From Idiomarina sp. MD25a (lineage in GTDB: Bacteria; Pseudomonadota; Gammaproteobacteria; Enterobacterales; Alteromonadaceae): a stretch of DNA of 64,000 nt. The position numbers were made by a program, and so were the translations under genes. The notes beneath the pieces are model-generated. The model was not told where the DNA came from and did not search any database. It saw only the letters and a list, made by a program, of their open reading frames with translations. The stretch is taken from assembly GCF_001870515.1 (NCBI RefSeq), contig NZ_MDGT01000003.1, positions 1 to 64,000 on the forward strand, read 5' to 3'. Shown here piece after piece: positions 1-64,000 of this stretch (its first letter is position 1; each line of letters starts with the position of its first letter).

Positions 1-75
1 ATTTTTTGTTGCTTACTTTTGCAAGTGCCCACACAGTTTGCTTGGCTTGATAATTTGTTAAAGAGCGTTTCTCAG
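1..75 (-). promoter_or_regulatory. rRNA operon leader with boxA-type antitermination site
   Basis: Read on the minus strand, positions 66-25 give GCTCTTTAACAAATTATCAA followed by a tract ending in TGTGTGGGCAC. This is the conserved gammaproteobacterial rrn leader, in which the boxA motif (GCTCTTTAACA) recruits the NusB/NusE antitermination complex before 16S rRNA. The small hairpin CAGCAAGGCTGCTG (about 87-74, minus) lies just downstream of the promoter. The 16S gene itself should begin just left of position 1 and is not in the window, so its presence is inferred. Confidence 0.8.
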
Positions 76-97
76 CAGCCTTGCTGCGAGAGGTGCG

Positions 98-127
98 TAT
101 TCTACACACCGTCAGTTTTCTGTCAAC
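98..127 (-). promoter_or_regulatory. rrn promoter P2 (proximal)
   Basis: On the minus strand a perfect -35 TTGACA (126-121) is followed after 16 bp by TAGAAT (104-99) and then by the GC-rich stretch ACGCACCTC, the discriminator type expected for stringently controlled rRNA promoters. Upstream (128-165) is an A/T-rich block that could act as an UP element. The promoter points into the boxA leader. Confidence 0.75.
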
Positions 128-201
128 ACTTTTTTGAAAAAAGATTTTTTAGAAAACTTATGTTTTCGGCGACTTCGTTGTCTGCCTCAAACGTGGGGCG
201 T

Positions 202-229
202 ATTTTAGACATTTATCTTCGCGGGTCAA
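202..229 (-). promoter_or_regulatory. rrn promoter P1 (distal)
   Basis: A second leftward promoter lies about 100 bp upstream of P2. It has TTGACC (229-224), a 16-bp spacer and TAAAAT (207-202), followed by the GC-rich discriminator ACGCCCCAC. Two tandem rrn promoters with the same discriminator style match the P1/P2 arrangement of gammaproteobacterial rRNA operons. The rest of 230-400 holds AT-rich sequence and the ribosome-binding site of the next gene; nothing else is recognised there. Confidence 0.7.
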
Positions 230-400
230 GGGCTAATTATCAATTTTAATTGATTTTTTTGCTATTCGGTCAAAGTTAAATCAGTTCGTTTCTTTTATGA
301 CCTATTTTGCCAGTAGACTGTACAAACTATGCGCTTTCGGGCAAAACAGCTATAGTTAGAAACACGATACTAAATAGCAAAAGATGATAGGAGTAGGGTT

Positions 401-949
401 ATGGCTGATATCCGTAGCTACCATGAAAAGGAGCCTCAATTAGGCGAGCGCGTCTATATAGATGATAGCTCAGTCATCGTTGGTGAGGTCACTATAGGTG
501 ACGATGCAAGCATCTGGCCTCTCGTCGCAGCCCGAGGCGACGTTAACTATATCCATATTGGCGCCCGGAGTAATGTACAGGACGGTTCTATTCTTCACGT
601 GAGTCGCGCCAGCGCAGGTAAACCGGATGGCGATCCACTCATTATAGGAGAAGACGTCACTGTAGGACATCAATGCATGTTACATGGTTGTCGTATTGGT
701 AACCGTGTATTAGTAGGAATGTCCGCTATCGTTATGGACGGCGTAGAAATACAAGATGACGTCATCATCGGTGCGGGTAGTTTAGTTCCACCGGGTAAAG
801 TATTAGAGTCTGGCTTTCTTTATGTTGGTAGTCCAGTAGAAAAGAAAAGACCACTGAACGATAAGGAAATGTCATTCCTAAGCGCATCAGCAGAAAACTA
901 TGTTCGCTTAAAAGATGAGTACCTGATCGACGTTAAGCCAATATCGTGA
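401..949 (+). CDS. yrdA: Gamma carbonic anhydrase family protein, YrdA type
   Basis: A 182-residue left-handed beta-helix (hexapeptide repeat) protein closely resembling E. coli YrdA along its whole length. Hexapeptide motifs run from about residue 20 to 140 (IDDSSVIVGEV, IGARSNVQDGS, IGEDVTVGH, IGAGSLVP). The three zinc/iron-ligand histidines of gamma-class carbonic anhydrases are present as H66 (SILHVS), H90 and H95 (VGHQCMLHG). Family members trimerise with metal at subunit interfaces; whether YrdA proteins hydrate CO2 in vivo is not established. AGGAG at 390-394 fits the ATG. The gene is monocistronic and ends 13 bp from the convergent dnaE2. Confidence 0.92.
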   Translation: MADIRSYHEKEPQLGERVYIDDSSVIVGEVTIGDDASIWPLVAARGDVNYIHIGARSNVQDGSILHVSRASAGKPDGDPLIIGEDVTVGHQCMLHGCRIGNRVLVGMSAIVMDGVEIQDDVIIGAGSLVPPGKVLESGFLYVGSPVEKKRPLNDKEMSFLSASAENYVRLKDEYLIDVKPIS

Positions 950-962
950 ATCATATTCGTAA

Positions 963-3900
963 TTAATGAAAACGTCGCGAGGCGAGTTTATTTAGTTGTA
1001 GCAGATCACTTTTATCTTCTAAGCGACCTGCTACAACATGAATCACACCTTCACTCATCTCAATAACCCCCTTAACCCATAATAGTTGAGCCGATAAAAA
1101 AGCCTTTCTATATAGAGTCGCTGTGTTGGCCCAAACTACAACATTCATATTGCCCGTTTCATCTTCTAAAGTTAAAAAAGTGACACCACTTTTAGTTCCT
1201 GGCCTTTGCCGACAAGTCACAAGACCGATAACCTCAATCACTTGTCCAGAACGACATCCTGCTAAAGCCTCGGCAGCAATACACTTAATCACTTCAGGAT
1301 GGTTGCGTATAAGCGCCATCGGATGGCGACGTAAGCTAAGTCCGGTGCTCGCATAGTCTGCTTTTATATCCTCAGTCTCAGTCGGCTTAATTGAGATCTC
1401 ACTCTTATTATCAGCCACTTCACTAAAAAGTGGCATTTGCTGATCGCTGAGTGACAAAGCATCCCATTGGGCTTGATAACGATGTCCTGATAAAGATGTG
1501 AGTGCATCAGCTTTTGCTAGGGCTTGAATATCTGATTCATGTAAGCCCCCTCGGCGTAACTGCTCAGTGTTAGCAAACAACGTATCCATACGCGAGTTCA
1601 ACAACAACTCAGTTCGTGAGCGAGATAGCCCGAAGATCTGCCGTAAACCAATACGCACACAGTTTCCTTGATCAGCAAGCCACTGGTAATCCCACTGACT
1701 ATGATTAACATCCGCAGGTAGAAACCGAACACCATGGCGCTTTGCATCTTGAATTAATTGGGAAGGTGAATAAAAACCCATAGGCAAGCTATTTAATAAG
1801 CCTACAAAAAATGCCGCCGGATAGTGCACTTTTAGCCAAGCCGAGGCATACGCTAAATTAGCAAAGCTCGCCGAGTGTGATTCTGGAAAACCATACTGAC
1901 CAAAACCACAAATCTGGTGGAATAGTCGTTGCGCAAAAGATTCACTGTAGCCTCGCGCTCGCATGCCGGAAATCAGTTTATGCTCAAACTGTTGCAATTT
2001 ACCTGTACTCTTCCAGGCCGCCATGGCGCGCCTTAACTGATCGGCTTCACCCCCACTAAAGCCCGCCGCCACCATCGCCAGCTTAATTGCTTGTTCTTGA
2101 AAGATAGGCACACCCAGTGTTCGTTGTAGAACTTGTTTCACTTCGTTGCTGGGATAATCCACTTTTTCTTTACCGGCTCTTCGGCGTAAATAGGGATGCA
2201 CCATATCGCCTTGAATAGGTCCTGGCCGGACAATCGCAATTTGTATGACTAAATCATAAAAAGTGTTGGGTTTGAGGCGCGGTAACATATTCATTTGTGC
2301 GCGGGATTCAATTTGAAACACACCCACCGAATCACCCTGCTGCAAAGCGCGATAAACAACGGGGTCTTCTTGAGGAATATCGGCCAACCCAAGCGTTAGA
2401 TTGCGTTTTTCTTTTAATAACCCAAGCGACTTGCGTAATGCAGTCAGCATACCTAGCGCCAGCACGTCCACTTTCAATAGCTTAAGTACTTCAAGATCGT
2501 CTTTATCCCACTGGATAACGGTACGATCACGCATACTGGCATTTTCAATGGGTACGAGTTGAGTCAGTTCATTGGCTGCGATAACAAAACCACCCACATG
2601 TTGAGAAAGATGGCGTGGAAATCCCATTAGCTGTTCAGTTAAAGATACTAAGTGCTGTCCTCGTTTAGACTGAACGAGAGCAGGGTATTGCTCAGCAAGT
2701 TGCTCCTTCCAGTTCTGTGTTTTATCTCGACGATCGAGGTTTTGTCGATATGTTTGTAGTTGTTGTTCACTAAAACCGAGTGCTTTACCTACATCTCTAA
2801 AAGCACTTTTAAAACGATAGCGAATAACGGTTGCCGCTAATGCCGCACGCTTACGACCGTACTTTTTATAAATATACTGAATCACCTCCTCACGTCGCTC
2901 ATGCTCAAAGTCCACATCAATATCAGGGGGTTCATCTCGCTCTTTGGATATAAAACGCTCAAACAACACATCGAACTGAGCGGGGTTAACCGCGGTAATC
3001 TTAAGGCAGTAACAAACCACCGAGTTTGCCGCAGAGCCTCGCCCTTGATAGAAAATCCCCTGAGACTGAGCAAACTCGACTAGGTCATAAATGGTAAGAA
3101 AGAAATACTCATAGTGTTGCTCGGCTATCAGCTTCAGCTCTTTCTCATACTGACTCACAACTGACTCTGGAACGCCTTCTGGATAACGTTGCTGAGCACC
3201 CTGTTCTGTAAGGTGCCGTAAATACTGCTGTGCCGTCATACCTTTAGGCACCAATTCGGCAGGGTATTCGTAACGTAACTCTGACAAACAAAAAGTGCAG
3301 CGGTCAGCTATTTTTGCAGACTCCGTTAACCAGTTGGCTGGGTAACACGCCTGTAATGCCTTTAGATCACGTAACCGACGTTCGCTGTTTAGTGCACAGA
3401 CCTCCGGATGCTGCACCAGCGACTGGTTAGCGTTAGTCGCACTCAGAATATCCAGTAATGGTTGCCGATTTTCATCATGCATAACCGCGCCATTAGATGC
3501 TGTAACAGGTAATTTAACCTGTTGACTTAAGCGACAGACCATCCGAAATAAGGCTTTGTCATTATGTTGGTAGTGTCTTTCGTAGAGTAGCCATATACGA
3601 TCGCGCCAGTGACGCTTGAGTTGATGCCCCAAATTTAAAGCTTTTGCGTAAGAAAGACCCTCGGTGTCGCACTGTGGCCACCATAACAACAGCGCTTCAT
3701 CGAACCCATGCAAAAAGTCATCAAGCTGAACGGCATATGAACCTTTCTCGGAACGTTGTCGAAATAAAGTAATTTTCTCACACAAGGCTGCATAAGCGCT
3801 GCGAGTAGGGCACAGCACAACAAAAACCCCCGCTCCAGGCACCATAAACTCACTCCCTACAATGAGTTTAATAGGTCGCTCGCGAGCCGCTTCATAGGCG

Positions 3901-4046
3901 CGTACCACACCAGCGACTGAGCATTCATCGGTTACTGCAATCGCCTCGTAACCGAGCTCTGTTGCTCGATCAACAAACTCACTAGGGTGAGAGGCTGAAC
4001 GCAAAAAACTATAGTTCGACAAACAGTGCAGTTCTGCATAACGCAT
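963..4046 (-). CDS. dnaE2: Error-prone DNA polymerase III alpha subunit DnaE2 (ImuC)
   Basis: A 1027-residue C-family polymerase, the short DnaE2 form rather than the ~1160-residue replicative DnaE. The N-terminal PHP domain starts AELHCLSNYSFLRSASHP. The palm has GRGSAANSVVCYCL and the catalytic PDIDVDF. A helix-hairpin-helix segment and an OB fold (VIGLVTCRQRPGTKSG) lie near the C-terminus. With ImuA and ImuB it forms the SOS-induced mutasome that does translesion synthesis past damaged bases. It is the last gene of the cassette: its ATG shares one base with the imuB stop, implying translational coupling. The family assignment is firm; the mutagenic role is inferred from family and operon. 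Confidence 0.95.
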   Translation of the reverse strand: MRYAELHCLSNYSFLRSASHPSEFVDRATELGYEAIAVTDECSVAGVVRAYEAARERPIKLIVGSEFMVPGAGVFVVLCPTRSAYAALCEKITLFRQRSEKGSYAVQLDDFLHGFDEALLLWWPQCDTEGLSYAKALNLGHQLKRHWRDRIWLLYERHYQHNDKALFRMVCRLSQQVKLPVTASNGAVMHDENRQPLLDILSATNANQSLVQHPEVCALNSERRLRDLKALQACYPANWLTESAKIADRCTFCLSELRYEYPAELVPKGMTAQQYLRHLTEQGAQQRYPEGVPESVVSQYEKELKLIAEQHYEYFFLTIYDLVEFAQSQGIFYQGRGSAANSVVCYCLKITAVNPAQFDVLFERFISKERDEPPDIDVDFEHERREEVIQYIYKKYGRKRAALAATVIRYRFKSAFRDVGKALGFSEQQLQTYRQNLDRRDKTQNWKEQLAEQYPALVQSKRGQHLVSLTEQLMGFPRHLSQHVGGFVIAANELTQLVPIENASMRDRTVIQWDKDDLEVLKLLKVDVLALGMLTALRKSLGLLKEKRNLTLGLADIPQEDPVVYRALQQGDSVGVFQIESRAQMNMLPRLKPNTFYDLVIQIAIVRPGPIQGDMVHPYLRRRAGKEKVDYPSNEVKQVLQRTLGVPIFQEQAIKLAMVAAGFSGGEADQLRRAMAAWKSTGKLQQFEHKLISGMRARGYSESFAQRLFHQICGFGQYGFPESHSASFANLAYASAWLKVHYPAAFFVGLLNSLPMGFYSPSQLIQDAKRHGVRFLPADVNHSQWDYQWLADQGNCVRIGLRQIFGLSRSRTELLLNSRMDTLFANTEQLRRGGLHESDIQALAKADALTSLSGHRYQAQWDALSLSDQQMPLFSEVADNKSEISIKPTETEDIKADYASTGLSLRRHPMALIRNHPEVIKCIAAEALAGCRSGQVIEVIGLVTCRQRPGTKSGVTFLTLEDETGNMNVVVWANTATLYRKAFLSAQLLWVKGVIEMSEGVIHVVAGRLEDKSDLLQLNKLASRRFH

Positions 4047-5461
4047 CAGCTAAACCACCCCTGTAAAAACCAGTGACTGTTTTCAAAGAAAAGCCAGCCT
4101 AGTCGCTGTTGCTCATCTTTAGCGAGCCAATAATCTCTGCAGACTTCAGACGTTGACCACCAACCCGACTGGATTCGCTCGGGTCCTTCTAGTAACTGCC
4201 AATGCTCAACCTGTACTAACTCGGGCTCCGTTAATAACCAAAGAGGGCGTCGCGGTGCATGCCGCTGAACTGTGAGTGTCGTCATTTGAGCGGCGCGCTG
4301 TTCATTGATTAAAGGGCGGGGATCACTCGATAGCTGCGGACTATAAACCGCTTTTTCTCCGAGTCGAGCTTGTAATCGGCTGACTAACTCTGTGACCGTT
4401 TGCTGATGTGCAACGCCCTTTGTTAATAAGGACCCGGAATCACGCGTCAACTCAAATAATTCAAGCGCTCTCATCTCAATAGCGATAACCGGCGCTGTAA
4501 GCGGATAGCGATTCATTTGTAACTGCAATAAATTAAGAAACTCTGATGCTCGCCAACTATCCGAAGCTAACTTAAGCGGTACAGATGTTGGTTCAATATC
4601 ACGGTGCTGTAACTCAATGATTAACTGACGAATCACTTTTTGCCGCTGATATAAAAATTGCTCTAACTCTTGTAAGAGTCGCTTGAGAGGAAACAGCATG
4701 CCTTGCCAATGCTGTATTTCTGTCACTAAGTCTAGCTGCGTAATAAACGCATCGCGAGGACGGAAAAAGTCAAACGCTTGTGACTCATTGCCTTTTAAAC
4801 GCTGAGTATCATCCACCATACCTGCGCCAAAGCGCTTACCGATATCGGCTGCAGATAATGACCAAAGCTGCTTAAGTTGATGAATACCTGTGCTGAGCAG
4901 GCGCTTTTCAATTTGAGAAGAAAGTAACAACTGCTTGATAGGTAAGTGCCCCAGCTCATATTCAATCACACATCGATCCGTACTGAGTTGTTCAATACCT
5001 GCACACGCCAAACATTGTGCCGAGCGGGCACTAAACCCTAAACTCATCTGATAACTCACCCCTAGCGTATCGAGCTCTTCTTTTAAGTGATCGATTAAAG
5101 GCTGAGTACCTTGATAGAGCTTCAGCAGGCTATCAAGCTCGATAGCAATACCTTGCGGCTTAAATAGTACTTGTTTATCAACGGATAAATATAATCGCTC
5201 AGCCAGTCGCGTTAACACCCGCGACTCTTTTTCTTCAGAGTAGGGCATAAATACGGCATCGTTGACTAATGTATGGGCTAAAACCGTACTGTGACCCACT
5301 TCTAAACCTTGGCTAAGCGCAGTCTCATTACACTGTACAAGCCACTCTTTTTGATGCTCATGATAAACCAGCGCTACGGGCAACTGCTGAATCTGCGGTT
5401 GCAAACGCTGTATGTTGTCGAGCAATAGCCGAGGAAAATGTAAATAAAGCCACAGTTTCAT
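4046..5461 (-). CDS. imuB: ImuB, Y-family polymerase-like mutasome subunit
   Basis: A 471-residue DinB/UmuC-superfamily protein beginning MKLWLYLHFPRLLL, typical of ImuB. ImuB proteins lack the full acidic catalytic triad of active Y-family polymerases and act as a hub that binds the beta clamp, ImuA and DnaE2. Visible segments are the palm-like N-terminus (residues 1-110), a helix-hairpin-helix region near 190-215 (HQLKQLWSLSAADIGKRFG) and a C-terminal region ending in a tryptophan-rich tail (ENSHWFLQGWFS). It overlaps imuA by 4 bp and dnaE2 by 1 bp. A canonical clamp-binding motif was not pinned down. Confidence 0.93.
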   Translation of the reverse strand: MKLWLYLHFPRLLLDNIQRLQPQIQQLPVALVYHEHQKEWLVQCNETALSQGLEVGHSTVLAHTLVNDAVFMPYSEEKESRVLTRLAERLYLSVDKQVLFKPQGIAIELDSLLKLYQGTQPLIDHLKEELDTLGVSYQMSLGFSARSAQCLACAGIEQLSTDRCVIEYELGHLPIKQLLLSSQIEKRLLSTGIHQLKQLWSLSAADIGKRFGAGMVDDTQRLKGNESQAFDFFRPRDAFITQLDLVTEIQHWQGMLFPLKRLLQELEQFLYQRQKVIRQLIIELQHRDIEPTSVPLKLASDSWRASEFLNLLQLQMNRYPLTAPVIAIEMRALELFELTRDSGSLLTKGVAHQQTVTELVSRLQARLGEKAVYSPQLSSDPRPLINEQRAAQMTTLTVQRHAPRRPLWLLTEPELVQVEHWQLLEGPERIQSGWWSTSEVCRDYWLAKDEQQRLGWLFFENSHWFLQGWFS

Positions 5462-6054
5462 AAACTGATATTATTAACTGGCCAACCATAACGACGCTTA
5501 ACAACATCCACTGTGTGATTTGGATGCAAATGCAGCCGGTTAGTATAGGCACGCGCTTCCACTGTTTTCTCAAGTGCTGTTAAGACAAAGCCCATTTGAT
5601 GGCCTTGCTGCACTGCCTTTTGCCAACGCCGAACATAACTCGACTGATTTTCGGACTCGGGTTGCCATAAAAACGCAACACCCGCGCCGCTTTGTAGAAT
5701 TTGTTCAAAAGCCCACGCCGCTTCGTTAGCCGAGGTGTTCAGCACAATATGCAAGCTATCGGCCTGCTTCAAGCGCCAGCGTAAACCCGCAGCCGATAGT
5801 AAAGCTGGGGGGTTTAACCAAAATATAGGCTGGTTCATCTCGTGTAATTGTTCGAGTAACGGCCAAAGTAACTTTTGCTCTATAAAAGGAGAGTCGAGCT
5901 GCCACTCATGCACCGCATCAAACTGCCAACCACCACCTAACAACTCATTTAATGACGGATGTCCTGTACTGAGAAAACGCTGCTCTTGGTAATGTGTTTG
6001 CCGTCCTTGCCAGAGCAGTCCTTTATTCACCAATTGCTTTAATTTCGGTTGCAT
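5458..6054 (-). CDS. imuA: ImuA, RecA/SulA-like mutasome subunit
   Basis: A 198-residue protein of the ImuA family (RecA-like fold, often annotated SulA-like); LSTGHPSLNELLGGGWQFDAVHEW is the conserved N-terminal signature. The reading frame is open upstream to 6114, but that start would lie beyond the LexA box. The ATG at 6054 has AGGGTG at proper spacing and a usual MQPKLKQL beginning, so it was chosen. First gene of the imuA-imuB-dnaE2 operon, all joined by 1-4 bp overlaps. In characterised systems ImuA is needed for damage-induced mutagenesis and interacts with ImuB; its biochemical activity is unclear. Confidence 0.9.
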   Translation of the reverse strand: MQPKLKQLVNKGLLWQGRQTHYQEQRFLSTGHPSLNELLGGGWQFDAVHEWQLDSPFIEQKLLWPLLEQLHEMNQPIFWLNPPALLSAAGLRWRLKQADSLHIVLNTSANEAAWAFEQILQSGAGVAFLWQPESENQSSYVRRWQKAVQQGHQMGFVLTALEKTVEARAYTNRLHLHPNHTVDVVKRRYGWPVNNISL

Positions 6055-6070
6055 TGTGTCACCCTCGCAA

Positions 6071-6090
6071 TACTGTATATATGTACAGTA
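6071..6090. promoter_or_regulatory. LexA operator (SOS box)
   Basis: TACTGTATATATGTACAGTA is a nearly perfect 20-bp inverted repeat with CTGT-N8-ACAG, differing from the E. coli consensus at about one base. It sits 17-36 bp upstream of the imuA ATG, where bound LexA would block transcription of imuA-imuB-dnaE2. It is also about 90 bp upstream of the divergent acyltransferase gene, so an effect there is possible but less likely. Confidence 0.92.
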
Positions 6091-6179
6091 TATTAAAAAT
6101 GGTGAATTTCGCAACAGACAACCTTTATTTGTTCCGTTATGATTGTTGTTTTAAACAAAGGGAAGGGAATGCCACCATC

Positions 6180-7094
6180 ATGATCCGTACACTCTTAATT
6201 CCGTTTCGCGTCCTTATCAACTTCACGTGGGCAGCACTGACGACGGCGATTGTCGGGTTAATGGTGATCTTGGTGGGTGTATTTAAACTGTTACTTCCTA
6301 TTCCGCCACTCACTCGGTTTTTCTCTCACCTAGCCAACTCAGTATTTCGTATCTGGGGCTACTGTATGTCAGTCACCTTTCAACTCACTCAGCGAATGAC
6401 TTGGCATATCGAGGGGGACTTAAATATTCACAAAAAGGGTTGGTATTTAATTATGGCCAACCATATGAGCTGGGTTGATATTCTGGTACTCATGCATCTA
6501 ACGCGCCGTAACGTACCTATGCCTCGGTTTTTCTTAAAGTATCAGTTACTTTGGGTTCCCATTGTAGGAATGGGCTGTTGGACGCTTGATATGCCGTTTA
6601 TGCGCCGCTACTCAAAAGAGAAACTACAGAAAAAGCCGCACTTAAAAGGCAAGGATATCGAAACCACCGCGCGCTCTTGCGCAAAGTTTAAACATATCCC
6701 CACCACGGTAGTGAATTTCTGTGAAGGCACACGCTTTACACCTGAAAAGCACGCCAAAAAGTCGAGCCCTTACCAACATTTACTCACACCCAAGGCGGGT
6801 GGTACTGCCTTTGCTTTACAAATCATGGGTGATCAATTTGAGGCTATTCTTGATATAACCATCGTATACCCAGGTAACGATGATCGCCCGGTCGTATGGC
6901 ACTTACTGAGTGGTCAACTACGTGATGTGTACGTTGACATAAAAACACGACCTATTACACCTGAATTAATCGGTGACTATCAAAATGATCCCGAGTTTAA
7001 GGCGTCGTTTCAAACTTGGCTCAATGAACGTTGGCAGGAGAAAGATGCCACTATCAGTCGCTTAAAAGCAAAGGCGGAGCGAGATAACCAATAA
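6180..7094 (+). CDS. Lysophospholipid acyltransferase family protein, YihG-like
   Basis: A 304-residue membrane-associated PlsC-superfamily acyltransferase. Two hydrophobic segments lie in the first 70 residues. Then come the catalytic HX4D motif NHMSWVD and the substrate-binding motif FCEGTR, in the spacing of 1-acylglycerol-3-phosphate acyltransferases. The resemblance is to E. coli YihG, a secondary acyltransferase affecting the acyl composition of phosphatidic acid. The open frame extends upstream to 5994 through the imuA promoter; the ATG at 6180, after AGGGAAGGG and directly before the first membrane segment, is the likely start. It is 11 bp upstream of the MscS gene, so the two are probably co-transcribed. 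In E. coli yihG also lies near srkA-dsbA. Confidence 0.88.
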   Translation: MIRTLLIPFRVLINFTWAALTTAIVGLMVILVGVFKLLLPIPPLTRFFSHLANSVFRIWGYCMSVTFQLTQRMTWHIEGDLNIHKKGWYLIMANHMSWVDILVLMHLTRRNVPMPRFFLKYQLLWVPIVGMGCWTLDMPFMRRYSKEKLQKKPHLKGKDIETTARSCAKFKHIPTTVVNFCEGTRFTPEKHAKKSSPYQHLLTPKAGGTAFALQIMGDQFEAILDITIVYPGNDDRPVVWHLLSGQLRDVYVDIKTRPITPELIGDYQNDPEFKASFQTWLNERWQEKDATISRLKAKAERDNQ

Positions 7095-7105
7095 GGACAA
7101 ACCGT

Positions 7106-8377
7106 ATGGATTTAAACTTCATCAACGAATGGTTGAGCCAGCTCGGACTTGAAGGCGACTTACTGACCTACGCAGTGCTCGGCATACAATCCGTACTCGT
7201 CATCATCGCGGGTTATATTATTTATCAAGTCACCCGCTTAATCATCAATAAAACCATTCATCGCATGCTCAGAAAAGCCCCTGAGCGATGGTATAACTCT
7301 CTCGTAAACAGTGGTTTTTTTAAACGGTGCGCCAATCTCGCCCCTGTTCTACTTATTAATCTATTTATTCCCGTAGTCTTCGTTGATGACTTCGAAAAAT
7401 GGCAAGGTCCTCTACAAACCGCCGTTGGTATCTATTTAACGTGGGTGATAACCAGTATTTTATTGGCACTAGCGAACGTCATTTCAATTGCTTACGAGTA
7501 TTCAAGCAAGGCCAAAGAGGTCCCCATTACCGGGGTCATTCAAGTCGCCAAGCTCATATTAGTACTCATGGCAATTATCATCTCAGTCGCTATTGTGATG
7601 AATAAATCCCCTATGTATTTATTAAGTGGTTTCGGCGCCATGACGGCCATACTGATGGTGGTCTTTCGTGACACCTTGATGGGGTTTGTTGCAGGGGTAC
7701 AGCTTGCAACTAACCGTATGGTTGGTATTGGTGACTGGATTCAAGTCCCCGACTCGGACGTCGACGGCACCGTTCAAGAAGTCGGCCTTATCACTGTAAA
7801 AGTGGAAAACTGGGATAAAACAACGGTTTACTTACCCACCTATGTGCTCATTCATCAATCATTCAAAAACTGGCAGGGCATGATTAACTCCGGAGGCCGT
7901 CGCATCAAACGATCGCTGATGCTCGATCTCGACAGTGCCCAGATACTTGATGACGATACCCTTGAGTCGTTGGCATCGAGCTACTTTAATGAATCACTCG
8001 ATGAGTGGCTCAACCGCCATCAGATTCAGAAGCCTGTTTCCAACTTAACGGCGTTTAGATGTTACGTGCAAGACTATGTGAGTAGTCATCAACAGATTCA
8101 TGAGGATATGACGCTCATGGTGCGCTTACTTGAGCCTACCGCGTCTGGGCTGCCTCTAGAAATCTATGCATTCTCTAAGCAAACCAGTTGGACAGACTAC
8201 GAAAAAATCCAGTCCATTCTCTTCGAATATCTCTACACCATTATGGGTGACTTTAAACTGAGCTACTATCAGTACTTCCCCAAAACACAGACCATCAAAA
8301 AGCAGCCTTCTGAGCAACAAACAGAACCTAATGATGACGAAGATGGCAAGGATGGTAATGATAAAGACGATCAATAG
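7106..8377 (+). CDS. MscS-family mechanosensitive channel, YbdG type
   Basis: A 423-residue inner-membrane protein. Several transmembrane segments lie in residues 15-200. They are followed by the MscS pore/beta-domain junction (AILMVVFRDTLMGFVAGVQLATNRMVGIGDWI) and a cytoplasmic vestibule domain. The extended C-terminal half and overall length match the YbdG/MscM group more than the small MscS (286 residues). The tail is strongly acidic (residues ~405-423, rich in D/E/N). Channels of this family open under membrane tension during hypo-osmotic shock. It follows the acyltransferase by 11 bp and is closed by a terminator. Confidence 0.9.
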   Translation: MDLNFINEWLSQLGLEGDLLTYAVLGIQSVLVIIAGYIIYQVTRLIINKTIHRMLRKAPERWYNSLVNSGFFKRCANLAPVLLINLFIPVVFVDDFEKWQGPLQTAVGIYLTWVITSILLALANVISIAYEYSSKAKEVPITGVIQVAKLILVLMAIIISVAIVMNKSPMYLLSGFGAMTAILMVVFRDTLMGFVAGVQLATNRMVGIGDWIQVPDSDVDGTVQEVGLITVKVENWDKTTVYLPTYVLIHQSFKNWQGMINSGGRRIKRSLMLDLDSAQILDDDTLESLASSYFNESLDEWLNRHQIQKPVSNLTAFRCYVQDYVSSHQQIHEDMTLMVRLLEPTASGLPLEIYAFSKQTSWTDYEKIQSILFEYLYTIMGDFKLSYYQYFPKTQTIKKQPSEQQTEPNDDEDGKDGNDKDDQ

Positions 8378-8381
8378 ATAG

Positions 8382-8412
8382 AAAAAAGCCCCGCCATTTG
8401 GGCGGGGCTCTC
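8382..8412. terminator. Bidirectional intrinsic terminator
   Basis: AGCCCCGCC (8387-8395), loop ATTTG, GGCGGGGCT (8401-8409), preceded by an A6 run and followed by a short T/C stretch. It lies between the convergent MscS-family gene and dsbA. The A-run makes the best U-tract on the minus strand, so it mainly terminates dsbA transcription. Confidence 0.8.
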
Positions 8413-8425
8413 GTTCTGAGCCTTA

Positions 8426-9046
8426 TTAAGACTTATCAAGTAAGTAACCTGCGAGCTTACTAAAGTCGGCAGCAAAGTCATCACTGTCACGGAAGCCTTG
8501 GGGCAACATTTTATATTTACCGTTCACAATAAACGTAGGTGTTGCACGCACTTCCATATCAGCCGCTGTCCGATCCATTTTACTCGCCGCTGCGCGTACC
8601 GCGAAGCTCGACATAGCTTTATCAAACTCTTCACCAGAAACGCCATTTAAAATGAATACATTGCGAATATCATCTTCGCTAGTCAGCATATTGCGCTGAG
8701 CAAAGTTGTAATCGAATATTGCTGGAATAATTTTTTCCTCAATACCGAGTTTCTGAGCAACAACAAAGGCTTTTGTCATCGTTTCACCAACATCATCTTT
8801 GGGGCTCAAAAATGACACGTGCATTTTCTCAAAAGCATCTGGGTGTTCTTTTTTCAAACGCTCAGCAATAGGCTCAAAGCGATAGCAGTGAACACAATAA
8901 AACGAGAAAAACTCGAGTATTTGTGCGTCACTTGTCGCTGCATCAGAAATCACTTCGTAATGGGTGCCTTCCTCAAACTCTTGAGCTTGCACCATGCCCG
9001 TTACCAACAGTAACGCGCTCGCTAATCCTAACAACCAGTTTTTCAT
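8426..9046 (-). CDS. dsbA: Periplasmic thiol:disulfide oxidoreductase DsbA
   Basis: A 206-residue thioredoxin-fold protein with a signal peptide (residues 1-21, cleavage after VQA). The active site is C51-V-H-C54 within FFSFYCVHCYRFEP and the cis-proline loop is T169-P170. DsbA oxidises cysteine pairs of exported proteins and is re-oxidised by DsbB. The valine replaces the proline of the usual CPHC; the dipeptide between the cysteines sets the redox potential of this family, so a modest change in oxidising power is possible. It follows srkA by 27 bp in the same order as E. coli (srkA-dsbA). Confidence 0.93.
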   Translation of the reverse strand: MKNWLLGLASALLLVTGMVQAQEFEEGTHYEVISDAATSDAQILEFFSFYCVHCYRFEPIAERLKKEHPDAFEKMHVSFLSPKDDVGETMTKAFVVAQKLGIEEKIIPAIFDYNFAQRNMLTSEDDIRNVFILNGVSGEEFDKAMSSFAVRAAASKMDRTAADMEVRATPTFIVNGKYKMLPQGFRDSDDFAADFSKLAGYLLDKS

Positions 9047-9073
9047 ATGCTCTTACCTATTTAATTCGCTTTA

Positions 9074-10060
9074 TTAATAACCGAGTTTAATGGGTGCCTC
9101 GTCTAATGCAGCCCGTTGTTCTTTAAGCGCTAATATTTGTGACTCCCAGTAGCGAGCTTCGCTAAACCATGGAAACGCACGTTGAAAAGCACTATCTTGC
9201 CAGCGCTTAGAAAGCCATGCCATATAATGAATGAGTCTAAACCCACGTAAAGGTTCAATAAACGCAATCTCTTTTTTATCAAAATCACAGAAATCTTGAT
9301 AGCCTTCAATCAACGCGTCGAGCTGACACGTTTGATCTTCTCGCGAGCCATTAAGCATCATCCAAAGGTCCTGTATCGCTGGACCCATACGACAATCATC
9401 TAAATCGACGAAGGTTAGTTCTGTATCATACTGCAATACATTACCAATATGACAGTCTCCGTGTAACCTTTGATAAGCTAAACTATCCCATGCAAAGGTT
9501 TGTAGTTTTTCTGCTAACGGCGATAAAATGGCCCAGAATGCAGCTTCTAGCTCTTGAGGTAATAGTTGTGAATGACGCAGCTCATCAATAGATTCCGATA
9601 ACAACCGTTGAATGTCGAATGATTCGCGTGCCTTAAATACGTCTTTCTTTCCAACTTGATGTAAACGGCCAATTTGACGCCCTAGTCGTTCCAAATCATC
9701 TAAGTCATTTGGTTCAAAAGCGCGCCCACCAATGCTTGGAAACACCGCAAAGCGGTAACCTTCATATTCATGTAAAGATTGGCCTGACACTTTTAACGGC
9801 GCTACAACGGGGACTTCGTCATCGAGCAGTTGCTGGGAAAACAGATGCTCTTCTTCTATTTGAGCGTTGCTCCAACGGTACGGCCGATAAAATTTAGCGA
9901 CATAGCGCATGCCCTCGTCACAGCGAAATTGATAGACCCTATTTTCGTAGCTATTGAGGGGAAGCAAACCCGAGCTTGGGAAAATACCCAAGCTCTCGAT
10001 AGCATTGATAACTACATCGGGCAACAGACCTGCGAATGCAAAGTCCTTGTCATTAACCAT
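9074..10060 (-). CDS. srkA: Stress response serine/threonine kinase SrkA (YihE/RdoA)
   Basis: A 328-residue protein of the aminoglycoside phosphotransferase/choline kinase-like fold. The catalytic loop HGDCHIGN begins at H200, and the metal-binding FVDLDD lies at about 217-222. E. coli SrkA is a cytoplasmic Ser/Thr kinase that protects against stress-induced programmed death and is co-transcribed with dsbA. Here it lies between ccoG (6 bp downstream of the ccoG stop) and dsbA, so ccoG-srkA-dsbA may form one leftward unit. Confidence 0.92.
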   Translation of the reverse strand: MVNDKDFAFAGLLPDVVINAIESLGIFPSSGLLPLNSYENRVYQFRCDEGMRYVAKFYRPYRWSNAQIEEEHLFSQQLLDDEVPVVAPLKVSGQSLHEYEGYRFAVFPSIGGRAFEPNDLDDLERLGRQIGRLHQVGKKDVFKARESFDIQRLLSESIDELRHSQLLPQELEAAFWAILSPLAEKLQTFAWDSLAYQRLHGDCHIGNVLQYDTELTFVDLDDCRMGPAIQDLWMMLNGSREDQTCQLDALIEGYQDFCDFDKKEIAFIEPLRGFRLIHYMAWLSKRWQDSAFQRAFPWFSEARYWESQILALKEQRAALDEAPIKLGY

Positions 10061-10066
10061 AGTGAC

Positions 10067-11491
10067 CTATTGATAAATAAAGCGAGATTCTTGCTTTATA
10101 GTAACACCTTCTGATGTCTCCGAGGTCACAACAAAGTTAAATTCGGTAATTGAATCACTCAATTCGTTGGGCGGTACCGCCAAGGTTATGGGTAAACTCC
10201 CCACTTCCCCTGCACCCACTGATTTCTTAGCATTGCCAATCAAGCGATACTGCGATAAGCCTTCTACATCAATCTTATACGTTTGATCAATCTGCGACTT
10301 GTTGACAATTTTCAGGGTATACACGTTTTCTATCTCGCCCTGAATATTTTCTTGGTACAGAGAGTTACGATCGCGCAATACATCCACCTCAAGCGGAACT
10401 CGTGTTGCGACATCCCAAATCATCACCGAAGTGACAACTAACATGATGACGAAGTAGCCAATCGTTTTCATTCGCCACGGATTGGTTTTCTGAGCTTTAT
10501 CGGTGGTATTCAAGTTGCGTTCAGTAGTAAACCGAATCAGGCCGCGTGGATAATTCATCTTATCCATCACATCATTACAGGCATCAATACATGCACCGCA
10601 ATCAATGCACTCATATTGTAGGCCGTTACGAATATCAATACCTGTTGGACAGACCTGAACACACATATAGCAATCAATACAGTGCCCGAGCCCTTTTTCT
10701 GCCGGATCCGCTTTGCGTGAACGTGGTCCGCGCGGTTCGCCGCGGTTCGCATCATAACTGACCGTATAGGTGTCTTTATCAAACATCGCTGATTGAAAAC
10801 GCGCATACGGACACATGTGAGTACACATGATCTCGCGCATATAGCCCGCATTACCGTAGGTACAAAACGCGAAGAACAAAACGGAAAATGTTGCCCAGAA
10901 ACCGGCGTCTAAGGTGAAGAAGTCAGCAAAAAGTTGGCGCACATCGGTGAAGTAGCCGACAAAGGTCAATGACGTGAGTAGCGCAACTGAAATCCAGCCC
11001 AGTTGTTTACCAGTCTTACGCCAGAACTTATCAAAGTCCATTTTGCGTTCGTCCAGTTTAATACGCTTGTTGCGCGGCCCTTCAAACTTCTTCTCAAACC
11101 ACATGAAAATAAAGGTCCAAGTGGTCTGCGGACACATAAAGCCACACCAGACACGTCCCCAGATTGTGGTCACAAAAAACAATGCTACAGCTGCAACAAT
11201 CGCGAACCACGCCAACACCGTGAAGTCTTGTGGCCATAATGTGAGGCCATAGATCCGGAAGCGTTGTTCCATGATATCCAGCAAAACTGCCTGCTGGCCG
11301 TTATAAGTTAACCAAGGGATGAGTGCAAAAATCGCAAGTAGAATGAAGCCCCAAGAGCGTCGAAAGTATTCCATCCCGCCTTTGACATCACGAACATAGA
11401 TACGATTGCGAGCCGTGTTTGAGCCGCCTTTTTTGGAAGGACGCTGGATCTTGACCTTATCGGCCGATTGAACTGTGACTTTTTGTTCCAT
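10067..11491 (-). CDS. ccoG: Cytochrome c oxidase accessory protein CcoG (FixG/RdxA)
   Basis: A 474-residue membrane ferredoxin. Transmembrane segments lie at about residues 48-65, 92-110, 160-180 and 195-212, with a further segment near 345. Two [4Fe-4S] motifs occur: C271-x2-C-x2-C-x3-C281 (CIDCYMCVQVC, then P) and C295-x2-C-x2-C-x3-C305. Additional cysteines are in WCGFMCP and CTHMCP. CcoG helps reduce copper for assembly of the cbb3-type oxidase. The ccoNOPQ genes are not in this window. The C-terminal ~110 residues form the Ig-like FixG domain. Confidence 0.93.
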   Translation of the reverse strand: MEQKVTVQSADKVKIQRPSKKGGSNTARNRIYVRDVKGGMEYFRRSWGFILLAIFALIPWLTYNGQQAVLLDIMEQRFRIYGLTLWPQDFTVLAWFAIVAAVALFFVTTIWGRVWCGFMCPQTTWTFIFMWFEKKFEGPRNKRIKLDERKMDFDKFWRKTGKQLGWISVALLTSLTFVGYFTDVRQLFADFFTLDAGFWATFSVLFFAFCTYGNAGYMREIMCTHMCPYARFQSAMFDKDTYTVSYDANRGEPRGPRSRKADPAEKGLGHCIDCYMCVQVCPTGIDIRNGLQYECIDCGACIDACNDVMDKMNYPRGLIRFTTERNLNTTDKAQKTNPWRMKTIGYFVIMLVVTSVMIWDVATRVPLEVDVLRDRNSLYQENIQGEIENVYTLKIVNKSQIDQTYKIDVEGLSQYRLIGNAKKSVGAGEVGSLPITLAVPPNELSDSITEFNFVVTSETSEGVTIKQESRFIYQ

Positions 11492-11525
11492 GACGTTACC
11501 ACTAGAAACAGGTCATTGTGCGGAC

Positions 11526-11536
11526 AGTATACCAGT
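11526..11536 (-). promoter_or_regulatory. Candidate extended -10 promoter of ccoG
   Basis: On the minus strand TGGTATACT (11534-11526) is an extended -10 element (TGn plus TATACT, 5/6 match) 35 bp upstream of the ccoG ATG. No convincing -35 or FNR box was seen. Assignment rests on this one element. Confidence 0.4.
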
Positions 11537-11553
11537 TATCATATAAAGCCGCA

Positions 11554-12783
11554 TTACTCTGCTGAATTTAAGATGCAATCTAAAAGTATGTTTGCACCCG
11601 CTTCGACATCATGCCAGTGAGACCACTCGTCAGGCGCATGGCTCACACCATTGACCGAGGGGATAAATATGAGTCCGGCCTGCGTAATCTCTGAAAAAAA
11701 CTGTGTGTCGTGACCCGCACCACTGGGCATTCTGATGCAGCTTAAGTTACGCGCTTTGGCGCTTTTTTCTATGATCTGCGTCAACTTATCTGAACAGGAC
11801 TGAGGCTTTAACCAACTGACTTGTTCATACTCAAACATCAGCCGGTGTTTACGAGCGATTGCAGATAACGCCTTGCGACACGCATCAGCAAGATCAGTCA
11901 TCACCTCATTACTCATATCACGTCCGACAATCGTAAATATGGCCTCACCCGGCACAGTATGTGGACTGCCAGGTTTGAGCTCAACCTTACCTACTGTGAT
12001 GCGCGTCTTATCGGTGCCATCCTCGGCAATAATGCGTTCGATTTCATGTGCAAAATCAGCTAATCCCATAAACGCATCGCTACGCATATTCATGGGCGCG
12101 GTACCCGCATGATCAGCCTTACCCTTTAAATGCACAATCCATTTAAACACGCCTGAAATCCCCTCAACGGCACCGATACTCACTTCTTCATTAAAGAGCA
12201 CCGGACCTTGCTCGATGTGTAGCTCGTAAAACGCCTTGAGTCGACTCGGTGGCCATGCCGCATCAAGCACATCCATCACATCAAGGTTATGCTTTGCCAT
12301 TGCATCTTTCAGGTATACACCGTCGGCATCATGCGCGGACATCAGCCAATCCATGTTAACGACGCCTGCGAGCGCTTGCGAACCCATCATACCGCCGAAA
12401 CGACCTTCCTCTTCTGCGGTACCAACGACCCATACAGGATGTTTCAGCTTTACATCGTTTTCTTTCAACGTGCGCAATACTTCAAATCCAGCTAGTACTC
12501 CGAGCGCACCATCAAACATACCGCCTGCCGGCACTGTATCAAGATGAGATCCTGTTAAAACGGCGGGTGTCTCATGGTAATCGCCGATACCAGCGAACAC
12601 ATTACCCGCGCCATCCATGTGGCATTTAAAACCTTCTTGCTCAGCCAAGTTCAGAAACCAACGACGAGCTTCCATGTCAGCATCGGTAAAACCCCATCGA
12701 TATACACCATGATCCGACTCGTTATAACCAATTTGAGAAAGCTCACGTAACGTTGATTTCAAGCGTTCAGCATTGATATTCAT
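11554..12783 (-). CDS. M20-family N-carbamoyl amino acid / allantoate amidohydrolase
   Basis: A 409-residue Zn-dependent hydrolase of the hydantoinase/carbamoylase subgroup of M20. Visible motifs are GSHLDTVPAGGMFDGALG (metal ligands H and D), AEEEGRFGG, YELHIEQGP and the C-terminal SGAGHDTQFF. These enzymes cleave N-carbamoyl amino acids, allantoate or ureidoglycolate-type substrates; the substrate cannot be chosen from sequence. The frame is open upstream to 12909, but that includes the terminator of the upstream gene. The ATG at 12783 with GGAGGA is clearly the start. No purine- or hydantoin-degradation genes are adjacent. Confidence 0.85.
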   Translation of the reverse strand: MNINAERLKSTLRELSQIGYNESDHGVYRWGFTDADMEARRWFLNLAEQEGFKCHMDGAGNVFAGIGDYHETPAVLTGSHLDTVPAGGMFDGALGVLAGFEVLRTLKENDVKLKHPVWVVGTAEEEGRFGGMMGSQALAGVVNMDWLMSAHDADGVYLKDAMAKHNLDVMDVLDAAWPPSRLKAFYELHIEQGPVLFNEEVSIGAVEGISGVFKWIVHLKGKADHAGTAPMNMRSDAFMGLADFAHEIERIIAEDGTDKTRITVGKVELKPGSPHTVPGEAIFTIVGRDMSNEVMTDLADACRKALSAIARKHRLMFEYEQVSWLKPQSCSDKLTQIIEKSAKARNLSCIRMPSGAGHDTQFFSEITQAGLIFIPSVNGVSHAPDEWSHWHDVEAGANILLDCILNSAE

Positions 12784-12833
12784 AGTTCCTCCACTCATTG
12801 TATTAATAAGCTTAGGACACATCAGTAAAAAGA

Positions 12834-12862
12834 TAAAAAAAGCCCACCGACAAGCGGTGGGC
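12834..12862 (-). terminator. Intrinsic terminator downstream of ahpD
   Basis: GCCCACCG (12842-12849), loop ACAAG, CGGTGGGC (12855-12862), followed on the minus strand by a U-rich tract (A7 on the plus strand, 12835-12841). It separates the ahpC-ahpD unit from the M20 hydrolase gene. Confidence 0.85.
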
Positions 12863-12923
12863 AAAGCGTTGTGAGCAGTTGGGGCTGCTCTAGACAGGGA
12901 TCGGAGCACAGCTCCTAGGGGGA

Positions 12924-13451
12924 TTACGACAGTTTACGTGCAGTCAATGCTGCATTAAGTACCGCCGCCAACTTAATTGATGTTTGAATCGCTTGTGCTG
13001 TGACATCATGTTGAACGAGTGTCTTCACGTGCGAATCAATACATAAACCACAACCATTTAACGCTGAAACAGCGAGCGAGAACAACTCAAAATCCGCTTT
13101 ATCGACACCGGGATTTGCCATCGCATTCATCCGCAGACCCGCTGGCATCTTAGAAAACTGTTTATCACTCGATAAGTGAAGAAAACGATAATAAACATTG
13201 TTCATCGCCATCAGCGTTGCCGCTAACTTTGCCGCCTGCTTCACGTTATCTTCGACTTTGTCACCAGTTTCGTTCTCAATCGTCTGAATGAGTTCTTCAT
13301 CGCCTAAGCTATACGCCAAGGATAAAGCAGTACCGTAGAATTGATCGGTCGTTAGACCGGATGTATCGACACTGTTAAACAGACTCGACAAATTCAGCTT
13401 AGTATCTTTGCCGTGGTCACCTAACAACTGTTTGTAATCTGCAATCGCCAT
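12924..13451 (-). CDS. ahpD: AhpD-like alkylhydroperoxidase (carboxymuconolactone decarboxylase fold)
   Basis: A 175-residue all-helical protein with the AhpD active-site signature CGLC-x3-H at C134, C137 and H141. In mycobacteria AhpD reduces AhpC and is itself reduced through lipoylated dihydrolipoamide succinyltransferase and lipoamide dehydrogenase. The same relay is inferred here because the gene follows an AhpC-type peroxiredoxin by 65 bp and no AhpF is present. Two ATGs are adjacent; the second (13451) has better spacing to TAGAGG. A terminator follows the gene. Confidence 0.88.
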   Translation of the reverse strand: MAIADYKQLLGDHGKDTKLNLSSLFNSVDTSGLTTDQFYGTALSLAYSLGDEELIQTIENETGDKVEDNVKQAAKLAATLMAMNNVYYRFLHLSSDKQFSKMPAGLRMNAMANPGVDKADFELFSLAVSALNGCGLCIDSHVKTLVQHDVTAQAIQTSIKLAAVLNAALTARKLS

Positions 13452-13516
13452 CATTACCTCTACCTCGACGAGTCATTTATTAAGGGGACTCGAGTGAGCC
13501 CCCAACCAATCATCAC

Positions 13517-14062
13517 TTACAGAGTGTCACCACCGACAGCACGGTTACATGGGCACAGCTCGTCAGTTTGTAAACCATCTAAGATACGTAATATCTCAGC
13601 AGGGTTCCGGCCGACGTTTAAGTTATTAACCGACACGTGTTGGATAACGTTGTGTGGGTCCACAACAAAGGTCGCACGTAAAGCCACGTTTTCTTCTTTG
13701 TCACGTACACCTAAACCATCAACGAGTGAACCATTGTCAGCGAATGAATACTGGTTCAAACGGTCAAGGTCAGGATGCTCACGACGCCATGCCAACTTAA
13801 CGAACTCGTTATCCGTGCTGCCACCTAAAACCACAGCATCGCGGTCAGCAAATTCTTCGTTCAACTTAGCGAATTCAACGATTTCAGTGGGGCATACAAA
13901 GGTGAAATCTTTTGGATAAAAGAAAATAATTTTCCATTTACCTGTAAAGCTGTCTTGCGTCACTGTTTCGAATGCGCTCTCACCATTTTCCTCTGGCATA
14001 TTAAATTTTGGCTTCGCAGCAACTACACTGAAATCTGGTAATTTATCGCCTACTGTCAACAT
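13517..14062 (-). CDS. ahpC: Alkyl hydroperoxide reductase AhpC, typical 2-Cys peroxiredoxin
   Basis: A 181-residue peroxiredoxin with peroxidatic C57 in FTFVCPTE and C-terminal cysteines C170 and C172 in ELCPCNR serving as resolving residue(s). It belongs to the actinobacterial-like AhpC group that pairs with AhpD, rather than the 187-residue enteric AhpC that pairs with AhpF. It reduces H2O2, organic peroxides and peroxynitrite in the cytoplasm. It is divergent from oxyR across 127 bp, the layout expected for OxyR-controlled expression. Confidence 0.93.
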   Translation of the reverse strand: MLTVGDKLPDFSVVAAKPKFNMPEENGESAFETVTQDSFTGKWKIIFFYPKDFTFVCPTEIVEFAKLNEEFADRDAVVLGGSTDNEFVKLAWRREHPDLDRLNQYSFADNGSLVDGLGVRDKEENVALRATFVVDPHNVIQHVSVNNLNVGRNPAEILRILDGLQTDELCPCNRAVGGDTL

Positions 14063-14189
14063 AATGTTGTCTCCTAATCATTGAGTAGTGTCTTAACGTT
14101 TCGAGGAGCATAGTAGGGAAATTTATTGATTGGATAAAACGAATAAAACCTATTAAGATAATCGAAAAAGCAATAACCACAGGTGAACA
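14063..14189. promoter_or_regulatory. Divergent ahpC/oxyR promoter region, probable OxyR binding area
   Basis: This 127-bp spacer is A/T-rich with spaced A/T-C/G half-site-like elements between about 14121 and 14168 (for example GATTGGATAAAACG, CCTATTAAGATAATC). OxyR boxes are degenerate, with four ATAG-type elements 10 bp apart. The position and the neighbouring oxyR make the function likely, but no box could be fixed confidently by eye. Confidence 0.4.
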
Positions 14190-15104
14190 ATGAGCAAATT
14201 ACCGAGTTTGAAGAATCTTAACTACCTGATTGCATTACATCAGCAGCAAAACTTTAATCGCGCCGCAGCCGCCTGTAACGTCAGTCAGTCGACTCTGAGT
14301 AGCGGCATTCAGAACCTAGAAGAGCAATTGGGCTGCCAATTGATCGAGCGTGATCATAAGTCCTTTTTATTTACCGCGCTCGGTGAAGAGGTCGTTGAAC
14401 AAGCGAGAAAGATTATCACCTCGACCGAAGAGCTGATGCACTATGCCAAAGGCCATGGCAATATTATGGAAGGCCCTGTACGCCTAGGTATTATCCCTAC
14501 CATTGCGCCCTTCGTCGTCGCTGAACTAAGTCGTCGCGTTCAGGCTAAGTTTACCAAACTCGACCTACAGATATCGGAAGATACCACGGCCAATTTATTG
14601 AGCGCTTTGCGCGATGGCGAGCTGGATATATTGCTGTTAGCGCTACCGATGGATATCCATGGCAACCAGAAGTGGTTACTCGGGCGCGATCCGTTCAAGT
14701 TGGTTGCGCACAAAGAAATAGCTGATCAGCTTGGAGAGCCCGTTGACTACGATAAGCTACCCGATGGTAGTATTTTCTTGCTCGAGAAAGAGCACTGTTT
14801 AACGGGGCATGCGGTATCGGCATGCCAATTAACCGATACGGTTAAAGTCAACCCGTTTACGGCGACGAGCTTACACAGCCTAGTTCAGATGGCCGATGCT
14901 AAGAAAGGTGCGACGTTTATGTCACAAATGGCCATCGACCGCGGCATCCTCGATAACACCGACCTCAAGCCATTGAAGCCAGCAGGTCAGGAGGCGTTCC
15001 GTGATATAGGTATGGTTTATCGGCCTACCACAAGTCGACGCCAAACCTTTCGTAAGCTGGCAGAACTCATTGCTCCGTTACTGCCAGTAAATACGCTGAA
15101 CTAA
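14190..15104 (+). CDS. oxyR: Hydrogen peroxide-sensing LysR regulator OxyR
   Basis: A 304-residue LysR-type regulator with an N-terminal winged helix-turn-helix (residues 1-60, NFNRAAAACNVSQSTLSSGI). The redox cysteines are C203 and C212 in EHCLTGHAVSAC, the same nine-residue spacing as C199/C208 of E. coli OxyR, which form the activating disulfide. AGGTG precedes the ATG. It is divergently arranged with ahpC-ahpD, which it most likely activates on peroxide exposure. Confidence 0.95.
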   Translation: MSKLPSLKNLNYLIALHQQQNFNRAAAACNVSQSTLSSGIQNLEEQLGCQLIERDHKSFLFTALGEEVVEQARKIITSTEELMHYAKGHGNIMEGPVRLGIIPTIAPFVVAELSRRVQAKFTKLDLQISEDTTANLLSALRDGELDILLLALPMDIHGNQKWLLGRDPFKLVAHKEIADQLGEPVDYDKLPDGSIFLLEKEHCLTGHAVSACQLTDTVKVNPFTATSLHSLVQMADAKKGATFMSQMAIDRGILDNTDLKPLKPAGQEAFRDIGMVYRPTTSRRQTFRKLAELIAPLLPVNTLN

Positions 15105-15106
15105 GT

Positions 15107-16621
15107 CTATCGCCGACGTGCTGGCGGTAGCGGATAACGCTCCGCCAGACTGATACTTTCGCCATCCGGTTTAATAACACGCGCATGGCGACGATTAAGC
15201 TGGCGCGGATCGGTCACTCCACACGAATGAGCAATTATATTAACGCCATACTCGAGGTATTTATGGTAATTGGCGACGCGTTCCGATTTATCTTGTGGAT
15301 CTAAACCACGTTGCAATTTCGGGTCATCGGTCGTCACACCGGTCGGGCAAGTGTTTTTATTACACTGCATGGCTTGAATACAACCGAGCGAAAACATAAA
15401 ACCACGGGCTGAGACAACAAAGTCAGCTCCCATCGCAATCGCCCAAGCAACATCCGCAGGCGAGATCATTTTGCCAGAGCAAATGATACGAATACGTTTG
15501 TGTAAACCTGCTTCTGTTAGTTTATCGACCAAGATAGGTAAGCTCTCTGAAAGCTTTAAACCCACATAATCAATCAGTGGCTGCGGTGCCGCTCCTGTAC
15601 CACCATCCGCACTATCGAGCGTAATAAAATCTGGGGCCGCTTCTTCACCGCGGCTGAGTATGCTATCGACTAACTCGTCAATCCAGCTTGGGTCACCCAT
15701 GACAAACTTAAAGCCTGTCGGCTTACCAGTAATTGTGCGTACTTTATCGATGAAATCGAGTAGCTCTTCATTATTGCTAATTTCAAGGTGGCGGTTAGGA
15801 CTGATCGCATCTTCACCCACTTTAATACCGCGGATTTCAGCAATTTCTTGGTTGACCTTAATGCCCGGAAGAATACCGCCTTTACCTGGTTTGGCACCCT
15901 GACTTAATTTAATTTCGAACATTTTAACCGAATCATGACGACCTAATTCAGCTAAACGTGACTCATCGAGTTTACCGTCTTGCGTGCGCACACCGAACTT
16001 TGCAGTGCCCATTTGAAAAACCACATCGCAGTGACCCGATAAGTGATAGGGCGACAGTCCGCCTTCACCGGTATTAAGCCAGCAACCTGCCTTTTTAGCA
16101 CCGGCAGATAATGCTTTAACCGCAACCGGCGACAACGCGCCATAACTCATACCCGAAATATGAAAATACGAAGTGGGCGAGTAGGGTTTGCTGCAGTACG
16201 GTCCAATTTTTACGGGCTGAGGACTCACTGATTGCTCAGCAAGCGGCGGGTAAGGTGCATTACTAAAAATAATGGTTCCAGTACGGGTCAAATCTCGGGT
16301 CGAACCAAAGGCAACATTGCGATCGGCGTTTTTAGCGGCACGATAAACCCAACTTCGTTGCGCACGATTAAAAGGCATTTCTTCACGATCCATAGCGAAG
16401 AAATACTGCCGCATAAATTCGCCCATGCGTTCAAATATGTAGCGAAATCGTCCCACAACGGGGTAGTTACGCCGGATAGTGTGACGCGTTTGTATCTTAT
16501 CAACAACATACATCACACCCACACTGACGACGAGCGCAATAATACCTAAAACAAAAAGCGCCGCTAACCATTGTGCGACGGTTAGCAGCGCTGAGTTATC
16601 AAACCAAGATTGACTTTCCAT
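15107..16621 (-). CDS. Membrane-anchored FMN-binding glutamate synthase family protein
   Basis: A 504-residue protein with one N-terminal membrane segment (residues ~13-38) and a GltB-type FMN/(beta/alpha)8 domain (COG0069-like). Seen motifs are GMSYGALSPVAVKALSAGA, NTGEGGLSPYH, the phosphate-binding loop region DGGTGAAPQPL, and a cysteine cluster in GCIQAMQCNKNTCPTGV resembling the 3Fe-4S site of glutamate synthase. It lacks the class II amidotransferase domain and the GltB C-terminal beta-helix, so it is not a complete GOGAT; its true reaction is unknown. Its ATG shares a base with the stop of the upstream lipoprotein gene (TAATG), implying coupled expression. It ends 2 bp from convergent oxyR. 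Confidence 0.85.
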   Translation of the reverse strand: MESQSWFDNSALLTVAQWLAALFVLGIIALVVSVGVMYVVDKIQTRHTIRRNYPVVGRFRYIFERMGEFMRQYFFAMDREEMPFNRAQRSWVYRAAKNADRNVAFGSTRDLTRTGTIIFSNAPYPPLAEQSVSPQPVKIGPYCSKPYSPTSYFHISGMSYGALSPVAVKALSAGAKKAGCWLNTGEGGLSPYHLSGHCDVVFQMGTAKFGVRTQDGKLDESRLAELGRHDSVKMFEIKLSQGAKPGKGGILPGIKVNQEIAEIRGIKVGEDAISPNRHLEISNNEELLDFIDKVRTITGKPTGFKFVMGDPSWIDELVDSILSRGEEAAPDFITLDSADGGTGAAPQPLIDYVGLKLSESLPILVDKLTEAGLHKRIRIICSGKMISPADVAWAIAMGADFVVSARGFMFSLGCIQAMQCNKNTCPTGVTTDDPKLQRGLDPQDKSERVANYHKYLEYGVNIIAHSCGVTDPRQLNRRHARVIKPDGESISLAERYPLPPARRR

Positions 16622-17046
16622 TATCGAGCTTCTTGTACCTTATTCAGTGAAGCTGTGATGGAATCTGCATTAACACCTTCCATTGAGCGTGTTTGCAATT
16701 GACTCCAATCGACTGGCCCACCGACATGATCTTCAATCAATCGACGGCTTTCGTCCTTGGTGAGAGGACCATCCACTTTAATTGTGTACAAGCCATCGCC
16801 CTCATGTGTATCCGCATTAGCAGAGTTCGGCAAATAGATAGTGCCGTTATTAAAGTCCACAGCGTATGCAATTAGACCAGGGATAACGAAAAGTAGCAGA
16901 CCAACACCATTAAGTGCTGCGACACCCGCATCGATGCGTCCACCGGTTTGTCCCTTACGCTCTGGATACAGTAAGGTTCCACACGCTGTTAAGTGGAGAA
17001 TCAGTGTGACACTGACAGCGGCTTTTAACAATGACTTGGATTTCAT
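16621..17046 (-). CDS. Small lipoprotein of unknown function
   Basis: A 141-residue protein with a signal peptide and lipobox (LHLTAC, cysteine near residue 22), followed by GTLLYPERKGQ and a hydrophobic segment (VALNGVGLLLFVIPGLIAYAVDF, ~45-67). The rest is soluble with no recognised domain. The frame is open to 17088, but AAGGA lies 6 nt before the ATG at 17046 and that start gives a clean MKSKSLLKAA signal peptide. It overlaps the GltB-like gene by one base, so the two probably act together at the membrane; this is inference from coupling. Confidence 0.75.
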   Translation of the reverse strand: MKSKSLLKAAVSVTLILHLTACGTLLYPERKGQTGGRIDAGVAALNGVGLLLFVIPGLIAYAVDFNNGTIYLPNSANADTHEGDGLYTIKVDGPLTKDESRRLIEDHVGGPVDWSQLQTRSMEGVNADSITASLNKVQEAR

Positions 17047-17195
17047 AAGCATTCCTTTAGTTTTGTAATTTATAATTAACAACATCATTAAGTAAGGCTG
17101 TGATCTATAAAGAGATCAAGAAAAGTCATCAAAATCTGAAATTAATACGTATACTAAAAATATTAAAAACTATACAAGTTAATTATGGAGGCTCC

Positions 17196-18329
17196 ATGAA
17201 AAACAACCTCTCTGCAGTAGCGGCTGCGCTGTTGTCAGCGACGATGAGTACCTCGGTTCTCGCGCAAGAAGTCCAGACAGAACGTCATACGCTGTCGCTG
17301 GAGACTATTAGCGAAGGACTTAACCACCCCTGGGGCATCGCCTTTTTACCATCGGGCGATATGCTGGTTACCGAGCGTTCAGGCACGCTAAATATCATTA
17401 CGCAGGACGGTAAAAAAACACCCATACAAGGTACGCCTGAGGTGGTTGCAAAAAGCCAGGGGGGTCTACTTGACGTCAACATCGACCCCAATTATGCAGA
17501 CAACGGCTGGGTTTACATCAGTTATTCAGAGCTCGACCCAGGCGGCGGGAAGGGAAATAGTACCGCGGTCATGCGCGGTAAAATCGACGGAGATAAATGG
17601 ACTCAAGGCGAGGTTATTTTCCGCCAAGCGCCAAAGTATGAAAGTAACGCCCACTTCGGATCCCGTCTTGTATTCTCTCCCGAAGGACACTTATTCATTA
17701 CCCTAGGCGATCGCTATTCGCGTATGGAAGACGCACAAACACTTGATAACCATCATGGTAAAGTAATACGTATCTGGCCAGACGGCTCTATCCCTGAAGA
17801 TAACCCATTTGTTGGTCAAGCTAACGCCCTAGAGGAGATCTGGTCTTATGGTCACCGTAACGTCCAAGGTGCTGCTATCCATCCCGATACGGGTGAGCTA
17901 TGGACGATTGAGCACGGTCCGCAGGGCGGTGACGAGGTTAACATTCCTGAAGCAGGTAAAAACTACGGCTGGCCGACCATCACTTATGGTGAGGACTACG
18001 GCGGTGGTGAAATCGGTATTGGCACACATAAGGAAGGCATGGAGCAGCCTTTTTACTACTGGCTTCCTTCAATTGCCACGGCCGGCTCAATCTTCTATAC
18101 CGGCGACAAATTTCCCAAGTGGAAAGGTGATTTACTGGTGACCGCTTTACGCGGACAAACGATTGCACGATTAGATCTTGAAGAAGGTCGTGTTCTGCAC
18201 GAAGAACGGATGTTAGAAGACGCAACCAGTTTCCGTATCCGTGATATTGAACAAGGTCCTGAAGGGTTTCTATATATCCTAACCGATGCCGATAGTGGCC
18301 AACTTATTAAACTGTCACCCGTAAAATAA
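17196..18329 (+). CDS. PQQ-dependent soluble sugar (aldose) dehydrogenase, periplasmic
   Basis: A 377-residue beta-propeller of the glucose/sorbosone dehydrogenase family (E. coli YliI/Asd type). It has a signal peptide ending in VLA (about residue 24). Family motifs are HPWGIAFLPSGDMLVTERSG, SNAHFGSRLVFSP, GDR, YGHRNVQGAA, IEHGPQGGDEVN and NYGWP, which carry the PQQ- and Ca-binding residues. Such enzymes oxidise aldoses to lactones in the periplasm and pass electrons to the respiratory chain. The frame is open from 17100, but GGAGG before the ATG at 17196 fixes the start. It is followed after 2 nt by a PqqU-like receptor. No PQQ biosynthesis genes are in the window. Confidence 0.9.
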   Translation: MKNNLSAVAAALLSATMSTSVLAQEVQTERHTLSLETISEGLNHPWGIAFLPSGDMLVTERSGTLNIITQDGKKTPIQGTPEVVAKSQGGLLDVNIDPNYADNGWVYISYSELDPGGGKGNSTAVMRGKIDGDKWTQGEVIFRQAPKYESNAHFGSRLVFSPEGHLFITLGDRYSRMEDAQTLDNHHGKVIRIWPDGSIPEDNPFVGQANALEEIWSYGHRNVQGAAIHPDTGELWTIEHGPQGGDEVNIPEAGKNYGWPTITYGEDYGGGEIGIGTHKEGMEQPFYYWLPSIATAGSIFYTGDKFPKWKGDLLVTALRGQTIARLDLEEGRVLHEERMLEDATSFRIRDIEQGPEGFLYILTDADSGQLIKLSPVK

Positions 18330-18331
18330 TT

Positions 18332-20347
18332 ATGAAGTATTTACGCACAATAACAGGGCTGGCTCTTGCGCCAGCCCTTTGTTTTAGCCAAGAAATTAAT
18401 GAAATCATCGAGGTGAATGCGCAGCAGTCCGGTAGCGAATGGCGCATGACCCCCGGTAGCGTTGACCTTATCGATATCAACCAGCAACTGCCATCTTTGA
18501 ATATTGATGCGGGAGATACACTTCGCGCCATTCCGGGTATTCAGGCGGATACACGCTACAACTATGCCCAGGACACGCGTCTCGTCGTGCGTGGATTCGG
18601 TGCACGCGCAGCATTCGGTGTGCGTGGCTTGCAGTTGAATGTCGATGGTGTACCGCTGTCCATGCCTGATGGCCAAGCGCAAACCTCAAGTATCATTTTA
18701 GACGAAGCAGAAACAGTCGAAGTGTTCCGCGGTCCACTCGCTGTTCTATACGGTAACACGGGCGGAGGCGTGGTCGAATGGAACACGCGTGCACCACAGC
18801 GAACCACGAGTGAGATTGCTGTAGCCGCAGGTGCCAACGATCTTACCCGCGCCAAAGGCCAATTTGACTGGGTCAATGATGCCCACAAATTGCGCTTCAT
18901 TGCCACCGACTTGTACACCGCAGGACCTCGCCCTCACAATACGGCAAAGCGTCAGCAACAAGGGTTGAGGTACTACTTTGATATCAACGACCAACAACAA
19001 CTTATCCTACGGTACGACAACAACAACGCCCCATTGTTAGAAGACCCAAGTGCGCTAACCCCCAGTGCTTGGCGTCAAGATCCGGAGCAAACCGTCGGTC
19101 GAGCCATTGATTTCAACACCCGAAAATCCATTCATCATCGGCAAGGTTCTCTGACATGGAAGCTCGACGCCGACGGTTATCGCGCACGTATTGCGGCTTG
19201 GCAGGGTGATCGCGACGTTATCCAGTTCTTACCCTTTGCAGGAGATGCCATTGGTAGCTCGGGTGCCGTCATCGATTTGTCGCGCCAGTTCGAAGGCAGC
19301 TCAGCTTATGTAGAGTGGCAAGCCACAGCGCAAACAGATATCGGTTTTGGTTTGCGATACGAGCGCCAGCAAGACCATCGATTCGGTTTTGTGAACGATG
19401 AAGGTGAAAAGGGTGACTTGCGCCGCAGCGAGTTTAACTATGTTAGAAAGCAAGCCGTCTATACTCGGCTTACGCATCAGTTTAATGAACAATGGCGAAT
19501 AACCGCTGGCGCTCGGCATAGCCGCTTTGACTTCTCGGTAGACGACCAGTTTATTATGCCAGGCGATCCCGATGACAGCGGTCAAAATGAGCTGAGTGAT
19601 AACTCTGGAGCGGTCGGTCTTACATGGGCGTTTGCGCCGCGCTGGTCAACCTATATCAGCCTGGGGTCAGGCTTCGAAACACCCACCTTAACTGAATTGG
19701 CTTATCGTAATAATGGCAGTGGTCTAAATACCGAACTATCGCCCAGTCAATATCGACAAACCGAGTGGGGCTTAAAATTTAATTCATCAGGGCGGTTTTC
19801 CTCGCAATTGGCAATTTTCGATATTCAGTCTGAGGACGACATTGTTATTGATCAATCGAACGACGGACGCACAACCTACCGCAACGCGGGCGAGACTGAG
19901 CGTCAAGGTATCGAGTGGCAGCTTAACGTGCAGCTAACTGAGCAATTAGATAGCTTTGTATCCTACAGTTATATCAATGCCAACTACCAAGGCGGCTTAT
20001 ATAACGGTAATCAGCTACCTGGGGTCGCTGACAGCCAATGGTTTACACGACTCACTTGGCAACCCATGCAAGCCACTAAAGTTCAATTACTCGGCCAGTA
20101 TCGCGGTGAAACTTATGCCGACGATAGTAATGCAGTAAAATCACCGAGCTACGTAAAATGGGATTTGGCAATAACCCAGCAGTGGCAGATAGCCGAGAAT
20201 GAGTTTGAAGCTTGGCTTCGAGTGGATAATTTGTTGGATAGAAACTACGTGGGAGCGGTCGTTGTTAATCAAGGCAGTGGTCGTTCATTTGAACCCGGAA
20301 TCGGCCGTTCGGCAAGTATCGGTGTGAGCTGGCATCATCTATTTTGA
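18332..20347 (+). CDS. pqqU: TonB-dependent outer-membrane receptor, PqqU/YncD-like
   Basis: A 671-residue TonB-dependent receptor with a signal peptide (residues ~1-19), a plug domain (DAGDTLRAIPGIQ, RGFGARAAFGVRG, VEVFRGPLAVLYGNTGGG) and a 22-strand barrel. Conserved blocks match E. coli YncD: NYAQD...RGFG, DGVPLSMPDGQAQTS, GFETPTLTELAYR, DGRTTYRNAGETERQG, YADDSNAVKSPSY, and a final RVDNLLDRNYVGAVVVNQ. YncD has been shown to be the high-affinity PQQ importer (renamed PqqU). Location 2 nt after a PQQ-dependent dehydrogenase independently supports PQQ as the substrate. Family similarity is from memory rather than an alignment. Confidence 0.85.
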   Translation: MKYLRTITGLALAPALCFSQEINEIIEVNAQQSGSEWRMTPGSVDLIDINQQLPSLNIDAGDTLRAIPGIQADTRYNYAQDTRLVVRGFGARAAFGVRGLQLNVDGVPLSMPDGQAQTSSIILDEAETVEVFRGPLAVLYGNTGGGVVEWNTRAPQRTTSEIAVAAGANDLTRAKGQFDWVNDAHKLRFIATDLYTAGPRPHNTAKRQQQGLRYYFDINDQQQLILRYDNNNAPLLEDPSALTPSAWRQDPEQTVGRAIDFNTRKSIHHRQGSLTWKLDADGYRARIAAWQGDRDVIQFLPFAGDAIGSSGAVIDLSRQFEGSSAYVEWQATAQTDIGFGLRYERQQDHRFGFVNDEGEKGDLRRSEFNYVRKQAVYTRLTHQFNEQWRITAGARHSRFDFSVDDQFIMPGDPDDSGQNELSDNSGAVGLTWAFAPRWSTYISLGSGFETPTLTELAYRNNGSGLNTELSPSQYRQTEWGLKFNSSGRFSSQLAIFDIQSEDDIVIDQSNDGRTTYRNAGETERQGIEWQLNVQLTEQLDSFVSYSYINANYQGGLYNGNQLPGVADSQWFTRLTWQPMQATKVQLLGQYRGETYADDSNAVKSPSYVKWDLAITQQWQIAENEFEAWLRVDNLLDRNYVGAVVVNQGSGRSFEPGIGRSASIGVSWHHLF

Positions 20348-20369
20348 TGCCAGCTCTAACATCATACGG

Positions 20370-21056
20370 TTATAACATCGCCCGTAACACATCGAGCAAA
20401 CGCTCAGCCGTTTGTTCAGATGATGCGGGGTTTTGACCCGTAATCAACATACCGTCCTGTACAGCATAAGACTGCCAGTCATCAACCTTACGATAGTGAC
20501 CGCCTTTTGCCGATAACTCATCTTCGAGGAGGAAAGGAACCACGTCAGATAACCCGACGCCATCCTCTTCGGAGTTACTAAATCCAGTGACCGTGCGACC
20601 TTGGACTAGAGGGTCTCCGCCCGGTGTCTTCGCATTAAGCAGTACCGCAGGGGCATGACACACTGCAGCGACAGGCTTACCTTTCGACCAAAACTTCTCA
20701 ATCAAATCAATCGATTGTTCATCGTTAGTGAGATCCCACAATGGACCATGTCCACCTGGGTAAAAGATAGCATCAAAATCATCAACACAGACTTCATCAA
20801 GCTTGCACGTACTACTAAGTTTTTTCTGTGCATCCTGATCTTCATTAAAACGTTTAGTCGCTTCTGTTTGAGCATCTTCCGCTTCACTGTTTGGGTCAAT
20901 AGGCGGTTGTCCTCCTTTGGGTGAAGCAATCGTTACCTCAGCGCCAGCATCGACAAACGTGTAAAACGGTGCCGCGAACTCTTCCAGCCAAAATCCAGTT
21001 TTGTTACCTGTATCACCTAACTCATCGTGAGACGTCATAACCATTAAAATCTTCAC
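20370..21056 (-). CDS. DJ-1/PfpI-family protein (class I glutamine amidotransferase-like, Hsp31/glyoxalase III type)
   Basis: A 228-residue cytoplasmic protein starting MKILMVMTSHDELGDTG. The nucleophile elbow AAVCHAPA places the reactive cysteine at C133 with H134 next to it. A conserved acidic residue occurs in GFWLEEFAAP (E25/E26). This architecture matches the Hsp31-like branch associated with glutathione-independent glyoxalase or protein deglycase activity; the activity is not decided by sequence. It sits between the pqqU receptor (convergent) and the sigma-54 regulator gene (42 bp upstream). Linkage to either is unproven. Confidence 0.85.
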   Translation of the reverse strand: MKILMVMTSHDELGDTGNKTGFWLEEFAAPFYTFVDAGAEVTIASPKGGQPPIDPNSEAEDAQTEATKRFNEDQDAQKKLSSTCKLDEVCVDDFDAIFYPGGHGPLWDLTNDEQSIDLIEKFWSKGKPVAAVCHAPAVLLNAKTPGGDPLVQGRTVTGFSNSEEDGVGLSDVVPFLLEDELSAKGGHYRKVDDWQSYAVQDGMLITGQNPASSEQTAERLLDVLRAML

Positions 21057-21098
21057 GGTTTACTCCTTAGCGTTTGTACTCGTGCCCTTAATACGTTT

Positions 21099-22445
21099 TC
21101 AGCTTTCAGATTGATCAGTTTGACCCTCTAACCAACGATAAAGTGTGCGCCGCGTAACGCCTAAAATTTCTGCCGCCTTTTTCTTATTGCCACCCACATG
21201 ATTCATAACGTCCTGAATATATGCATCTTGATGGGCTTGCAAGGTATGCCAGTGTGGCTGTTTATCGGCTGTTGGATCACGCACTTCCAGCATGCGCTCG
21301 GGTAGATCATCGACTTGTAAATGGTGCGACTGCGCGAAAGTCACCGCGCGCTCAATCGCGTTTTGCAGTTCTCGTACGTTGCCAGGAAAACGATAACGAT
21401 AGAGTATGTCCAGTGCATCGGTATCAATGTCAGTGATACGCTTACCCGCCTTTTCTGCATAAATACTAATAAAGTGATGCGCTAAACGCTCAACGTCCTC
21501 GCCTCGTTCACGTAACGCAGGTACCGTCACACTGAAGGTTTCTAATCGATAAAACAGATCTTCACGAAACTCGCCATCCCGCACACGCTGCTCTAAATTT
21601 TGATGGGTTGCAGCAATAATACGTACATCAACTTTTTCTTCCTCATCACTGCCCACCGCGCGCAAGGTTCCTTCTTGTAACACCCGGAGCAATTTAGCTT
21701 GAAGTGCCAACGGCATTTCACCGATTTCATCAAGCAGTAGGGTGCCACCATCAACCTGTTTGAACAGCCCCAAGCGTTTGCCTTGAGCGCCAGTGAATGC
21801 CCCTTGCGTATGACCAAAAAACTCACTTTCCATCAGTTCTGAGGGAATGCCCGCGCAGTTCACTGCTTGAAAAGGTTTGTCGCGCCGCTCGCTAAGCTCA
21901 TGGATTGCGCGCGCAACCAGCTCTTTACCGGTGCCAGATTCGCCGGTAATAAGTACACTGCCATCGGCTGTGCCGAGTCGCTCAATTTGATGATACAACT
22001 TACGCATTGCGGGACTTTGACCGATAAGTCCTGCGGGTCCTTTTTGCTGCGACTTAAAACGAGTCAACTCTTGCTTTAATAAGCGATGCTCTAACACTCG
22101 TTGCACACTCAGAAGCAGATGCTCAACATCAAGTGGCTTAGTCAAGAAGTCAGCCGCTCCTTGTTTTAGCGCATCAACCGCCTGATCGACGGTGGCAAAC
22201 GCGGTAATCAGGATGAGTGCGGGCGCGCCCGCCTCTCTGACATGCTCAAGTAGTGACAAACCTGAAGAACCGGGTAGGCGAATATCACTGACAACGACAT
22301 CAACCGAAGGCAGCTCAGCTTGATAGTCCTCGGTTGATGGAAAGGCAAAAACTTTATAGGCCTCTGCTTCAAGCTCCTCAACAAGTAGCTCACGTAGCGC
22401 TGAGTCATCTTCAACAACTGCGATTTGCGCTGTATTAGCTGTCAT
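21099..22445 (-). CDS. NtrC-family sigma-54-dependent response regulator
   Basis: A 448-residue three-domain activator. The receiver domain has acidic residues E12-D13-D14 and phospho-acceptor D54 (VVSDIRLPG). The AAA+ domain has Walker A GESGTGKE, the sigma-54 contact loop GAFTGA and Walker B GGTLLLDEIGEM. A Fis-type helix-turn-helix ends the protein (KKKAAEILGVTRRTLYRWL). The frame extends to 22520, but the ATG at 22445 has AGGAGA and begins directly at the receiver domain. It overlaps the histidine kinase gene by 11 bp, so the two are a cognate pair. The intact GAFTGA predicts true sigma-54 activation. Confidence 0.93.
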   Translation of the reverse strand: MTANTAQIAVVEDDSALRELLVEELEAEAYKVFAFPSTEDYQAELPSVDVVVSDIRLPGSSGLSLLEHVREAGAPALILITAFATVDQAVDALKQGAADFLTKPLDVEHLLLSVQRVLEHRLLKQELTRFKSQQKGPAGLIGQSPAMRKLYHQIERLGTADGSVLITGESGTGKELVARAIHELSERRDKPFQAVNCAGIPSELMESEFFGHTQGAFTGAQGKRLGLFKQVDGGTLLLDEIGEMPLALQAKLLRVLQEGTLRAVGSDEEEKVDVRIIAATHQNLEQRVRDGEFREDLFYRLETFSVTVPALRERGEDVERLAHHFISIYAEKAGKRITDIDTDALDILYRYRFPGNVRELQNAIERAVTFAQSHHLQVDDLPERMLEVRDPTADKQPHWHTLQAHQDAYIQDVMNHVGGNKKKAAEILGVTRRTLYRWLEGQTDQSES

Positions 22446-23916
22446 TTGAATCTCCTGATCTGAGTCCTGAGTGAGGAAGTGATAAAGTCGCGCAACAACC
22501 GCCCTGAGAGCGGTTTTCAAGCTTCAATTGGCCGTCATGATCGTTCATGATGTGTTGCACGATGGTCAATCCCAACCCTGTCCCTTCACCCGTCGTTTTA
22601 CTGCTGTAAAAAGGTGAAGTGGCATGCGTCTGAGCGCTTTGAGTAAGTCCGTCACCATCATCCATAATCATAATGGCGGTCGCGCTTGGTGTTTGACTCA
22701 CAGCAATACGCACCTCTGATTTAGCCGCTTGATACGCGTTTCGTAGCACGTTCACTAATGCCAGCTCCATACGGGATACATCAACCTTAAAAACTTCATC
22801 GCCCTGATACTCAATGACACATTGGATATCATCATTCTCGAGCTCAAATCCCACACTAGTGCAGGCGCGCTCTATCAGCGCTTTTATCGGCACTTGTTGG
22901 CGTTCGCTCACAGGCGTGCGAGAAAAGGCGAGTAGTTGATTGACTAATCTTGTTAACCGATGAACTTGACCCCGAATGGCTTGCAGTTGGCGCTTATCGT
23001 CATCGCTAGTCGCATGTTTCAACAGCTTTTTAGCACGGTTATCGATCACCGTGAGCGGTGCACCAAGCTCGTGCGCAACACCACTCGATACTGAACCGAT
23101 CGCGGCCATTTTTTCTTGCGCGCGCAGGGCTTCGTTCAAGCGCTGCTCTTCTTGTCTTCTGTCACGGATTTCGTGCTCGGCTCGCGTCACCGCCTCAAGC
23201 ATTTCATTCAAGCCCTGGCTAATTGCTACAATTTCGCTCGGCCCTTGGGTGTCTACCCGCACGTCGCGACGACCTTGCGCGACTTGTTGCATAATATTTC
23301 GAAGATACAGAACATGACGCCCTACACCGCGATAATGACCAAAGACCAGTACCGCGATAGTCACCACCGCAAAAATAAACCAACTAATCCACGCGACTTG
23401 GCTTAGTTGCTCAAACCGTTCATCAAAATCGCTGGCGCGTCGATTGATTTGCAGAAGGCCAATAATACGGCCGCCACGATCAACAATCGGGAGAAACTGT
23501 GAGAAGACTTCACGACCCTCAACTTGACGATAATCATCTTGTGACACGCCCGTTTGAACTGTTTGTCGCGCTAACCAGCTATCGGATAAGTCGGTTTCTG
23601 TCACGCCAGCTTCCGCCACTTGTTGACCGTTCACGTCGTAAACTGAGGCGCCGTACACACGACCAATATTGAATACTGAATCAAGGTTGGCTTGCACAGT
23701 GGTCAAATCATTGTTTAACAACGCATCACTGATAGGCAGACTGATTGCCCGACCTATCAATTTAAGATCGGTTTTAAGCCGCTCTTCTTCTTGTTGACCC
23801 GCAATATTCAACCCAAAGGTTATGGCAGCCCCAGAAATTAGGAGCATCGGAATGACCACGTACAGCAACAGGCGGCGCTGAATACTTGAAAGCGGTAAGG
23901 TGTATCTTTTTGTCAC
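22435..23916 (-). CDS. Sensor histidine kinase, partner of the sigma-54 regulator
   Basis: A 493-residue membrane kinase. TM1 lies at about residues 15-38 and a periplasmic sensor region at 40-175. TM2 at 178-200 is followed by a HAMP-like segment, a short coiled coil (EHEIRDRRQEEQRLNEALRAQEKMAA), a HisKA domain with phospho-acceptor histidine in SSGVAHELGAPL, and an HATPase domain with N box (NVLRNAYQAA) and GEGTGLGL. The start is the GTG at 23916, because GGAGG lies 4 nt before it. The more upstream ATG (23949) is inside the palindromic operator. No ligand can be deduced for the periplasmic domain. Confidence 0.9.
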   Translation of the reverse strand: MTKRYTLPLSSIQRRLLLYVVIPMLLISGAAITFGLNIAGQQEEERLKTDLKLIGRAISLPISDALLNNDLTTVQANLDSVFNIGRVYGASVYDVNGQQVAEAGVTETDLSDSWLARQTVQTGVSQDDYRQVEGREVFSQFLPIVDRGGRIIGLLQINRRASDFDERFEQLSQVAWISWFIFAVVTIAVLVFGHYRGVGRHVLYLRNIMQQVAQGRRDVRVDTQGPSEIVAISQGLNEMLEAVTRAEHEIRDRRQEEQRLNEALRAQEKMAAIGSVSSGVAHELGAPLTVIDNRAKKLLKHATSDDDKRQLQAIRGQVHRLTRLVNQLLAFSRTPVSERQQVPIKALIERACTSVGFELENDDIQCVIEYQGDEVFKVDVSRMELALVNVLRNAYQAAKSEVRIAVSQTPSATAIMIMDDGDGLTQSAQTHATSPFYSSKTTGEGTGLGLTIVQHIMNDHDGQLKLENRSQGGCCATLSLPHSGLRSGDSNDS

Positions 23917-23931
23917 ATTACCTCCTTGGTG

Positions 23932-23986
23932 TGTATCAAAATGATACATAAGAAACTGTAAATTTTCTTCGTATCATTTTCGATAT
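23932..23986. promoter_or_regulatory. Two palindrome-like operator/enhancer sites between the kinase and DUF4168-like genes
   Basis: Site 1 is a perfect 7-bp inverted repeat, TGTATCA-AAA-TGATACA (23932-23948). Site 2 is GTATCATTTTCGATAT (23971-23986), imperfect but sharing the 10-mer GTATCATTTT with the reverse strand of site 1. The half-sites GTATCA are 38 bp apart. They lie roughly 60-115 bp upstream of the predicted sigma-54 transcription start, the usual place for NtrC-type activator enhancers. Site 1 also abuts the kinase ribosome-binding site, allowing autoregulation. Confidence 0.6.
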
Positions 23987-24021
23987 TTATTTTTCCTTTA
24001 TATTTCATGGTGTTATAAATT

Positions 24022-24037
24022 TGGCATGATCTTCGCT
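24022..24037 (+). promoter_or_regulatory. Candidate sigma-54 promoter of the DUF4168-like gene
   Basis: TGGCATGATCTTCGCT matches the -24/-12 consensus TGGCACG-N4-TTGCW with two changes, and the invariant GG and GC dinucleotides are at the required spacing (12 nt start to start). The predicted transcription start is about 24047, leaving a ~33-nt leader before the ATG at 24080. Confidence 0.6.
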
Positions 24038-24079
24038 TAAGTAATATCGACACGTTTTTTCGAACAACAGGAGTTCATC

Positions 24080-24466
24080 ATGAAAAAGACAATGATTGCA
24101 TTAGCATCAGCAATGACTTTAGCCACGACTGCTGCAGCAGCGCAAACTCAAGATAACGCAATGCAGAATCAGATGGCTCAACAGCAAGCTCAACAAAAAA
24201 TCACTGAAGGTATGTTAGTGAAATTTGTTGCAGCAATGGAAGACGTACAAAAAGTGACGACAAAATATCGTGACAAGTTCCAAAATGCTGAAAATCAAGA
24301 GCAAGCGCGTAGCATCCAGCAAGAAGCACAAAAAGAAATGATCGCAGCTGTGGAAGATTCAGGTCTGACGCCACAGCAGTACAACATGATCATTCAGCGT
24401 GCACAAAGCGATGAAGAGCTGCGTACACGTCTTCAAGATATGACATCAGGTGAAGGCAACTCGTAA
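24080..24466 (+). CDS. Small periplasmic DUF4168-like protein
   Basis: A 128-residue protein with a signal peptide (residues 1-21, cleavage near AAAA-QTQ). A glutamine-rich linker (QNQMAQQQAQQK) is followed by a helical domain with the pattern ITEGMLVKFVAAMEDVQKV ... EAQKEMIAAVEDSGLTPQQYN ... RAQSDEELRTRL, which resembles DUF4168. Function unknown. AGGAG precedes the ATG. It is transcribed away from the kinase-regulator pair across a spacer with enhancer-like repeats and a sigma-54-like promoter, and it ends in its own strong terminator. It is therefore the best candidate target of the two-component system. Confidence 0.8.
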   Translation: MKKTMIALASAMTLATTAAAAQTQDNAMQNQMAQQQAQQKITEGMLVKFVAAMEDVQKVTTKYRDKFQNAENQEQARSIQQEAQKEMIAAVEDSGLTPQQYNMIIQRAQSDEELRTRLQDMTSGEGNS

Positions 24467-24486
24467 TTGAGGCGCAAAACTTAGTT

Positions 24487-24516
24487 AAAAGGGCGGTCTT
24501 AGTACCGCCCTTTTTT
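24487..24516 (+). terminator. Intrinsic terminator of the DUF4168-like gene
   Basis: AAGGGCGGT (24489-24497), loop CTTAGT, ACCGCCCTT (24504-24512) running into a T6 tract. It makes the small periplasmic protein gene a monocistronic unit. Confidence 0.9.
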
Positions 24517-24580
24517 GATCATAATCGCCTGTCATAACGTAGCACCTTAGTATTCATGTGAATTTAAAAGGAGTGTCTAA

Positions 24581-26227
24581 GTGAAAGCGGCGGACCTCAT
24601 GGTAAAAGCTCTCGAGAATGAGGGTGTAGAATATGTGTTTGGAATCCCAGGAGAGGAGAATCTCGATCTGCTCGAGTCTCTCTCAAATTCATCCATCGAA
24701 CTCGTATTAACTCGTCACGAACAGGCGGCAGGTTTTATGGCGGCAACCTACGGAAGGTTGACAGGAAAACCCGGCGTCTGCTTGTCTACTCTTGGACCCG
24801 GTGCAACCAACTTAGTCACTTCAGTTGCTTATGCCCAACTGGGTGCAATGCCGATGGTAGTCATCACGGGACAAAAACCGATTAAAGACCGCCCGCAAGG
24901 TCAATTCCAGATCATTGATGTTATCGATATGATGACGCCAATCACTAAGTACACTCAACCAATTATTAGTGCTAAGACGATACCTTCGCACGTGCGAGAG
25001 GCTTTCCGTCGTGCCGAAGATGAACGGCCAGGTGCAGCGCACCTTGAGCTATCAGACGATATTGCCGCTGAAGAGGTTGATGCAACCCCAATTACACCGA
25101 GTTACTCGCGTCGTCCGATTACTGAGCATAAGTCTGTCGATTACGTATTAAAACTGTTGAAGGAGGCCAAGCACCCGTTGATTGTGATCGGTGCTGCTGC
25201 CAACCGTAAAATTACCGCGAAGATGCTCCGTGCGTTCGTCGATAAGACAGGTATTCCGTTTATCACAACGCAAATGGGTAAAGGCGTCATTAATGAAGAT
25301 CATCCACGTTGGTTGGGCAATGCCGCGGTATCCGACGGCGACTATCCACATCGTGCCATAGAACAAGCTGACTTGATCCTCAACGTCGGTCACGACGTCG
25401 TTGAGAAACCGCCATTTATGATGAAACCTGATCAACGCAAGGTGGTTCATATCAACTTCCAGGGTGCCCAAGTCGATTCTGTTTATTTCCCACATGCCAG
25501 TATGATTGGCGATATTGGTAATAGCATTTGGCAGCTTAAAGAAGGTATCGAGCCGCAGTCTCATTGGGATTTTGAGTTCATGCTTAAAGTACGCGAGCAT
25601 ATGCGTGATCATACCGATGAAGGTGCACATGATGAGGCTTTCCCTATGTTACCTCAGCGCCTAGTAGAAGAAGTGAGAGAAGTCATGCCAGACGACGGTA
25701 TCATTGCGTTGGACAATGGTATCTACAAAATCTGGTTCGCTCGCAATTATCCAGCGCGCCAGCCAAATACAGTCTTGCTCGATAACGCGTTGGCATCGAT
25801 GGGTGCAGGTTTACCTTCCGCGATGGCCGCTAAATTGGTTCACCCAAATCGCAAGGTGGTTTCTATCTGCGGCGACGGTGGCTTTATGATGAATTCGCAA
25901 GAAATCGAAACCGCTGTCCGTATGAACCTCGACTTGGTTGTGCTTATTCTAAACGATAGTGCTTACGGGATGATCAAGTGGAAACAAGAGCACATGGGCT
26001 TGCATGACTTTGGTTTAGACTTTAAAAATCCTGATTTTATAAAATATGCAGAAGCTTACGGTGCCAAAGGCTATCGATTAGCTGCAACGGAAGAACTGCA
26101 GCCACTGATGCGTGACTGCATGGAGCAGGGTGGTGTACATATCATTGATGTTCCGGTTGATTACTCGCGTAATGTTGAGCTGCTCAACGAGGAAATCCCT
26201 AAACGTGCGAAAGCAATCCAAGCCTAA
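24581..26227 (+). CDS. Acetolactate synthase large subunit-like ThDP enzyme
   Basis: A 548-residue thiamine-diphosphate enzyme. The N-terminal domain has VFGIPGEENLDLLESL, the catalytic glutamate in TRHEQAAGFMA and LGPGATN. A central domain follows, and the ThDP-binding GDGGFMMNSQEIETAVRMNLDLVVLILND has GDG and the downstream N. The GTG at 24581 is preceded by AAAGGAG. No ilvN/ilvH small subunit is adjacent, so it resembles the stand-alone AlsS-like group more than biosynthetic IlvB/IlvI. No acetolactate decarboxylase is nearby; other 2-oxoacid chemistry cannot be excluded. Confidence 0.82.
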   Translation: MKAADLMVKALENEGVEYVFGIPGEENLDLLESLSNSSIELVLTRHEQAAGFMAATYGRLTGKPGVCLSTLGPGATNLVTSVAYAQLGAMPMVVITGQKPIKDRPQGQFQIIDVIDMMTPITKYTQPIISAKTIPSHVREAFRRAEDERPGAAHLELSDDIAAEEVDATPITPSYSRRPITEHKSVDYVLKLLKEAKHPLIVIGAAANRKITAKMLRAFVDKTGIPFITTQMGKGVINEDHPRWLGNAAVSDGDYPHRAIEQADLILNVGHDVVEKPPFMMKPDQRKVVHINFQGAQVDSVYFPHASMIGDIGNSIWQLKEGIEPQSHWDFEFMLKVREHMRDHTDEGAHDEAFPMLPQRLVEEVREVMPDDGIIALDNGIYKIWFARNYPARQPNTVLLDNALASMGAGLPSAMAAKLVHPNRKVVSICGDGGFMMNSQEIETAVRMNLDLVVLILNDSAYGMIKWKQEHMGLHDFGLDFKNPDFIKYAEAYGAKGYRLAATEELQPLMRDCMEQGGVHIIDVPVDYSRNVELLNEEIPKRAKAIQA

Positions 26228-26799
26228 TCTTTTAGGCTTGGATGCGTATCTGCAAAAATAGGGTAGTCGTTAATTTTGTCTAGAAATGCCTGTAGCTTGG
26301 GGAATTCATTTAACGAAATCAGTGAACGAAAGAGCCCCCAGCTCAGGAAACAACCTAAGCGCAGCTCACCATCGCTGAACGGATGCGGCCCCTCATAAGC
26401 AACAGCATGGTCGCGACTTTCCATTAAAGCGAGAATTTCATGCACGCGCTCATGCTGACGCTTCATGTAACCATTGTTTTCCGGCGTGACACCTTCCTTG
26501 CTCAACAAGAATAAATTGATGGTGGCGTCCATCGCTGTATTCACCAAACAATACTGGTCAAAATCAGTGGTATCCGCGAAAAAACGCTCACCGTTCTTTT
26601 CGCGCACATATTTTAATATGCTCGAAGAATCAAAAAAACGCAGGTCATTGTGGTGTAAAAAAGGTACCTTTTTAGCAGGACTCAACTTTGCACTCATATC
26701 GTGATCAGTCTCGGTAAGCGAATACGCTAAGCCCGTTTCTTTAAACGCAATACGACAGTGCCGTACATACGGTGAAGTATAACTACCAAACAGTTCCAT
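26224..26799 (-). CDS. Glutathione S-transferase family protein
   Basis: A 191-residue protein with an N-terminal thioredoxin-like domain beginning MELFGSYTSPYVRHCRIAF (serine/tyrosine candidates for thiol activation), the cis-proline loop KKVPFLHH and FDSSSILKYV for glutathione binding, then a helical C-terminal domain. The frame continues to 26829, but AGGAGA 7 nt before the ATG at 26799 decides the start. It overlaps the stop of the convergent ThDP enzyme gene by 4 bp. The substrate is unknown. Confidence 0.85.
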   Translation of the reverse strand: MELFGSYTSPYVRHCRIAFKETGLAYSLTETDHDMSAKLSPAKKVPFLHHNDLRFFDSSSILKYVREKNGERFFADTTDFDQYCLVNTAMDATINLFLLSKEGVTPENNGYMKRQHERVHEILALMESRDHAVAYEGPHPFSDGELRLGCFLSWGLFRSLISLNEFPKLQAFLDKINDYPIFADTHPSLKD

Positions 26800-26813
26800 A
26801 AACCGCTCTCCTA

Positions 26814-27698
26814 TTAATGGTCTCGACAAGGCTCGTCGGGATACTCAAGTTCAATTGTAGTATGCGCCAAATTAAAGCCTTGTAGCGCATCGGAAATATT
26901 AAGTTTGAGCTTTCCTCGTTGCTCCGCAGTCAGCTCGCGCGCAACCACAATATGCGCGGTTAATACATGACGCTCGCCATCAAGCGACCAAAAGTGAATA
27001 TGATGAGCATCTTGCACATCATCTAGTTTTATCAGTTTTTCTTGAATGGCGATATAGGCTTCTTCGCTAGGCGCTGCTTGCACAAATAGCTTCACTGTAG
27101 ATGCCAGAGTACGAATAACATTAAGTAAGATAAATAAGGTAAAGCCGATAGACAATAAAGGATCAAGAATAGGCCAGTCGACAAAATACAGTACGACTGA
27201 GACTATCAATACTGCGACCCAGCCCAGTACATCTTCGATCAAGTGCCAGTTTAATACACGTTCATTAAGTGTTTCGCCTGCGCTTAGTTTAAACGCCGCA
27301 TACCCATTAACGGCAACGCCAAACACAGCCAAACCAATCATGCCCTCAACAACCGGCATCACGGGGTCAAGTAACCTAGGAATAGCGGTATAAAGCACCC
27401 AAACAGAGCCGGCAATTAAAATAACCGCATTAATAAATGCCCCAACCAATGAGAGCCGCTGATACCCATACGTGAAGGTGCGAGATGGGTCTCGCTTACT
27501 GAATTTGTTGAGTAACCAAGCTAGACCAATAGATAAGCTATCACCTAAGTCATGCACCGCATCCGCAAGGATAGCCGTACTGTTCGTCAAGACTCCACCG
27601 ATAAACTCAATAATAGTGAAACCCAAATTGAGAAAAAATGCCCAACCAATCCTATTCGAAGACATATCGTGATGGTGATGATGGTGATCGTGACTCAT
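26814..27698 (-). CDS. Cation diffusion facilitator (CDF) zinc/divalent metal exporter
   Basis: A 294-residue inner-membrane transporter with six predicted membrane segments. The intramembrane metal site pairs are in AVHDLGDS (H-x3-D, TM2) and HLIEDVLGW (H-x3-D, TM5). A cytoplasmic C-terminal domain (DDVQDAHHIHFWSLDG) carries further histidines. The N-terminus is an unusually dense histidine run (SHDHHHHHHD), a likely metal sensor/buffer. The length and HxxxD motifs match the ZitB/CzcD group that exports Zn2+ (also Cd2+, Co2+). The ATG at 27698 has GGAG; the upstream open frame to 27863 is not used. It lies 14 bp from the GST gene. Confidence 0.9.
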   Translation of the reverse strand: MSHDHHHHHHDMSSNRIGWAFFLNLGFTIIEFIGGVLTNSTAILADAVHDLGDSLSIGLAWLLNKFSKRDPSRTFTYGYQRLSLVGAFINAVILIAGSVWVLYTAIPRLLDPVMPVVEGMIGLAVFGVAVNGYAAFKLSAGETLNERVLNWHLIEDVLGWVAVLIVSVVLYFVDWPILDPLLSIGFTLFILLNVIRTLASTVKLFVQAAPSEEAYIAIQEKLIKLDDVQDAHHIHFWSLDGERHVLTAHIVVARELTAEQRGKLKLNISDALQGFNLAHTTIELEYPDEPCRDH

Positions 27699-27887
27699 AA
27701 ACTCCACTTCTTGATTCAGTGACACGGACAACAGAGTGTATGTTGACTTAGCAACTACTATGACACGATAAAATGTATATGCGAAGCATATCGCGATTTC
27801 AGTCGCACTGATTTCGTCCTTTTGGGCTGACAAAACAGCATTACTACCGTAATGTAATAACAATGTTAAAAAAAATGAGAAAATACA

Positions 27888-28958
27888 GTGCGCAAACTTC
27901 TTATACTCGGATTGCTTTTAGCGAGCTTGAACACCCTTGGTAAAACGCTTGAAACACCGACTTATCTTATCCAATGCCAAGATTGCACGACCGATCAGCT
28001 ACGTGACTGGTTCTTTAACACTATCGTTCTTAATACAAATGAAAGTCCCGAAAAAGAACATCAAAATATCTATTCACAGTACCGCATCATCGTACATCGA
28101 CCTGAGTCTTCTAGATACGATGCGTTTAAAGTAATCGCACCCGTAACACGCTTAATGCAAGGCGATATTAAACCGGAAACCTTTAATTTTTCAGAGACCT
28201 CTTAAACGAACAGTGAAACCTATCTCGCGAAGCAGCTGTTTGCCTATGCAAAGCAAGTCGATAAACAATTAGGTCATATCAGTGACCAATTAAGTCGTTC
28301 GTTTAAAGCTGCGGATGACTTCCAGCAATGGCTCAATTCAAACAGCACGCAAGCTAATAACCACGTCTGCACAAACGACCCTCAATATCTCGGATTAACG
28401 TCTTTCTTTTCGGTTGACGCACGTAAACAGTTACAACAACAAGCGATCCAACTGTTTAGCAAAACCGACTTCAACAGCGAACCAGCGACGATAAAGGTAG
28501 CCAACCAGTCTCGCTTTATTAAGGGCACTCTCAACCAATCGTCTATTTACTTGGTTAAGCGAAAGGCGCTTCATAAGTCGACAATATCGTTAAACTTTGC
28601 CAATCCAGAGGACCCACAAAACTCTGCGAAAGCGACTTTTCTCCTGACATTAGAGGGCGATACCCTGACTATTAACCCTATTGCGTCGTTAACACGACTA
28701 GGCAACAAGAACCTGAGTCTTTTCGAGGACTTTGGCGGAGAAGTGTCACCATGTGCTGTTGCGGCAATGAATAACTATCAAACACCTCAAACAATTAGAC
28801 AAACACAGAAAGAGCCTACACTTGTAGCTAATGTTAATCCCGATAATCCACATTTATGCGCATACATCTATGGCGCGCAAGGCGATACTCGTAGAATGAT
28901 TTTAGGCGCAACCTGTAGCTTGATGTCGAATGGAGCTGATACCGTTGATAGCCGCTAG
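27888..28958 (+). pseudogene. Secreted protein of unknown function, interrupted by an in-frame stop
   Basis: A 356-codon frame starting at GTG 27888 is open to 28958 except for one TAA at 28203-28205. The first 105 residues begin with a signal peptide-like MRKLLILGLLLASLNTLG and contain CQDC. After the stop the same frame continues for 250 codons without interruption, with protein-like composition and more cysteines (HVCTND, VSPCAV, HLCAY, GATC). A single nonsense mutation is the simplest reading. The downstream half alone lacks a start with a ribosome-binding site. No domain was recognised. The gene lies in an AT-rich islet between conserved genes, suggesting gain and recent decay. Confidence 0.7.
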
Positions 28959-29040
28959 CTATAGAATTCCGAAAGGCTTCTATCTTTCGTCTGACGACGA
29001 CAAATTGTTCAATTTACCAGAGGCTACATTATGCCCTTAA
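28930..29040 (+). pseudogene. C-terminal remnant 1 with YRIPKGFYLS motif
   Basis: Frame +1 relative to the preceding pseudogene gives MELIPLIASYRIPKGFYLSS and then a short acidic tail before TAA. The YRIP-x-GFYLS-x2-D stretch is nearly the same as the C-terminus of the frameshifted gene at 29357-29835, so this looks like the surviving end of a deleted paralogue. Too short to be a confident gene. Confidence 0.4.
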
Positions 29041-29273
29041 TACTAGTCCACGTTGCAATCATAGCTCTCATCACACTACTCTGTATAAAAATGAAAGTGT
29101 GGGTACCTATGCTTATCACGTTAATTCTATCCTTTACTTATTTTTATTGGATAATCAGTAACAGCCAACCGGACGGTCTTTCAAACATAGTTTTCTTTAT
29201 TTGGCCTCCTCTTTATACAATATTATGCGGCGGATTTTGGTTTCTCTTTAATAAAATGCGGTTAGCGTTATAA
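29031..29273 (+). CDS. Small hydrophobic membrane protein (possibly truncated)
   Basis: An 80-residue frame, MPLILVHVAIIALITLLCIK onward, almost entirely hydrophobic with two to three membrane segments and no known domain. Just past its 3' end the -1 frame (29255-29353) encodes a 32-residue stretch containing ENSGFYIKPNDY, resembling the GFYLS-x2-D(Y) ends on either side. The gene may therefore be a truncated member of a tandem family whose C-terminus was lost by a one-base shift in the A4 run near 29253. Expression is unproven. Confidence 0.4.
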   Translation: MPLILVHVAIIALITLLCIKMKVWVPMLITLILSFTYFYWIISNSQPDGLSNIVFFIWPPLYTILCGGFWFLFNKMRLAL

Positions 29274-29356
29274 AAGGTTATCAGTGGGAAAATTCGGGGT
29301 TTTATATCAAGCCTAATGACTATCGTTTTAATCTAATTAAAAAATTGAAGTAGGTT

Positions 29357-29835
29357 GTGCAAGTGATTAAATTTAAGTTCAATCATTTTTGGTTTGTTTT
29401 TCTTTTGTTGTTTTTTTTAAGTAGCCTCTATTTTTTTTGGCCAGACAAAGATCTAGTCATCAATTTTTATGAGACGGGCGACGGCACTCAGTTTGAAGCA
29501 AAAGTGACCATTGGCATGACACTTATGATTTTTGCAGTTTTTATTTATATGCCATTTCGAATGATTACTGAACCATTTTTTCGTATTGGTTAGAAAATAA
29601 TAGTCTTTTCATAAAAAAGTTTGGAAAAACTAAAGAGGTTCCACTTAGTAAAATGGTTTATGTGCTTCGGAAACCATTATGGACAAGGTTTTTTGGCGCA
29701 CCATATATGCTATTTTACTATAATGACAAGCGTTACAGAATACCGTCAGGATTTTACCTTTCTGAAAAAGATTATGAGTATTTAAAAACAGAAGTAGATA
29801 TAACGGAACAGGGTAACTTAGAGGTGAAAGTTTAG
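29357..29835 (+). pseudogene. Two-TM membrane protein with a one-base frameshift
   Basis: Frame one (29357-29593, GTG start) encodes 78 residues with two membrane segments (NHFWFVFLLLFFLSSLYFFW; TIGMTLMIFAVFIYMPF). At the T6 run 29576-29581, moving to the -1 frame removes the stop and continues as YWLENNSLFIKKFGKTKEV and on to 29835, ending with RYRIPSGFYLSEKDYEYL. The joined product would be about 158 residues: two membrane helices plus a basic cytoplasmic domain. A T7-to-T6 deletion explains it most simply; slippage on the run is an alternative. No family was recognised. Confidence 0.55.
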
Positions 29836-29846
29836 TGTCATCCAGC

Positions 29847-29893
29847 AAAAAAAGGACATCTAATGTTACTCAAAAGATACATTTTATGTCCTT
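29847..29893 (-). terminator. Intrinsic terminator downstream of glmS
   Basis: On the minus strand AGGACAT ... ATGTCCT (29892-29886 pairs with 29859-29853) contains an inner helix AATGT/ACATT and is followed by a run of U residues (A6-A7 at 29847-29853 on the plus strand). It would end the leftward glmU-glmS transcript. Confidence 0.65.
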
Positions 29894-29914
29894 ATTAGCC
29901 GTTGTTTAAAACGC

Positions 29915-29938
29915 AGTGACGGTTATTCAACCGTCACT
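29915..29938 (-). terminator. Hairpin overlapping the glmS stop codon
   Basis: A perfect 10-bp stem AGTGACGGTT/AACCGTCACT with a 4-nt loop spans the last codons and the TAA of glmS. On the minus strand GCGTTTTAAAC follows, a weak U tract. It may be a first terminator or an mRNA 3'-end stabiliser ahead of the stronger site at 29847-29893. Confidence 0.5.
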
Positions 29939-31755
29939 GACTTCGCAAGGTTTCTTGGTTGGTCTACATCGGTGCCTTTAATGATGGCCACGTAGTACGA
30001 CAACAACTGCAGAGGAATGGTGTACACGATAGGCGCAATAACTTCATCGCAGTGACAGACATTTAATACGTTCATCGTGTCATCACTGGTAAAGCGTGCG
30101 TTTTTATCAGAGAACACATACATAATGCCGCCACGGGCGCGCACTTCTTCAACGTTTGATTTAAGCTTCTCGAGCAGCTCGTTGTTAGGTGCAACGACAA
30201 TAACCGGCATTTCTTCGTCGATTAACGCTAATGGACCATGCTTAAGCTCGCCAGCTGCGTATGCTTCCGCGTGAATATACGAGATCTCCTTGAGCTTTAA
30301 TGCACCTTCCATCGCAATTGGATATTGGTTGCCACGACCAAGGAAAAGGCTGTGGTCTTTGCTCGCAAAATCGGGTGCAAGTGCTTCAATTTCAGCATCG
30401 AGTTCAACCGCTTCTTCGAGTTTAGCTGGCAACGTTTGTAACGCTTTTACGATGGCGGCCTGCTGTTGCTCATTCATGCCGCGATACTTACCAATGGCAA
30501 CCGTCAACATCAATAACCCAGTAAGCTGAGTAGTAAATGCCTTGGTCGATGCCACACCAATTTCTGCACCAGCGCGCGTCATAAAGGCAAGGTCTGATTC
30601 GCGCACCATGGACGACGTTGCCACGTTACAAATCGTCAGACTGCCTCGATAGCCCATTTCTTTTGAAAGACGAAGCGCGGCCAATGTGTCGGCAGTTTCG
30701 CCACTTTGCGAGATGGTCACAAGTAAGCTATTAGGGCGTACAAACGATTGGCGGTATCTGAACTCCGAGGCGATCTCTACATTACATGAGATGTTCGCCA
30801 TCGATTCGAGCCAGTATTTTGCCACCATCCCTGCATGATAACTGGTACCACAGGCGATGATTTGTACGTGTTCAATGGTTTTAAACAAATCAGCTGCGCC
30901 TTCGCCAAACGCATCGTCAAGTACCGTAGTCTCGGATAATCGGCCCTCGAGTGCGTTACGAACGGCAATAGGCTGTTCATGAATTTCTTTTAACATGAAA
31001 TGTCGATACTGACCTTTACCACCTGCGTCGTAATTGACATCAGAATCGACCACTTCGCGCTCAACCGACTCATCAGCGCTATCGTAAATTTTGATATCGG
31101 TGCGATTAATATCCGCTACGTCACCTTCCTCGAGATAAATGAACTTGCGGGTAACTGGTAATAGCGCCAATTGATCAGACGCCACAAAGTTTTCACCGAT
31201 ACCAACACCGATAACAAGCGGACTACCTGAACGCGCAACAACTAATCGTTCAGGATCTTTTGTATCCATTACCACAGTGCCATAAGCACCCTCAAGCTGC
31301 CTTACAGCGGCTTTCAGTGCATCGAGTAGGTCATTGTGAGTCTTGCGTTCATGGTGGATAAGGTGAGCAATTACTTCTGTGTCAGTCTGGCTTACAAACT
31401 CGTAACCCAACGCTTGCAGTTGCTCGCGCAAAGTCTCATGGTTTTCGATGATGCCATTATGCACCACTGCAATTTCGTGTTCTGACAGGTGAGGGTGAGC
31501 ATTGCGTTCAGTCACGCCACCATGGGTCGCCCAACGCGTATGTGCAATTCCAATGGTTCCATCCACTGGTGTCTCTTCAATCGCATCCGCTAACGCTTGC
31601 ACTTTACCTGTGCGTTTTATGGTTTGTAAGTGCTGAGACTTATCGATAACAGCGATACCCGCTGAATCATAACCACGATACTCAAGCCGCTTCAGGCCCT
31701 CTAATAAAATTCCGCTTACACGTCGTTCCGACGTCGCTCCTACAATACCGCACAT
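29923..31755 (-). CDS. glmS: Glutamine-fructose-6-phosphate aminotransferase (isomerizing)
   Basis: A 610-residue enzyme. The N-terminal class II glutamine amidotransferase domain has catalytic C2 (MCGIVGA) and HTRWATHG. Two SIS domains follow, with [17 protein letters not shown] and the C-terminal [13 protein letters not shown] typical of GlmS. It makes glucosamine-6-phosphate from fructose-6-phosphate and glutamine, the first step toward UDP-GlcNAc for peptidoglycan and LPS. It follows glmU by 2 bp, so the pair is an operon downstream of atp. Confidence 0.97.
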
Positions 31756-31757
31756 AA

Positions 31758-33125
31758 TTACTGTTCCTTCTTTTGAGGTCGTTGCCAGCCCTCAATATTT
31801 CGCTGTTTTCCACGAGCGACCGCCAATTCTTTATCACCTACATCCCGTGTAATCACCGAGCCAGCGCCTACCGTTGCTTCCTTGCTAATCGTTACCGGTG
31901 CCACTAATGAACTGTTTGAGCCGATAAACGCGCCATCGCCAATGATGGTTTTAGACTTATTAACACCATCATAGTTGCAGGTGATAGTGCCGGCGCCAAT
32001 GTTTGCATGACGTCCGACCTCAGTATCACCCAAATAAGTTAGGTGGCCGGCTTTTGAGCCTTCACCTAAACGTGATTTTTTCATTTCAACAAAGTTACCC
32101 ACTTGTGCGCCATTCTCAAGGATAGCGCCGGGTCGCAAGCGCGCGAAAGGACCCACTTGGCAGCCTGCTTTTATTTGCGCGTCTTCAATATGACTGTTGG
32201 CTTTGATACGCGTGCCTTTGCCAATTCGACTATTTCTGATGACCGTATTAGGTTCGATGACAACGCCGTCTTCAAGTTCAACATCACCCTCAAGCACCAC
32301 GTTGACATCAATAATGACATCGCTTCCGACTTTAATCGTTCCACGACAATCAAATCGATTCGGATCCATCAATGTGACGCCTTCGGTCATCAGTCGCTCA
32401 GCCATACGCCGTTGATATGCGCGCTCGAGTGATGCGAGCTGAACGCGATTATTTGCACCTTCAACTTCAGTAGTTGCGCTTGGATGCGTCGATGCAATGT
32501 TAACACCTTCCTCTGCCGCCATTGCCACGATATCGGTTAGGTAGTATTCACCTTGCGCATTGTCATTAGATAACGCGCCGAGCCAACGCTTGAGCGCATC
32601 GCCTGAAGCAACCATAATCCCAGTATTGACCTCGTTGACACGCAGTTGTTCGGGGTTAGCGTCTTTCTGTTCAACGATGCCCGTTACATGACCCATGTCG
32701 TTCCGAATTATACGACCATAACCAGTGGGATCATCGAGCTTCATTGTTAACAAACCCAAATCGGTTTGTTGACTTGCTTCAAGCAATTTGCTGAGTGTTT
32801 CTGGCATCAGCAACGGCACATCACCATAGAGAATAGCCACTTTCTCGTCGGCCTGAAGGTCACCCATGACTTGTTGTACGGCATGACCGGTGCCCAGTTG
32901 CTCCTTTTGTTCATTCCAGAGCAATGATGCATCGTTGATCGCTTCTTTTAGCAACTCACCGCCATGCCCATAAACTAAATTAATCGCATGGGGATTAAGT
33001 GCTTTGGCGCAATCAATAACATGTTGCACCATGGGTTTGTGAGCAACCGTATGTAACACTTTTGGAAGGTTCGAACGCATCCGTGTTCCTTTACCTGCTG
33101 CCAAAATGATTACGCGAAGCTTCAT
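31758..33125 (-). CDS. glmU: Bifunctional UDP-GlcNAc pyrophosphorylase / glucosamine-1-P acetyltransferase
   Basis: A 455-residue protein. The N-terminal uridyltransferase domain has LAAGKGTRM and then the LYGDVPLL region. The C-terminal left-handed beta-helix acetyltransferase (from about residue 250) has [22 protein letters not shown] and [10 protein letters not shown]. It carries out the last two steps to UDP-GlcNAc. The frame is open to 33170, but the ATG at 33125 gives the family-standard [16 protein letters not shown] start and length (E. coli GlmU has 456 residues). Confidence 0.97.
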
Positions 33126-33181
33126 AAGCAATGCATCCTTACTGTTATTCTTTTGTTGAAATTCGCCCATATTCTACATAC

Positions 33182-33220
33182 AAAAAAGGCCTTGTTGTAC
33201 CAACAACAAGGCCTTTTAAA
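33182..33220. terminator. Intrinsic terminator after atpC
   Basis: A 14-bp stem AAAAGGCCTTGTTG (33184-33197) / CAACAAGGCCTTTT (33204-33217) with a 6-nt loop, flanked by A- and T-runs so that it works on both strands. It closes the leftward atp operon ahead of glmU. Confidence 0.88.
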
Positions 33221-33237
33221 AGCTTTTTTGCTAATTT

Positions 33238-33654
33238 TTAACGTCTAAGCTTACGAATAACCTCAAGCTGCGCCATCGCGCGTGATAATTCTGCAATCGC
33301 CTCAGCATACGTCATGTCTGAACCTGAATCCGCAATCGCCTCTTCAGCACGCTTGCGTGCCGCTTCCGCTTCTTGCTCGTCCAATTCATCACCACGTACG
33401 GCAACGTCAGCAAGTACAATCACCTGACCTGGCTGCACTTCAAGAACACCACCGGCAACATACAGCAGTTCTTCTTGACCTTCCTCACTCACGAATCGAA
33501 CCATACCTGGCTTGATTTTGGTCAGTAAAGGCGCGTGACCTGGGTAAATACCCAACTCACCTTCGCTACCCGACACCTGGACCGTTTGCACAACGCCGGT
33601 AAATAACCGACGTTCTGCACTCACGATTTCCAGATTTAACGTTTGTGTCGCCAT
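33238..33654 (-). CDS. atpC: ATP synthase F1 subunit epsilon
   Basis: A 138-residue subunit with an N-terminal beta-sandwich ([22 protein letters not shown]) and a C-terminal two-helix arm ([17 protein letters not shown]). It is part of the central stalk, and the helical arm can inhibit ATP hydrolysis. Last gene of the atp operon, 17 bp after atpD. Confidence 0.97.
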
Positions 33655-33671
33655 TTAAACCTCCCAGTTGG

Positions 33672-35075
<1,404 letters not shown>

Positions 35076-35098
35076 TCAATTCTTTTACCGTTGCCGCG

Positions 35099-35965
35099 TT
35101 ATACCGCTTCGGCGCCGGAGACGATTTCCGAAATTTCTTGCGTAATCGCTGCCTGACGAGCTTTGTTGTACTGCAGCTGAAGCTTATCAATAAGGTCTTC
35201 AGCATTGTCAGTTGCAGCTTTCATCGCAATCATACGAGCAGCTTGCTCACTGGCGAAGTTATCTACAACACCCTGATACACCTGGGTCTCAACATATCGA
35301 CGAATAAGCGTGTCGAGAATGCTTTCAGGGTTTGGCTCGTACAAGTAGTCCCAGCTACCCGTTTGGACATTTTCGTCCTTTTCCGCTTGCGGCAATGGCA
35401 GCAATTGGTGAATGGTCGGCTCTTGTGTCATGGTGTTAACAAATTTGTTGTACACCACGTACAAGCGGTCGATTTTGCCTTCTTCGAAAGCGTCCAACAT
35501 AATTTGGACAGAACCCGTAATTTCTTTGAGTTCTGGCTTGTCACCTAAACCCGATACTTGGGCTTGCAACTTACCACCAAAACGTTTGAAAAAGCCGGTT
35601 GCTTTGCTTCCGATAGCTGCAAAATCAGCCTCAACGCCTTGCTCTTTCCACTCGTTTGCGTGTTTTACGACAGCTTTAAACTCGTTAGAGTTAAGGCCAC
35701 CACATAAACCACGATCCGTAGAAATCACAATGTAGCCCACACGCTTCACTTCACGTTCTTCCATAAATGGATGACGGTACTCAATGTTTCCGCGTGCGAC
35801 ATGACCAATCACTTTGCGAATGGTGTCGGCATATGGACGGCTTTCGTCCATACGTTCCTGCGCCTTTTTCATTTTTGACGCAGCCACCATCTCCATAGCG
35901 CTAGTGATCTTCTGAGTATTACCGATACTCGAGATCTGTGTCTTTATCTCTTTACCGCTGGCCAT
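35099..35965 (-). CDS. atpG: ATP synthase F1 subunit gamma
   Basis: A 288-residue rotor-shaft subunit. The N-terminal helix contains [25 protein letters not shown], the Rossmann-like region [13 protein letters not shown], and the C-terminal helix ends [22 protein letters not shown]. Standard gammaproteobacterial form without the cyanobacterial regulatory insert. Confidence 0.97.
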
Positions 35966-36020
35966 GATGATTCTCCTTTAACTCAACGACAAGTGGCCGC
36001 TTGTTAGCGGCCACCGCCAA

Positions 36021-37562
36021 TTACCATGATTGCGTTTGCTTGAATTTCTCAAGTGCCGCTTTCAATTGGCTATCGATGTCGTCGTTATAGTTTCCGGTTT
36101 TATCAATTTCAGCCATCAGCTCAGAGTATTCGCTCGCCATGAATGATTGCAGAGATTCTTCAAAATCCATGATTTTGTCGATAGCCACATCTTTCAGGAA
36201 GCCTTTCTCAACGGCGTAAATTGATACAGCCATTTGAGCTACGCTCATAGGCTTATATTGCTTCTGCTTCATCAACTCGGTGACGCGCTGACCGTGCTCA
36301 AGTTGAGCACGAGTCGACTCATCAAGATCAGATGCGAACTGAGCAAAGGCTGCCAATTCACGGTACTGAGCCAAGGCAAGACGGATACCGCCGCCCAACT
36401 TCTTGATGATCTTAGTCTGTGCAGCACCACCGACACGAGAAACTGAGATACCCGCGTTAACCGCTGGGCGAATACCTGAATTGAATAGGTCAGTTTCAAG
36501 GAAGATCTGACCGTCAGTGATTGAAATCACGTTAGTCGGTACGAACGCAGATACGTCGCCCGCTTGTGTTTCAATGATAGGTAATGCGGTCAAAGAACCT
36601 GTTTTACCTTTCACTTCACCGTTGGTGTGCTTTTCTACATAGTCAGCGTTAACACGAGCAGCACGCTCAAGTAGACGCGAGTGTAGATAGAATACGTCAC
36701 CAGGGAATGCTTCACGACCTGGTGGACGACGCAGTAGCAATGAGATTTGACGATAAGCAACTGCTTGCTTCGACAAGTCATCATAAATAATTAGCGCGTC
36801 TTCACCGCGGTCACGGAAGAACTCACCCATAGTACAGCCAGAGTATGCTGACAAGTACTGAAGCGCCGCAGATTCAGAAGCAGAGGCTGCTACAACAATG
36901 GTGTTTTCCATTGCGCCGTGCTCTTCTAATTTACGAACAACTGCAGAGATAGTTGAGTTTTTCTGACCAATTGCGACGTAAACACATTTGATACCAGAGT
37001 TTTTCTGGTTGATGATTGCGTCGACTGCTAGGGCAGTTTTACCTGTTTGACGGTCACCGATGATCAACTCACGCTGACCACGACCAACTGGGATCATCGA
37101 GTCAATTGATTTGTAACCTGTTTGAACAGGCTCATCAACAGATTGACGATCGATAACGCCCGGTGCGATTTTCTCTACAGGCTCGTAAGCTTCTGCTTCG
37201 ATAGGGCCTTTACCGTCGATAGGTTGACCGAGCGTGTTAACGACACGTCCAAGCAGTTGATTACCCACAGGTACTTCAAGGATACGACCTGTAGACTTAA
37301 CTTTTACACCCTCTTGCAAATCAGCATAAGGGCCCATTACAACCGCACCAACAGAGTCGCGCTCAAGGTTCAATGCGATAGCGTAGCGGTTTCCAGGAAG
37401 CTCAATCATCTCACCTTGCAAGCAGTCTGCAAGGCCGTGAACGCGAATGATACCGTCTTGTACAGACATGATGGTACCTTCGTTACGCGCTTCGCTGGTG
37501 ACTTCGAACTTCTCAATACGCTCTTTGATTAGTTCTGCGATTTCATTTGAATTCAGTTGCAT
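36021..37562 (-). CDS. atpA: ATP synthase F1 subunit alpha
   Basis: A 513-residue non-catalytic nucleotide-binding subunit with P-loop GDRQTGKTA and the alpha-specific [12 protein letters not shown] and SNPGI-like region ([18 protein letters not shown]). The in-frame TTG at 37568 is not needed: the ATG at 37562 gives [12 protein letters not shown], matching E. coli AtpA in sequence and length. Confidence 0.98.
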
Positions 37563-37576
37563 GCTCAAGTCCCCAA

Positions 37577-38110
37577 TTAGGATTGCAGTGCATAGGCAAG
37601 CCGTTCAAGCTTGCCACGCAGAGAGCCGTCAATGACGGTATCGCCTGCTTGAATAGTTAATCCGCCAATCATTGACGCATCTACACTGCAGTTCAGCTTA
37701 ATTTTGCGTTGCAAACGTGCTTCGAGTGCCTTAGAAAGCTCAGCTTGCTGAGCATCCGACATCTCTACCGCACCCGTTACATCTACGACAATTTCCTTTT
37801 CGTAATCTGCACGGAGCACGTTAAATTGTTCCAACACCGCTGGCAGGGCAGTTAAACGTTCGTTTTCTGCCATTACCTTAATAAGATTCTGTGCTTGTTC
37901 GGTTAATGCGTCACCGCATACTCCGATAAACACTTCACTCGTGCGACCAACGGTAGCAGAGCTGCTCAAAAAGCTCGCCATACGGTCATCTTTTGCCACT
38001 GAAGCGGCGAAAGACAACATCTCGGCCCACTTATCGAGCGCTCCTTGTTGCAAAGCAAAATCAAAAGCTGCTTTTGCGTAGGGGCGAGCGACAGTAGTCA
38101 GTTCTGACAT
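37577..38110 (-). CDS. atpH: ATP synthase F1 subunit delta
   Basis: A 177-residue peripheral-stalk subunit: an N-terminal helical bundle ([23 protein letters not shown]) and the C-terminal signature [35 protein letters not shown]. It links the alpha subunits to the b dimer. Confidence 0.97.
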
Positions 38111-38127
38111 AAGCTCAAACCCCTTGA

Positions 38128-38598
38128 TTAAAGTTCAGCGACGAGTTTTTCAACGATGTCGCGATGAGCGTTCTCATCAATTTCACGCTCAATAATTTTC
38201 TGAGCACCAGTAACAGCCAGTACAGCGACTTGCTTACGCAACTCTTCACGAGCGCGATGGCGTTCAGCTTCGACTTCTTCATGACCAGACGCGACGATTT
38301 TCTCGCGCTCTTCGTGTCCACGCTGAGTCTCGTCTTCGACGATTTTAGCGCCACGCTTTTTAGCCTGTTCAATGATTTCAGCCGCTTGCTGTTTAGCCTC
38401 TTTAAGCTGTTCAGCGATGTCTTCCTGGGCTTTCTCTAAATCTTTTTGAGCACGTTCACCAGCATTGAGACCATCAGCAATTTTCTTCTGACGCTCTTCA
38501 ATTGCGTTGATGATCGGTGGCCACACGAACTTCATGCAGAACCACACGAACACGGCGAACGCGATCGATTGTCCAATTATAGTAGCGTTGATATCCAC
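38128..38598 (-). CDS. atpF: ATP synthase Fo subunit b
   Basis: A 156-residue peripheral-stalk subunit: one N-terminal membrane helix ([19 protein letters not shown]) followed by a long charged amphipathic helix. This is the canonical b subunit; there is no separate b-prime gene. Confidence 0.97.
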
Positions 38599-38635
38599 AA
38601 CGGACCTCCTTTATTTGGTGACCGTCGAATCGCGC

Positions 38636-38908
<273 letters not shown>

Positions 38909-38947
38909 TCAGTAGATTAAAGTTAAAAAATAAAAGTAAAACAAAAC

Positions 38948-39757
<810 letters not shown>

Positions 39758-40144
39758 TTACGTTGATTTTAAAAACAAAATCGGTGCAATCCACTGTGCA
39801 ACAACGGCTAAAATAAAGCCGGTTAATAACCACAATGCATTAGAATCTGTAAGCAGTAAAACTAAACTAAGCAGCACTGCTGTAAGTATTAGCTTGACGC
39901 CTTCACCAACAAAAAAGCTCTTTACCACTTGTTGGTTTGCTCGTGCGCCCGCATATCTAAACGCTATCCAGCCAAACAATGCATTGGGTAGTATTGCTGA
40001 TAGGCTACCCAAGAAAGCTGCCATTGCAGCATCAGTTTGACCAACTAAAAAGGCTAAAATGGCTGTGCCTACTGACACAACTAACTGACTCAAAACCGTT
40101 TTTCGTGCTAGTTTTTTTCCTGCCAAAGCAAGTGGCTGAGTCAC
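39758..40144 (-). CDS. atpI: ATP synthase assembly protein AtpI
   Basis: A 128-residue membrane protein with four predicted helices (SQLVVSVGTAILAFLVGQ; AFLGSLSAILPNALFGWIAF; LILTAVLLSLVLLL; LLTGFILAVVAQWIAPILF). AtpI assists c-ring assembly and is the usual first gene of atp operons. The GTG at 40144 is preferred over TTG 40162 because AAAAGG lies 7 nt before it. Confidence 0.9.
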   Translation of the reverse strand: MTQPLALAGKKLARKTVLSQLVVSVGTAILAFLVGQTDAAMAAFLGSLSAILPNALFGWIAFRYAGARANQQVVKSFFVGEGVKLILTAVLLSLVLLLTDSNALWLLTGFILAVVAQWIAPILFLKST

Positions 40145-40210
40145 TATTGAACCTTTTCTCAAAATTTGGTTGTTGACCTATTTTTAAACAGGCGCAAATA
40201 AACTCGCGCT

Positions 40211-40238
40211 AGTATAAAGATCTGCCTGTTAAATGCAA
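40211..40238 (-). promoter_or_regulatory. Candidate atp operon promoter
   Basis: On the minus strand TTGCAT (40238-40233), a 16-bp spacer and TATACT (40216-40211) lie about 65 bp upstream of atpI, in the only spacer between parB and atp. The -10 is a 5/6 match and the -35 is weaker. It is a plausible main promoter for atpIBEFHAGDC. Confidence 0.45.
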
Positions 40239-40305
40239 ACAAATTTGCCTACAGCCTTTGAGTTTAATGCTACTTAACATACCCGTTACAAATGTGACAA
40301 CAGGA

Positions 40306-41202
40306 CTATTTTATGTGGGCTAATATGCCGTCTAACTCATCCAAGTTAGTGTAATTGATAACGACTTTACCTTTGCCTTTGCGTCCATGGTTTATAGATA
40401 CCTTGGCACCAAGACGCTCGGATAAAGAAGTCTCTAATCGCTCGATATCGGCATCTGGTTCAGGTTTGTCTTGTTGCTTAGGGGGCTCGATGGTTTTACG
40501 AACCAGTTTTTCAGCTTCGCGCACTGTCATATCTTTCGCAGCAATATGTTGTGCGACACTGGCTTGTTGCTCACCTTCAAGCGCTAATAGAAGTTTGGCA
40601 TGGCCTAGCTCAATATCACCGCGTTCAAGTAACAGTTTGACGCTGGCTTCTAGGTTATTGAGACGGAGTAAATTAGTTACTGTGGTACGCGATTTACCAA
40701 CCGCTTGTGCGACGTCTTGATGTGTCATATTAAACTCATCAAGTAATCGTTGTAGTGCAGTTGCCTCTTCCATCGCATTCAGATCTTCACGCTGAATATT
40801 CTCGATTAACGCAATGGCAACGGCAGCTTCATCCGGAACGTCCTTAACCAAACATGGAACTAACTCTAGTTTAGCGAGTTGTGCAGCACGCCAGCGCCGT
40901 TCACCGGCGATAATTTCATACTCATCATCGGCTATAATACGAACAACGATGGGCTGAATGATGCCTTGTGCCTTCACTGAGGCTGCTAGATCCTCAAGCG
41001 CTTCGGGCGACATATCTTTACGTGGTTGATAACGTCCGGGTTTGAGGTGTTCTATAGGTAGCTTTTGTAGTTCTCCTTTAACTAACGCATTGGCATCATC
41101 ATCGACTTGCGCCTGATGATCATCTGAGCGTTGTTGACTCGCCGAATTGCTTGTCAATAAAGCGTCTAATCCTCGACCTAAACCACGTTTTTTCGGCGAC
41201 AT
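40306..41202 (-). CDS. parB: Chromosome partitioning protein ParB
   Basis: A 298-residue CTPase and DNA-binding protein with KKRGLGRGLDALL at the N-terminus, the ParB/Srx box (EYEIIAGERRWRAAQLA), a helix-turn-helix (TMTHQDVAQAVGKSRTTVTNLLRL) and a C-terminal dimerisation domain. It loads at parS and spreads to organise the origin. Two parS sites are visible inside recF, about 15 kb away across oriC. The start at 41202 (MSPKKRGL) is preferred over the upstream TTG (41217). Confidence 0.96.
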   Translation of the reverse strand: MSPKKRGLGRGLDALLTSNSASQQRSDDHQAQVDDDANALVKGELQKLPIEHLKPGRYQPRKDMSPEALEDLAASVKAQGIIQPIVVRIIADDEYEIIAGERRWRAAQLAKLELVPCLVKDVPDEAAVAIALIENIQREDLNAMEEATALQRLLDEFNMTHQDVAQAVGKSRTTVTNLLRLNNLEASVKLLLERGDIELGHAKLLLALEGEQQASVAQHIAAKDMTVREAEKLVRKTIEPPKQQDKPEPDADIERLETSLSERLGAKVSINHGRKGKGKVVINYTNLDELDGILAHIK

Positions 41203-41233
41203 ACTCTGTTTCCCCAAACCCTACTAATCGTTG

Positions 41234-42031
41234 TTATGAATTGACTGCTTGTTCTTCTTTATCGCGTTTTTCCGCACGACGAATAATCTCACCCGCAAGT
41301 GAGAGATACGCTTTAGCACCAGTGGATGACTTATCGTAATACATTGCAGGTGCACCAAATGACGGCGCTTCAGCTAGACGCACATTGCGCGGAATGACAG
41401 TACGATACACTTTTTCACCGAAATGCTGTTTAAGCTGTTCTGATACGTCATTGGCCAAGCGATTACGCGGATCGTACATAGTACGGAGAATCCCTTCAAT
41501 TGTCAGGCTTGGATTGACCACTTCAGCGAGTTGTCTGATGGTATCCATTAATGCAGTAAGACCCTCTAAGGCATAATACTCGCATTGCATAGGAACTAAA
41601 ATGGAGTCGGCCGCCGCCATTGCATTAACTGTCAACATATTCAAAGAGGGTGGACAATCGATGAAAATATAGTCGTAGTCATCTTGGACAGTTTTCAGTG
41701 CATTACGAAGGCGAACTTCTCGTGCAAAAAACTCCATCAATTTAATTTCGGCAGCGGTAACATCTGAGTTTGCGGCAATTAGGTGATATTTACCGTTGGT
41801 ATCGGTAACAACTACTTCTTTAACGGGTTTTTCGTCTACCAATAGCTCATATACGGTGTTATCGACTTCATATTTATCGACACCGCTACCCATGGTCGCG
41901 TTGCCTTGCGGATCGAGGTCAATTAATAACACTTTGCGTTTGGTTGCAGCCATTGATGCGGCCAAGTTCACTGCGGTGGTCGTTTTGCCCACGCCGCCTT
42001 TTTGATTAGCTATCGCAATAGTTGTAGCCAC
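41234..42031 (-). CDS. parA: Chromosome partitioning ATPase ParA (Soj)
   Basis: A 265-residue deviant-Walker ATPase: KGGVGKTTTAVNLA P-loop with the signature lysine, switch regions DLDPQGNATMG and FIDCPPSLNML. Its length without an N-terminal HTH marks the chromosomal type Ia/Soj-like form. It makes gradients on the nucleoid that pull ParB-parS complexes apart. Encoded 31 bp upstream of parB. Confidence 0.96.
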   Translation of the reverse strand: MATTIAIANQKGGVGKTTTAVNLAASMAATKRKVLLIDLDPQGNATMGSGVDKYEVDNTVYELLVDEKPVKEVVVTDTNGKYHLIAANSDVTAAEIKLMEFFAREVRLRNALKTVQDDYDYIFIDCPPSLNMLTVNAMAAADSILVPMQCEYYALEGLTALMDTIRQLAEVVNPSLTIEGILRTMYDPRNRLANDVSEQLKQHFGEKVYRTVIPRNVRLAEAPSFGAPAMYYDKSSTGAKAYLSLAGEIIRRAEKRDKEEQAVNS

Positions 42032-42051
42032 GGGTGCATCACCTCTTATTA

Positions 42052-42699
42052 TTAATGGGCGTTAATAGGACGGATAATAACCATGTGTCGCTCGCCTTCC
42101 AAACCAGGCACCGATAATCGGTGCACGTCATCAATACCAAATTGCGGATCAAGATCGGTGATCTCTTGCTCAGGATACGTGCCTTTAAGCGCGTAAAAGC
42201 AACCTGAAGGTTTTGGTAAATGATGACACCATGCAAGCATATCATTAAGCGACGCAAAGGCTCTACTTAACACACCGTCAAAATCATGTAAGCGTGTTTG
42301 ATAAGCCTCAACACGGCTTTGCACAGCTGTTACATTATTAATATTGAGCTCGTGGCACACTTGTCTGATGAAGCGTATCCGTTTGCCCAAGCTATCCAAC
42401 AGAACGAACTCACAGTGTGGCATACAAATCGCTAATGGCAAGCCAGGCAAACCAGGACCGGTACCCACATCGATAAATTGTTCACCTTTCAGGTGGGGCA
42501 AGGCGACCAAGCTATCGACGATATGTTTCGCGAGCATTTCGTTTGGATCGCGTACTGAGGTGAGATTATACGCCTTGTTCCATTTGTCGAGCAATTCAAC
42601 CAATTTGATGAGTTTGCCCACTTGCTCATCCGAAATTGATGCACGCACCGACTCATCAGTGCGTGCCAATAAACTTTCTAATTTTGCTTTCAAACTCAT
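42052..42699 (-). CDS. rsmG: 16S rRNA m7G527 methyltransferase RsmG (GidB)
   Basis: A 215-residue SAM-dependent methyltransferase with motif [18 protein letters not shown] and [16 protein letters not shown] upstream. It methylates G527 of 16S rRNA; loss confers low-level streptomycin resistance in many bacteria. It follows mnmG by 3 bp. Confidence 0.96.
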
Positions 42700-42702
42700 C
42701 CC

Positions 42703-44598
42703 TTAAGCGCTTTTTCTGAGTAAGCCTTGTTTTTTAAGGTGTACAAGCAACATTGAAATCGCTGCAGGTGTAATACCTGAAATACGAGCAGCTTTGCCTA
42801 CCGTCTCTGGTTGGTGCTGATTCAATTTAGCTATAACTTCGTTTGATAAACCTTTAATGCTCGTATAATCAAACTGATTAGGTAAACGCGTATTTTCATG
42901 GCGTTGTTGCTTAGCAATCTCATCTTGCTGCCGTGAAATATAGCCTGCATATTTAGTTTGGATCTCAACCTGTTCAGCGGCAGCTAAATCGCTTAAACCC
43001 GGTTCGAAGAAAGGCGTTTTTACCAATTGTTGATAGTTTACCTCAGGGCGACGTAATAGCTCCTCGCCACTAACCTCTTTGGTTATCGGACTTTTTACAA
43101 ACGCATTAATACTATCGATTTCTGGATGATCTTTGTGAACCCAAGTGCTGCGTAAACGCTGCTTTTCTTGCTCGATGGCTTCCATTTTTAAGTTAAACGC
43201 TTGCCAACGGTCGTCATCAACGAGACCAAGTTCACGGCCTTTTTCAGTCAAACGGATATCTGCGTTATCTTCACGTAGTAACAAGCGATATTCGGCACGC
43301 GATGTAAACATACGGTAAGGCTCTTGTGTACCCAAGGTCGATAGATCGTCAATGAGTACACCCATATATGCTTGATCTCGACGAGGCGACCATGTCTCTT
43401 TGTCTTGAGCTAAGCGCGCTGCATTCAAGCCAGCAATTAAACCCTGTGCGCCCGCTTCTTCGTAGCCAGTGGTGCCATTAATTTGCCCCGCAAAGAACAA
43501 ACCATTAATCACTTTGGTTTCCAACGATTGCTTAAGATCACGCGGATCAAAATAATCATATTCGATCGCATAGCCAGGGCGCGTAATAACAGCATTTTCA
43601 AAGCCACGAATTGACTGAACCAATTGTTGTTGAACATCAAAAGGCAAACTCGTTGAAATCCCATTGGGATACACCTCAAATGTATTGAGACCTTCAGGTT
43701 CTACAAATATTTGATGCGAAGCTTTGTCCGCAAAACGAACAATTTTATCTTCAATTGAAGGACAGTAACGCGGCCCAACACCTTCAATCTCACCTGAATA
43801 CATGGGTGAACGATCAAGCCCTGAACGAATCACATCATGGGTTTGTTCATTGGTATGTGTGATATAGCAAGGAATCTGCTGAGGGTGATCGGCACGACTT
43901 CCCAAGTATGAAAATACGGGAGTTGGTGTATCACCGGGTTGTTCTTGCATGACTGAAAAGTCAATTGAATGACTTGCGATTCGAGGTGGAGTACCTGTCT
44001 TTAAGCGATCAACGCGAAGCGGTAACGCACGTAAACGTTGTGATAGGGCATTTGCCGGTGGATCGCCTGCACGACCGCCTTGGTAATTGTCTAAACCAAT
44101 ATGAATACGCCCACCAAGAAAGGTGCCTACGGTCAATACAACTGAGCGAGCATAGAATTTTAAACCCATTTGAGTGACTACGCCCGTTACCTGATCATTT
44201 TCTACGATCAGATCGTCACAGCCTTGCTGAAATAAGGTTAAATTCGGTTGCGTTTCTAGCGCATAACGAATGGCCTGTTTATACAACTGGCGGTCGGCTT
44301 GCGCTCTTGTAGCACGCACGGCTGGACCTTTCGATGAGTTCAACGTTCTGAATTGAATACCTGCTTTATCAGCAGCTTTTGCCATGACACCGCCTAGCGC
44401 ATCGATCTCTTTAACCAAATGCCCTTTGCCGATACCACCGATTGCTGGGTTACAAGACATTTGTCCCAAAGTATCAATGTTGTGTGTCAGCAATAAAGTA
44501 CGCGATCCCATACGTGCTGCTGCAAGCGCTGCTTCGGTACCTGCGTGTCCACCACCGACGACAATGACGTCATAGGTTTGGGCGTTATTTTTCAACAT
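42703..44598 (-). CDS. mnmG: tRNA uridine-34 5-carboxymethylaminomethyl synthesis enzyme MnmG (GidA)
   Basis: A 631-residue FAD protein with Rossmann motif [19 protein letters not shown], the conserved [14 protein letters not shown] and [11 protein letters not shown], and the MnmE-binding C-terminal helical domain. With MnmE (48.9-50.3 kb here) it modifies wobble uridines. It is the first gene left of oriC, transcribed away from it, as in E. coli. A minus-strand TAAAAT within ACGCGTTAAAATACGCG (about 44655-44671) is a possible -10. Confidence 0.97.
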
Positions 44599-44689
44599 TC
44601 AGAACAACCTCGATGAAAGGAGATAAAAATAAAACTGATCATCATCAGTGAACCGCGTATTTTAACGCGTTTTGCTTGTGATCGAAACG

Positions 44690-45052
44690 GTTATTTTTTA
44701 TTCAGACTGTAAAGCTTTGCTCGATCAATAAAGATCAGTAAAGGATCTTTATTTAGATCTTTATTATTGTTTCTATTAGGATCGCGTTTTCTGTGAATAG
44801 ATCGCTGTACCCCTTATTTAACGGGCTTTAACAGGCGATCAAAACATGTGAAAAAGATCCCTTAAACTGCGATCATAGATCGTGGATAACTAGGGTGTTT
44901 ATACACAGCTCGGTTTATCCCCATAGTTATACCCAATTGAGTGACAGCCCTTATGGGCGCTTATCCTTATTTTGATCACAAGTAAAAAAAATTGTGAATA
45001 GAACTGTGGATACGATCACCCGATCGGCGTGCAAAGTCCTTTAAACCCGCGA
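44690..45052. other. oriC: Chromosomal replication origin oriC, enterobacterial type
   Basis: Non-coding spacer between mnmG and mioC, the place of E. coli oriC. About sixteen GATC sites occur in 44637-45056, far above chance, indicating Dam/SeqA control. An AT-rich unwinding element at about 44720-44785 carries GATCT-type 13-mer repeats (GATCTTTATTTAG, GATCTTTATTATT, then TTTCTATTAGGATCG). DnaA boxes with 0-1 mismatch: 44792-44800 (-), 44881-44889 (-), 44899-44907 (+, TTATACACA), 44915-44923 (+), 44927-44935 (+), 44993-45001 (-), 45005-45013 (-). An IHF or Fis site was not fixed by eye. Confidence 0.9.
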
Positions 45053-45514
45053 TCACTGGTGTGGGTATGATCGCAGTTTATCGATCGATTGATTTATCCA
45101 ATATGTTGCTTTTTGTTCTGGATCGTCGTGCATCATATCTATCTCTAATCGCTCAAATAGTCGGGTAGCATTCAAAATGCTGAGCTGTTCATCGCAATGT
45201 CGGCCCGCTTCACAAAAGGTGTCGTAACAGGATTCACCAATGGCACAGACTGCATAGCTGAGGTCGGGTAACAAAGGGGCGTTGGCCTCAGCAATAACAT
45301 CATAAAAGTCGAGCATTGAGTCGGCATAGTCGCCTGCACCATGAGTGGCTAGGAAGATCAGCCAAACGCCTGATTTGGGTAGGCTGTCGAAAGTCGGTTC
45401 GTAATGCATCTCGGTGGAAAGCTCATGACTTTCTAGAATTTCTTGAACATGATCGGCTAGCGCTTCGGTGTTACCCGAGGTGGTGCCGACCAATATATGT
45501 ATCGTATTCGTCAT
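45053..45514 (-). CDS. mioC: Flavodoxin-like protein MioC
   Basis: A 153-residue flavodoxin fold with the FMN phosphate loop VGTTSGNTEAL and the later FMN loops LATHGAGDYAD and AVCAIGESCYDTFCEAG. E. coli MioC is an FMN protein implicated in biotin synthase activity. The mioC gene reads into oriC, and its transcription can modulate initiation in E. coli; the arrangement is the same here, ending directly at oriC. Confidence 0.93.
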   Translation of the reverse strand: MTNTIHILVGTTSGNTEALADHVQEILESHELSTEMHYEPTFDSLPKSGVWLIFLATHGAGDYADSMLDFYDVIAEANAPLLPDLSYAVCAIGESCYDTFCEAGRHCDEQLSILNATRLFERLEIDMMHDDPEQKATYWINQSIDKLRSYPHQ

Positions 45515-45570
45515 GGTTAAATGCTTAAATAGTTGTAACAGATACCACTATTGTACAGGAGTGAAATATC

Positions 45571-46059
45571 GTGCGTGTAATTTATCTATGCTTAGTTGTT
45601 ATATTCAGTTTCCCTTTACTAGCCACGGCTAAAGGTATTGAGACTGCAAAGCAGGTTGAACAAAATCTTTGGGTTATGGGAATGCCCACTAACGCCGACA
45701 TTGAGCGTTTCGCCGAGCAAGGCGGTGATATAGTGGTCAGCTTGTTATCGGTGTCGGAGCAATCCCAAACTGCTGAGTCAACATGGGTCACACACCATGG
45801 CATGGCGTTCTATCACATCGCGATACCAGGCGCTGAGGGTTTGACGTTTGCGAAGGTGCGCCTATTAGATAAAGTGTTGCTCGAGCATAAAGAAAAAAAC
45901 GTGCTGGTTCATTGCGCGTCGGGTAATCGTGTTGGTGCTTTGTTTGCTTTACGCGCAGCATGGCTCGACGGAAAGGATAAAGAGGTAGCGCTCAAAATCG
46001 GGCGTGAGCGAGGATTAACCTCGCTCGAAAAAACGGTATCAGAGATGATCGCGCAATAA
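45571..46059 (+). CDS. Periplasmic protein tyrosine phosphatase-like (DSP/BLH-type) protein
   Basis: A 162-residue protein with a signal peptide (residues 1-20, LATA-KGIE) and a compact dual-specificity-phosphatase-like domain. The P-loop signature is [10 protein letters not shown] (HC-x5-R-x-G) at about residues 113-122. Related domains occur in beta-lactamase-hydrolase-like proteins; here the domain stands alone and is exported. The general-acid aspartate of classical phosphatases is not obvious, so activity is uncertain. GTG start with GGAG. The 3' end overlaps convergent gloA by 21 bp. Confidence 0.78.
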
Positions 46060-46590
46060 ATCAGGTTGGCGATTCGGGGTAAAGATCTCGATCCAATAAC
46101 CATCGGGGTCTTTTATAAATGCGATGCCTTTCATATTGCCATCATTGGGCTTTTTCTGGAATTCAACACCGAGTTCCTCAAAGCGCTCGCACGCCGAGTC
46201 AATATCGGGTACAGCAAAGCCGATATGACCAAAGCCTTTGGGCTCTTGGTTACCGTTATGGTAGGACACGTCATCATCATTCTCGTCCCCCCAGTTATGC
46301 GTGAGTTCCAGCATTGCTGGACGGCCGAATGTTTGGACGATGCGTTCATCATGATCAGTCGACCAATGACTGCGCTCCTCGGGTGAGATCGAAGCCATGA
46401 AATAAAGTGTGAACTTCATCTCAGGAAAGTCTAATCGCTTGATAAGCGTCATACCGAGTACTTCTGAATAAAACTTTAAAGTGCGCTCGGGGTCTTTAAT
46501 CCGAAACATCGTCTGATTGAATACAAATTTATGGGTTGCGGGATCGTGATGTTCTGATAGCCCTTTAGCTTGGTCAAAGTGACGACTCAT
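46039..46590 (-). CDS. gloA: Lactoylglutathione lyase (glyoxalase I), long form
   Basis: A 183-residue vicinal-oxygen-chelate enzyme: [21 protein letters not shown], the metal-ligand glutamate in MLELTHNWG, histidine in [11 protein letters not shown] and C-terminal glutamate in GYWIEIF. The length and an insertion around residues 85-105 match the Zn-type GloA of Pseudomonas/eukaryotes rather than the 135-residue Ni-type of E. coli. It converts the methylglyoxal-glutathione hemithioacetal to S-lactoylglutathione. Confidence 0.93.
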
Positions 46591-46610
46591 GGAATGCTCC
46601 TAAGACAACA

Positions 46611-46916
46611 ATGTGTGAATTACTAGAAATTGGGAATAAGACATTAAATTTCAAGCCAGAGCCTGAAGCTTGTTGGTATGTATACATGGTTGAATGTGGT
46701 GATCGATCACTTTATACGGGAGTCACTACATGTCTCGAGCGACGCATTCGTCAGCATAACGGCGAGTTAAGTGGTGGGGCTCGCTATACACAAAGTCGTC
46801 GACCTGTCTCGCTGACTTGGAGTCAGGGCCCATTTTCTAAGCGCCGTGCGTGTCAGCTCGAAGCTCAATTGAAGCAGCTCTCACGATCACAAAAACGAAA
46901 GTTGATTAGTCTTTGA
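46611..46916 (+). CDS. GIY-YIG nuclease superfamily protein (YhbQ-like)
   Basis: A 101-residue protein with an 18-residue leader and then the GIY-YIG module: WYVYMVECGD, SLYTGVTTCLERRIRQHN (catalytic arginine) and a C-terminal KRRACQLEAQLKQLSR. Stand-alone proteins of this type have been linked to DNA repair or nicking, but cellular roles are poorly defined. It is divergent from gloA with 20 bp between starts and overlaps the next gene by 11 bp tail to tail. Confidence 0.85.
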   Translation: MCELLEIGNKTLNFKPEPEACWYVYMVECGDRSLYTGVTTCLERRIRQHNGELSGGARYTQSRRPVSLTWSQGPFSKRRACQLEAQLKQLSRSQKRKLISL

Positions 46917-47232
46917 TGGGTCGTTCTTTTTGGCACTGCCAACATTCTTCAAATGACCCGGGGTTGAGCTCACCACAACCAGAACAATACCACTCTGCAT
47001 TATTAGCGCTATTTTGTTCGTAGAGGTTGAGGATCTGTTTAGCCGCATCGGAAGCGTCTGGCATGACGTAAATCGCAGTTTCGATGGCATCAGCCGGTAA
47101 CTCACCAACACCGCCGGCACTGGGATTATTGGGAACGTGAACCTGAATCCCCTCAGCACGCAACAATCCGCCGAGTAATTCGGCTTCTATAGGGCTACTG
47201 GCGCGGTAAATCTTTATCCATTGATCGCTCAT
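46906..47232 (-). CDS. DUF2007 domain protein with C-terminal zinc ribbon
   Basis: A 108-residue protein. Residues 1-70 form a DUF2007 signal-transducing-like fold (WIKIYRASSPIEAELLGGLL, IQVHVPN, AIYVMPDASDAAKQIL). Residues 80-103 form a zinc ribbon of two CxxC pairs (WYCSGCGEL ... ECWQCQKE). Function unknown. Its first 38 bp overlap the 3' end of the FUSC gene, so translation of the two is probably coupled. Confidence 0.85.
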   Translation of the reverse strand: MSDQWIKIYRASSPIEAELLGGLLRAEGIQVHVPNNPSAGGVGELPADAIETAIYVMPDASDAAKQILNLYEQNSANNAEWYCSGCGELNPGSFEECWQCQKERPIKD

Positions 47233-48910
47233 GAGACACCATGACTTGTTGATAACGGGATAACCAATTTATCACGCTTTTATACGAGGCGTGAGTTTTG
47301 TCAGCAATTTGTATGAGTTTAAATAATCGATGATAAAATCGTGCCCGATAGCGACGACGTCGCGAAGGGGATACGGATGTTTGGGTAAAGGCTTCAAGTT
47401 CCTGAGCGATCGCTATATTCAATGCATGTTCACGCCGAGCAAGATTCGTTGGATAGAGCAGTTTGTATCCGAGCATGGCTGTAATAGGGGCTAGTACCAC
47501 GGCAAGCGCGATACTCACCGAATTAAATGCATCAAAGTTGTAAGGTATTACAGGCTGCATCAACAATAAAAAGACCAGAATAAAGTCCATACTACCGTTA
47601 ATCGTGCGGTGATGTGATAAAGGAAATGCGGCGATAAACATAACAGGAAGAAGTGACATTACCAAGGCGCCTGTACTTTCGAGATAAGGCCATATTGTGG
47701 CATGAATGACTATCGAGAGTATTGCTCCCGCACATTGGCCAATGAATACCGTTTTCATTGTCTTAGCTGGATTATCGGTGGTAGAAAACAGCGTTAGCAT
47801 GATACTTGCGCCCAGCAGCAAAAATGCGATTTGAAACCACTCCGTATACCACCAGAGAGCACTAATTAAACCCATGATGACCATGGTTCGAATACTGGCC
47901 TCGCGTGCGCCTGTCCAATCACGATGTAGCAAAGATAATGAGCGACGGGTTGATGAGGCCGCGCGACCGGAGTCACGAAATGACAGGCGTTCATCACAGG
48001 CTTCGATAAATTCATCAAACGCAACGCGTAATTGAGGTTGTTTTATATCCAGAGTGGCCTGCTTTAATGCGGTGAGAATATCTAACCGTTTAGCGTTTTG
48101 TCGGAGTAGATCAGCTGCCGTGAGTAAGTGTTTACTTACGTTTTCATTCTCTTTAATTGGGGAGAAGTAAACCTGAGATAGCCACTCGAGTTGACTATTA
48201 ATCACCTTTCTGACCAACCTTGCTGACTCGTGCGCAGCAGGAGAACCTGTCCCATGTTCGAGCAATTGCGCTTCAATCTGTGCCAGTTTTGATAGTCGGT
48301 CATCAAAATTTAGCGATGTTTTGTCTTGCTTACTGATTGATTGTGCTACATTTTCTAAAGAAATAATGGTCTCGCGACGCATTTGGTTTATGAGACTTTG
48401 CTCGGCTCGTTTGTACGTAAATAACCAACCAACTACAAGTGCCATCATGACACCAACAAACACGGTTAATAGTCTATCGATGCCCAAAGGCAAGAGCGCA
48501 TCAGGGCTGCGACTGAGCAAGGCGACCATAGAAGCGGAATAACCCGCCAAAATAGTGCCATAAGATACTAACCCGTGGATCAAGTTACCAAGATAAACAC
48601 AGAGAGCGACCCAAAACGTGAGACCTATCGCGACAGGCAGTATTTGATGATCCGCTGTCACCACCAAAATCATTCCAAACAATGTTCCGATTAAGGTGCC
48701 TAGCGCGCGATATGCGCCTTTTTCTAATAGCAGACCGCGGGTGGGTTGCGAAACAGCCCAAACGGTCATAGCAGACCATTGTGGGTGTTCCAATCCCAAC
48801 GCCCAGGCTATGATAAGTGATAAGCAGGCAGCTAACGCAGTCCGCAACCCAAAACGGAAACGAATATAGTCGAAACCGAGTTTAGCGAGCGGCTGCCTTA
48901 GAAGCTGCAT
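47195..48910 (-). CDS. FUSC-family (fusaric acid resistance-like) inner-membrane transporter
   Basis: A 571-residue protein with two sets of membrane helices (residues ~25-165 and ~340-470) flanking a cytoplasmic helical domain, the FUSC/AaeB/YccS architecture. Typical sequence is HPQWSAMTVWAVSQPTRGLLLEKGAYRALGTLIGT. Related proteins export aromatic acids with a membrane-fusion partner. No such partner is adjacent here, so the substrate is unknown. It lies 5 bp downstream of mnmE. Confidence 0.85.
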   Translation of the reverse strand: MQLLRQPLAKLGFDYIRFRFGLRTALAACLSLIIAWALGLEHPQWSAMTVWAVSQPTRGLLLEKGAYRALGTLIGTLFGMILVVTADHQILPVAIGLTFWVALCVYLGNLIHGLVSYGTILAGYSASMVALLSRSPDALLPLGIDRLLTVFVGVMMALVVGWLFTYKRAEQSLINQMRRETIISLENVAQSISKQDKTSLNFDDRLSKLAQIEAQLLEHGTGSPAAHESARLVRKVINSQLEWLSQVYFSPIKENENVSKHLLTAADLLRQNAKRLDILTALKQATLDIKQPQLRVAFDEFIEACDERLSFRDSGRAASSTRRSLSLLHRDWTGAREASIRTMVIMGLISALWWYTEWFQIAFLLLGASIMLTLFSTTDNPAKTMKTVFIGQCAGAILSIVIHATIWPYLESTGALVMSLLPVMFIAAFPLSHHRTINGSMDFILVFLLLMQPVIPYNFDAFNSVSIALAVVLAPITAMLGYKLLYPTNLARREHALNIAIAQELEAFTQTSVSPSRRRRYRARFYHRLFKLIQIADKTHASYKSVINWLSRYQQVMVSHERSMDKDLPRQ

Positions 48911-48915
48911 GGGTG

Positions 48916-50319
48916 TTATTTACCAATACAGAATGAACCAAAGATCTGGCCCAACAGATCATCTGAGGTAAATTCGCCCGTGATCTCGTTTAAATGTTGT
49001 TGGGTCAAACGAAGCTCTTCAGCGAGTAGCTCTCCGGCAAGGTTTAGTTCCAGGTGCTCTTGTCCGAGTAGCAAATGAGATTTGGCTTTTTCTAACGCAT
49101 CAAGATGCCGGCGACGCGCCATAAAGCTTCCTTCCGAGGTGGCGCTATAACCCACACAATGTTTTAGGTGTTCACGCAGTTGTTCAATACCATGTCCTGT
49201 TTTAGCCGACAATTGAATCACTGGAATACCATTATGTTCGGTTAACCCCGTGCTTTCCTGTGTTAGATCGATTTTATTGCGTATGACAGTAAAGGGCATG
49301 TCGTCTGGGAGTTGTGCAAAGAACTCTGGCCAAATATCGTCTGGATGAATCGCGCTGGTCTCCTGACTATCAACCATAAACAGCACGCGGTCGGCTTGGC
49401 GAATCTCATCCCATGCGCGTTCAATACCAATACGTTCGACTTGGTCGGGTGAATCTCGTAAACCCGCGGTATCAATAATATGAAGTGGCATACCGTCAAT
49501 TTGAATATGCTCGCGAAGTACGTCGCGAGTTGTGCCTGCAATTTCAGTGACAATTGCGGATTCGCGACCGGCTAAAGCGTTCAATAAGCTTGATTTACCG
49601 GCATTTGGACGTCCCGCAATCACAATACGCATCCCTTCACGCATTAAAGTGCCTTGCTTGGCTTGTTGTTCTATATGGAACAGTTGATCAACGATTTCAG
49701 CCAAATCATTGGCGACCTTGCCATCAGAGAGAAAGTCGATTTCTTCATCTGGAAAATCGATAGCTGCTTCAACGTACATGCGTAAGTGAATAACAGCGTC
49801 GACCAGGACGTCTATTTTGTGAGAAAACTCACCTTTCAAACTTTGCAATGCAGCCTTTGCAGCTTGCTCAGAATTAGTATCAATGAGATCGGCTATGGCT
49901 TCGGCTTGGGTTAAATCGAGTTTATCATTTAAAAATGCGCGCTCGCTGAACTCGCCAGGCCGCGCAGGGCGGATATCGGGTAACTCAAGAATCGCCTTGA
50001 TAATCATATCAATAAGAACAGGCCCACCGTGTCCTTGAAGCTCCAGCACATCCTCACCAGTGAATGAGTTCGGACCTTTGAAAAATAGTGCAATGCCTTC
50101 GTCTAACAAATGACCTTCTTTGTCGTAAAAAGGGACATACTCCGCTTTTCGTGGAGGTGGGCAGTGGCCAATCAGCGCCTCGGCTACTTGTTGCGCTTGA
50201 GGACCGCTAACACGAACAATACCGACGCCACCGCGACCGGGTGGAGTTGCTTGTGCGACGATACTGTCATTACTAAACTCATCGTCGGTAATCGTTGGTT
50301 CATGTACTGAAGGGTTCAT
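48916..50319 (-). CDS. mnmE: tRNA modification GTPase MnmE (TrmE)
   Basis: A 467-residue protein. The N-terminal tetrahydrofolate-binding domain ([20 protein letters not shown]) is followed by a helical domain with an embedded Ras-like G domain (G1 [10 protein letters not shown]2 TTRD, G3 DTAG, G4 NKID). It ends in the catalytic CIGK (CxGK) motif. It works with MnmG on wobble uridines. An N-terminal extension of about 15 residues ([14 protein letters not shown]) precedes the usual start. Confidence 0.97.
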
Positions 50320-50400
50320 AAATCGGACCTCAACGCTAAAAATAAATGAAACTACAGACTAGTTTACAAGAAAATCGCGACTAGTCGTTTAGAAAAAGCA

Positions 50401-50424
50401 AAGCCCGGTCGAAACCGGGCTTTT
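50401..50424. terminator. Intrinsic terminator between yidC and mnmE
   Basis: AAGCCCGGT (50401-50409), loop CGAA, ACCGGGCTT (50414-50422), with T5 on the plus side and a T-rich tract on the minus side. It lies just past the yidC stop and would separate the rpmH-yidC unit from mnmE. Confidence 0.82.
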
Positions 50425-50442
50425 TATAGTTACGTTGTGCAG

Positions 50443-52107
50443 TTATTTACCGCGAACGTTAATGCCTTTCTTCTCTAGCCCGTTATAAATAATGAGCATT
50501 TGAGCAATGGTAATCAGGTTACTGACTAACCAATAAAGTACCAAACCTGACGGGAACCATAAGAAGAATACCGTAAATATGACAGGCATATACTGGAATA
50601 GCTTCTGTTGCATTGGATCAGTTGCCGGCGTCGGTTGAAGACGCTGCATAAAGAACATGCTGGCACCCATTAAAATAGGCAGGATGTAATATGGATCCTT
50701 AGTTGATAGATCTTGAATCCAGAATATGAACGACGAGTGACGTAGTTCCACACTTTCTAGCAGCACCCAGTAAAGCGATAAGAAAATCGGTAACTGCAAT
50801 AACATAGGTAAGCAGCCGCCAAGAGGGTTCACCTTCTCCTCTTTGTACAGCTTCATCATTGCTTGACCCATTTTCTGGCGGTCATCGCCATAGCGTTCAC
50901 GCAGTGACTTCATCTTAGGTTGAAGCAAGCGCATTTTCGCCATAGAGACGTATTGTGCTTTCGTCAGTGGGAACAAGAGGGCTTTGATAATAACGGTAAC
51001 GAGGATAATCGCCAGACCCCAGTTAATCACAAAGCTTTGCAAGAATTGCAGTAGCTTGAATATGGGTTGCGCTAACCACCACAGGAAGCCGTAATCAACT
51101 GTCAAATCAAGGTAAGGTGCAACTTTCGCCATCGCGTCTTGGTCTTTGGGACCAACAAACAGGGTTGAGTCGATGGTTTGTGAGCTACCCGGTTGAACCG
51201 TTGTTGATGGATATAAAACCCCAATAACAGCTTGATTTGAGCGAGTGACTTGCGAGTAAAATTTATTCTGCTGAGTTTGAGTCGGCACCCATGCGGCAAC
51301 AAAGTAATGCTGAAGCATACTGACCCAACCCGTCTGGGTTGTGACGTTCAGCTTTTTCTCGCGCATGTCATCAAACGGATACTTCTCAAACTTATCTTCA
51401 TCTTGAGAATACGCGGCACCAAAATAGGTCGGCATGATCATGCTACCGCTCTCACCTGCAGTCATTGTTTGCTGCAGCTGCCCGTAGAACTGTAACTGAG
51501 CGGCCTCTGAGCCTTGGTTTTCAATCGCATAGTTGACACCGATATCGTAGTGCCCGCGCTTGATAATGAAGGTTTTAGTAACGTTAAGGCCCGACTCGGT
51601 TTGTGTGGTTAAAGGCACTTCAAGGGTATCGCCTTCTAAGCGGTAACGCTCCTGAGTCGCTTGATAATGAGCGCGACCGTTATTTGAATCGATGCCCTGA
51701 GGACCAATGAGTCCGGATTGAGCGATATAAATGTGGTTACTATTACGCTTTAGTAATTGGAAGCGTTCTTCGGAATCCAGTGTTGCAGCAAACTCTAGTA
51801 ATTTTGCTGAAACAATATCACCGCCATTCAAATCGATTTTTAATTCGAGTTCATCGGTTACAACGGTAATAAGGCGACCATTACTGGTAATCGCATTGGG
51901 ACTGTTACTCTCAGGAACAGCGTTGTCAGCTGTATTTGAACCTGCTTGAGGAACAGTGGAGTTATTTTGACTTTGATCTTGCTGCGCGGTTTGTTGTGTT
52001 TGCTGAGGCGCTTTCGTGCCTGGGGCAGTGTCGATTGTCCATTGCTGGAACAAGAAGAACGACACAACAATAAACGCAACCAATAGTATCGAGCGTGGCG
52101 AATTCAT
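50443..52107 (-). CDS. yidC: Membrane protein insertase YidC
   Basis: A 554-residue inner-membrane insertase with an N-terminal membrane anchor (SILLVAFIVVSFFLFQQW), a large periplasmic beta-sandwich domain (residues ~70-330) and the conserved five-TM core. The core includes NWGLAIILVTVIIKALLFPLT with the groove arginine-adjacent lysine/arginine region and CLPMLLQLPIFLSLYWVLLES. It inserts Sec-dependent and Sec-independent proteins such as Fo subunit c. A Q/N-rich linker (residues ~32-60) is notable. Confidence 0.97.
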   Translation of the reverse strand: MNSPRSILLVAFIVVSFFLFQQWTIDTAPGTKAPQQTQQTAQQDQSQNNSTVPQAGSNTADNAVPESNSPNAITSNGRLITVVTDELELKIDLNGGDIVSAKLLEFAATLDSEERFQLLKRNSNHIYIAQSGLIGPQGIDSNNGRAHYQATQERYRLEGDTLEVPLTTQTESGLNVTKTFIIKRGHYDIGVNYAIENQGSEAAQLQFYGQLQQTMTAGESGSMIMPTYFGAAYSQDEDKFEKYPFDDMREKKLNVTTQTGWVSMLQHYFVAAWVPTQTQQNKFYSQVTRSNQAVIGVLYPSTTVQPGSSQTIDSTLFVGPKDQDAMAKVAPYLDLTVDYGFLWWLAQPIFKLLQFLQSFVINWGLAIILVTVIIKALLFPLTKAQYVSMAKMRLLQPKMKSLRERYGDDRQKMGQAMMKLYKEEKVNPLGGCLPMLLQLPIFLSLYWVLLESVELRHSSFIFWIQDLSTKDPYYILPILMGASMFFMQRLQPTPATDPMQQKLFQYMPVIFTVFFLWFPSGLVLYWLVSNLITIAQMLIIYNGLEKKGINVRGK

Positions 52108-52131
52108 AATGATTTCGTCTCTATTACTTGT

Positions 52132-52410
52132 CTATTTCTTTGACTGTGAATGATTCGGTTCGATGTTATCAGAAGAAACTTCCGGCACAGGATCGAAACC
52201 ACCTTCGGAACCCGGATGACAGCGGCTAAGCCTTTTTGCTGCCAACCCAATGCCGCGTATTGTACCGTGTTTCTGTATTGCCTCACAGGCATAATGTGAA
52301 CATGACGGATAAAAACGACATCGAGGGCCGATTAACGGCGAAATAACCAGCTGATAAAACTTTATCAGGCCGATTGGTATTGCTTGCAACGCTTTGCTAA
52401 TTTTCGCCAT
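52132..52410 (-). CDS. yidD: Membrane protein insertion efficiency factor YidD
   Basis: A 92-residue amphipathic protein with the family core [31 protein letters not shown] and [14 protein letters not shown], including the conserved cysteines. It overlaps rnpA by 46 bp and precedes yidC by 24 bp, the universal gene order. Confidence 0.95.
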
Positions 52411-52736
52411 AGATAATTTAACGTATCAGCCATTTGAGCATTATCGAGCGTATCAATGCCGTGTTTAGCAATGATGACAATATCGAACGCTGGAATATCA
52501 TGCTGCTTAAGTCTGAATGTTTCGCGCACTTGACGCTTGAATCGATTCCGAGCGACAGCTGTTTTAGCACGTTTTTTACTGATAGTAACGCCAATTCTGG
52601 GATGCCCAAGTTGGTTAGGGCAGGCAAGCATGGTGATATGCGCTGTGACAGCTTTAACGGGAGGATTATCGAAAACCGTCTGGAAGTGCGAGGGAGTTAA
52701 GAGCCTTAACTCCCGTCCATAATGATAGTGCGTCAC
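52365..52736 (-). CDS. rnpA: Ribonuclease P protein component
   Basis: A 123-residue basic protein with the RNR motif [15 protein letters not shown] and [17 protein letters not shown]. It binds the catalytic RNase P RNA for tRNA 5' maturation. It lies 19 bp after rpmH and overlaps yidD. Confidence 0.95.
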
Positions 52737-52755
52737 TGAATGGACACTATCTATC

Positions 52756-52890
52756 TTATGCGCTTAATACTTTACGACCACGTGCACGACGACGTGCAAT
52801 AACCTTACGGCCATTTTTGGTTGCCATACGAGCACGGAAACCGTGGGTGCGCTTGCGTTTTAATACGCTTGGTTGAAAAGTTCTTTTCAT
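52756..52890 (-). CDS. rpmH: Large ribosomal subunit protein bL34
   Basis: A 44-residue gene read directly from the minus strand: [36 protein letters not shown], then RGRKVLSA and TAA. It has the universal basic L34 sequence and length. First gene of the leftward rpmH-rnpA-yidD-yidC unit, divergent from dnaA. Confidence 0.97.
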
Positions 52891-52983
52891 AACATTAATT
52901 CCATCGGTCAGATTGTTACTTTCCCACGCTGGCCGAAAATCTTCTGAGTCACCAAACGTGAAGGTAAAAAATTGTGAGCGCGG

Positions 52984-53013
52984 ATCTTACTCGATCCTCT
53001 GGGCTATAGTCAA
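52984..53013 (-). promoter_or_regulatory. Promoter of rpmH-rnpA-yidD-yidC
   Basis: Minus strand TTGACT (53013-53008), 18-bp spacer, TAAGAT (52989-52984), followed by CCGCGCTC. Both hexamers match 5/6 or 4/6 and the GC-rich discriminator suits a ribosomal-protein promoter. It is about 95 bp upstream of rpmH. Confidence 0.6.
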
Positions 53014-53040
53014 TGTATTTAGGTCAAAAAATCAGTTTAA

Positions 53041-53234
53041 AGATGAATCATTTCATCCACAATTAGTCGGTTAGGGCGGTAAGGCATTGTGGATAAGAAA
53101 CAAGTTATCCAACTTTAACAGTTTGCTTAAAAAATCAACTTTCTATCGCTGTAGCGCTTTTATAGGTAGCGATTTTAGCTAATCTAGAGTAAACTTATAG
53201 ACATTAAAATTATAACTAAAAGGGAGTAGGTAGT
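53041..53234 (+). promoter_or_regulatory. dnaA promoter region with DnaA boxes
   Basis: The spacer 52891-53234 separates rpmH and dnaA. A perfect DnaA box TTATCCACA lies on the minus strand at 53096-53088, and a one-mismatch TTATCCAAC on the plus strand at 53105-53113. These are suited to DnaA autorepression. The final 60 bp are AT-rich with TATA-like elements near 53196-53218, but no promoter could be fixed. GC-rich GATC clusters are absent here, unlike oriC at 44.7 kb. Confidence 0.65.
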
Positions 53235-54599
53235 GTGAATAATTCGCTTTGGCAACAATGTGTTGAGCGACTGCAAGCAGAATTGCCGTTGCAGCAGTTC
53301 AATACCTGGATCAGGCCTTTGCAGTCTGAGCTGACCGGCGACACACTGACTCTTTATGCTCCGAATATTTACTCCCTTGATTGGGTGCGCGATAAGTACC
53401 TAAATACAATCAACAGTTACCTCAGTTCACTGACCGACGACAAAGCGCCTGATGTGGTGTTGGAAGTTGGTAATGTAAGTAGTGCAGCACCTGCGCGTAG
53501 TACGAATCAGCCAAGAGCGAACCAACGTCGAAGTCAAACAAATCGTGGCTCAGATAATTCATTACGGTCTGAGTCTTTCGAGAGCAACATTCACCCGGAA
53601 TATACGTTTGATAACTTTGTAGAAGGTAAAAGTAACCAATTGGCGCGAGCCGCTGCCATCCAAGTCGCCGAAAACCCGGGCGGTGTTTATAACCCGTTGT
53701 TTGTATACGGTGGCACGGGGCTTGGTAAAACGCATCTGTTGCACGCCGTGGGTAACGGCATTATGCAGCATAAAAAAGATGCGAAGGTGTTTTATATTCG
53801 TGCAGAGCGGTTCGTACAGGACATGGTTAATTCGATACGTAATAGTTCGACCAATGAATTTAAAAAGTACTACCGTTCGGTAGATGCATTGTTAATTGAC
53901 GATATTCATTTCTTTGCCAATAAAAAAGGCTCGCAAGAAGAGTTTTTCCATACTTTCAATGCGTTGCTAGAAGGCAATCAACAAATCATCATGACCAGCG
54001 ATCTTTATCCCAAAGAAATCGATGGTGTTGAAGATCGACTCAAATCGCGTTTTGGCTGGGGGTTAACGATAGCAATAGAGCCACCTGAACTTGAAACGCG
54101 CGTAGCTATTCTTATAAGGAAAGCCGAAGAACGTGGCTTGCACATGCCACACGAAGTGGCGTTTTTTATCGCAAAACGACTACGTTCAAACGTTCGTGAG
54201 CTCGAGGGCGCACTCAACCGAGTTGTTGCAAATGTGTCTCTAACAGGTCGACCGATTACCATCGACTTTGTTCGAGAAGCATTGCGTGACTTAATAGCTG
54301 CACAGGAAAAGCTCGTAACTATTGATAATATTCAGAAAACCGTGGCTGAATATTACAACATTAAATTAGCTGATATATTATCTAAACGTAGAAGTCGTTC
54401 GGTTGCTCGTCCGCGTCAATTGGCAATGGCGTTGGCAAAAGAGCTAACGAACCACAGTCTTCCTGAAATAGGTGATGCGTTTGGTGGTCGCGACCACACG
54501 ACGGTATTGCATGCGTGCCGTAAAATTCAGGAATTAAAAGAAGAACAACACGACATTAAAGAAGACTATCGCAATCTGATTAGGACGCTATCCTCTTAA
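53235..54599 (+). CDS. dnaA: Chromosomal replication initiator DnaA
   Basis: A 454-residue AAA+ initiator. Domain I ([25 protein letters not shown]) is followed by a variable linker (~85-115) and domain III with Walker [11 protein letters not shown], Walker [10 protein letters not shown] and sensor/arginine-finger regions. Domain IV ends with the DNA-binding signature [24 protein letters not shown] start with AGGGAG 9 nt upstream. It binds boxes at oriC about 8.5 kb to the left. Confidence 0.98.
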
Positions 54600-54631
54600 T
54601 TGGAACGGCACTCTCAACAGGGGACTCATCA

Positions 54632-55735
54632 ATGAAATTTACGGTAAGCCGAGATGCATTTTTAAAACCTCTACAAATTGTGAGCGGAGCAGTTGAACGT
54701 AGACATACGCTGCCAATTCTGTCGAACTTATTACTTAAGGTTGAGGGCGATACATTACGCCTTACAGGTACCGATCTTGAGGTGGAGTTAATCTCATCGG
54801 TCAACGTTGAGTCGTCGGGTGGTGATGGTATGGTTACGGTTCCGGCGAAAAAGTTATTGGATATTGTACGTAGTTTGCCTGATGAGTCGCCTATTGAATT
54901 AGTGGGTGATGAAGAGGGGGTTCGTGTTCGCTCGGGTCGCAGTAAATTTAAACTTAGCTCTCTCAGCGCTGATGACTTTCCCAATATCGAAGACTGGTCC
55001 AGTGAAGTTAATTTTGTTACGTCACAGGATACGTTGAAACGACTCATGGAAAAAACACACTTTTCCATGGCTAATCAAGATGTTCGTTATTACCTCAACG
55101 GTATGCTATTTGAGACAGACGCAAATATGTTGCGTTCTGTTGCGACAGATGGTCACCGATTAGCAATGAGCAATTGCTACATTGAACAGCCAGGATTAAG
55201 TCAACGCCAAGTTATTGTTCCTAGAAAAGGCGTGGTGGAGTTACTTCGTTTGCTTAGTGACGATGATTCAGAAGTAGCGGTGGCGATTGGTAACAATCAT
55301 ATTCGTGTAGAGACAACGGATATTGTATTTACCAGTAAACTCGTCGATGGCCGTTTTCCTGATTATCGTCGTGTTGTACCGCAAGGTGGCGATAAGCAAA
55401 TCTTCGCAGATCGTGATTTACTTCGCCAAGCGTTTAGTCGGGCATCAATCTTATCGAATGAAAAGTTTCGTGGAGTTCGCTTAAATATTGGTGCGAATGA
55501 ATTATGCATCACAGCGACAAACCCAGAGCAGGAGCAAGCAGAAGAGGTCATCGAAGTTGGCTATGATGGCGAAGCTATTGAAATTGGCTTTAATGTCAGC
55601 TACTTGTTGGATGTTTTAAATAACATTGAAACTGAGGAAGTCTGCTTTATCTTATCTGACGCCAATAGCAGTGCATTAGTTGAGCCGAAGGACGACGACT
55701 CTTGCTGCTACGTTGTAATGCCAATGAGGCTGTAA
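54632..55735 (+). CDS. dnaN: DNA polymerase III beta sliding clamp
   Basis: A 367-residue clamp with three repeated domains (MKFTVSRDAFLKPLQIVSGAVERRHTLPIL start; C-terminal DDSCCYVVMPMRL). It is the processivity factor for replication and binds DnaE, ImuB and other partners. 32 bp after dnaA, 7 bp before recF. Confidence 0.98.
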   Translation: MKFTVSRDAFLKPLQIVSGAVERRHTLPILSNLLLKVEGDTLRLTGTDLEVELISSVNVESSGGDGMVTVPAKKLLDIVRSLPDESPIELVGDEEGVRVRSGRSKFKLSSLSADDFPNIEDWSSEVNFVTSQDTLKRLMEKTHFSMANQDVRYYLNGMLFETDANMLRSVATDGHRLAMSNCYIEQPGLSQRQVIVPRKGVVELLRLLSDDDSEVAVAIGNNHIRVETTDIVFTSKLVDGRFPDYRRVVPQGGDKQIFADRDLLRQAFSRASILSNEKFRGVRLNIGANELCITATNPEQEQAEEVIEVGYDGEAIEIGFNVSYLLDVLNNIETEEVCFILSDANSSALVEPKDDDSCCYVVMPMRL

Positions 55736-55742
55736 TTAGTAT

Positions 55743-59254
<3,512 letters not shown>

Positions 59255-59282
59255 AGTACAGCCAGCTACTACTAAACAAGCA

Positions 59283-59315
59283 TAAAAAAACCCGCTCAAT
59301 GAGCGGGTTTTTTAT
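59283..59315. terminator. Bidirectional terminator between gyrB and glyS
   Basis: AACCCGCTC (59289-59297), loop AAT, GAGCGGGTT (59301-59309), flanked by A7 and T6 runs. It serves both convergent transcripts. Confidence 0.9.
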
Positions 59316-59329
59316 TACCGCAATTGCAG

Positions 59330-61396
59330 TTATTGCAATAACGAGATATCGGCAACTCGCAAGAACATAGCGCGAAGCTGATACAAAAGGTTTAAACGAT
59401 TTTGGCGAACTGCGAGATCGTCGTCATTAACCATAACGTTCTCGAAAAAGTCATCGATAGGTGACTTCAGCGCAGCCATTCGTGTCAGCGCTCCCTCATA
59501 GTTGCCCGCAGCTAACTCAGGCTCGGCGCTTGTTTCCGTCTCCGAAATCTGTGCTGCTAACGTCTTTTCTTCGGCTGCCTTAAGCAAGTCGTGGTCGACC
59601 TGGCCTGTAAGCGCAATATCAGATTTAGAAAGAATATTGCTAACACGCTTATTAGCCGCTGAGAGGCTCTCTGCCGCCTCATGTTGTTTAAATGCAGTTA
59701 CCGCATGTATGCGCAGGTTAAAGTCAGCAGGGCGTGAAGGAGCGCGTGCTAACACTGCTTGAATAACATCTACAGCAACACCTTGCTCTTGATACCAAGG
59801 ACGGAAGCGACCCACGATGAATTCGAATACGTTCTCGCGAACATTTGCGTTGCTGATGCGAGTACCGAATCCTTCAATCGCTGCGTCAATTAAATCGTAT
59901 AGGTCGAGATTTAAATTAGACTCAACAATAATGCGAATTAAGCCCAAAGCGGCTCGACGTAGAGCAAATGGGTCACGGTCGCCTTTAGGTGTTTGACCAA
60001 TACCAAAGATACCCACTAACGAATCAAGTTTATCGGCCAGAGCAACGGCGCGGCTAACATCAGAAGTGGGTAAGTTATCGCCCGCAAAGCGTGGCCAATA
60101 GTGTTGTTCAATGGCATCAGCAACTTCTGCAGCTAAACCATCGTTAAGTGCATAATGGCGACCCATAACACCTTGGGTTTCCGGAAATTCCGACACCATA
60201 TCGGTAACTAAGTCCGCTTTACACAGTTCACCCGCTTGATGCGCTAGTTGCTCATCAGCGTTAAGCGATTTAGCAATCTTCGCACCGAGCGTAGCAATAC
60301 GCTCAGACTTGTCCTTCATCGTACCTAGCTGCTTTTGAAATAACACGGTCGCTAGCTTATCTAGGCGCGACTTGAGCGTTTTCTTTTTATCCGACTCGAA
60401 GAAGAACTGCGCATCAGCTAGGCGAGGGCGCACGACACGTTCGTTGCCTTTGATGACTTGCGCGGGGTCTTTACTATCGATATTGGTGATAAAAATGAAT
60501 ACTGGCTTTAATCCACCTTCATTGTCCTCGACAGGAAAGTAACGCTGATCATCTTTCATAGTCACGATCAGCGCTTCTTTAGGCACTGTTAAAAATTGTT
60601 CTTCAAAACTCGCTGATAGCGCAACAGGCCACTCGACAAGCGCTGATACTTCTTCGACTAGGTCTTCATCCGCTTCGACTTTGCCACCTAGCTGTGAAGC
60701 TAAGTCGTTGATTGAACTGCGGATTAATTCCATGCGTTTCGTCTGGTCGGCGATCACGTGATGTTTATAGAGTTGTGATTCGTAATCGTCTGCATGCTGT
60801 ATATCAAAGCCATCGGGTGCGTGGAAACGGTGCGCATTAATGTGCCGACCGCTTTTAATTCCAAGCAAGCTCGCATCAATGAGTTCATCACCAAACAGTA
60901 AGGTTAGGGTATGCACAGGACGAATGAATTGTGCATCGGAATCACCCCAACGCATCGGCTTTGGAATAGGAAGTCTCTTTAAAGCATCCTCGACGATACC
61001 AGGCAGTAATTGCGCAAGCGCTTTGCCTTTAACCTCGGCTTTGTGTAACAGCCAAGCACCTTTATCTGTCTCTAGTCGCTCTGCTTCGTTGACCTCAATA
61101 CCATTAGAGCGTGCCCAGCCTTGCGCTGCTTTAGTGGGTTGACCGGATTCATCAAAAGCCACGTCGATTGAAGGGCCGCGCTTTTCCACGACTTTATCTT
61201 GCTGCTGACCTTGCAACGCATCAACTACAACGGCTAAGCGACGAGGCGTCGCAAGGGCTTTAACACCATTGAATGCTAATTCAGCATTGGTCAAACCCTC
61301 TTCAATGCCTTGCTTAAAGCTCTCACTTAACTGCTTAAGTGCTTTTGGTGGAAGCTCTTCGGTTCCTAATTCTACGAGTAAAGTATCTTGCTTCAC
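59330..61396 (-). CDS. glyS: Glycyl-tRNA synthetase beta subunit
   Basis: A 688-residue subunit of the bacterial alpha2beta2 enzyme. It begins [19 protein letters not shown], has the HD-like core ([25 protein letters not shown]) and a C-terminal anticodon-binding helical domain ([22 protein letters not shown]). It binds tRNA-Gly. Encoded 2 bp after glyQ. Confidence 0.97.
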
Positions 61397-61398
61397 AA

Positions 61399-62319
61399 TT
61401 AAGCTCCTTTCGCTTCCGATGAGGTTTCACATAAAGGAAAGCCAAGTGCCTCACGCGCTTGGTAATAAACTTCAGCACACGCCTTGGCCATGGTTCTGAC
61501 GCGCAGGATATAGCGTTGGCGTTCCGTCACAGAGATTGCGTGACGTGCATCAAGTAAGTTAAAAGCATGTGACGCTTTCATCACCTGCTCATAGGCCGGG
61601 AGTGATAAGCCGCGCTCAATGAGCACATTGCACTCTTGCTCGCACTCATCAAAGCGGCGAAAAAGAGTGTCGGTATCGGCGATTTCAAAGTTATATGTTG
61701 ATTGCTCCACTTCATTTTGATGGAACACATCGCGATAATAGATCTTGCCACGTGGACCATCAGCCCACACCAAGTCATAGATGCTGTCGACACCCTGAAT
61801 ATACATGGCTAGACGTTCAAGACCGTAAGTGATTTCACCAGCAACAGGTTTACATTCAATGCCACCGACTTGCTGGAAGTAAGTGAACTGCGTCACTTCC
61901 ATGCCATTTAACCAGACTTCCCAACCTAGGCCCCAAGCGCCCAACGTCGGGCTTTCCCAGTTGTCCTCAACAAAGCGAATATCGTGCGTGAGAGGGTCAA
62001 AACCAAGCAATTTTAATGAGCCTAAATACAGTTCTTGAATATCTTTCGGCGAAGGCTTCATGATGACTTGAAACTGATAGTAATGTTGCAACCGATTGGG
62101 GTTCTCACCGTAGCGCCCATCAGTTGGTCGACGACAAGGCTGCACATAAGCAAAGCTTGCCGGCTCTGGACCGAGAGAGCGTAAAAAGGTCATGGGGTGG
62201 AACGTACCCGCACCGACTTCCATGTCCAATGGTTGTACTACCGCACAACCTTGTTGAGCCCAATAATCTTGCAGGGCGAGAATGAGCCCTTGAAAAGTAT
62301 TAACGTCGTATTTTGCCAT
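61399..62319 (-). CDS. glyQ: Glycyl-tRNA synthetase alpha subunit
   Basis: A 306-residue class II catalytic subunit starting [20 protein letters not shown], with [22 protein letters not shown] and the aminoacylation core [20 protein letters not shown]. The frame is open to 62361, but the ATG at 62319 gives the family start and length. It forms glycyl-adenylate and works with GlyS. Confidence 0.97.
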
Positions 62320-62409
62320 AAATGTCTGCAACCTATTTTTTGGTTGACCAAAGATAATCATATATGCCTAGATTATACCCTTTGATAAGCCTCGGTTATA
62401 GGGGATAAA

Positions 62410-63024
62410 ATGACAAATCAACAACTCGTTCGTTGTGGTTGGTGTGAAGGGGACGGTGAATACGAGCACTATCACGATACTTTATGGGGCCGACCAGTGG
62501 ACGACTCCCAGGAGCTGTTCGCAAAATTGTGCCTTGATGGTCAGCAAGCTGGACTGAGTTGGCTGACCATTTTGAGAAAATGGGACGCCTACCATGAGTT
62601 GTTTCACAACTTTGACCCGGATGCGCTATTAGCGATGCCAAATGCAGAGCGTGAAGCACTGTATAGCAACCCTGCCATTATTCGCAGTAAAGCGAAAATA
62701 GATGCAATATTTACTAATGCGCGTGCATACCTTAAATTGCGTGATAGGGGACAAAACTTTAGCGAATTTTTGTGGAAATTCGTCGATTTTGAACCCACAA
62801 TTAATGCGTATCAGGCATTATCTGAAGTACCAACAGAAACTGAAGCATCACGTCAGATGGCAAAAGCCTTAAAAAAGGAAGGTTTTAAGTTTGTCGGTCC
62901 GACAATCTGTTATGCTTTTATGGAAGCTGTGGGTATGGTAAACGACCATCTCGTTGACTGCCATTGTTATCAACCATGCAAGACAGCGATGGAAACATTT
63001 AGACTGAGCACTAATTGGAAGTGA
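62410..63024 (+). CDS. tag: DNA-3-methyladenine glycosylase I
   Basis: A 204-residue HhH-superfamily glycosylase: RCGWCEGDGEYEHYHDTLWG at the start (zinc ligands C and H), QQAGLSWLTILRKWDAYHELF, the base-pocket region KEGFKFVGPTICYAFMEAVGMVNDH and the last zinc ligands in VDCHC. It excises 3-methyladenine from alkylated DNA. GGGGA precedes the ATG. Divergent from glyQ, and 1 bp before a GNAT gene. Confidence 0.95.
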   Translation: MTNQQLVRCGWCEGDGEYEHYHDTLWGRPVDDSQELFAKLCLDGQQAGLSWLTILRKWDAYHELFHNFDPDALLAMPNAEREALYSNPAIIRSKAKIDAIFTNARAYLKLRDRGQNFSEFLWKFVDFEPTINAYQALSEVPTETEASRQMAKALKKEGFKFVGPTICYAFMEAVGMVNDHLVDCHCYQPCKTAMETFRLSTNWK

Positions 63025-63025
63025 T

Positions 63026-63505
63026 ATGATAGAAATTACCTTGGCTGACTACGCCAACCCAGCACATGCCCAAGCAGTGGTAAATATGCTCGACATGTAT
63101 GCAAAAGACCCAATGGGGGGCGGAGAAGGAATATCGGAAGAGGTAAAGGATAACCTCATTAAAGAGATGGCCAAACGGGATAATGTATTTTCCTTACTTG
63201 CATTCGACGGTGACCAACCCGTCGGCGTTGTGAATTGTGTAGAAGGTTTCTCAACTTTTGCGGCAAAACCATTAATGAATATCCACGACATTGCAGTGGT
63301 CGATGAGTATCGTGGCCAGGGTGTTGCACAAAAGCTACTTGAAGAAGTTAAGACCTTGGCGCAGTTTCGTGGTTGCGTAAAATTGACATTGGAAGTACTC
63401 ACTCACAACGACCGTGCTAAAAAAGCTTACGAGAACTTTGGCTTCAAGCCTTATGAGCTGGGCGATGTTGGCCAAGCAGAGTTCTGGGAGTGTTATTTAA
63501 ACTGA
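63026..63505 (+). CDS. GNAT-family N-acetyltransferase
   Basis: A 159-residue acetyltransferase with the acetyl-CoA binding motif A VVDEYRGQGVAQKLLEEV and motif B region LEVLTHNDRAKKAYENFGF. The substrate is unknown. It is one base after the tag stop and so translationally coupled. Conserved adjacency to tag suggests no more than shared transcription. Confidence 0.88.
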   Translation: MIEITLADYANPAHAQAVVNMLDMYAKDPMGGGEGISEEVKDNLIKEMAKRDNVFSLLAFDGDQPVGVVNCVEGFSTFAAKPLMNIHDIAVVDEYRGQGVAQKLLEEVKTLAQFRGCVKLTLEVLTHNDRAKKAYENFGFKPYELGDVGQAEFWECYLN

Positions 63506-63517
63506 ATTGATTGCCAG

Positions 63518-63541
63518 AGTCGCACGTCTAATCGTGCGACT
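63518..63541. terminator. Hairpin at the tusA / GNAT convergent ends
   Basis: AGTCGCACG (63518-63526), loop TCTAAT, CGTGCGACT (63533-63541), overlapping the tusA stop codon. Only short pyrimidine stretches follow, so it is a weak terminator or mRNA-end hairpin. Confidence 0.5.
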
Positions 63542-63767
63542 TCTCTATCCAATATCTGAATGGTGTGTCTGCAACAGATTGCTGCACTAACTTGTGCTCC
63601 ATGAACTCACAGAATTGTGGAATGTCGCGTCGCGTGGCAGGGTCATCGGCTATCACCATCAGTACCTGACCCACCGTTAACTTGCGGATCGTGGCACGCA
63701 CCAACATGACGGGCTCTGGGCATCTCAGACCTAGGGTATCTAATTCTTTGTCGGCTTTGATTTGCAT
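63528..63767 (-). CDS. tusA: Sulfur carrier protein TusA
   Basis: A 79-residue protein with the persulfide-carrying cysteine in [18 protein letters not shown] (about C16) and the fold-typical [21 protein letters not shown]. It relays sulfur from IscS toward the TusBCD-MnmA pathway for 2-thiolation of wobble uridines, complementing the MnmE/MnmG modification encoded in the same window. Confidence 0.95.
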
Positions 63768-63796
63768 CGCTCATCGCTCGTATAAGAGAGTCATAA

Positions 63797-63832
63797 AAAA
63801 GCCCATGATACCATAGGTACCATGGGCTTTTA
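63797..63832. terminator. Bidirectional terminator between fadA and tusA
   Basis: AAAAGCCCATG (63797-63807) pairs with CATGGGCTTTT (63821-63831) around a 13-nt loop, with A- and T-runs on the outside. It would end the leftward fadA transcript. Confidence 0.82.
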
Positions 63833-63847
63833 TCTATCTAAGAGCGT

Positions 63848-64000
<153 letters not shown>

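Follow-up and report, generated by a model that had tools for sequence, protein, structure and literature searches.

Small helical exported proteins under envelope two-component control are exemplified by CpxP and Spy, and CpxR is not known as a sigma-54 activator. In the ZraPSR system of Escherichia coli, a small exported gene lies divergent to an overlapping pair of histidine kinase (HK) and response regulator (RR) genes, behind a sigma-54-like site. The direct regulon of ZraR, as given by a ChIP-exo report, is very small and comprises zraP, zraSR, and mgtA (PMC7657598). The regulators of the NtrC family combine a receiver, an AAA+ domain with GAFTGA, and a Fis-type HTH, and the NtrC box is described as TGCACCAnnnTGGTGCA (PMC8743547).

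The locus analysed here lies in a window of 64,000 nucleotides from Idiomarina, where HK and RR genes on the minus strand face a divergent gene for a DUF4168 protein on the plus strand (Table 1). It looks like a real regulatory unit and is apparently undescribed so far; we regard a three-gene envelope-signalling unit switched by sigma-54 as the probable reading. A sequence-only reading of this DNA had described an HK-RR overlap, a 163-bp spacer between HK and the DUF4168 gene, and a divergent small exported gene with its own terminator. All three descriptions are accurate, and the overlap amounts to 11 bp.

The locus resembles ZraPSR in this layout, in the sigma-54-like site ahead of the small-protein gene (20 points in both), and in a putatively very small direct regulon. 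With the NtrC family it shares the domain order of the RR and a predicted operator that is, like the NtrC box cited above, a 17-bp palindrome. In contrast to NtrBC, its half-site differs and its HK is a membrane sensor with a periplasmic domain.

Table 1. Positions of the genes and predicted regulatory sites within the window
Feature	Position	Strand	Remarks
RR gene	21099..22445	-	NtrC family, 448 aa; ATG at 22445
HK gene	22435..23916	-	sensor histidine kinase, beginning VTKRY... at GTG 23916, with AAGGAGG ahead
Periplasmic part of HK	23437..23778 (approximate limits)	-	between two transmembrane helices
Second enhancer site (probable)	23901..23917		TGTATCTTTTTGTCACA; overlaps HK start codon, 31 bp upstream of main operator
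Main enhancer site (predicted)	23932..23948		TGTATC-AAAAT-GATACA, TGTATCAAAATGATACA; perfect 17-bp palindrome, conserved
Second GTATCATTTT box of the sequence-only reading	23971..23980		decays in relatives; probably not an operator
Sigma-54 (-24/-12) promoter	24022..24037	+	TGGCATGATCTTCGCT, GG-N10-GC; conserved in related loci
DUF4168 gene	24080..24466	+	128 aa; PF13767, E 4.4e-14
Intrinsic terminator	24487..24514	+	-17.3 kcal/mol, z -4.27; closes single-gene unit

The kinase and the regulator

For the HK, ATG 23949 was dropped in favour of the GTG start, since conservation among the compared loci begins at VTK and the frame upstream of it closes with a stop in L054, L055, L059, L071, and L076. 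The protein matches HisKA and HATPase_c in Pfam, and HAMP scores 24.1 against a cut-off of 25. Its periplasmic part is predicted to form two helices followed by a strand-strand-helix-strand-strand-strand core (mean pLDDT 88.9), a topology, and a topology only, that suggests a PAS/Cache-like sensor. A CHASE8 match stayed under the Pfam cut-off, and the search of the sensor against the PDB gave only weak matches to chemoreceptors, kinases, or HAMP (best E 0.0033). We infer an envelope signal solely because the HK has this periplasmic sensor domain.

The RR matches Response_reg, Sigma54_activat, and HTH_8, and the intact GAFTGA that had been claimed for it was read directly in the protein (P0003). 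It shows all the features of an NtrC-type sigma-54 activator, including a linked sigma-54 promoter with an upstream operator, and the genome holds one rpoN gene. In the tree, 61 RRs formed one clade (support 100/100) apart from E. coli ZraR, NtrC, and AtoC, which were the only three references and were all long-branched. Against the NtrC model, the RR scored 434.5 bits, under the cut-off of 558.6.

The gene layout, the sigma-54 promoter, and the overlapping HK and RR genes would also fit distant orthology with ZraS, ZraR, and ZraP, to which we give almost no credence. The RR is 40% identical to ZraR versus 43% to NtrC, it falls in the separate 61-sequence clade, and it reached 346.5 bits against a ZraR model cut-off of 760. 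The HK is 28% identical to ZraS, in the kinase core only, scores higher with AtoS, and reached 120.9 bits against 479 for the ZraS model. Moreover, the DUF4168 protein has no significant similarity to ZraP (E 0.22). Membership in ZraPSR was rejected, as the comparisons of the RR clade, the HK, and the exported protein all disfavour it. Unlike ZraPSR, where zraS has a 20-point sigma-54-like site directed toward it, none of the 52 named divergent loci has such a site toward HK at 20 (four lie at 18.5-19, and the best in the window is 13). The exported protein also differs from ZraP by lacking Cys and the His/Cys-rich tail, and a zinc link for the unit is unsupported.

Promoter and operator sites

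We compared 80 named loci: 52 divergent, 11 with HK, RR, and DUF4168 genes co-directional, and 17 with no HK seen; adding the window gives 53 divergent loci. The sigma-54-like promoter proposed from the sequence was borne out. A score of at least 20 was found ahead of the DUF4168 gene in 59 of the 64 HK-bearing loci (48/53 divergent, window included; 11/11 co-directional) and in none of 577 control upstream regions. L110, L112, L116, and L123 each fail one of two promoter criteria. A consensus scan of 23800-24600 found no sigma-70 promoter.

The main operator is placed within the leader of HK, immediately ahead of the HK ribosome-binding site, and begins 90 bp before the sigma-54 element on the upstream side. 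The perfect TGTATC-N5-GATACA occurs there and nowhere else in the 2.68-Mb genome. Its consensus among the loci is the 17-bp palindrome TGTRWC-N5-GWYACA, matched at 10 or more of 12 positions in 51/53 divergent and 10/11 co-directional loci, where dinucleotide shuffles expect 3.31 and 0.27. The loci that gave this consensus are partly shared with the test set; the only independent ones are the 17 of other lineages, 15 of which carry it versus 0.56 expected from the same shuffles. A lack of conserved spacer motifs had been named as grounds for refuting the sequence-only reading, and the comparison did not refute it: the sigma-54 element and the main operator are kept with HK across several gammaproteobacterial families.

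Two GTATCATTTT sites had been proposed in the spacer, and one of them stands as the conserved palindrome. The other, at 23971-23980, was rejected as an operator because it has already degenerated among the nearest relatives (GTATGATTTT in L003 and L021, TTTGATTACA in L022). A probable second site lies instead on the other side of the main operator, and the pair is present in 48/53 divergent loci (window included) versus 1/11 co-directional ones. As a clear pair is confined to the divergent loci and its second site overlaps the HK start, the conservation of the pair may partly reflect coding constraint on that start.

This arrangement bears on a rival explanation, in which RR bound at 23901-23948 also blocks the transcription or translation start of HK, which would make the unit chiefly a limiter by negative feedback, not an inducible stress response. 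In the window both sites do fall on the HK leader and start codon, and the second stands out chiefly where the layout is divergent. However, the main operator lies ahead of the DUF4168 gene in 10 of the 11 co-directional loci, away from the HK start, so its chief job would be at the DUF4168 promoter; besides, the location of the sites could reflect compactness or coding constraint. We consider the limiter quite improbable and prefer activation of the DUF4168 gene.

Distribution of the unit and size of the regulon

The DUF4168 gene was found in 19/19 genomes of the genus, with a divergent HK at every locus. In a family sample of 118 genomes, 14 carried the HK, in every case next to DUF4168 by coordinates, and 4 of the 18 genomes bearing DUF4168 had no HK. 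Among 14 searched genomes whose locus has no HK, the kinase (E <= 1e-40) was missing from 13. The RR was likewise missing from those genomes, where the best paralogue reached at most 47% identity, versus 55 and 62% in two RR-bearing genomes. The fourteenth (L121) has its HK-RR pair on another contig and retains promoter and operator at the locus. For the HK-less loci, 16 were scored: only three kept the operator at 10/12 or better, and eight, seven of them Alteromonas-type, kept a sigma-54 score of at least 18, so some other activator can presumably drive DUF4168 there. At the level of sequence, comparison shows the linkage, the predicted promoter, the predicted main operator, and their going together.

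Since NtrC-type regulators often have scattered targets, the HK-RR pair could be a broader regulator, with the adjoining DUF4168 gene merely its best-conserved local target. The operator searches allow little degeneracy, and operator copies with up to two mismatches occur at 84 places versus 37 for the reversed control pattern. Against this, the pattern ATACA-N45-75-sigma-54 matches one place in the genome of the window, the DUF4168 promoter, and none of the eight one-mismatch copies of the single perfect operator has a sigma-54-like site (at least 18.5) within 250 bp and pointing away. Moreover, no HK was found without DUF4168 among the 14 in the family sample. Across the genus, the pattern finds the DUF4168 promoter in 18/19 genomes and matches elsewhere six times, versus five for the reversed control; five of the six lack an operator at 10/12, and the sixth (G118:C9) resembles that of G121. 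We therefore judge a broader regulator unlikely. The unique pattern and the one-mismatch copies make the DUF4168 gene as sole target of the RR the best reading, in support of the single target first suggested from the sequence.

The DUF4168 protein and its possible role

The window's protein scores 53.7 bits against PF13767 (gathering cut-off 25.8), a family matched by all 52 aligned DUF4168 proteins at E <= 10. By eye, it starts with a signal peptide with AXA-type cleavage near residue 21, followed by a Q/M-rich linker and a four-helix C-terminal part (model helices 43-68, 73-93, 98-110, and 112-123). It contains no Cys and no His; past a fixed cut of 22 residues, 0/80 DUF4168 proteins have Cys and 7/80 have His. 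Against solved structures, the single match up to E 1 was a designed helical protein (E 0.011). The consensus terminator scan found nothing for the gene; in our opinion, it missed the terminator of Table 1 because base pairing of the stem extends into the T-run.

An LTPQQ motif prompted comparison with LTXXQ proteins, and this kinship is unsupported by Pfam matches and the ZraP comparison. LTXXQ is absent from the nine Pfam matches of the window's protein and from the 25 most frequent of the 163 families (E <= 10) matched by the 52 DUF4168 proteins. As with CpxPAR and Spy, an envelope two-component system would here control an exported protein that is small and helical; the unit differs in its sigma-54 activator and in these Pfam matches.

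In our proposed mechanism, HK would sense a periplasmic signal through its PAS/Cache-like domain and phosphorylate RR. RR would oligomerise on the palindromic operator and, in the divergent layout, probably also on the second copy about three helical turns off, and would loop to sigma-54 RNA polymerase ~90 bp downstream to switch on one gene. Its product is most likely a helical accessory protein, abundant in the periplasm, that would buffer envelope damage and perhaps damp HK as ZraP does ZraS; the chaperone role and the feedback are suggested by analogy only.

More tentatively, and with somewhat less than even confidence, the unit may be an independently evolved counterpart of ZraPSR and CpxPAR: a sigma-54 three-component envelope-stress unit of marine and halophilic Gammaproteobacteria. 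In that case, DUF4168 proteins would form a new class of accessory proteins in the periplasm, guarding the envelope and exerting feedback on HK, in the niche of LTXXQ proteins mostly missing from Idiomarina genomes (18/19 genus genomes had no LTXXQ match at E <= 0.001).

No paper was found on 'DUF4168' or 'PF13767'; for Idiomarina two-component systems and sigma-54, the search listed one paper, on a Psychromonas genome, and a broader one listed nothing relevant. Here, this domain of unknown function gains a likely regulator, promoter, and operator, and therefore its role is testable by ordinary genetics. The comparison also suggests more than one origin for the design of a kinase, a sigma-54 activator, and one exported accessory protein, with accessory proteins that are unrelated to each other. 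Loci rearranged to the co-directional order and loci without HK are natural tests of that design.

Outside the unit, two neighbouring genes, named by eye, recur near these loci. The first, DJ-1/PfpI-like, occurs at 27 loci, all in Idiomarina or Pseudidiomarina; the second, which resembles a TonB receptor gene, occurs at 29, nearly all in the same two genera.

Promoter and operator of the DUF4168 gene

At the promoter level, we confirmed the sigma-54 element that the sequence-only reading had placed before the DUF4168 gene (PF13767). A weighted -24/-12 score, using our own weights fixed before the control was run, reached at least 20 within 160 bp 5' of DUF4168 in 48/53 divergent loci (kinase and regulator opposite DUF4168; window counted) and in 11/11 co-directional loci (all three genes on one strand), against 0/577 control regions. 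As controls we took, from the same 80 loci, the 150 bp preceding mechanically called ORFs (ATG start, 150 aa or longer). A stricter exact promoter pattern gave one match each in 12 of the 19 genus genomes, all just 5' of DUF4168 by coordinates, and the reversed control pattern gave none.

Features of the kinase-regulator-DUF4168 unit in the window
Feature	Position	Strand	Remarks
NtrC-type regulator gene	21099-22445	-	11-bp overlap with kinase gene
Sensor kinase gene	22435-23916	-	GTG start
Candidate partner operator	23901-23917		pairs with 23932-23948
Sigma-54 element TGGCATGATCTTCGCT	24022-24037	+	GG-N10-GC skeleton
DUF4168 gene, 128 aa	24080-24466	+	divergent from kinase/regulator; apparent signal peptide
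Terminator	24487-24514	+	end of DUF4168 unit

Two boxes upstream of the promoter had been proposed as operator sites. The one at 23932-23948 was retained, being the sole perfect TGTATC-N5-GATACA in the window's genome; the one at 23971-23980 was rejected, as its sequence decays in the nearest relatives. With the criterion TGTRWC-N5-GWYACA (at least 10/12 positions, 60-175 bp 5' of the promoter), we found an operator in 51/53 divergent and 10/11 co-directional loci, where dinucleotide shuffles expect 3.31 and 0.27. Since this consensus was drawn after inspection of loci from the window's family, an independent test is given by the 17 loci of other lineages that bear the kinase, which we chose by organism: 15 of them carried the operator (0.56 expected). 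Conservation of the spacer motifs in orthologous loci had been suggested as a check, and both the sigma-54 element (59/64 kinase-bearing loci) and the 23932-23948-type operator are conserved.

The partner operator is probably genuine, judging from sequence comparison. Operator pairs (sites 28-37 bp apart, one matching at least 10/12 and the other at least 9/12) occurred in 48/53 divergent loci vs. 1/11 co-directional loci; in the former, the two sites were 30, 31, 32, 34, or 35 bp apart. The outer site overlaps the first kinase codons (VTK) in most divergent loci, so coding constraint may account for part of its conservation.

We propose that a periplasmic cue would trigger kinase autophosphorylation; the regulator would then be phosphorylated, oligomerise on the operator, and loop from there to the sigma-54 polymerase, giving a burst of DUF4168 protein. 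Since the window's sites also span the kinase leader and start codon, damping of the kinase genes is possible.

Occurrence of the unit and number of targets

DUF4168 was present in 19/19 genus genomes, with a divergent kinase at every one of those loci. In the family sample (118 genomes), 18 genomes had DUF4168 and 14 had a kinase match at E <= 1e-40, with scoring limited to 13 candidates in each genome. All 14 kinases adjoin DUF4168 by coordinates, and four DUF4168 genomes lacked the kinase. Because the locus lists were seeded with DUF4168, the converse –kinase without DUF4168– is tested by this family sample alone. In the class sample, 31/369 genomes had DUF4168 relatives. The 80 named loci comprised 52 divergent, 11 co-directional (Ectothiorhodospira, Thiohalobacter, Methylohalomonas, and kin), and 17 without a visible kinase, one of which (L086) ends at a contig edge. 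At locus L112, the kinase lies about 800 bp away. Three genomes of the same class (G419, G286, G397) had four or five DUF4168 matches each, so the family has expanded elsewhere.

The regulator had been read as serving a single target, and our searches agree: in the window's genome, an ATACA-N45-75-sigma-54 pattern matched the DUF4168 promoter only, and none of the eight further places with a one-mismatch operator had an outward-pointing sigma-54-like site (at least 18.5) within 250 bp. Operator copies with up to two mismatches occupied 84 genomic places vs. 37 for the reversed pattern, an excess of looser sites over the control. Across the genus, the ATACA pattern matched the DUF4168 promoter in 18/19 genomes (G131 missed). 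Away from DUF4168, it gave six matches in five other genus genomes, and the reversed control gave five; the five of the six that we inspected had an operator of 9/12 at best. The matches in G118 and G121 share a similar sequence, and the G121 locus (L167) has no operator. At locus L172 (G126), a sigma-54-like site without a TGTRWC-N5-GWYACA operator lies 5' of a predicted exported protein and is a possible target of another activator.

DUF4168 loci without the kinase

Whole-genome searches, with every candidate scored, covered 14 of the 17 kinase-less loci. The kinase was absent genome-wide in 13/14, and the regulators there were paralogues of at most 47% identity. The exception was a metagenome bin (L121) with the kinase-regulator pair on another contig, which kept both promoter (score 21) and operator (10/12). 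Two Pseudidiomarina loci (L069, L070) and one from Lacimicrobium (L084) had no kinase, no operator, and no promoter scoring 18, and relatives of all three possess the unit.

Among the 16 scored kinase-less loci, three had an operator of at least 10/12 (L095, L119, L121; 0.67 expected) and in eight the sigma-54 score was 18 or higher. Seven of these eight, from Alteromonas, Salinimonas, and Aestuariibacter (L093, L095, L097, L103, L113, L119, L122), belong to genomes without such a kinase or regulator, so another activator probably serves there. DUF4168 promoters kept without the pair thus limit the claim that it is always needed. Several DUF4168 genes in these three genera are preceded by a distinct repeat (TGTGA...GACA), which may point to another activator.

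Comparison with ZraPSR and proteins of the unit

The nearest design to this unit is ZraPSR of E. coli (ZraS kinase, ZraR sigma-54 activator, ZraP periplasmic protein). According to the title of Appia-Ayme 2012, ZraP is reportedly a chaperone and a ZraSR repressor. The regulator of our unit, however, formed a separate clade (in a tree with three E. coli references and long branches), and the kinase and the exported protein also fell outside ZraPSR. Whereas zraS has a kinase-directed sigma-54-like site of 20, the window's best scored 13; none of at least 20 was found across 52 divergent loci, four of which had one of 18.5-19. ChIP-exo in E. coli located ZraR at zraP, zraSR, and mgtA, with 12 more peaks rated possibly spurious (PMC7657598), zinc-bound ZraP is said to repress, and a Vibrio cholerae unit was named zraP2-zraS2-zraR2 despite its unrelated first gene, a precedent for loose use of the Zra name (PMC10848872).

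LTXXQ proteins (Spy/CpxP/ZraP family; E <= 0.001) were matched in 1/19 genus genomes; their near absence makes DUF4168 plausible as a functional stand-in and is not evidence for it. We found no mention of "DUF4168" or "PF13767" in the open-access papers searched, a set with few subscription journals.

The window belongs to an Idiomarina assembly (2.68 Mb) with one rpoN match, and its regulator shares 98% identity with that of I. baltica OS145. The kinase presents a histidine box HELGAPL (residue 293) and a HATPase domain; its structure model shows a mixed alpha/beta periplasmic domain between two long helices, taken as transmembrane. For the DUF4168 protein, model confidence was limited to the four-helix C-terminal part. 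Among the best 25 NCBIfam models listed for each, kinase and regulator reached no cut-off, and the DUF4168 protein had no NCBIfam match.

Downstream of the regulator sits a DJ-1/PfpI-like gene, named by eye (20370-21056, - strand). In 27 loci, relatives of this gene lie close to DUF4168, among them L069 and L070, which lack the kinase pair.

Finally, eight Pseudidiomarina kinases (L064-L068, L072-L074) keep the periplasmic sensor but are missing the HAMP region, roughly 50 aa, with the second transmembrane helix joined straight to the dimerisation helix; the L077 kinase retains HAMP. The HAMP-less kinases offer a natural test case for signalling without this region.
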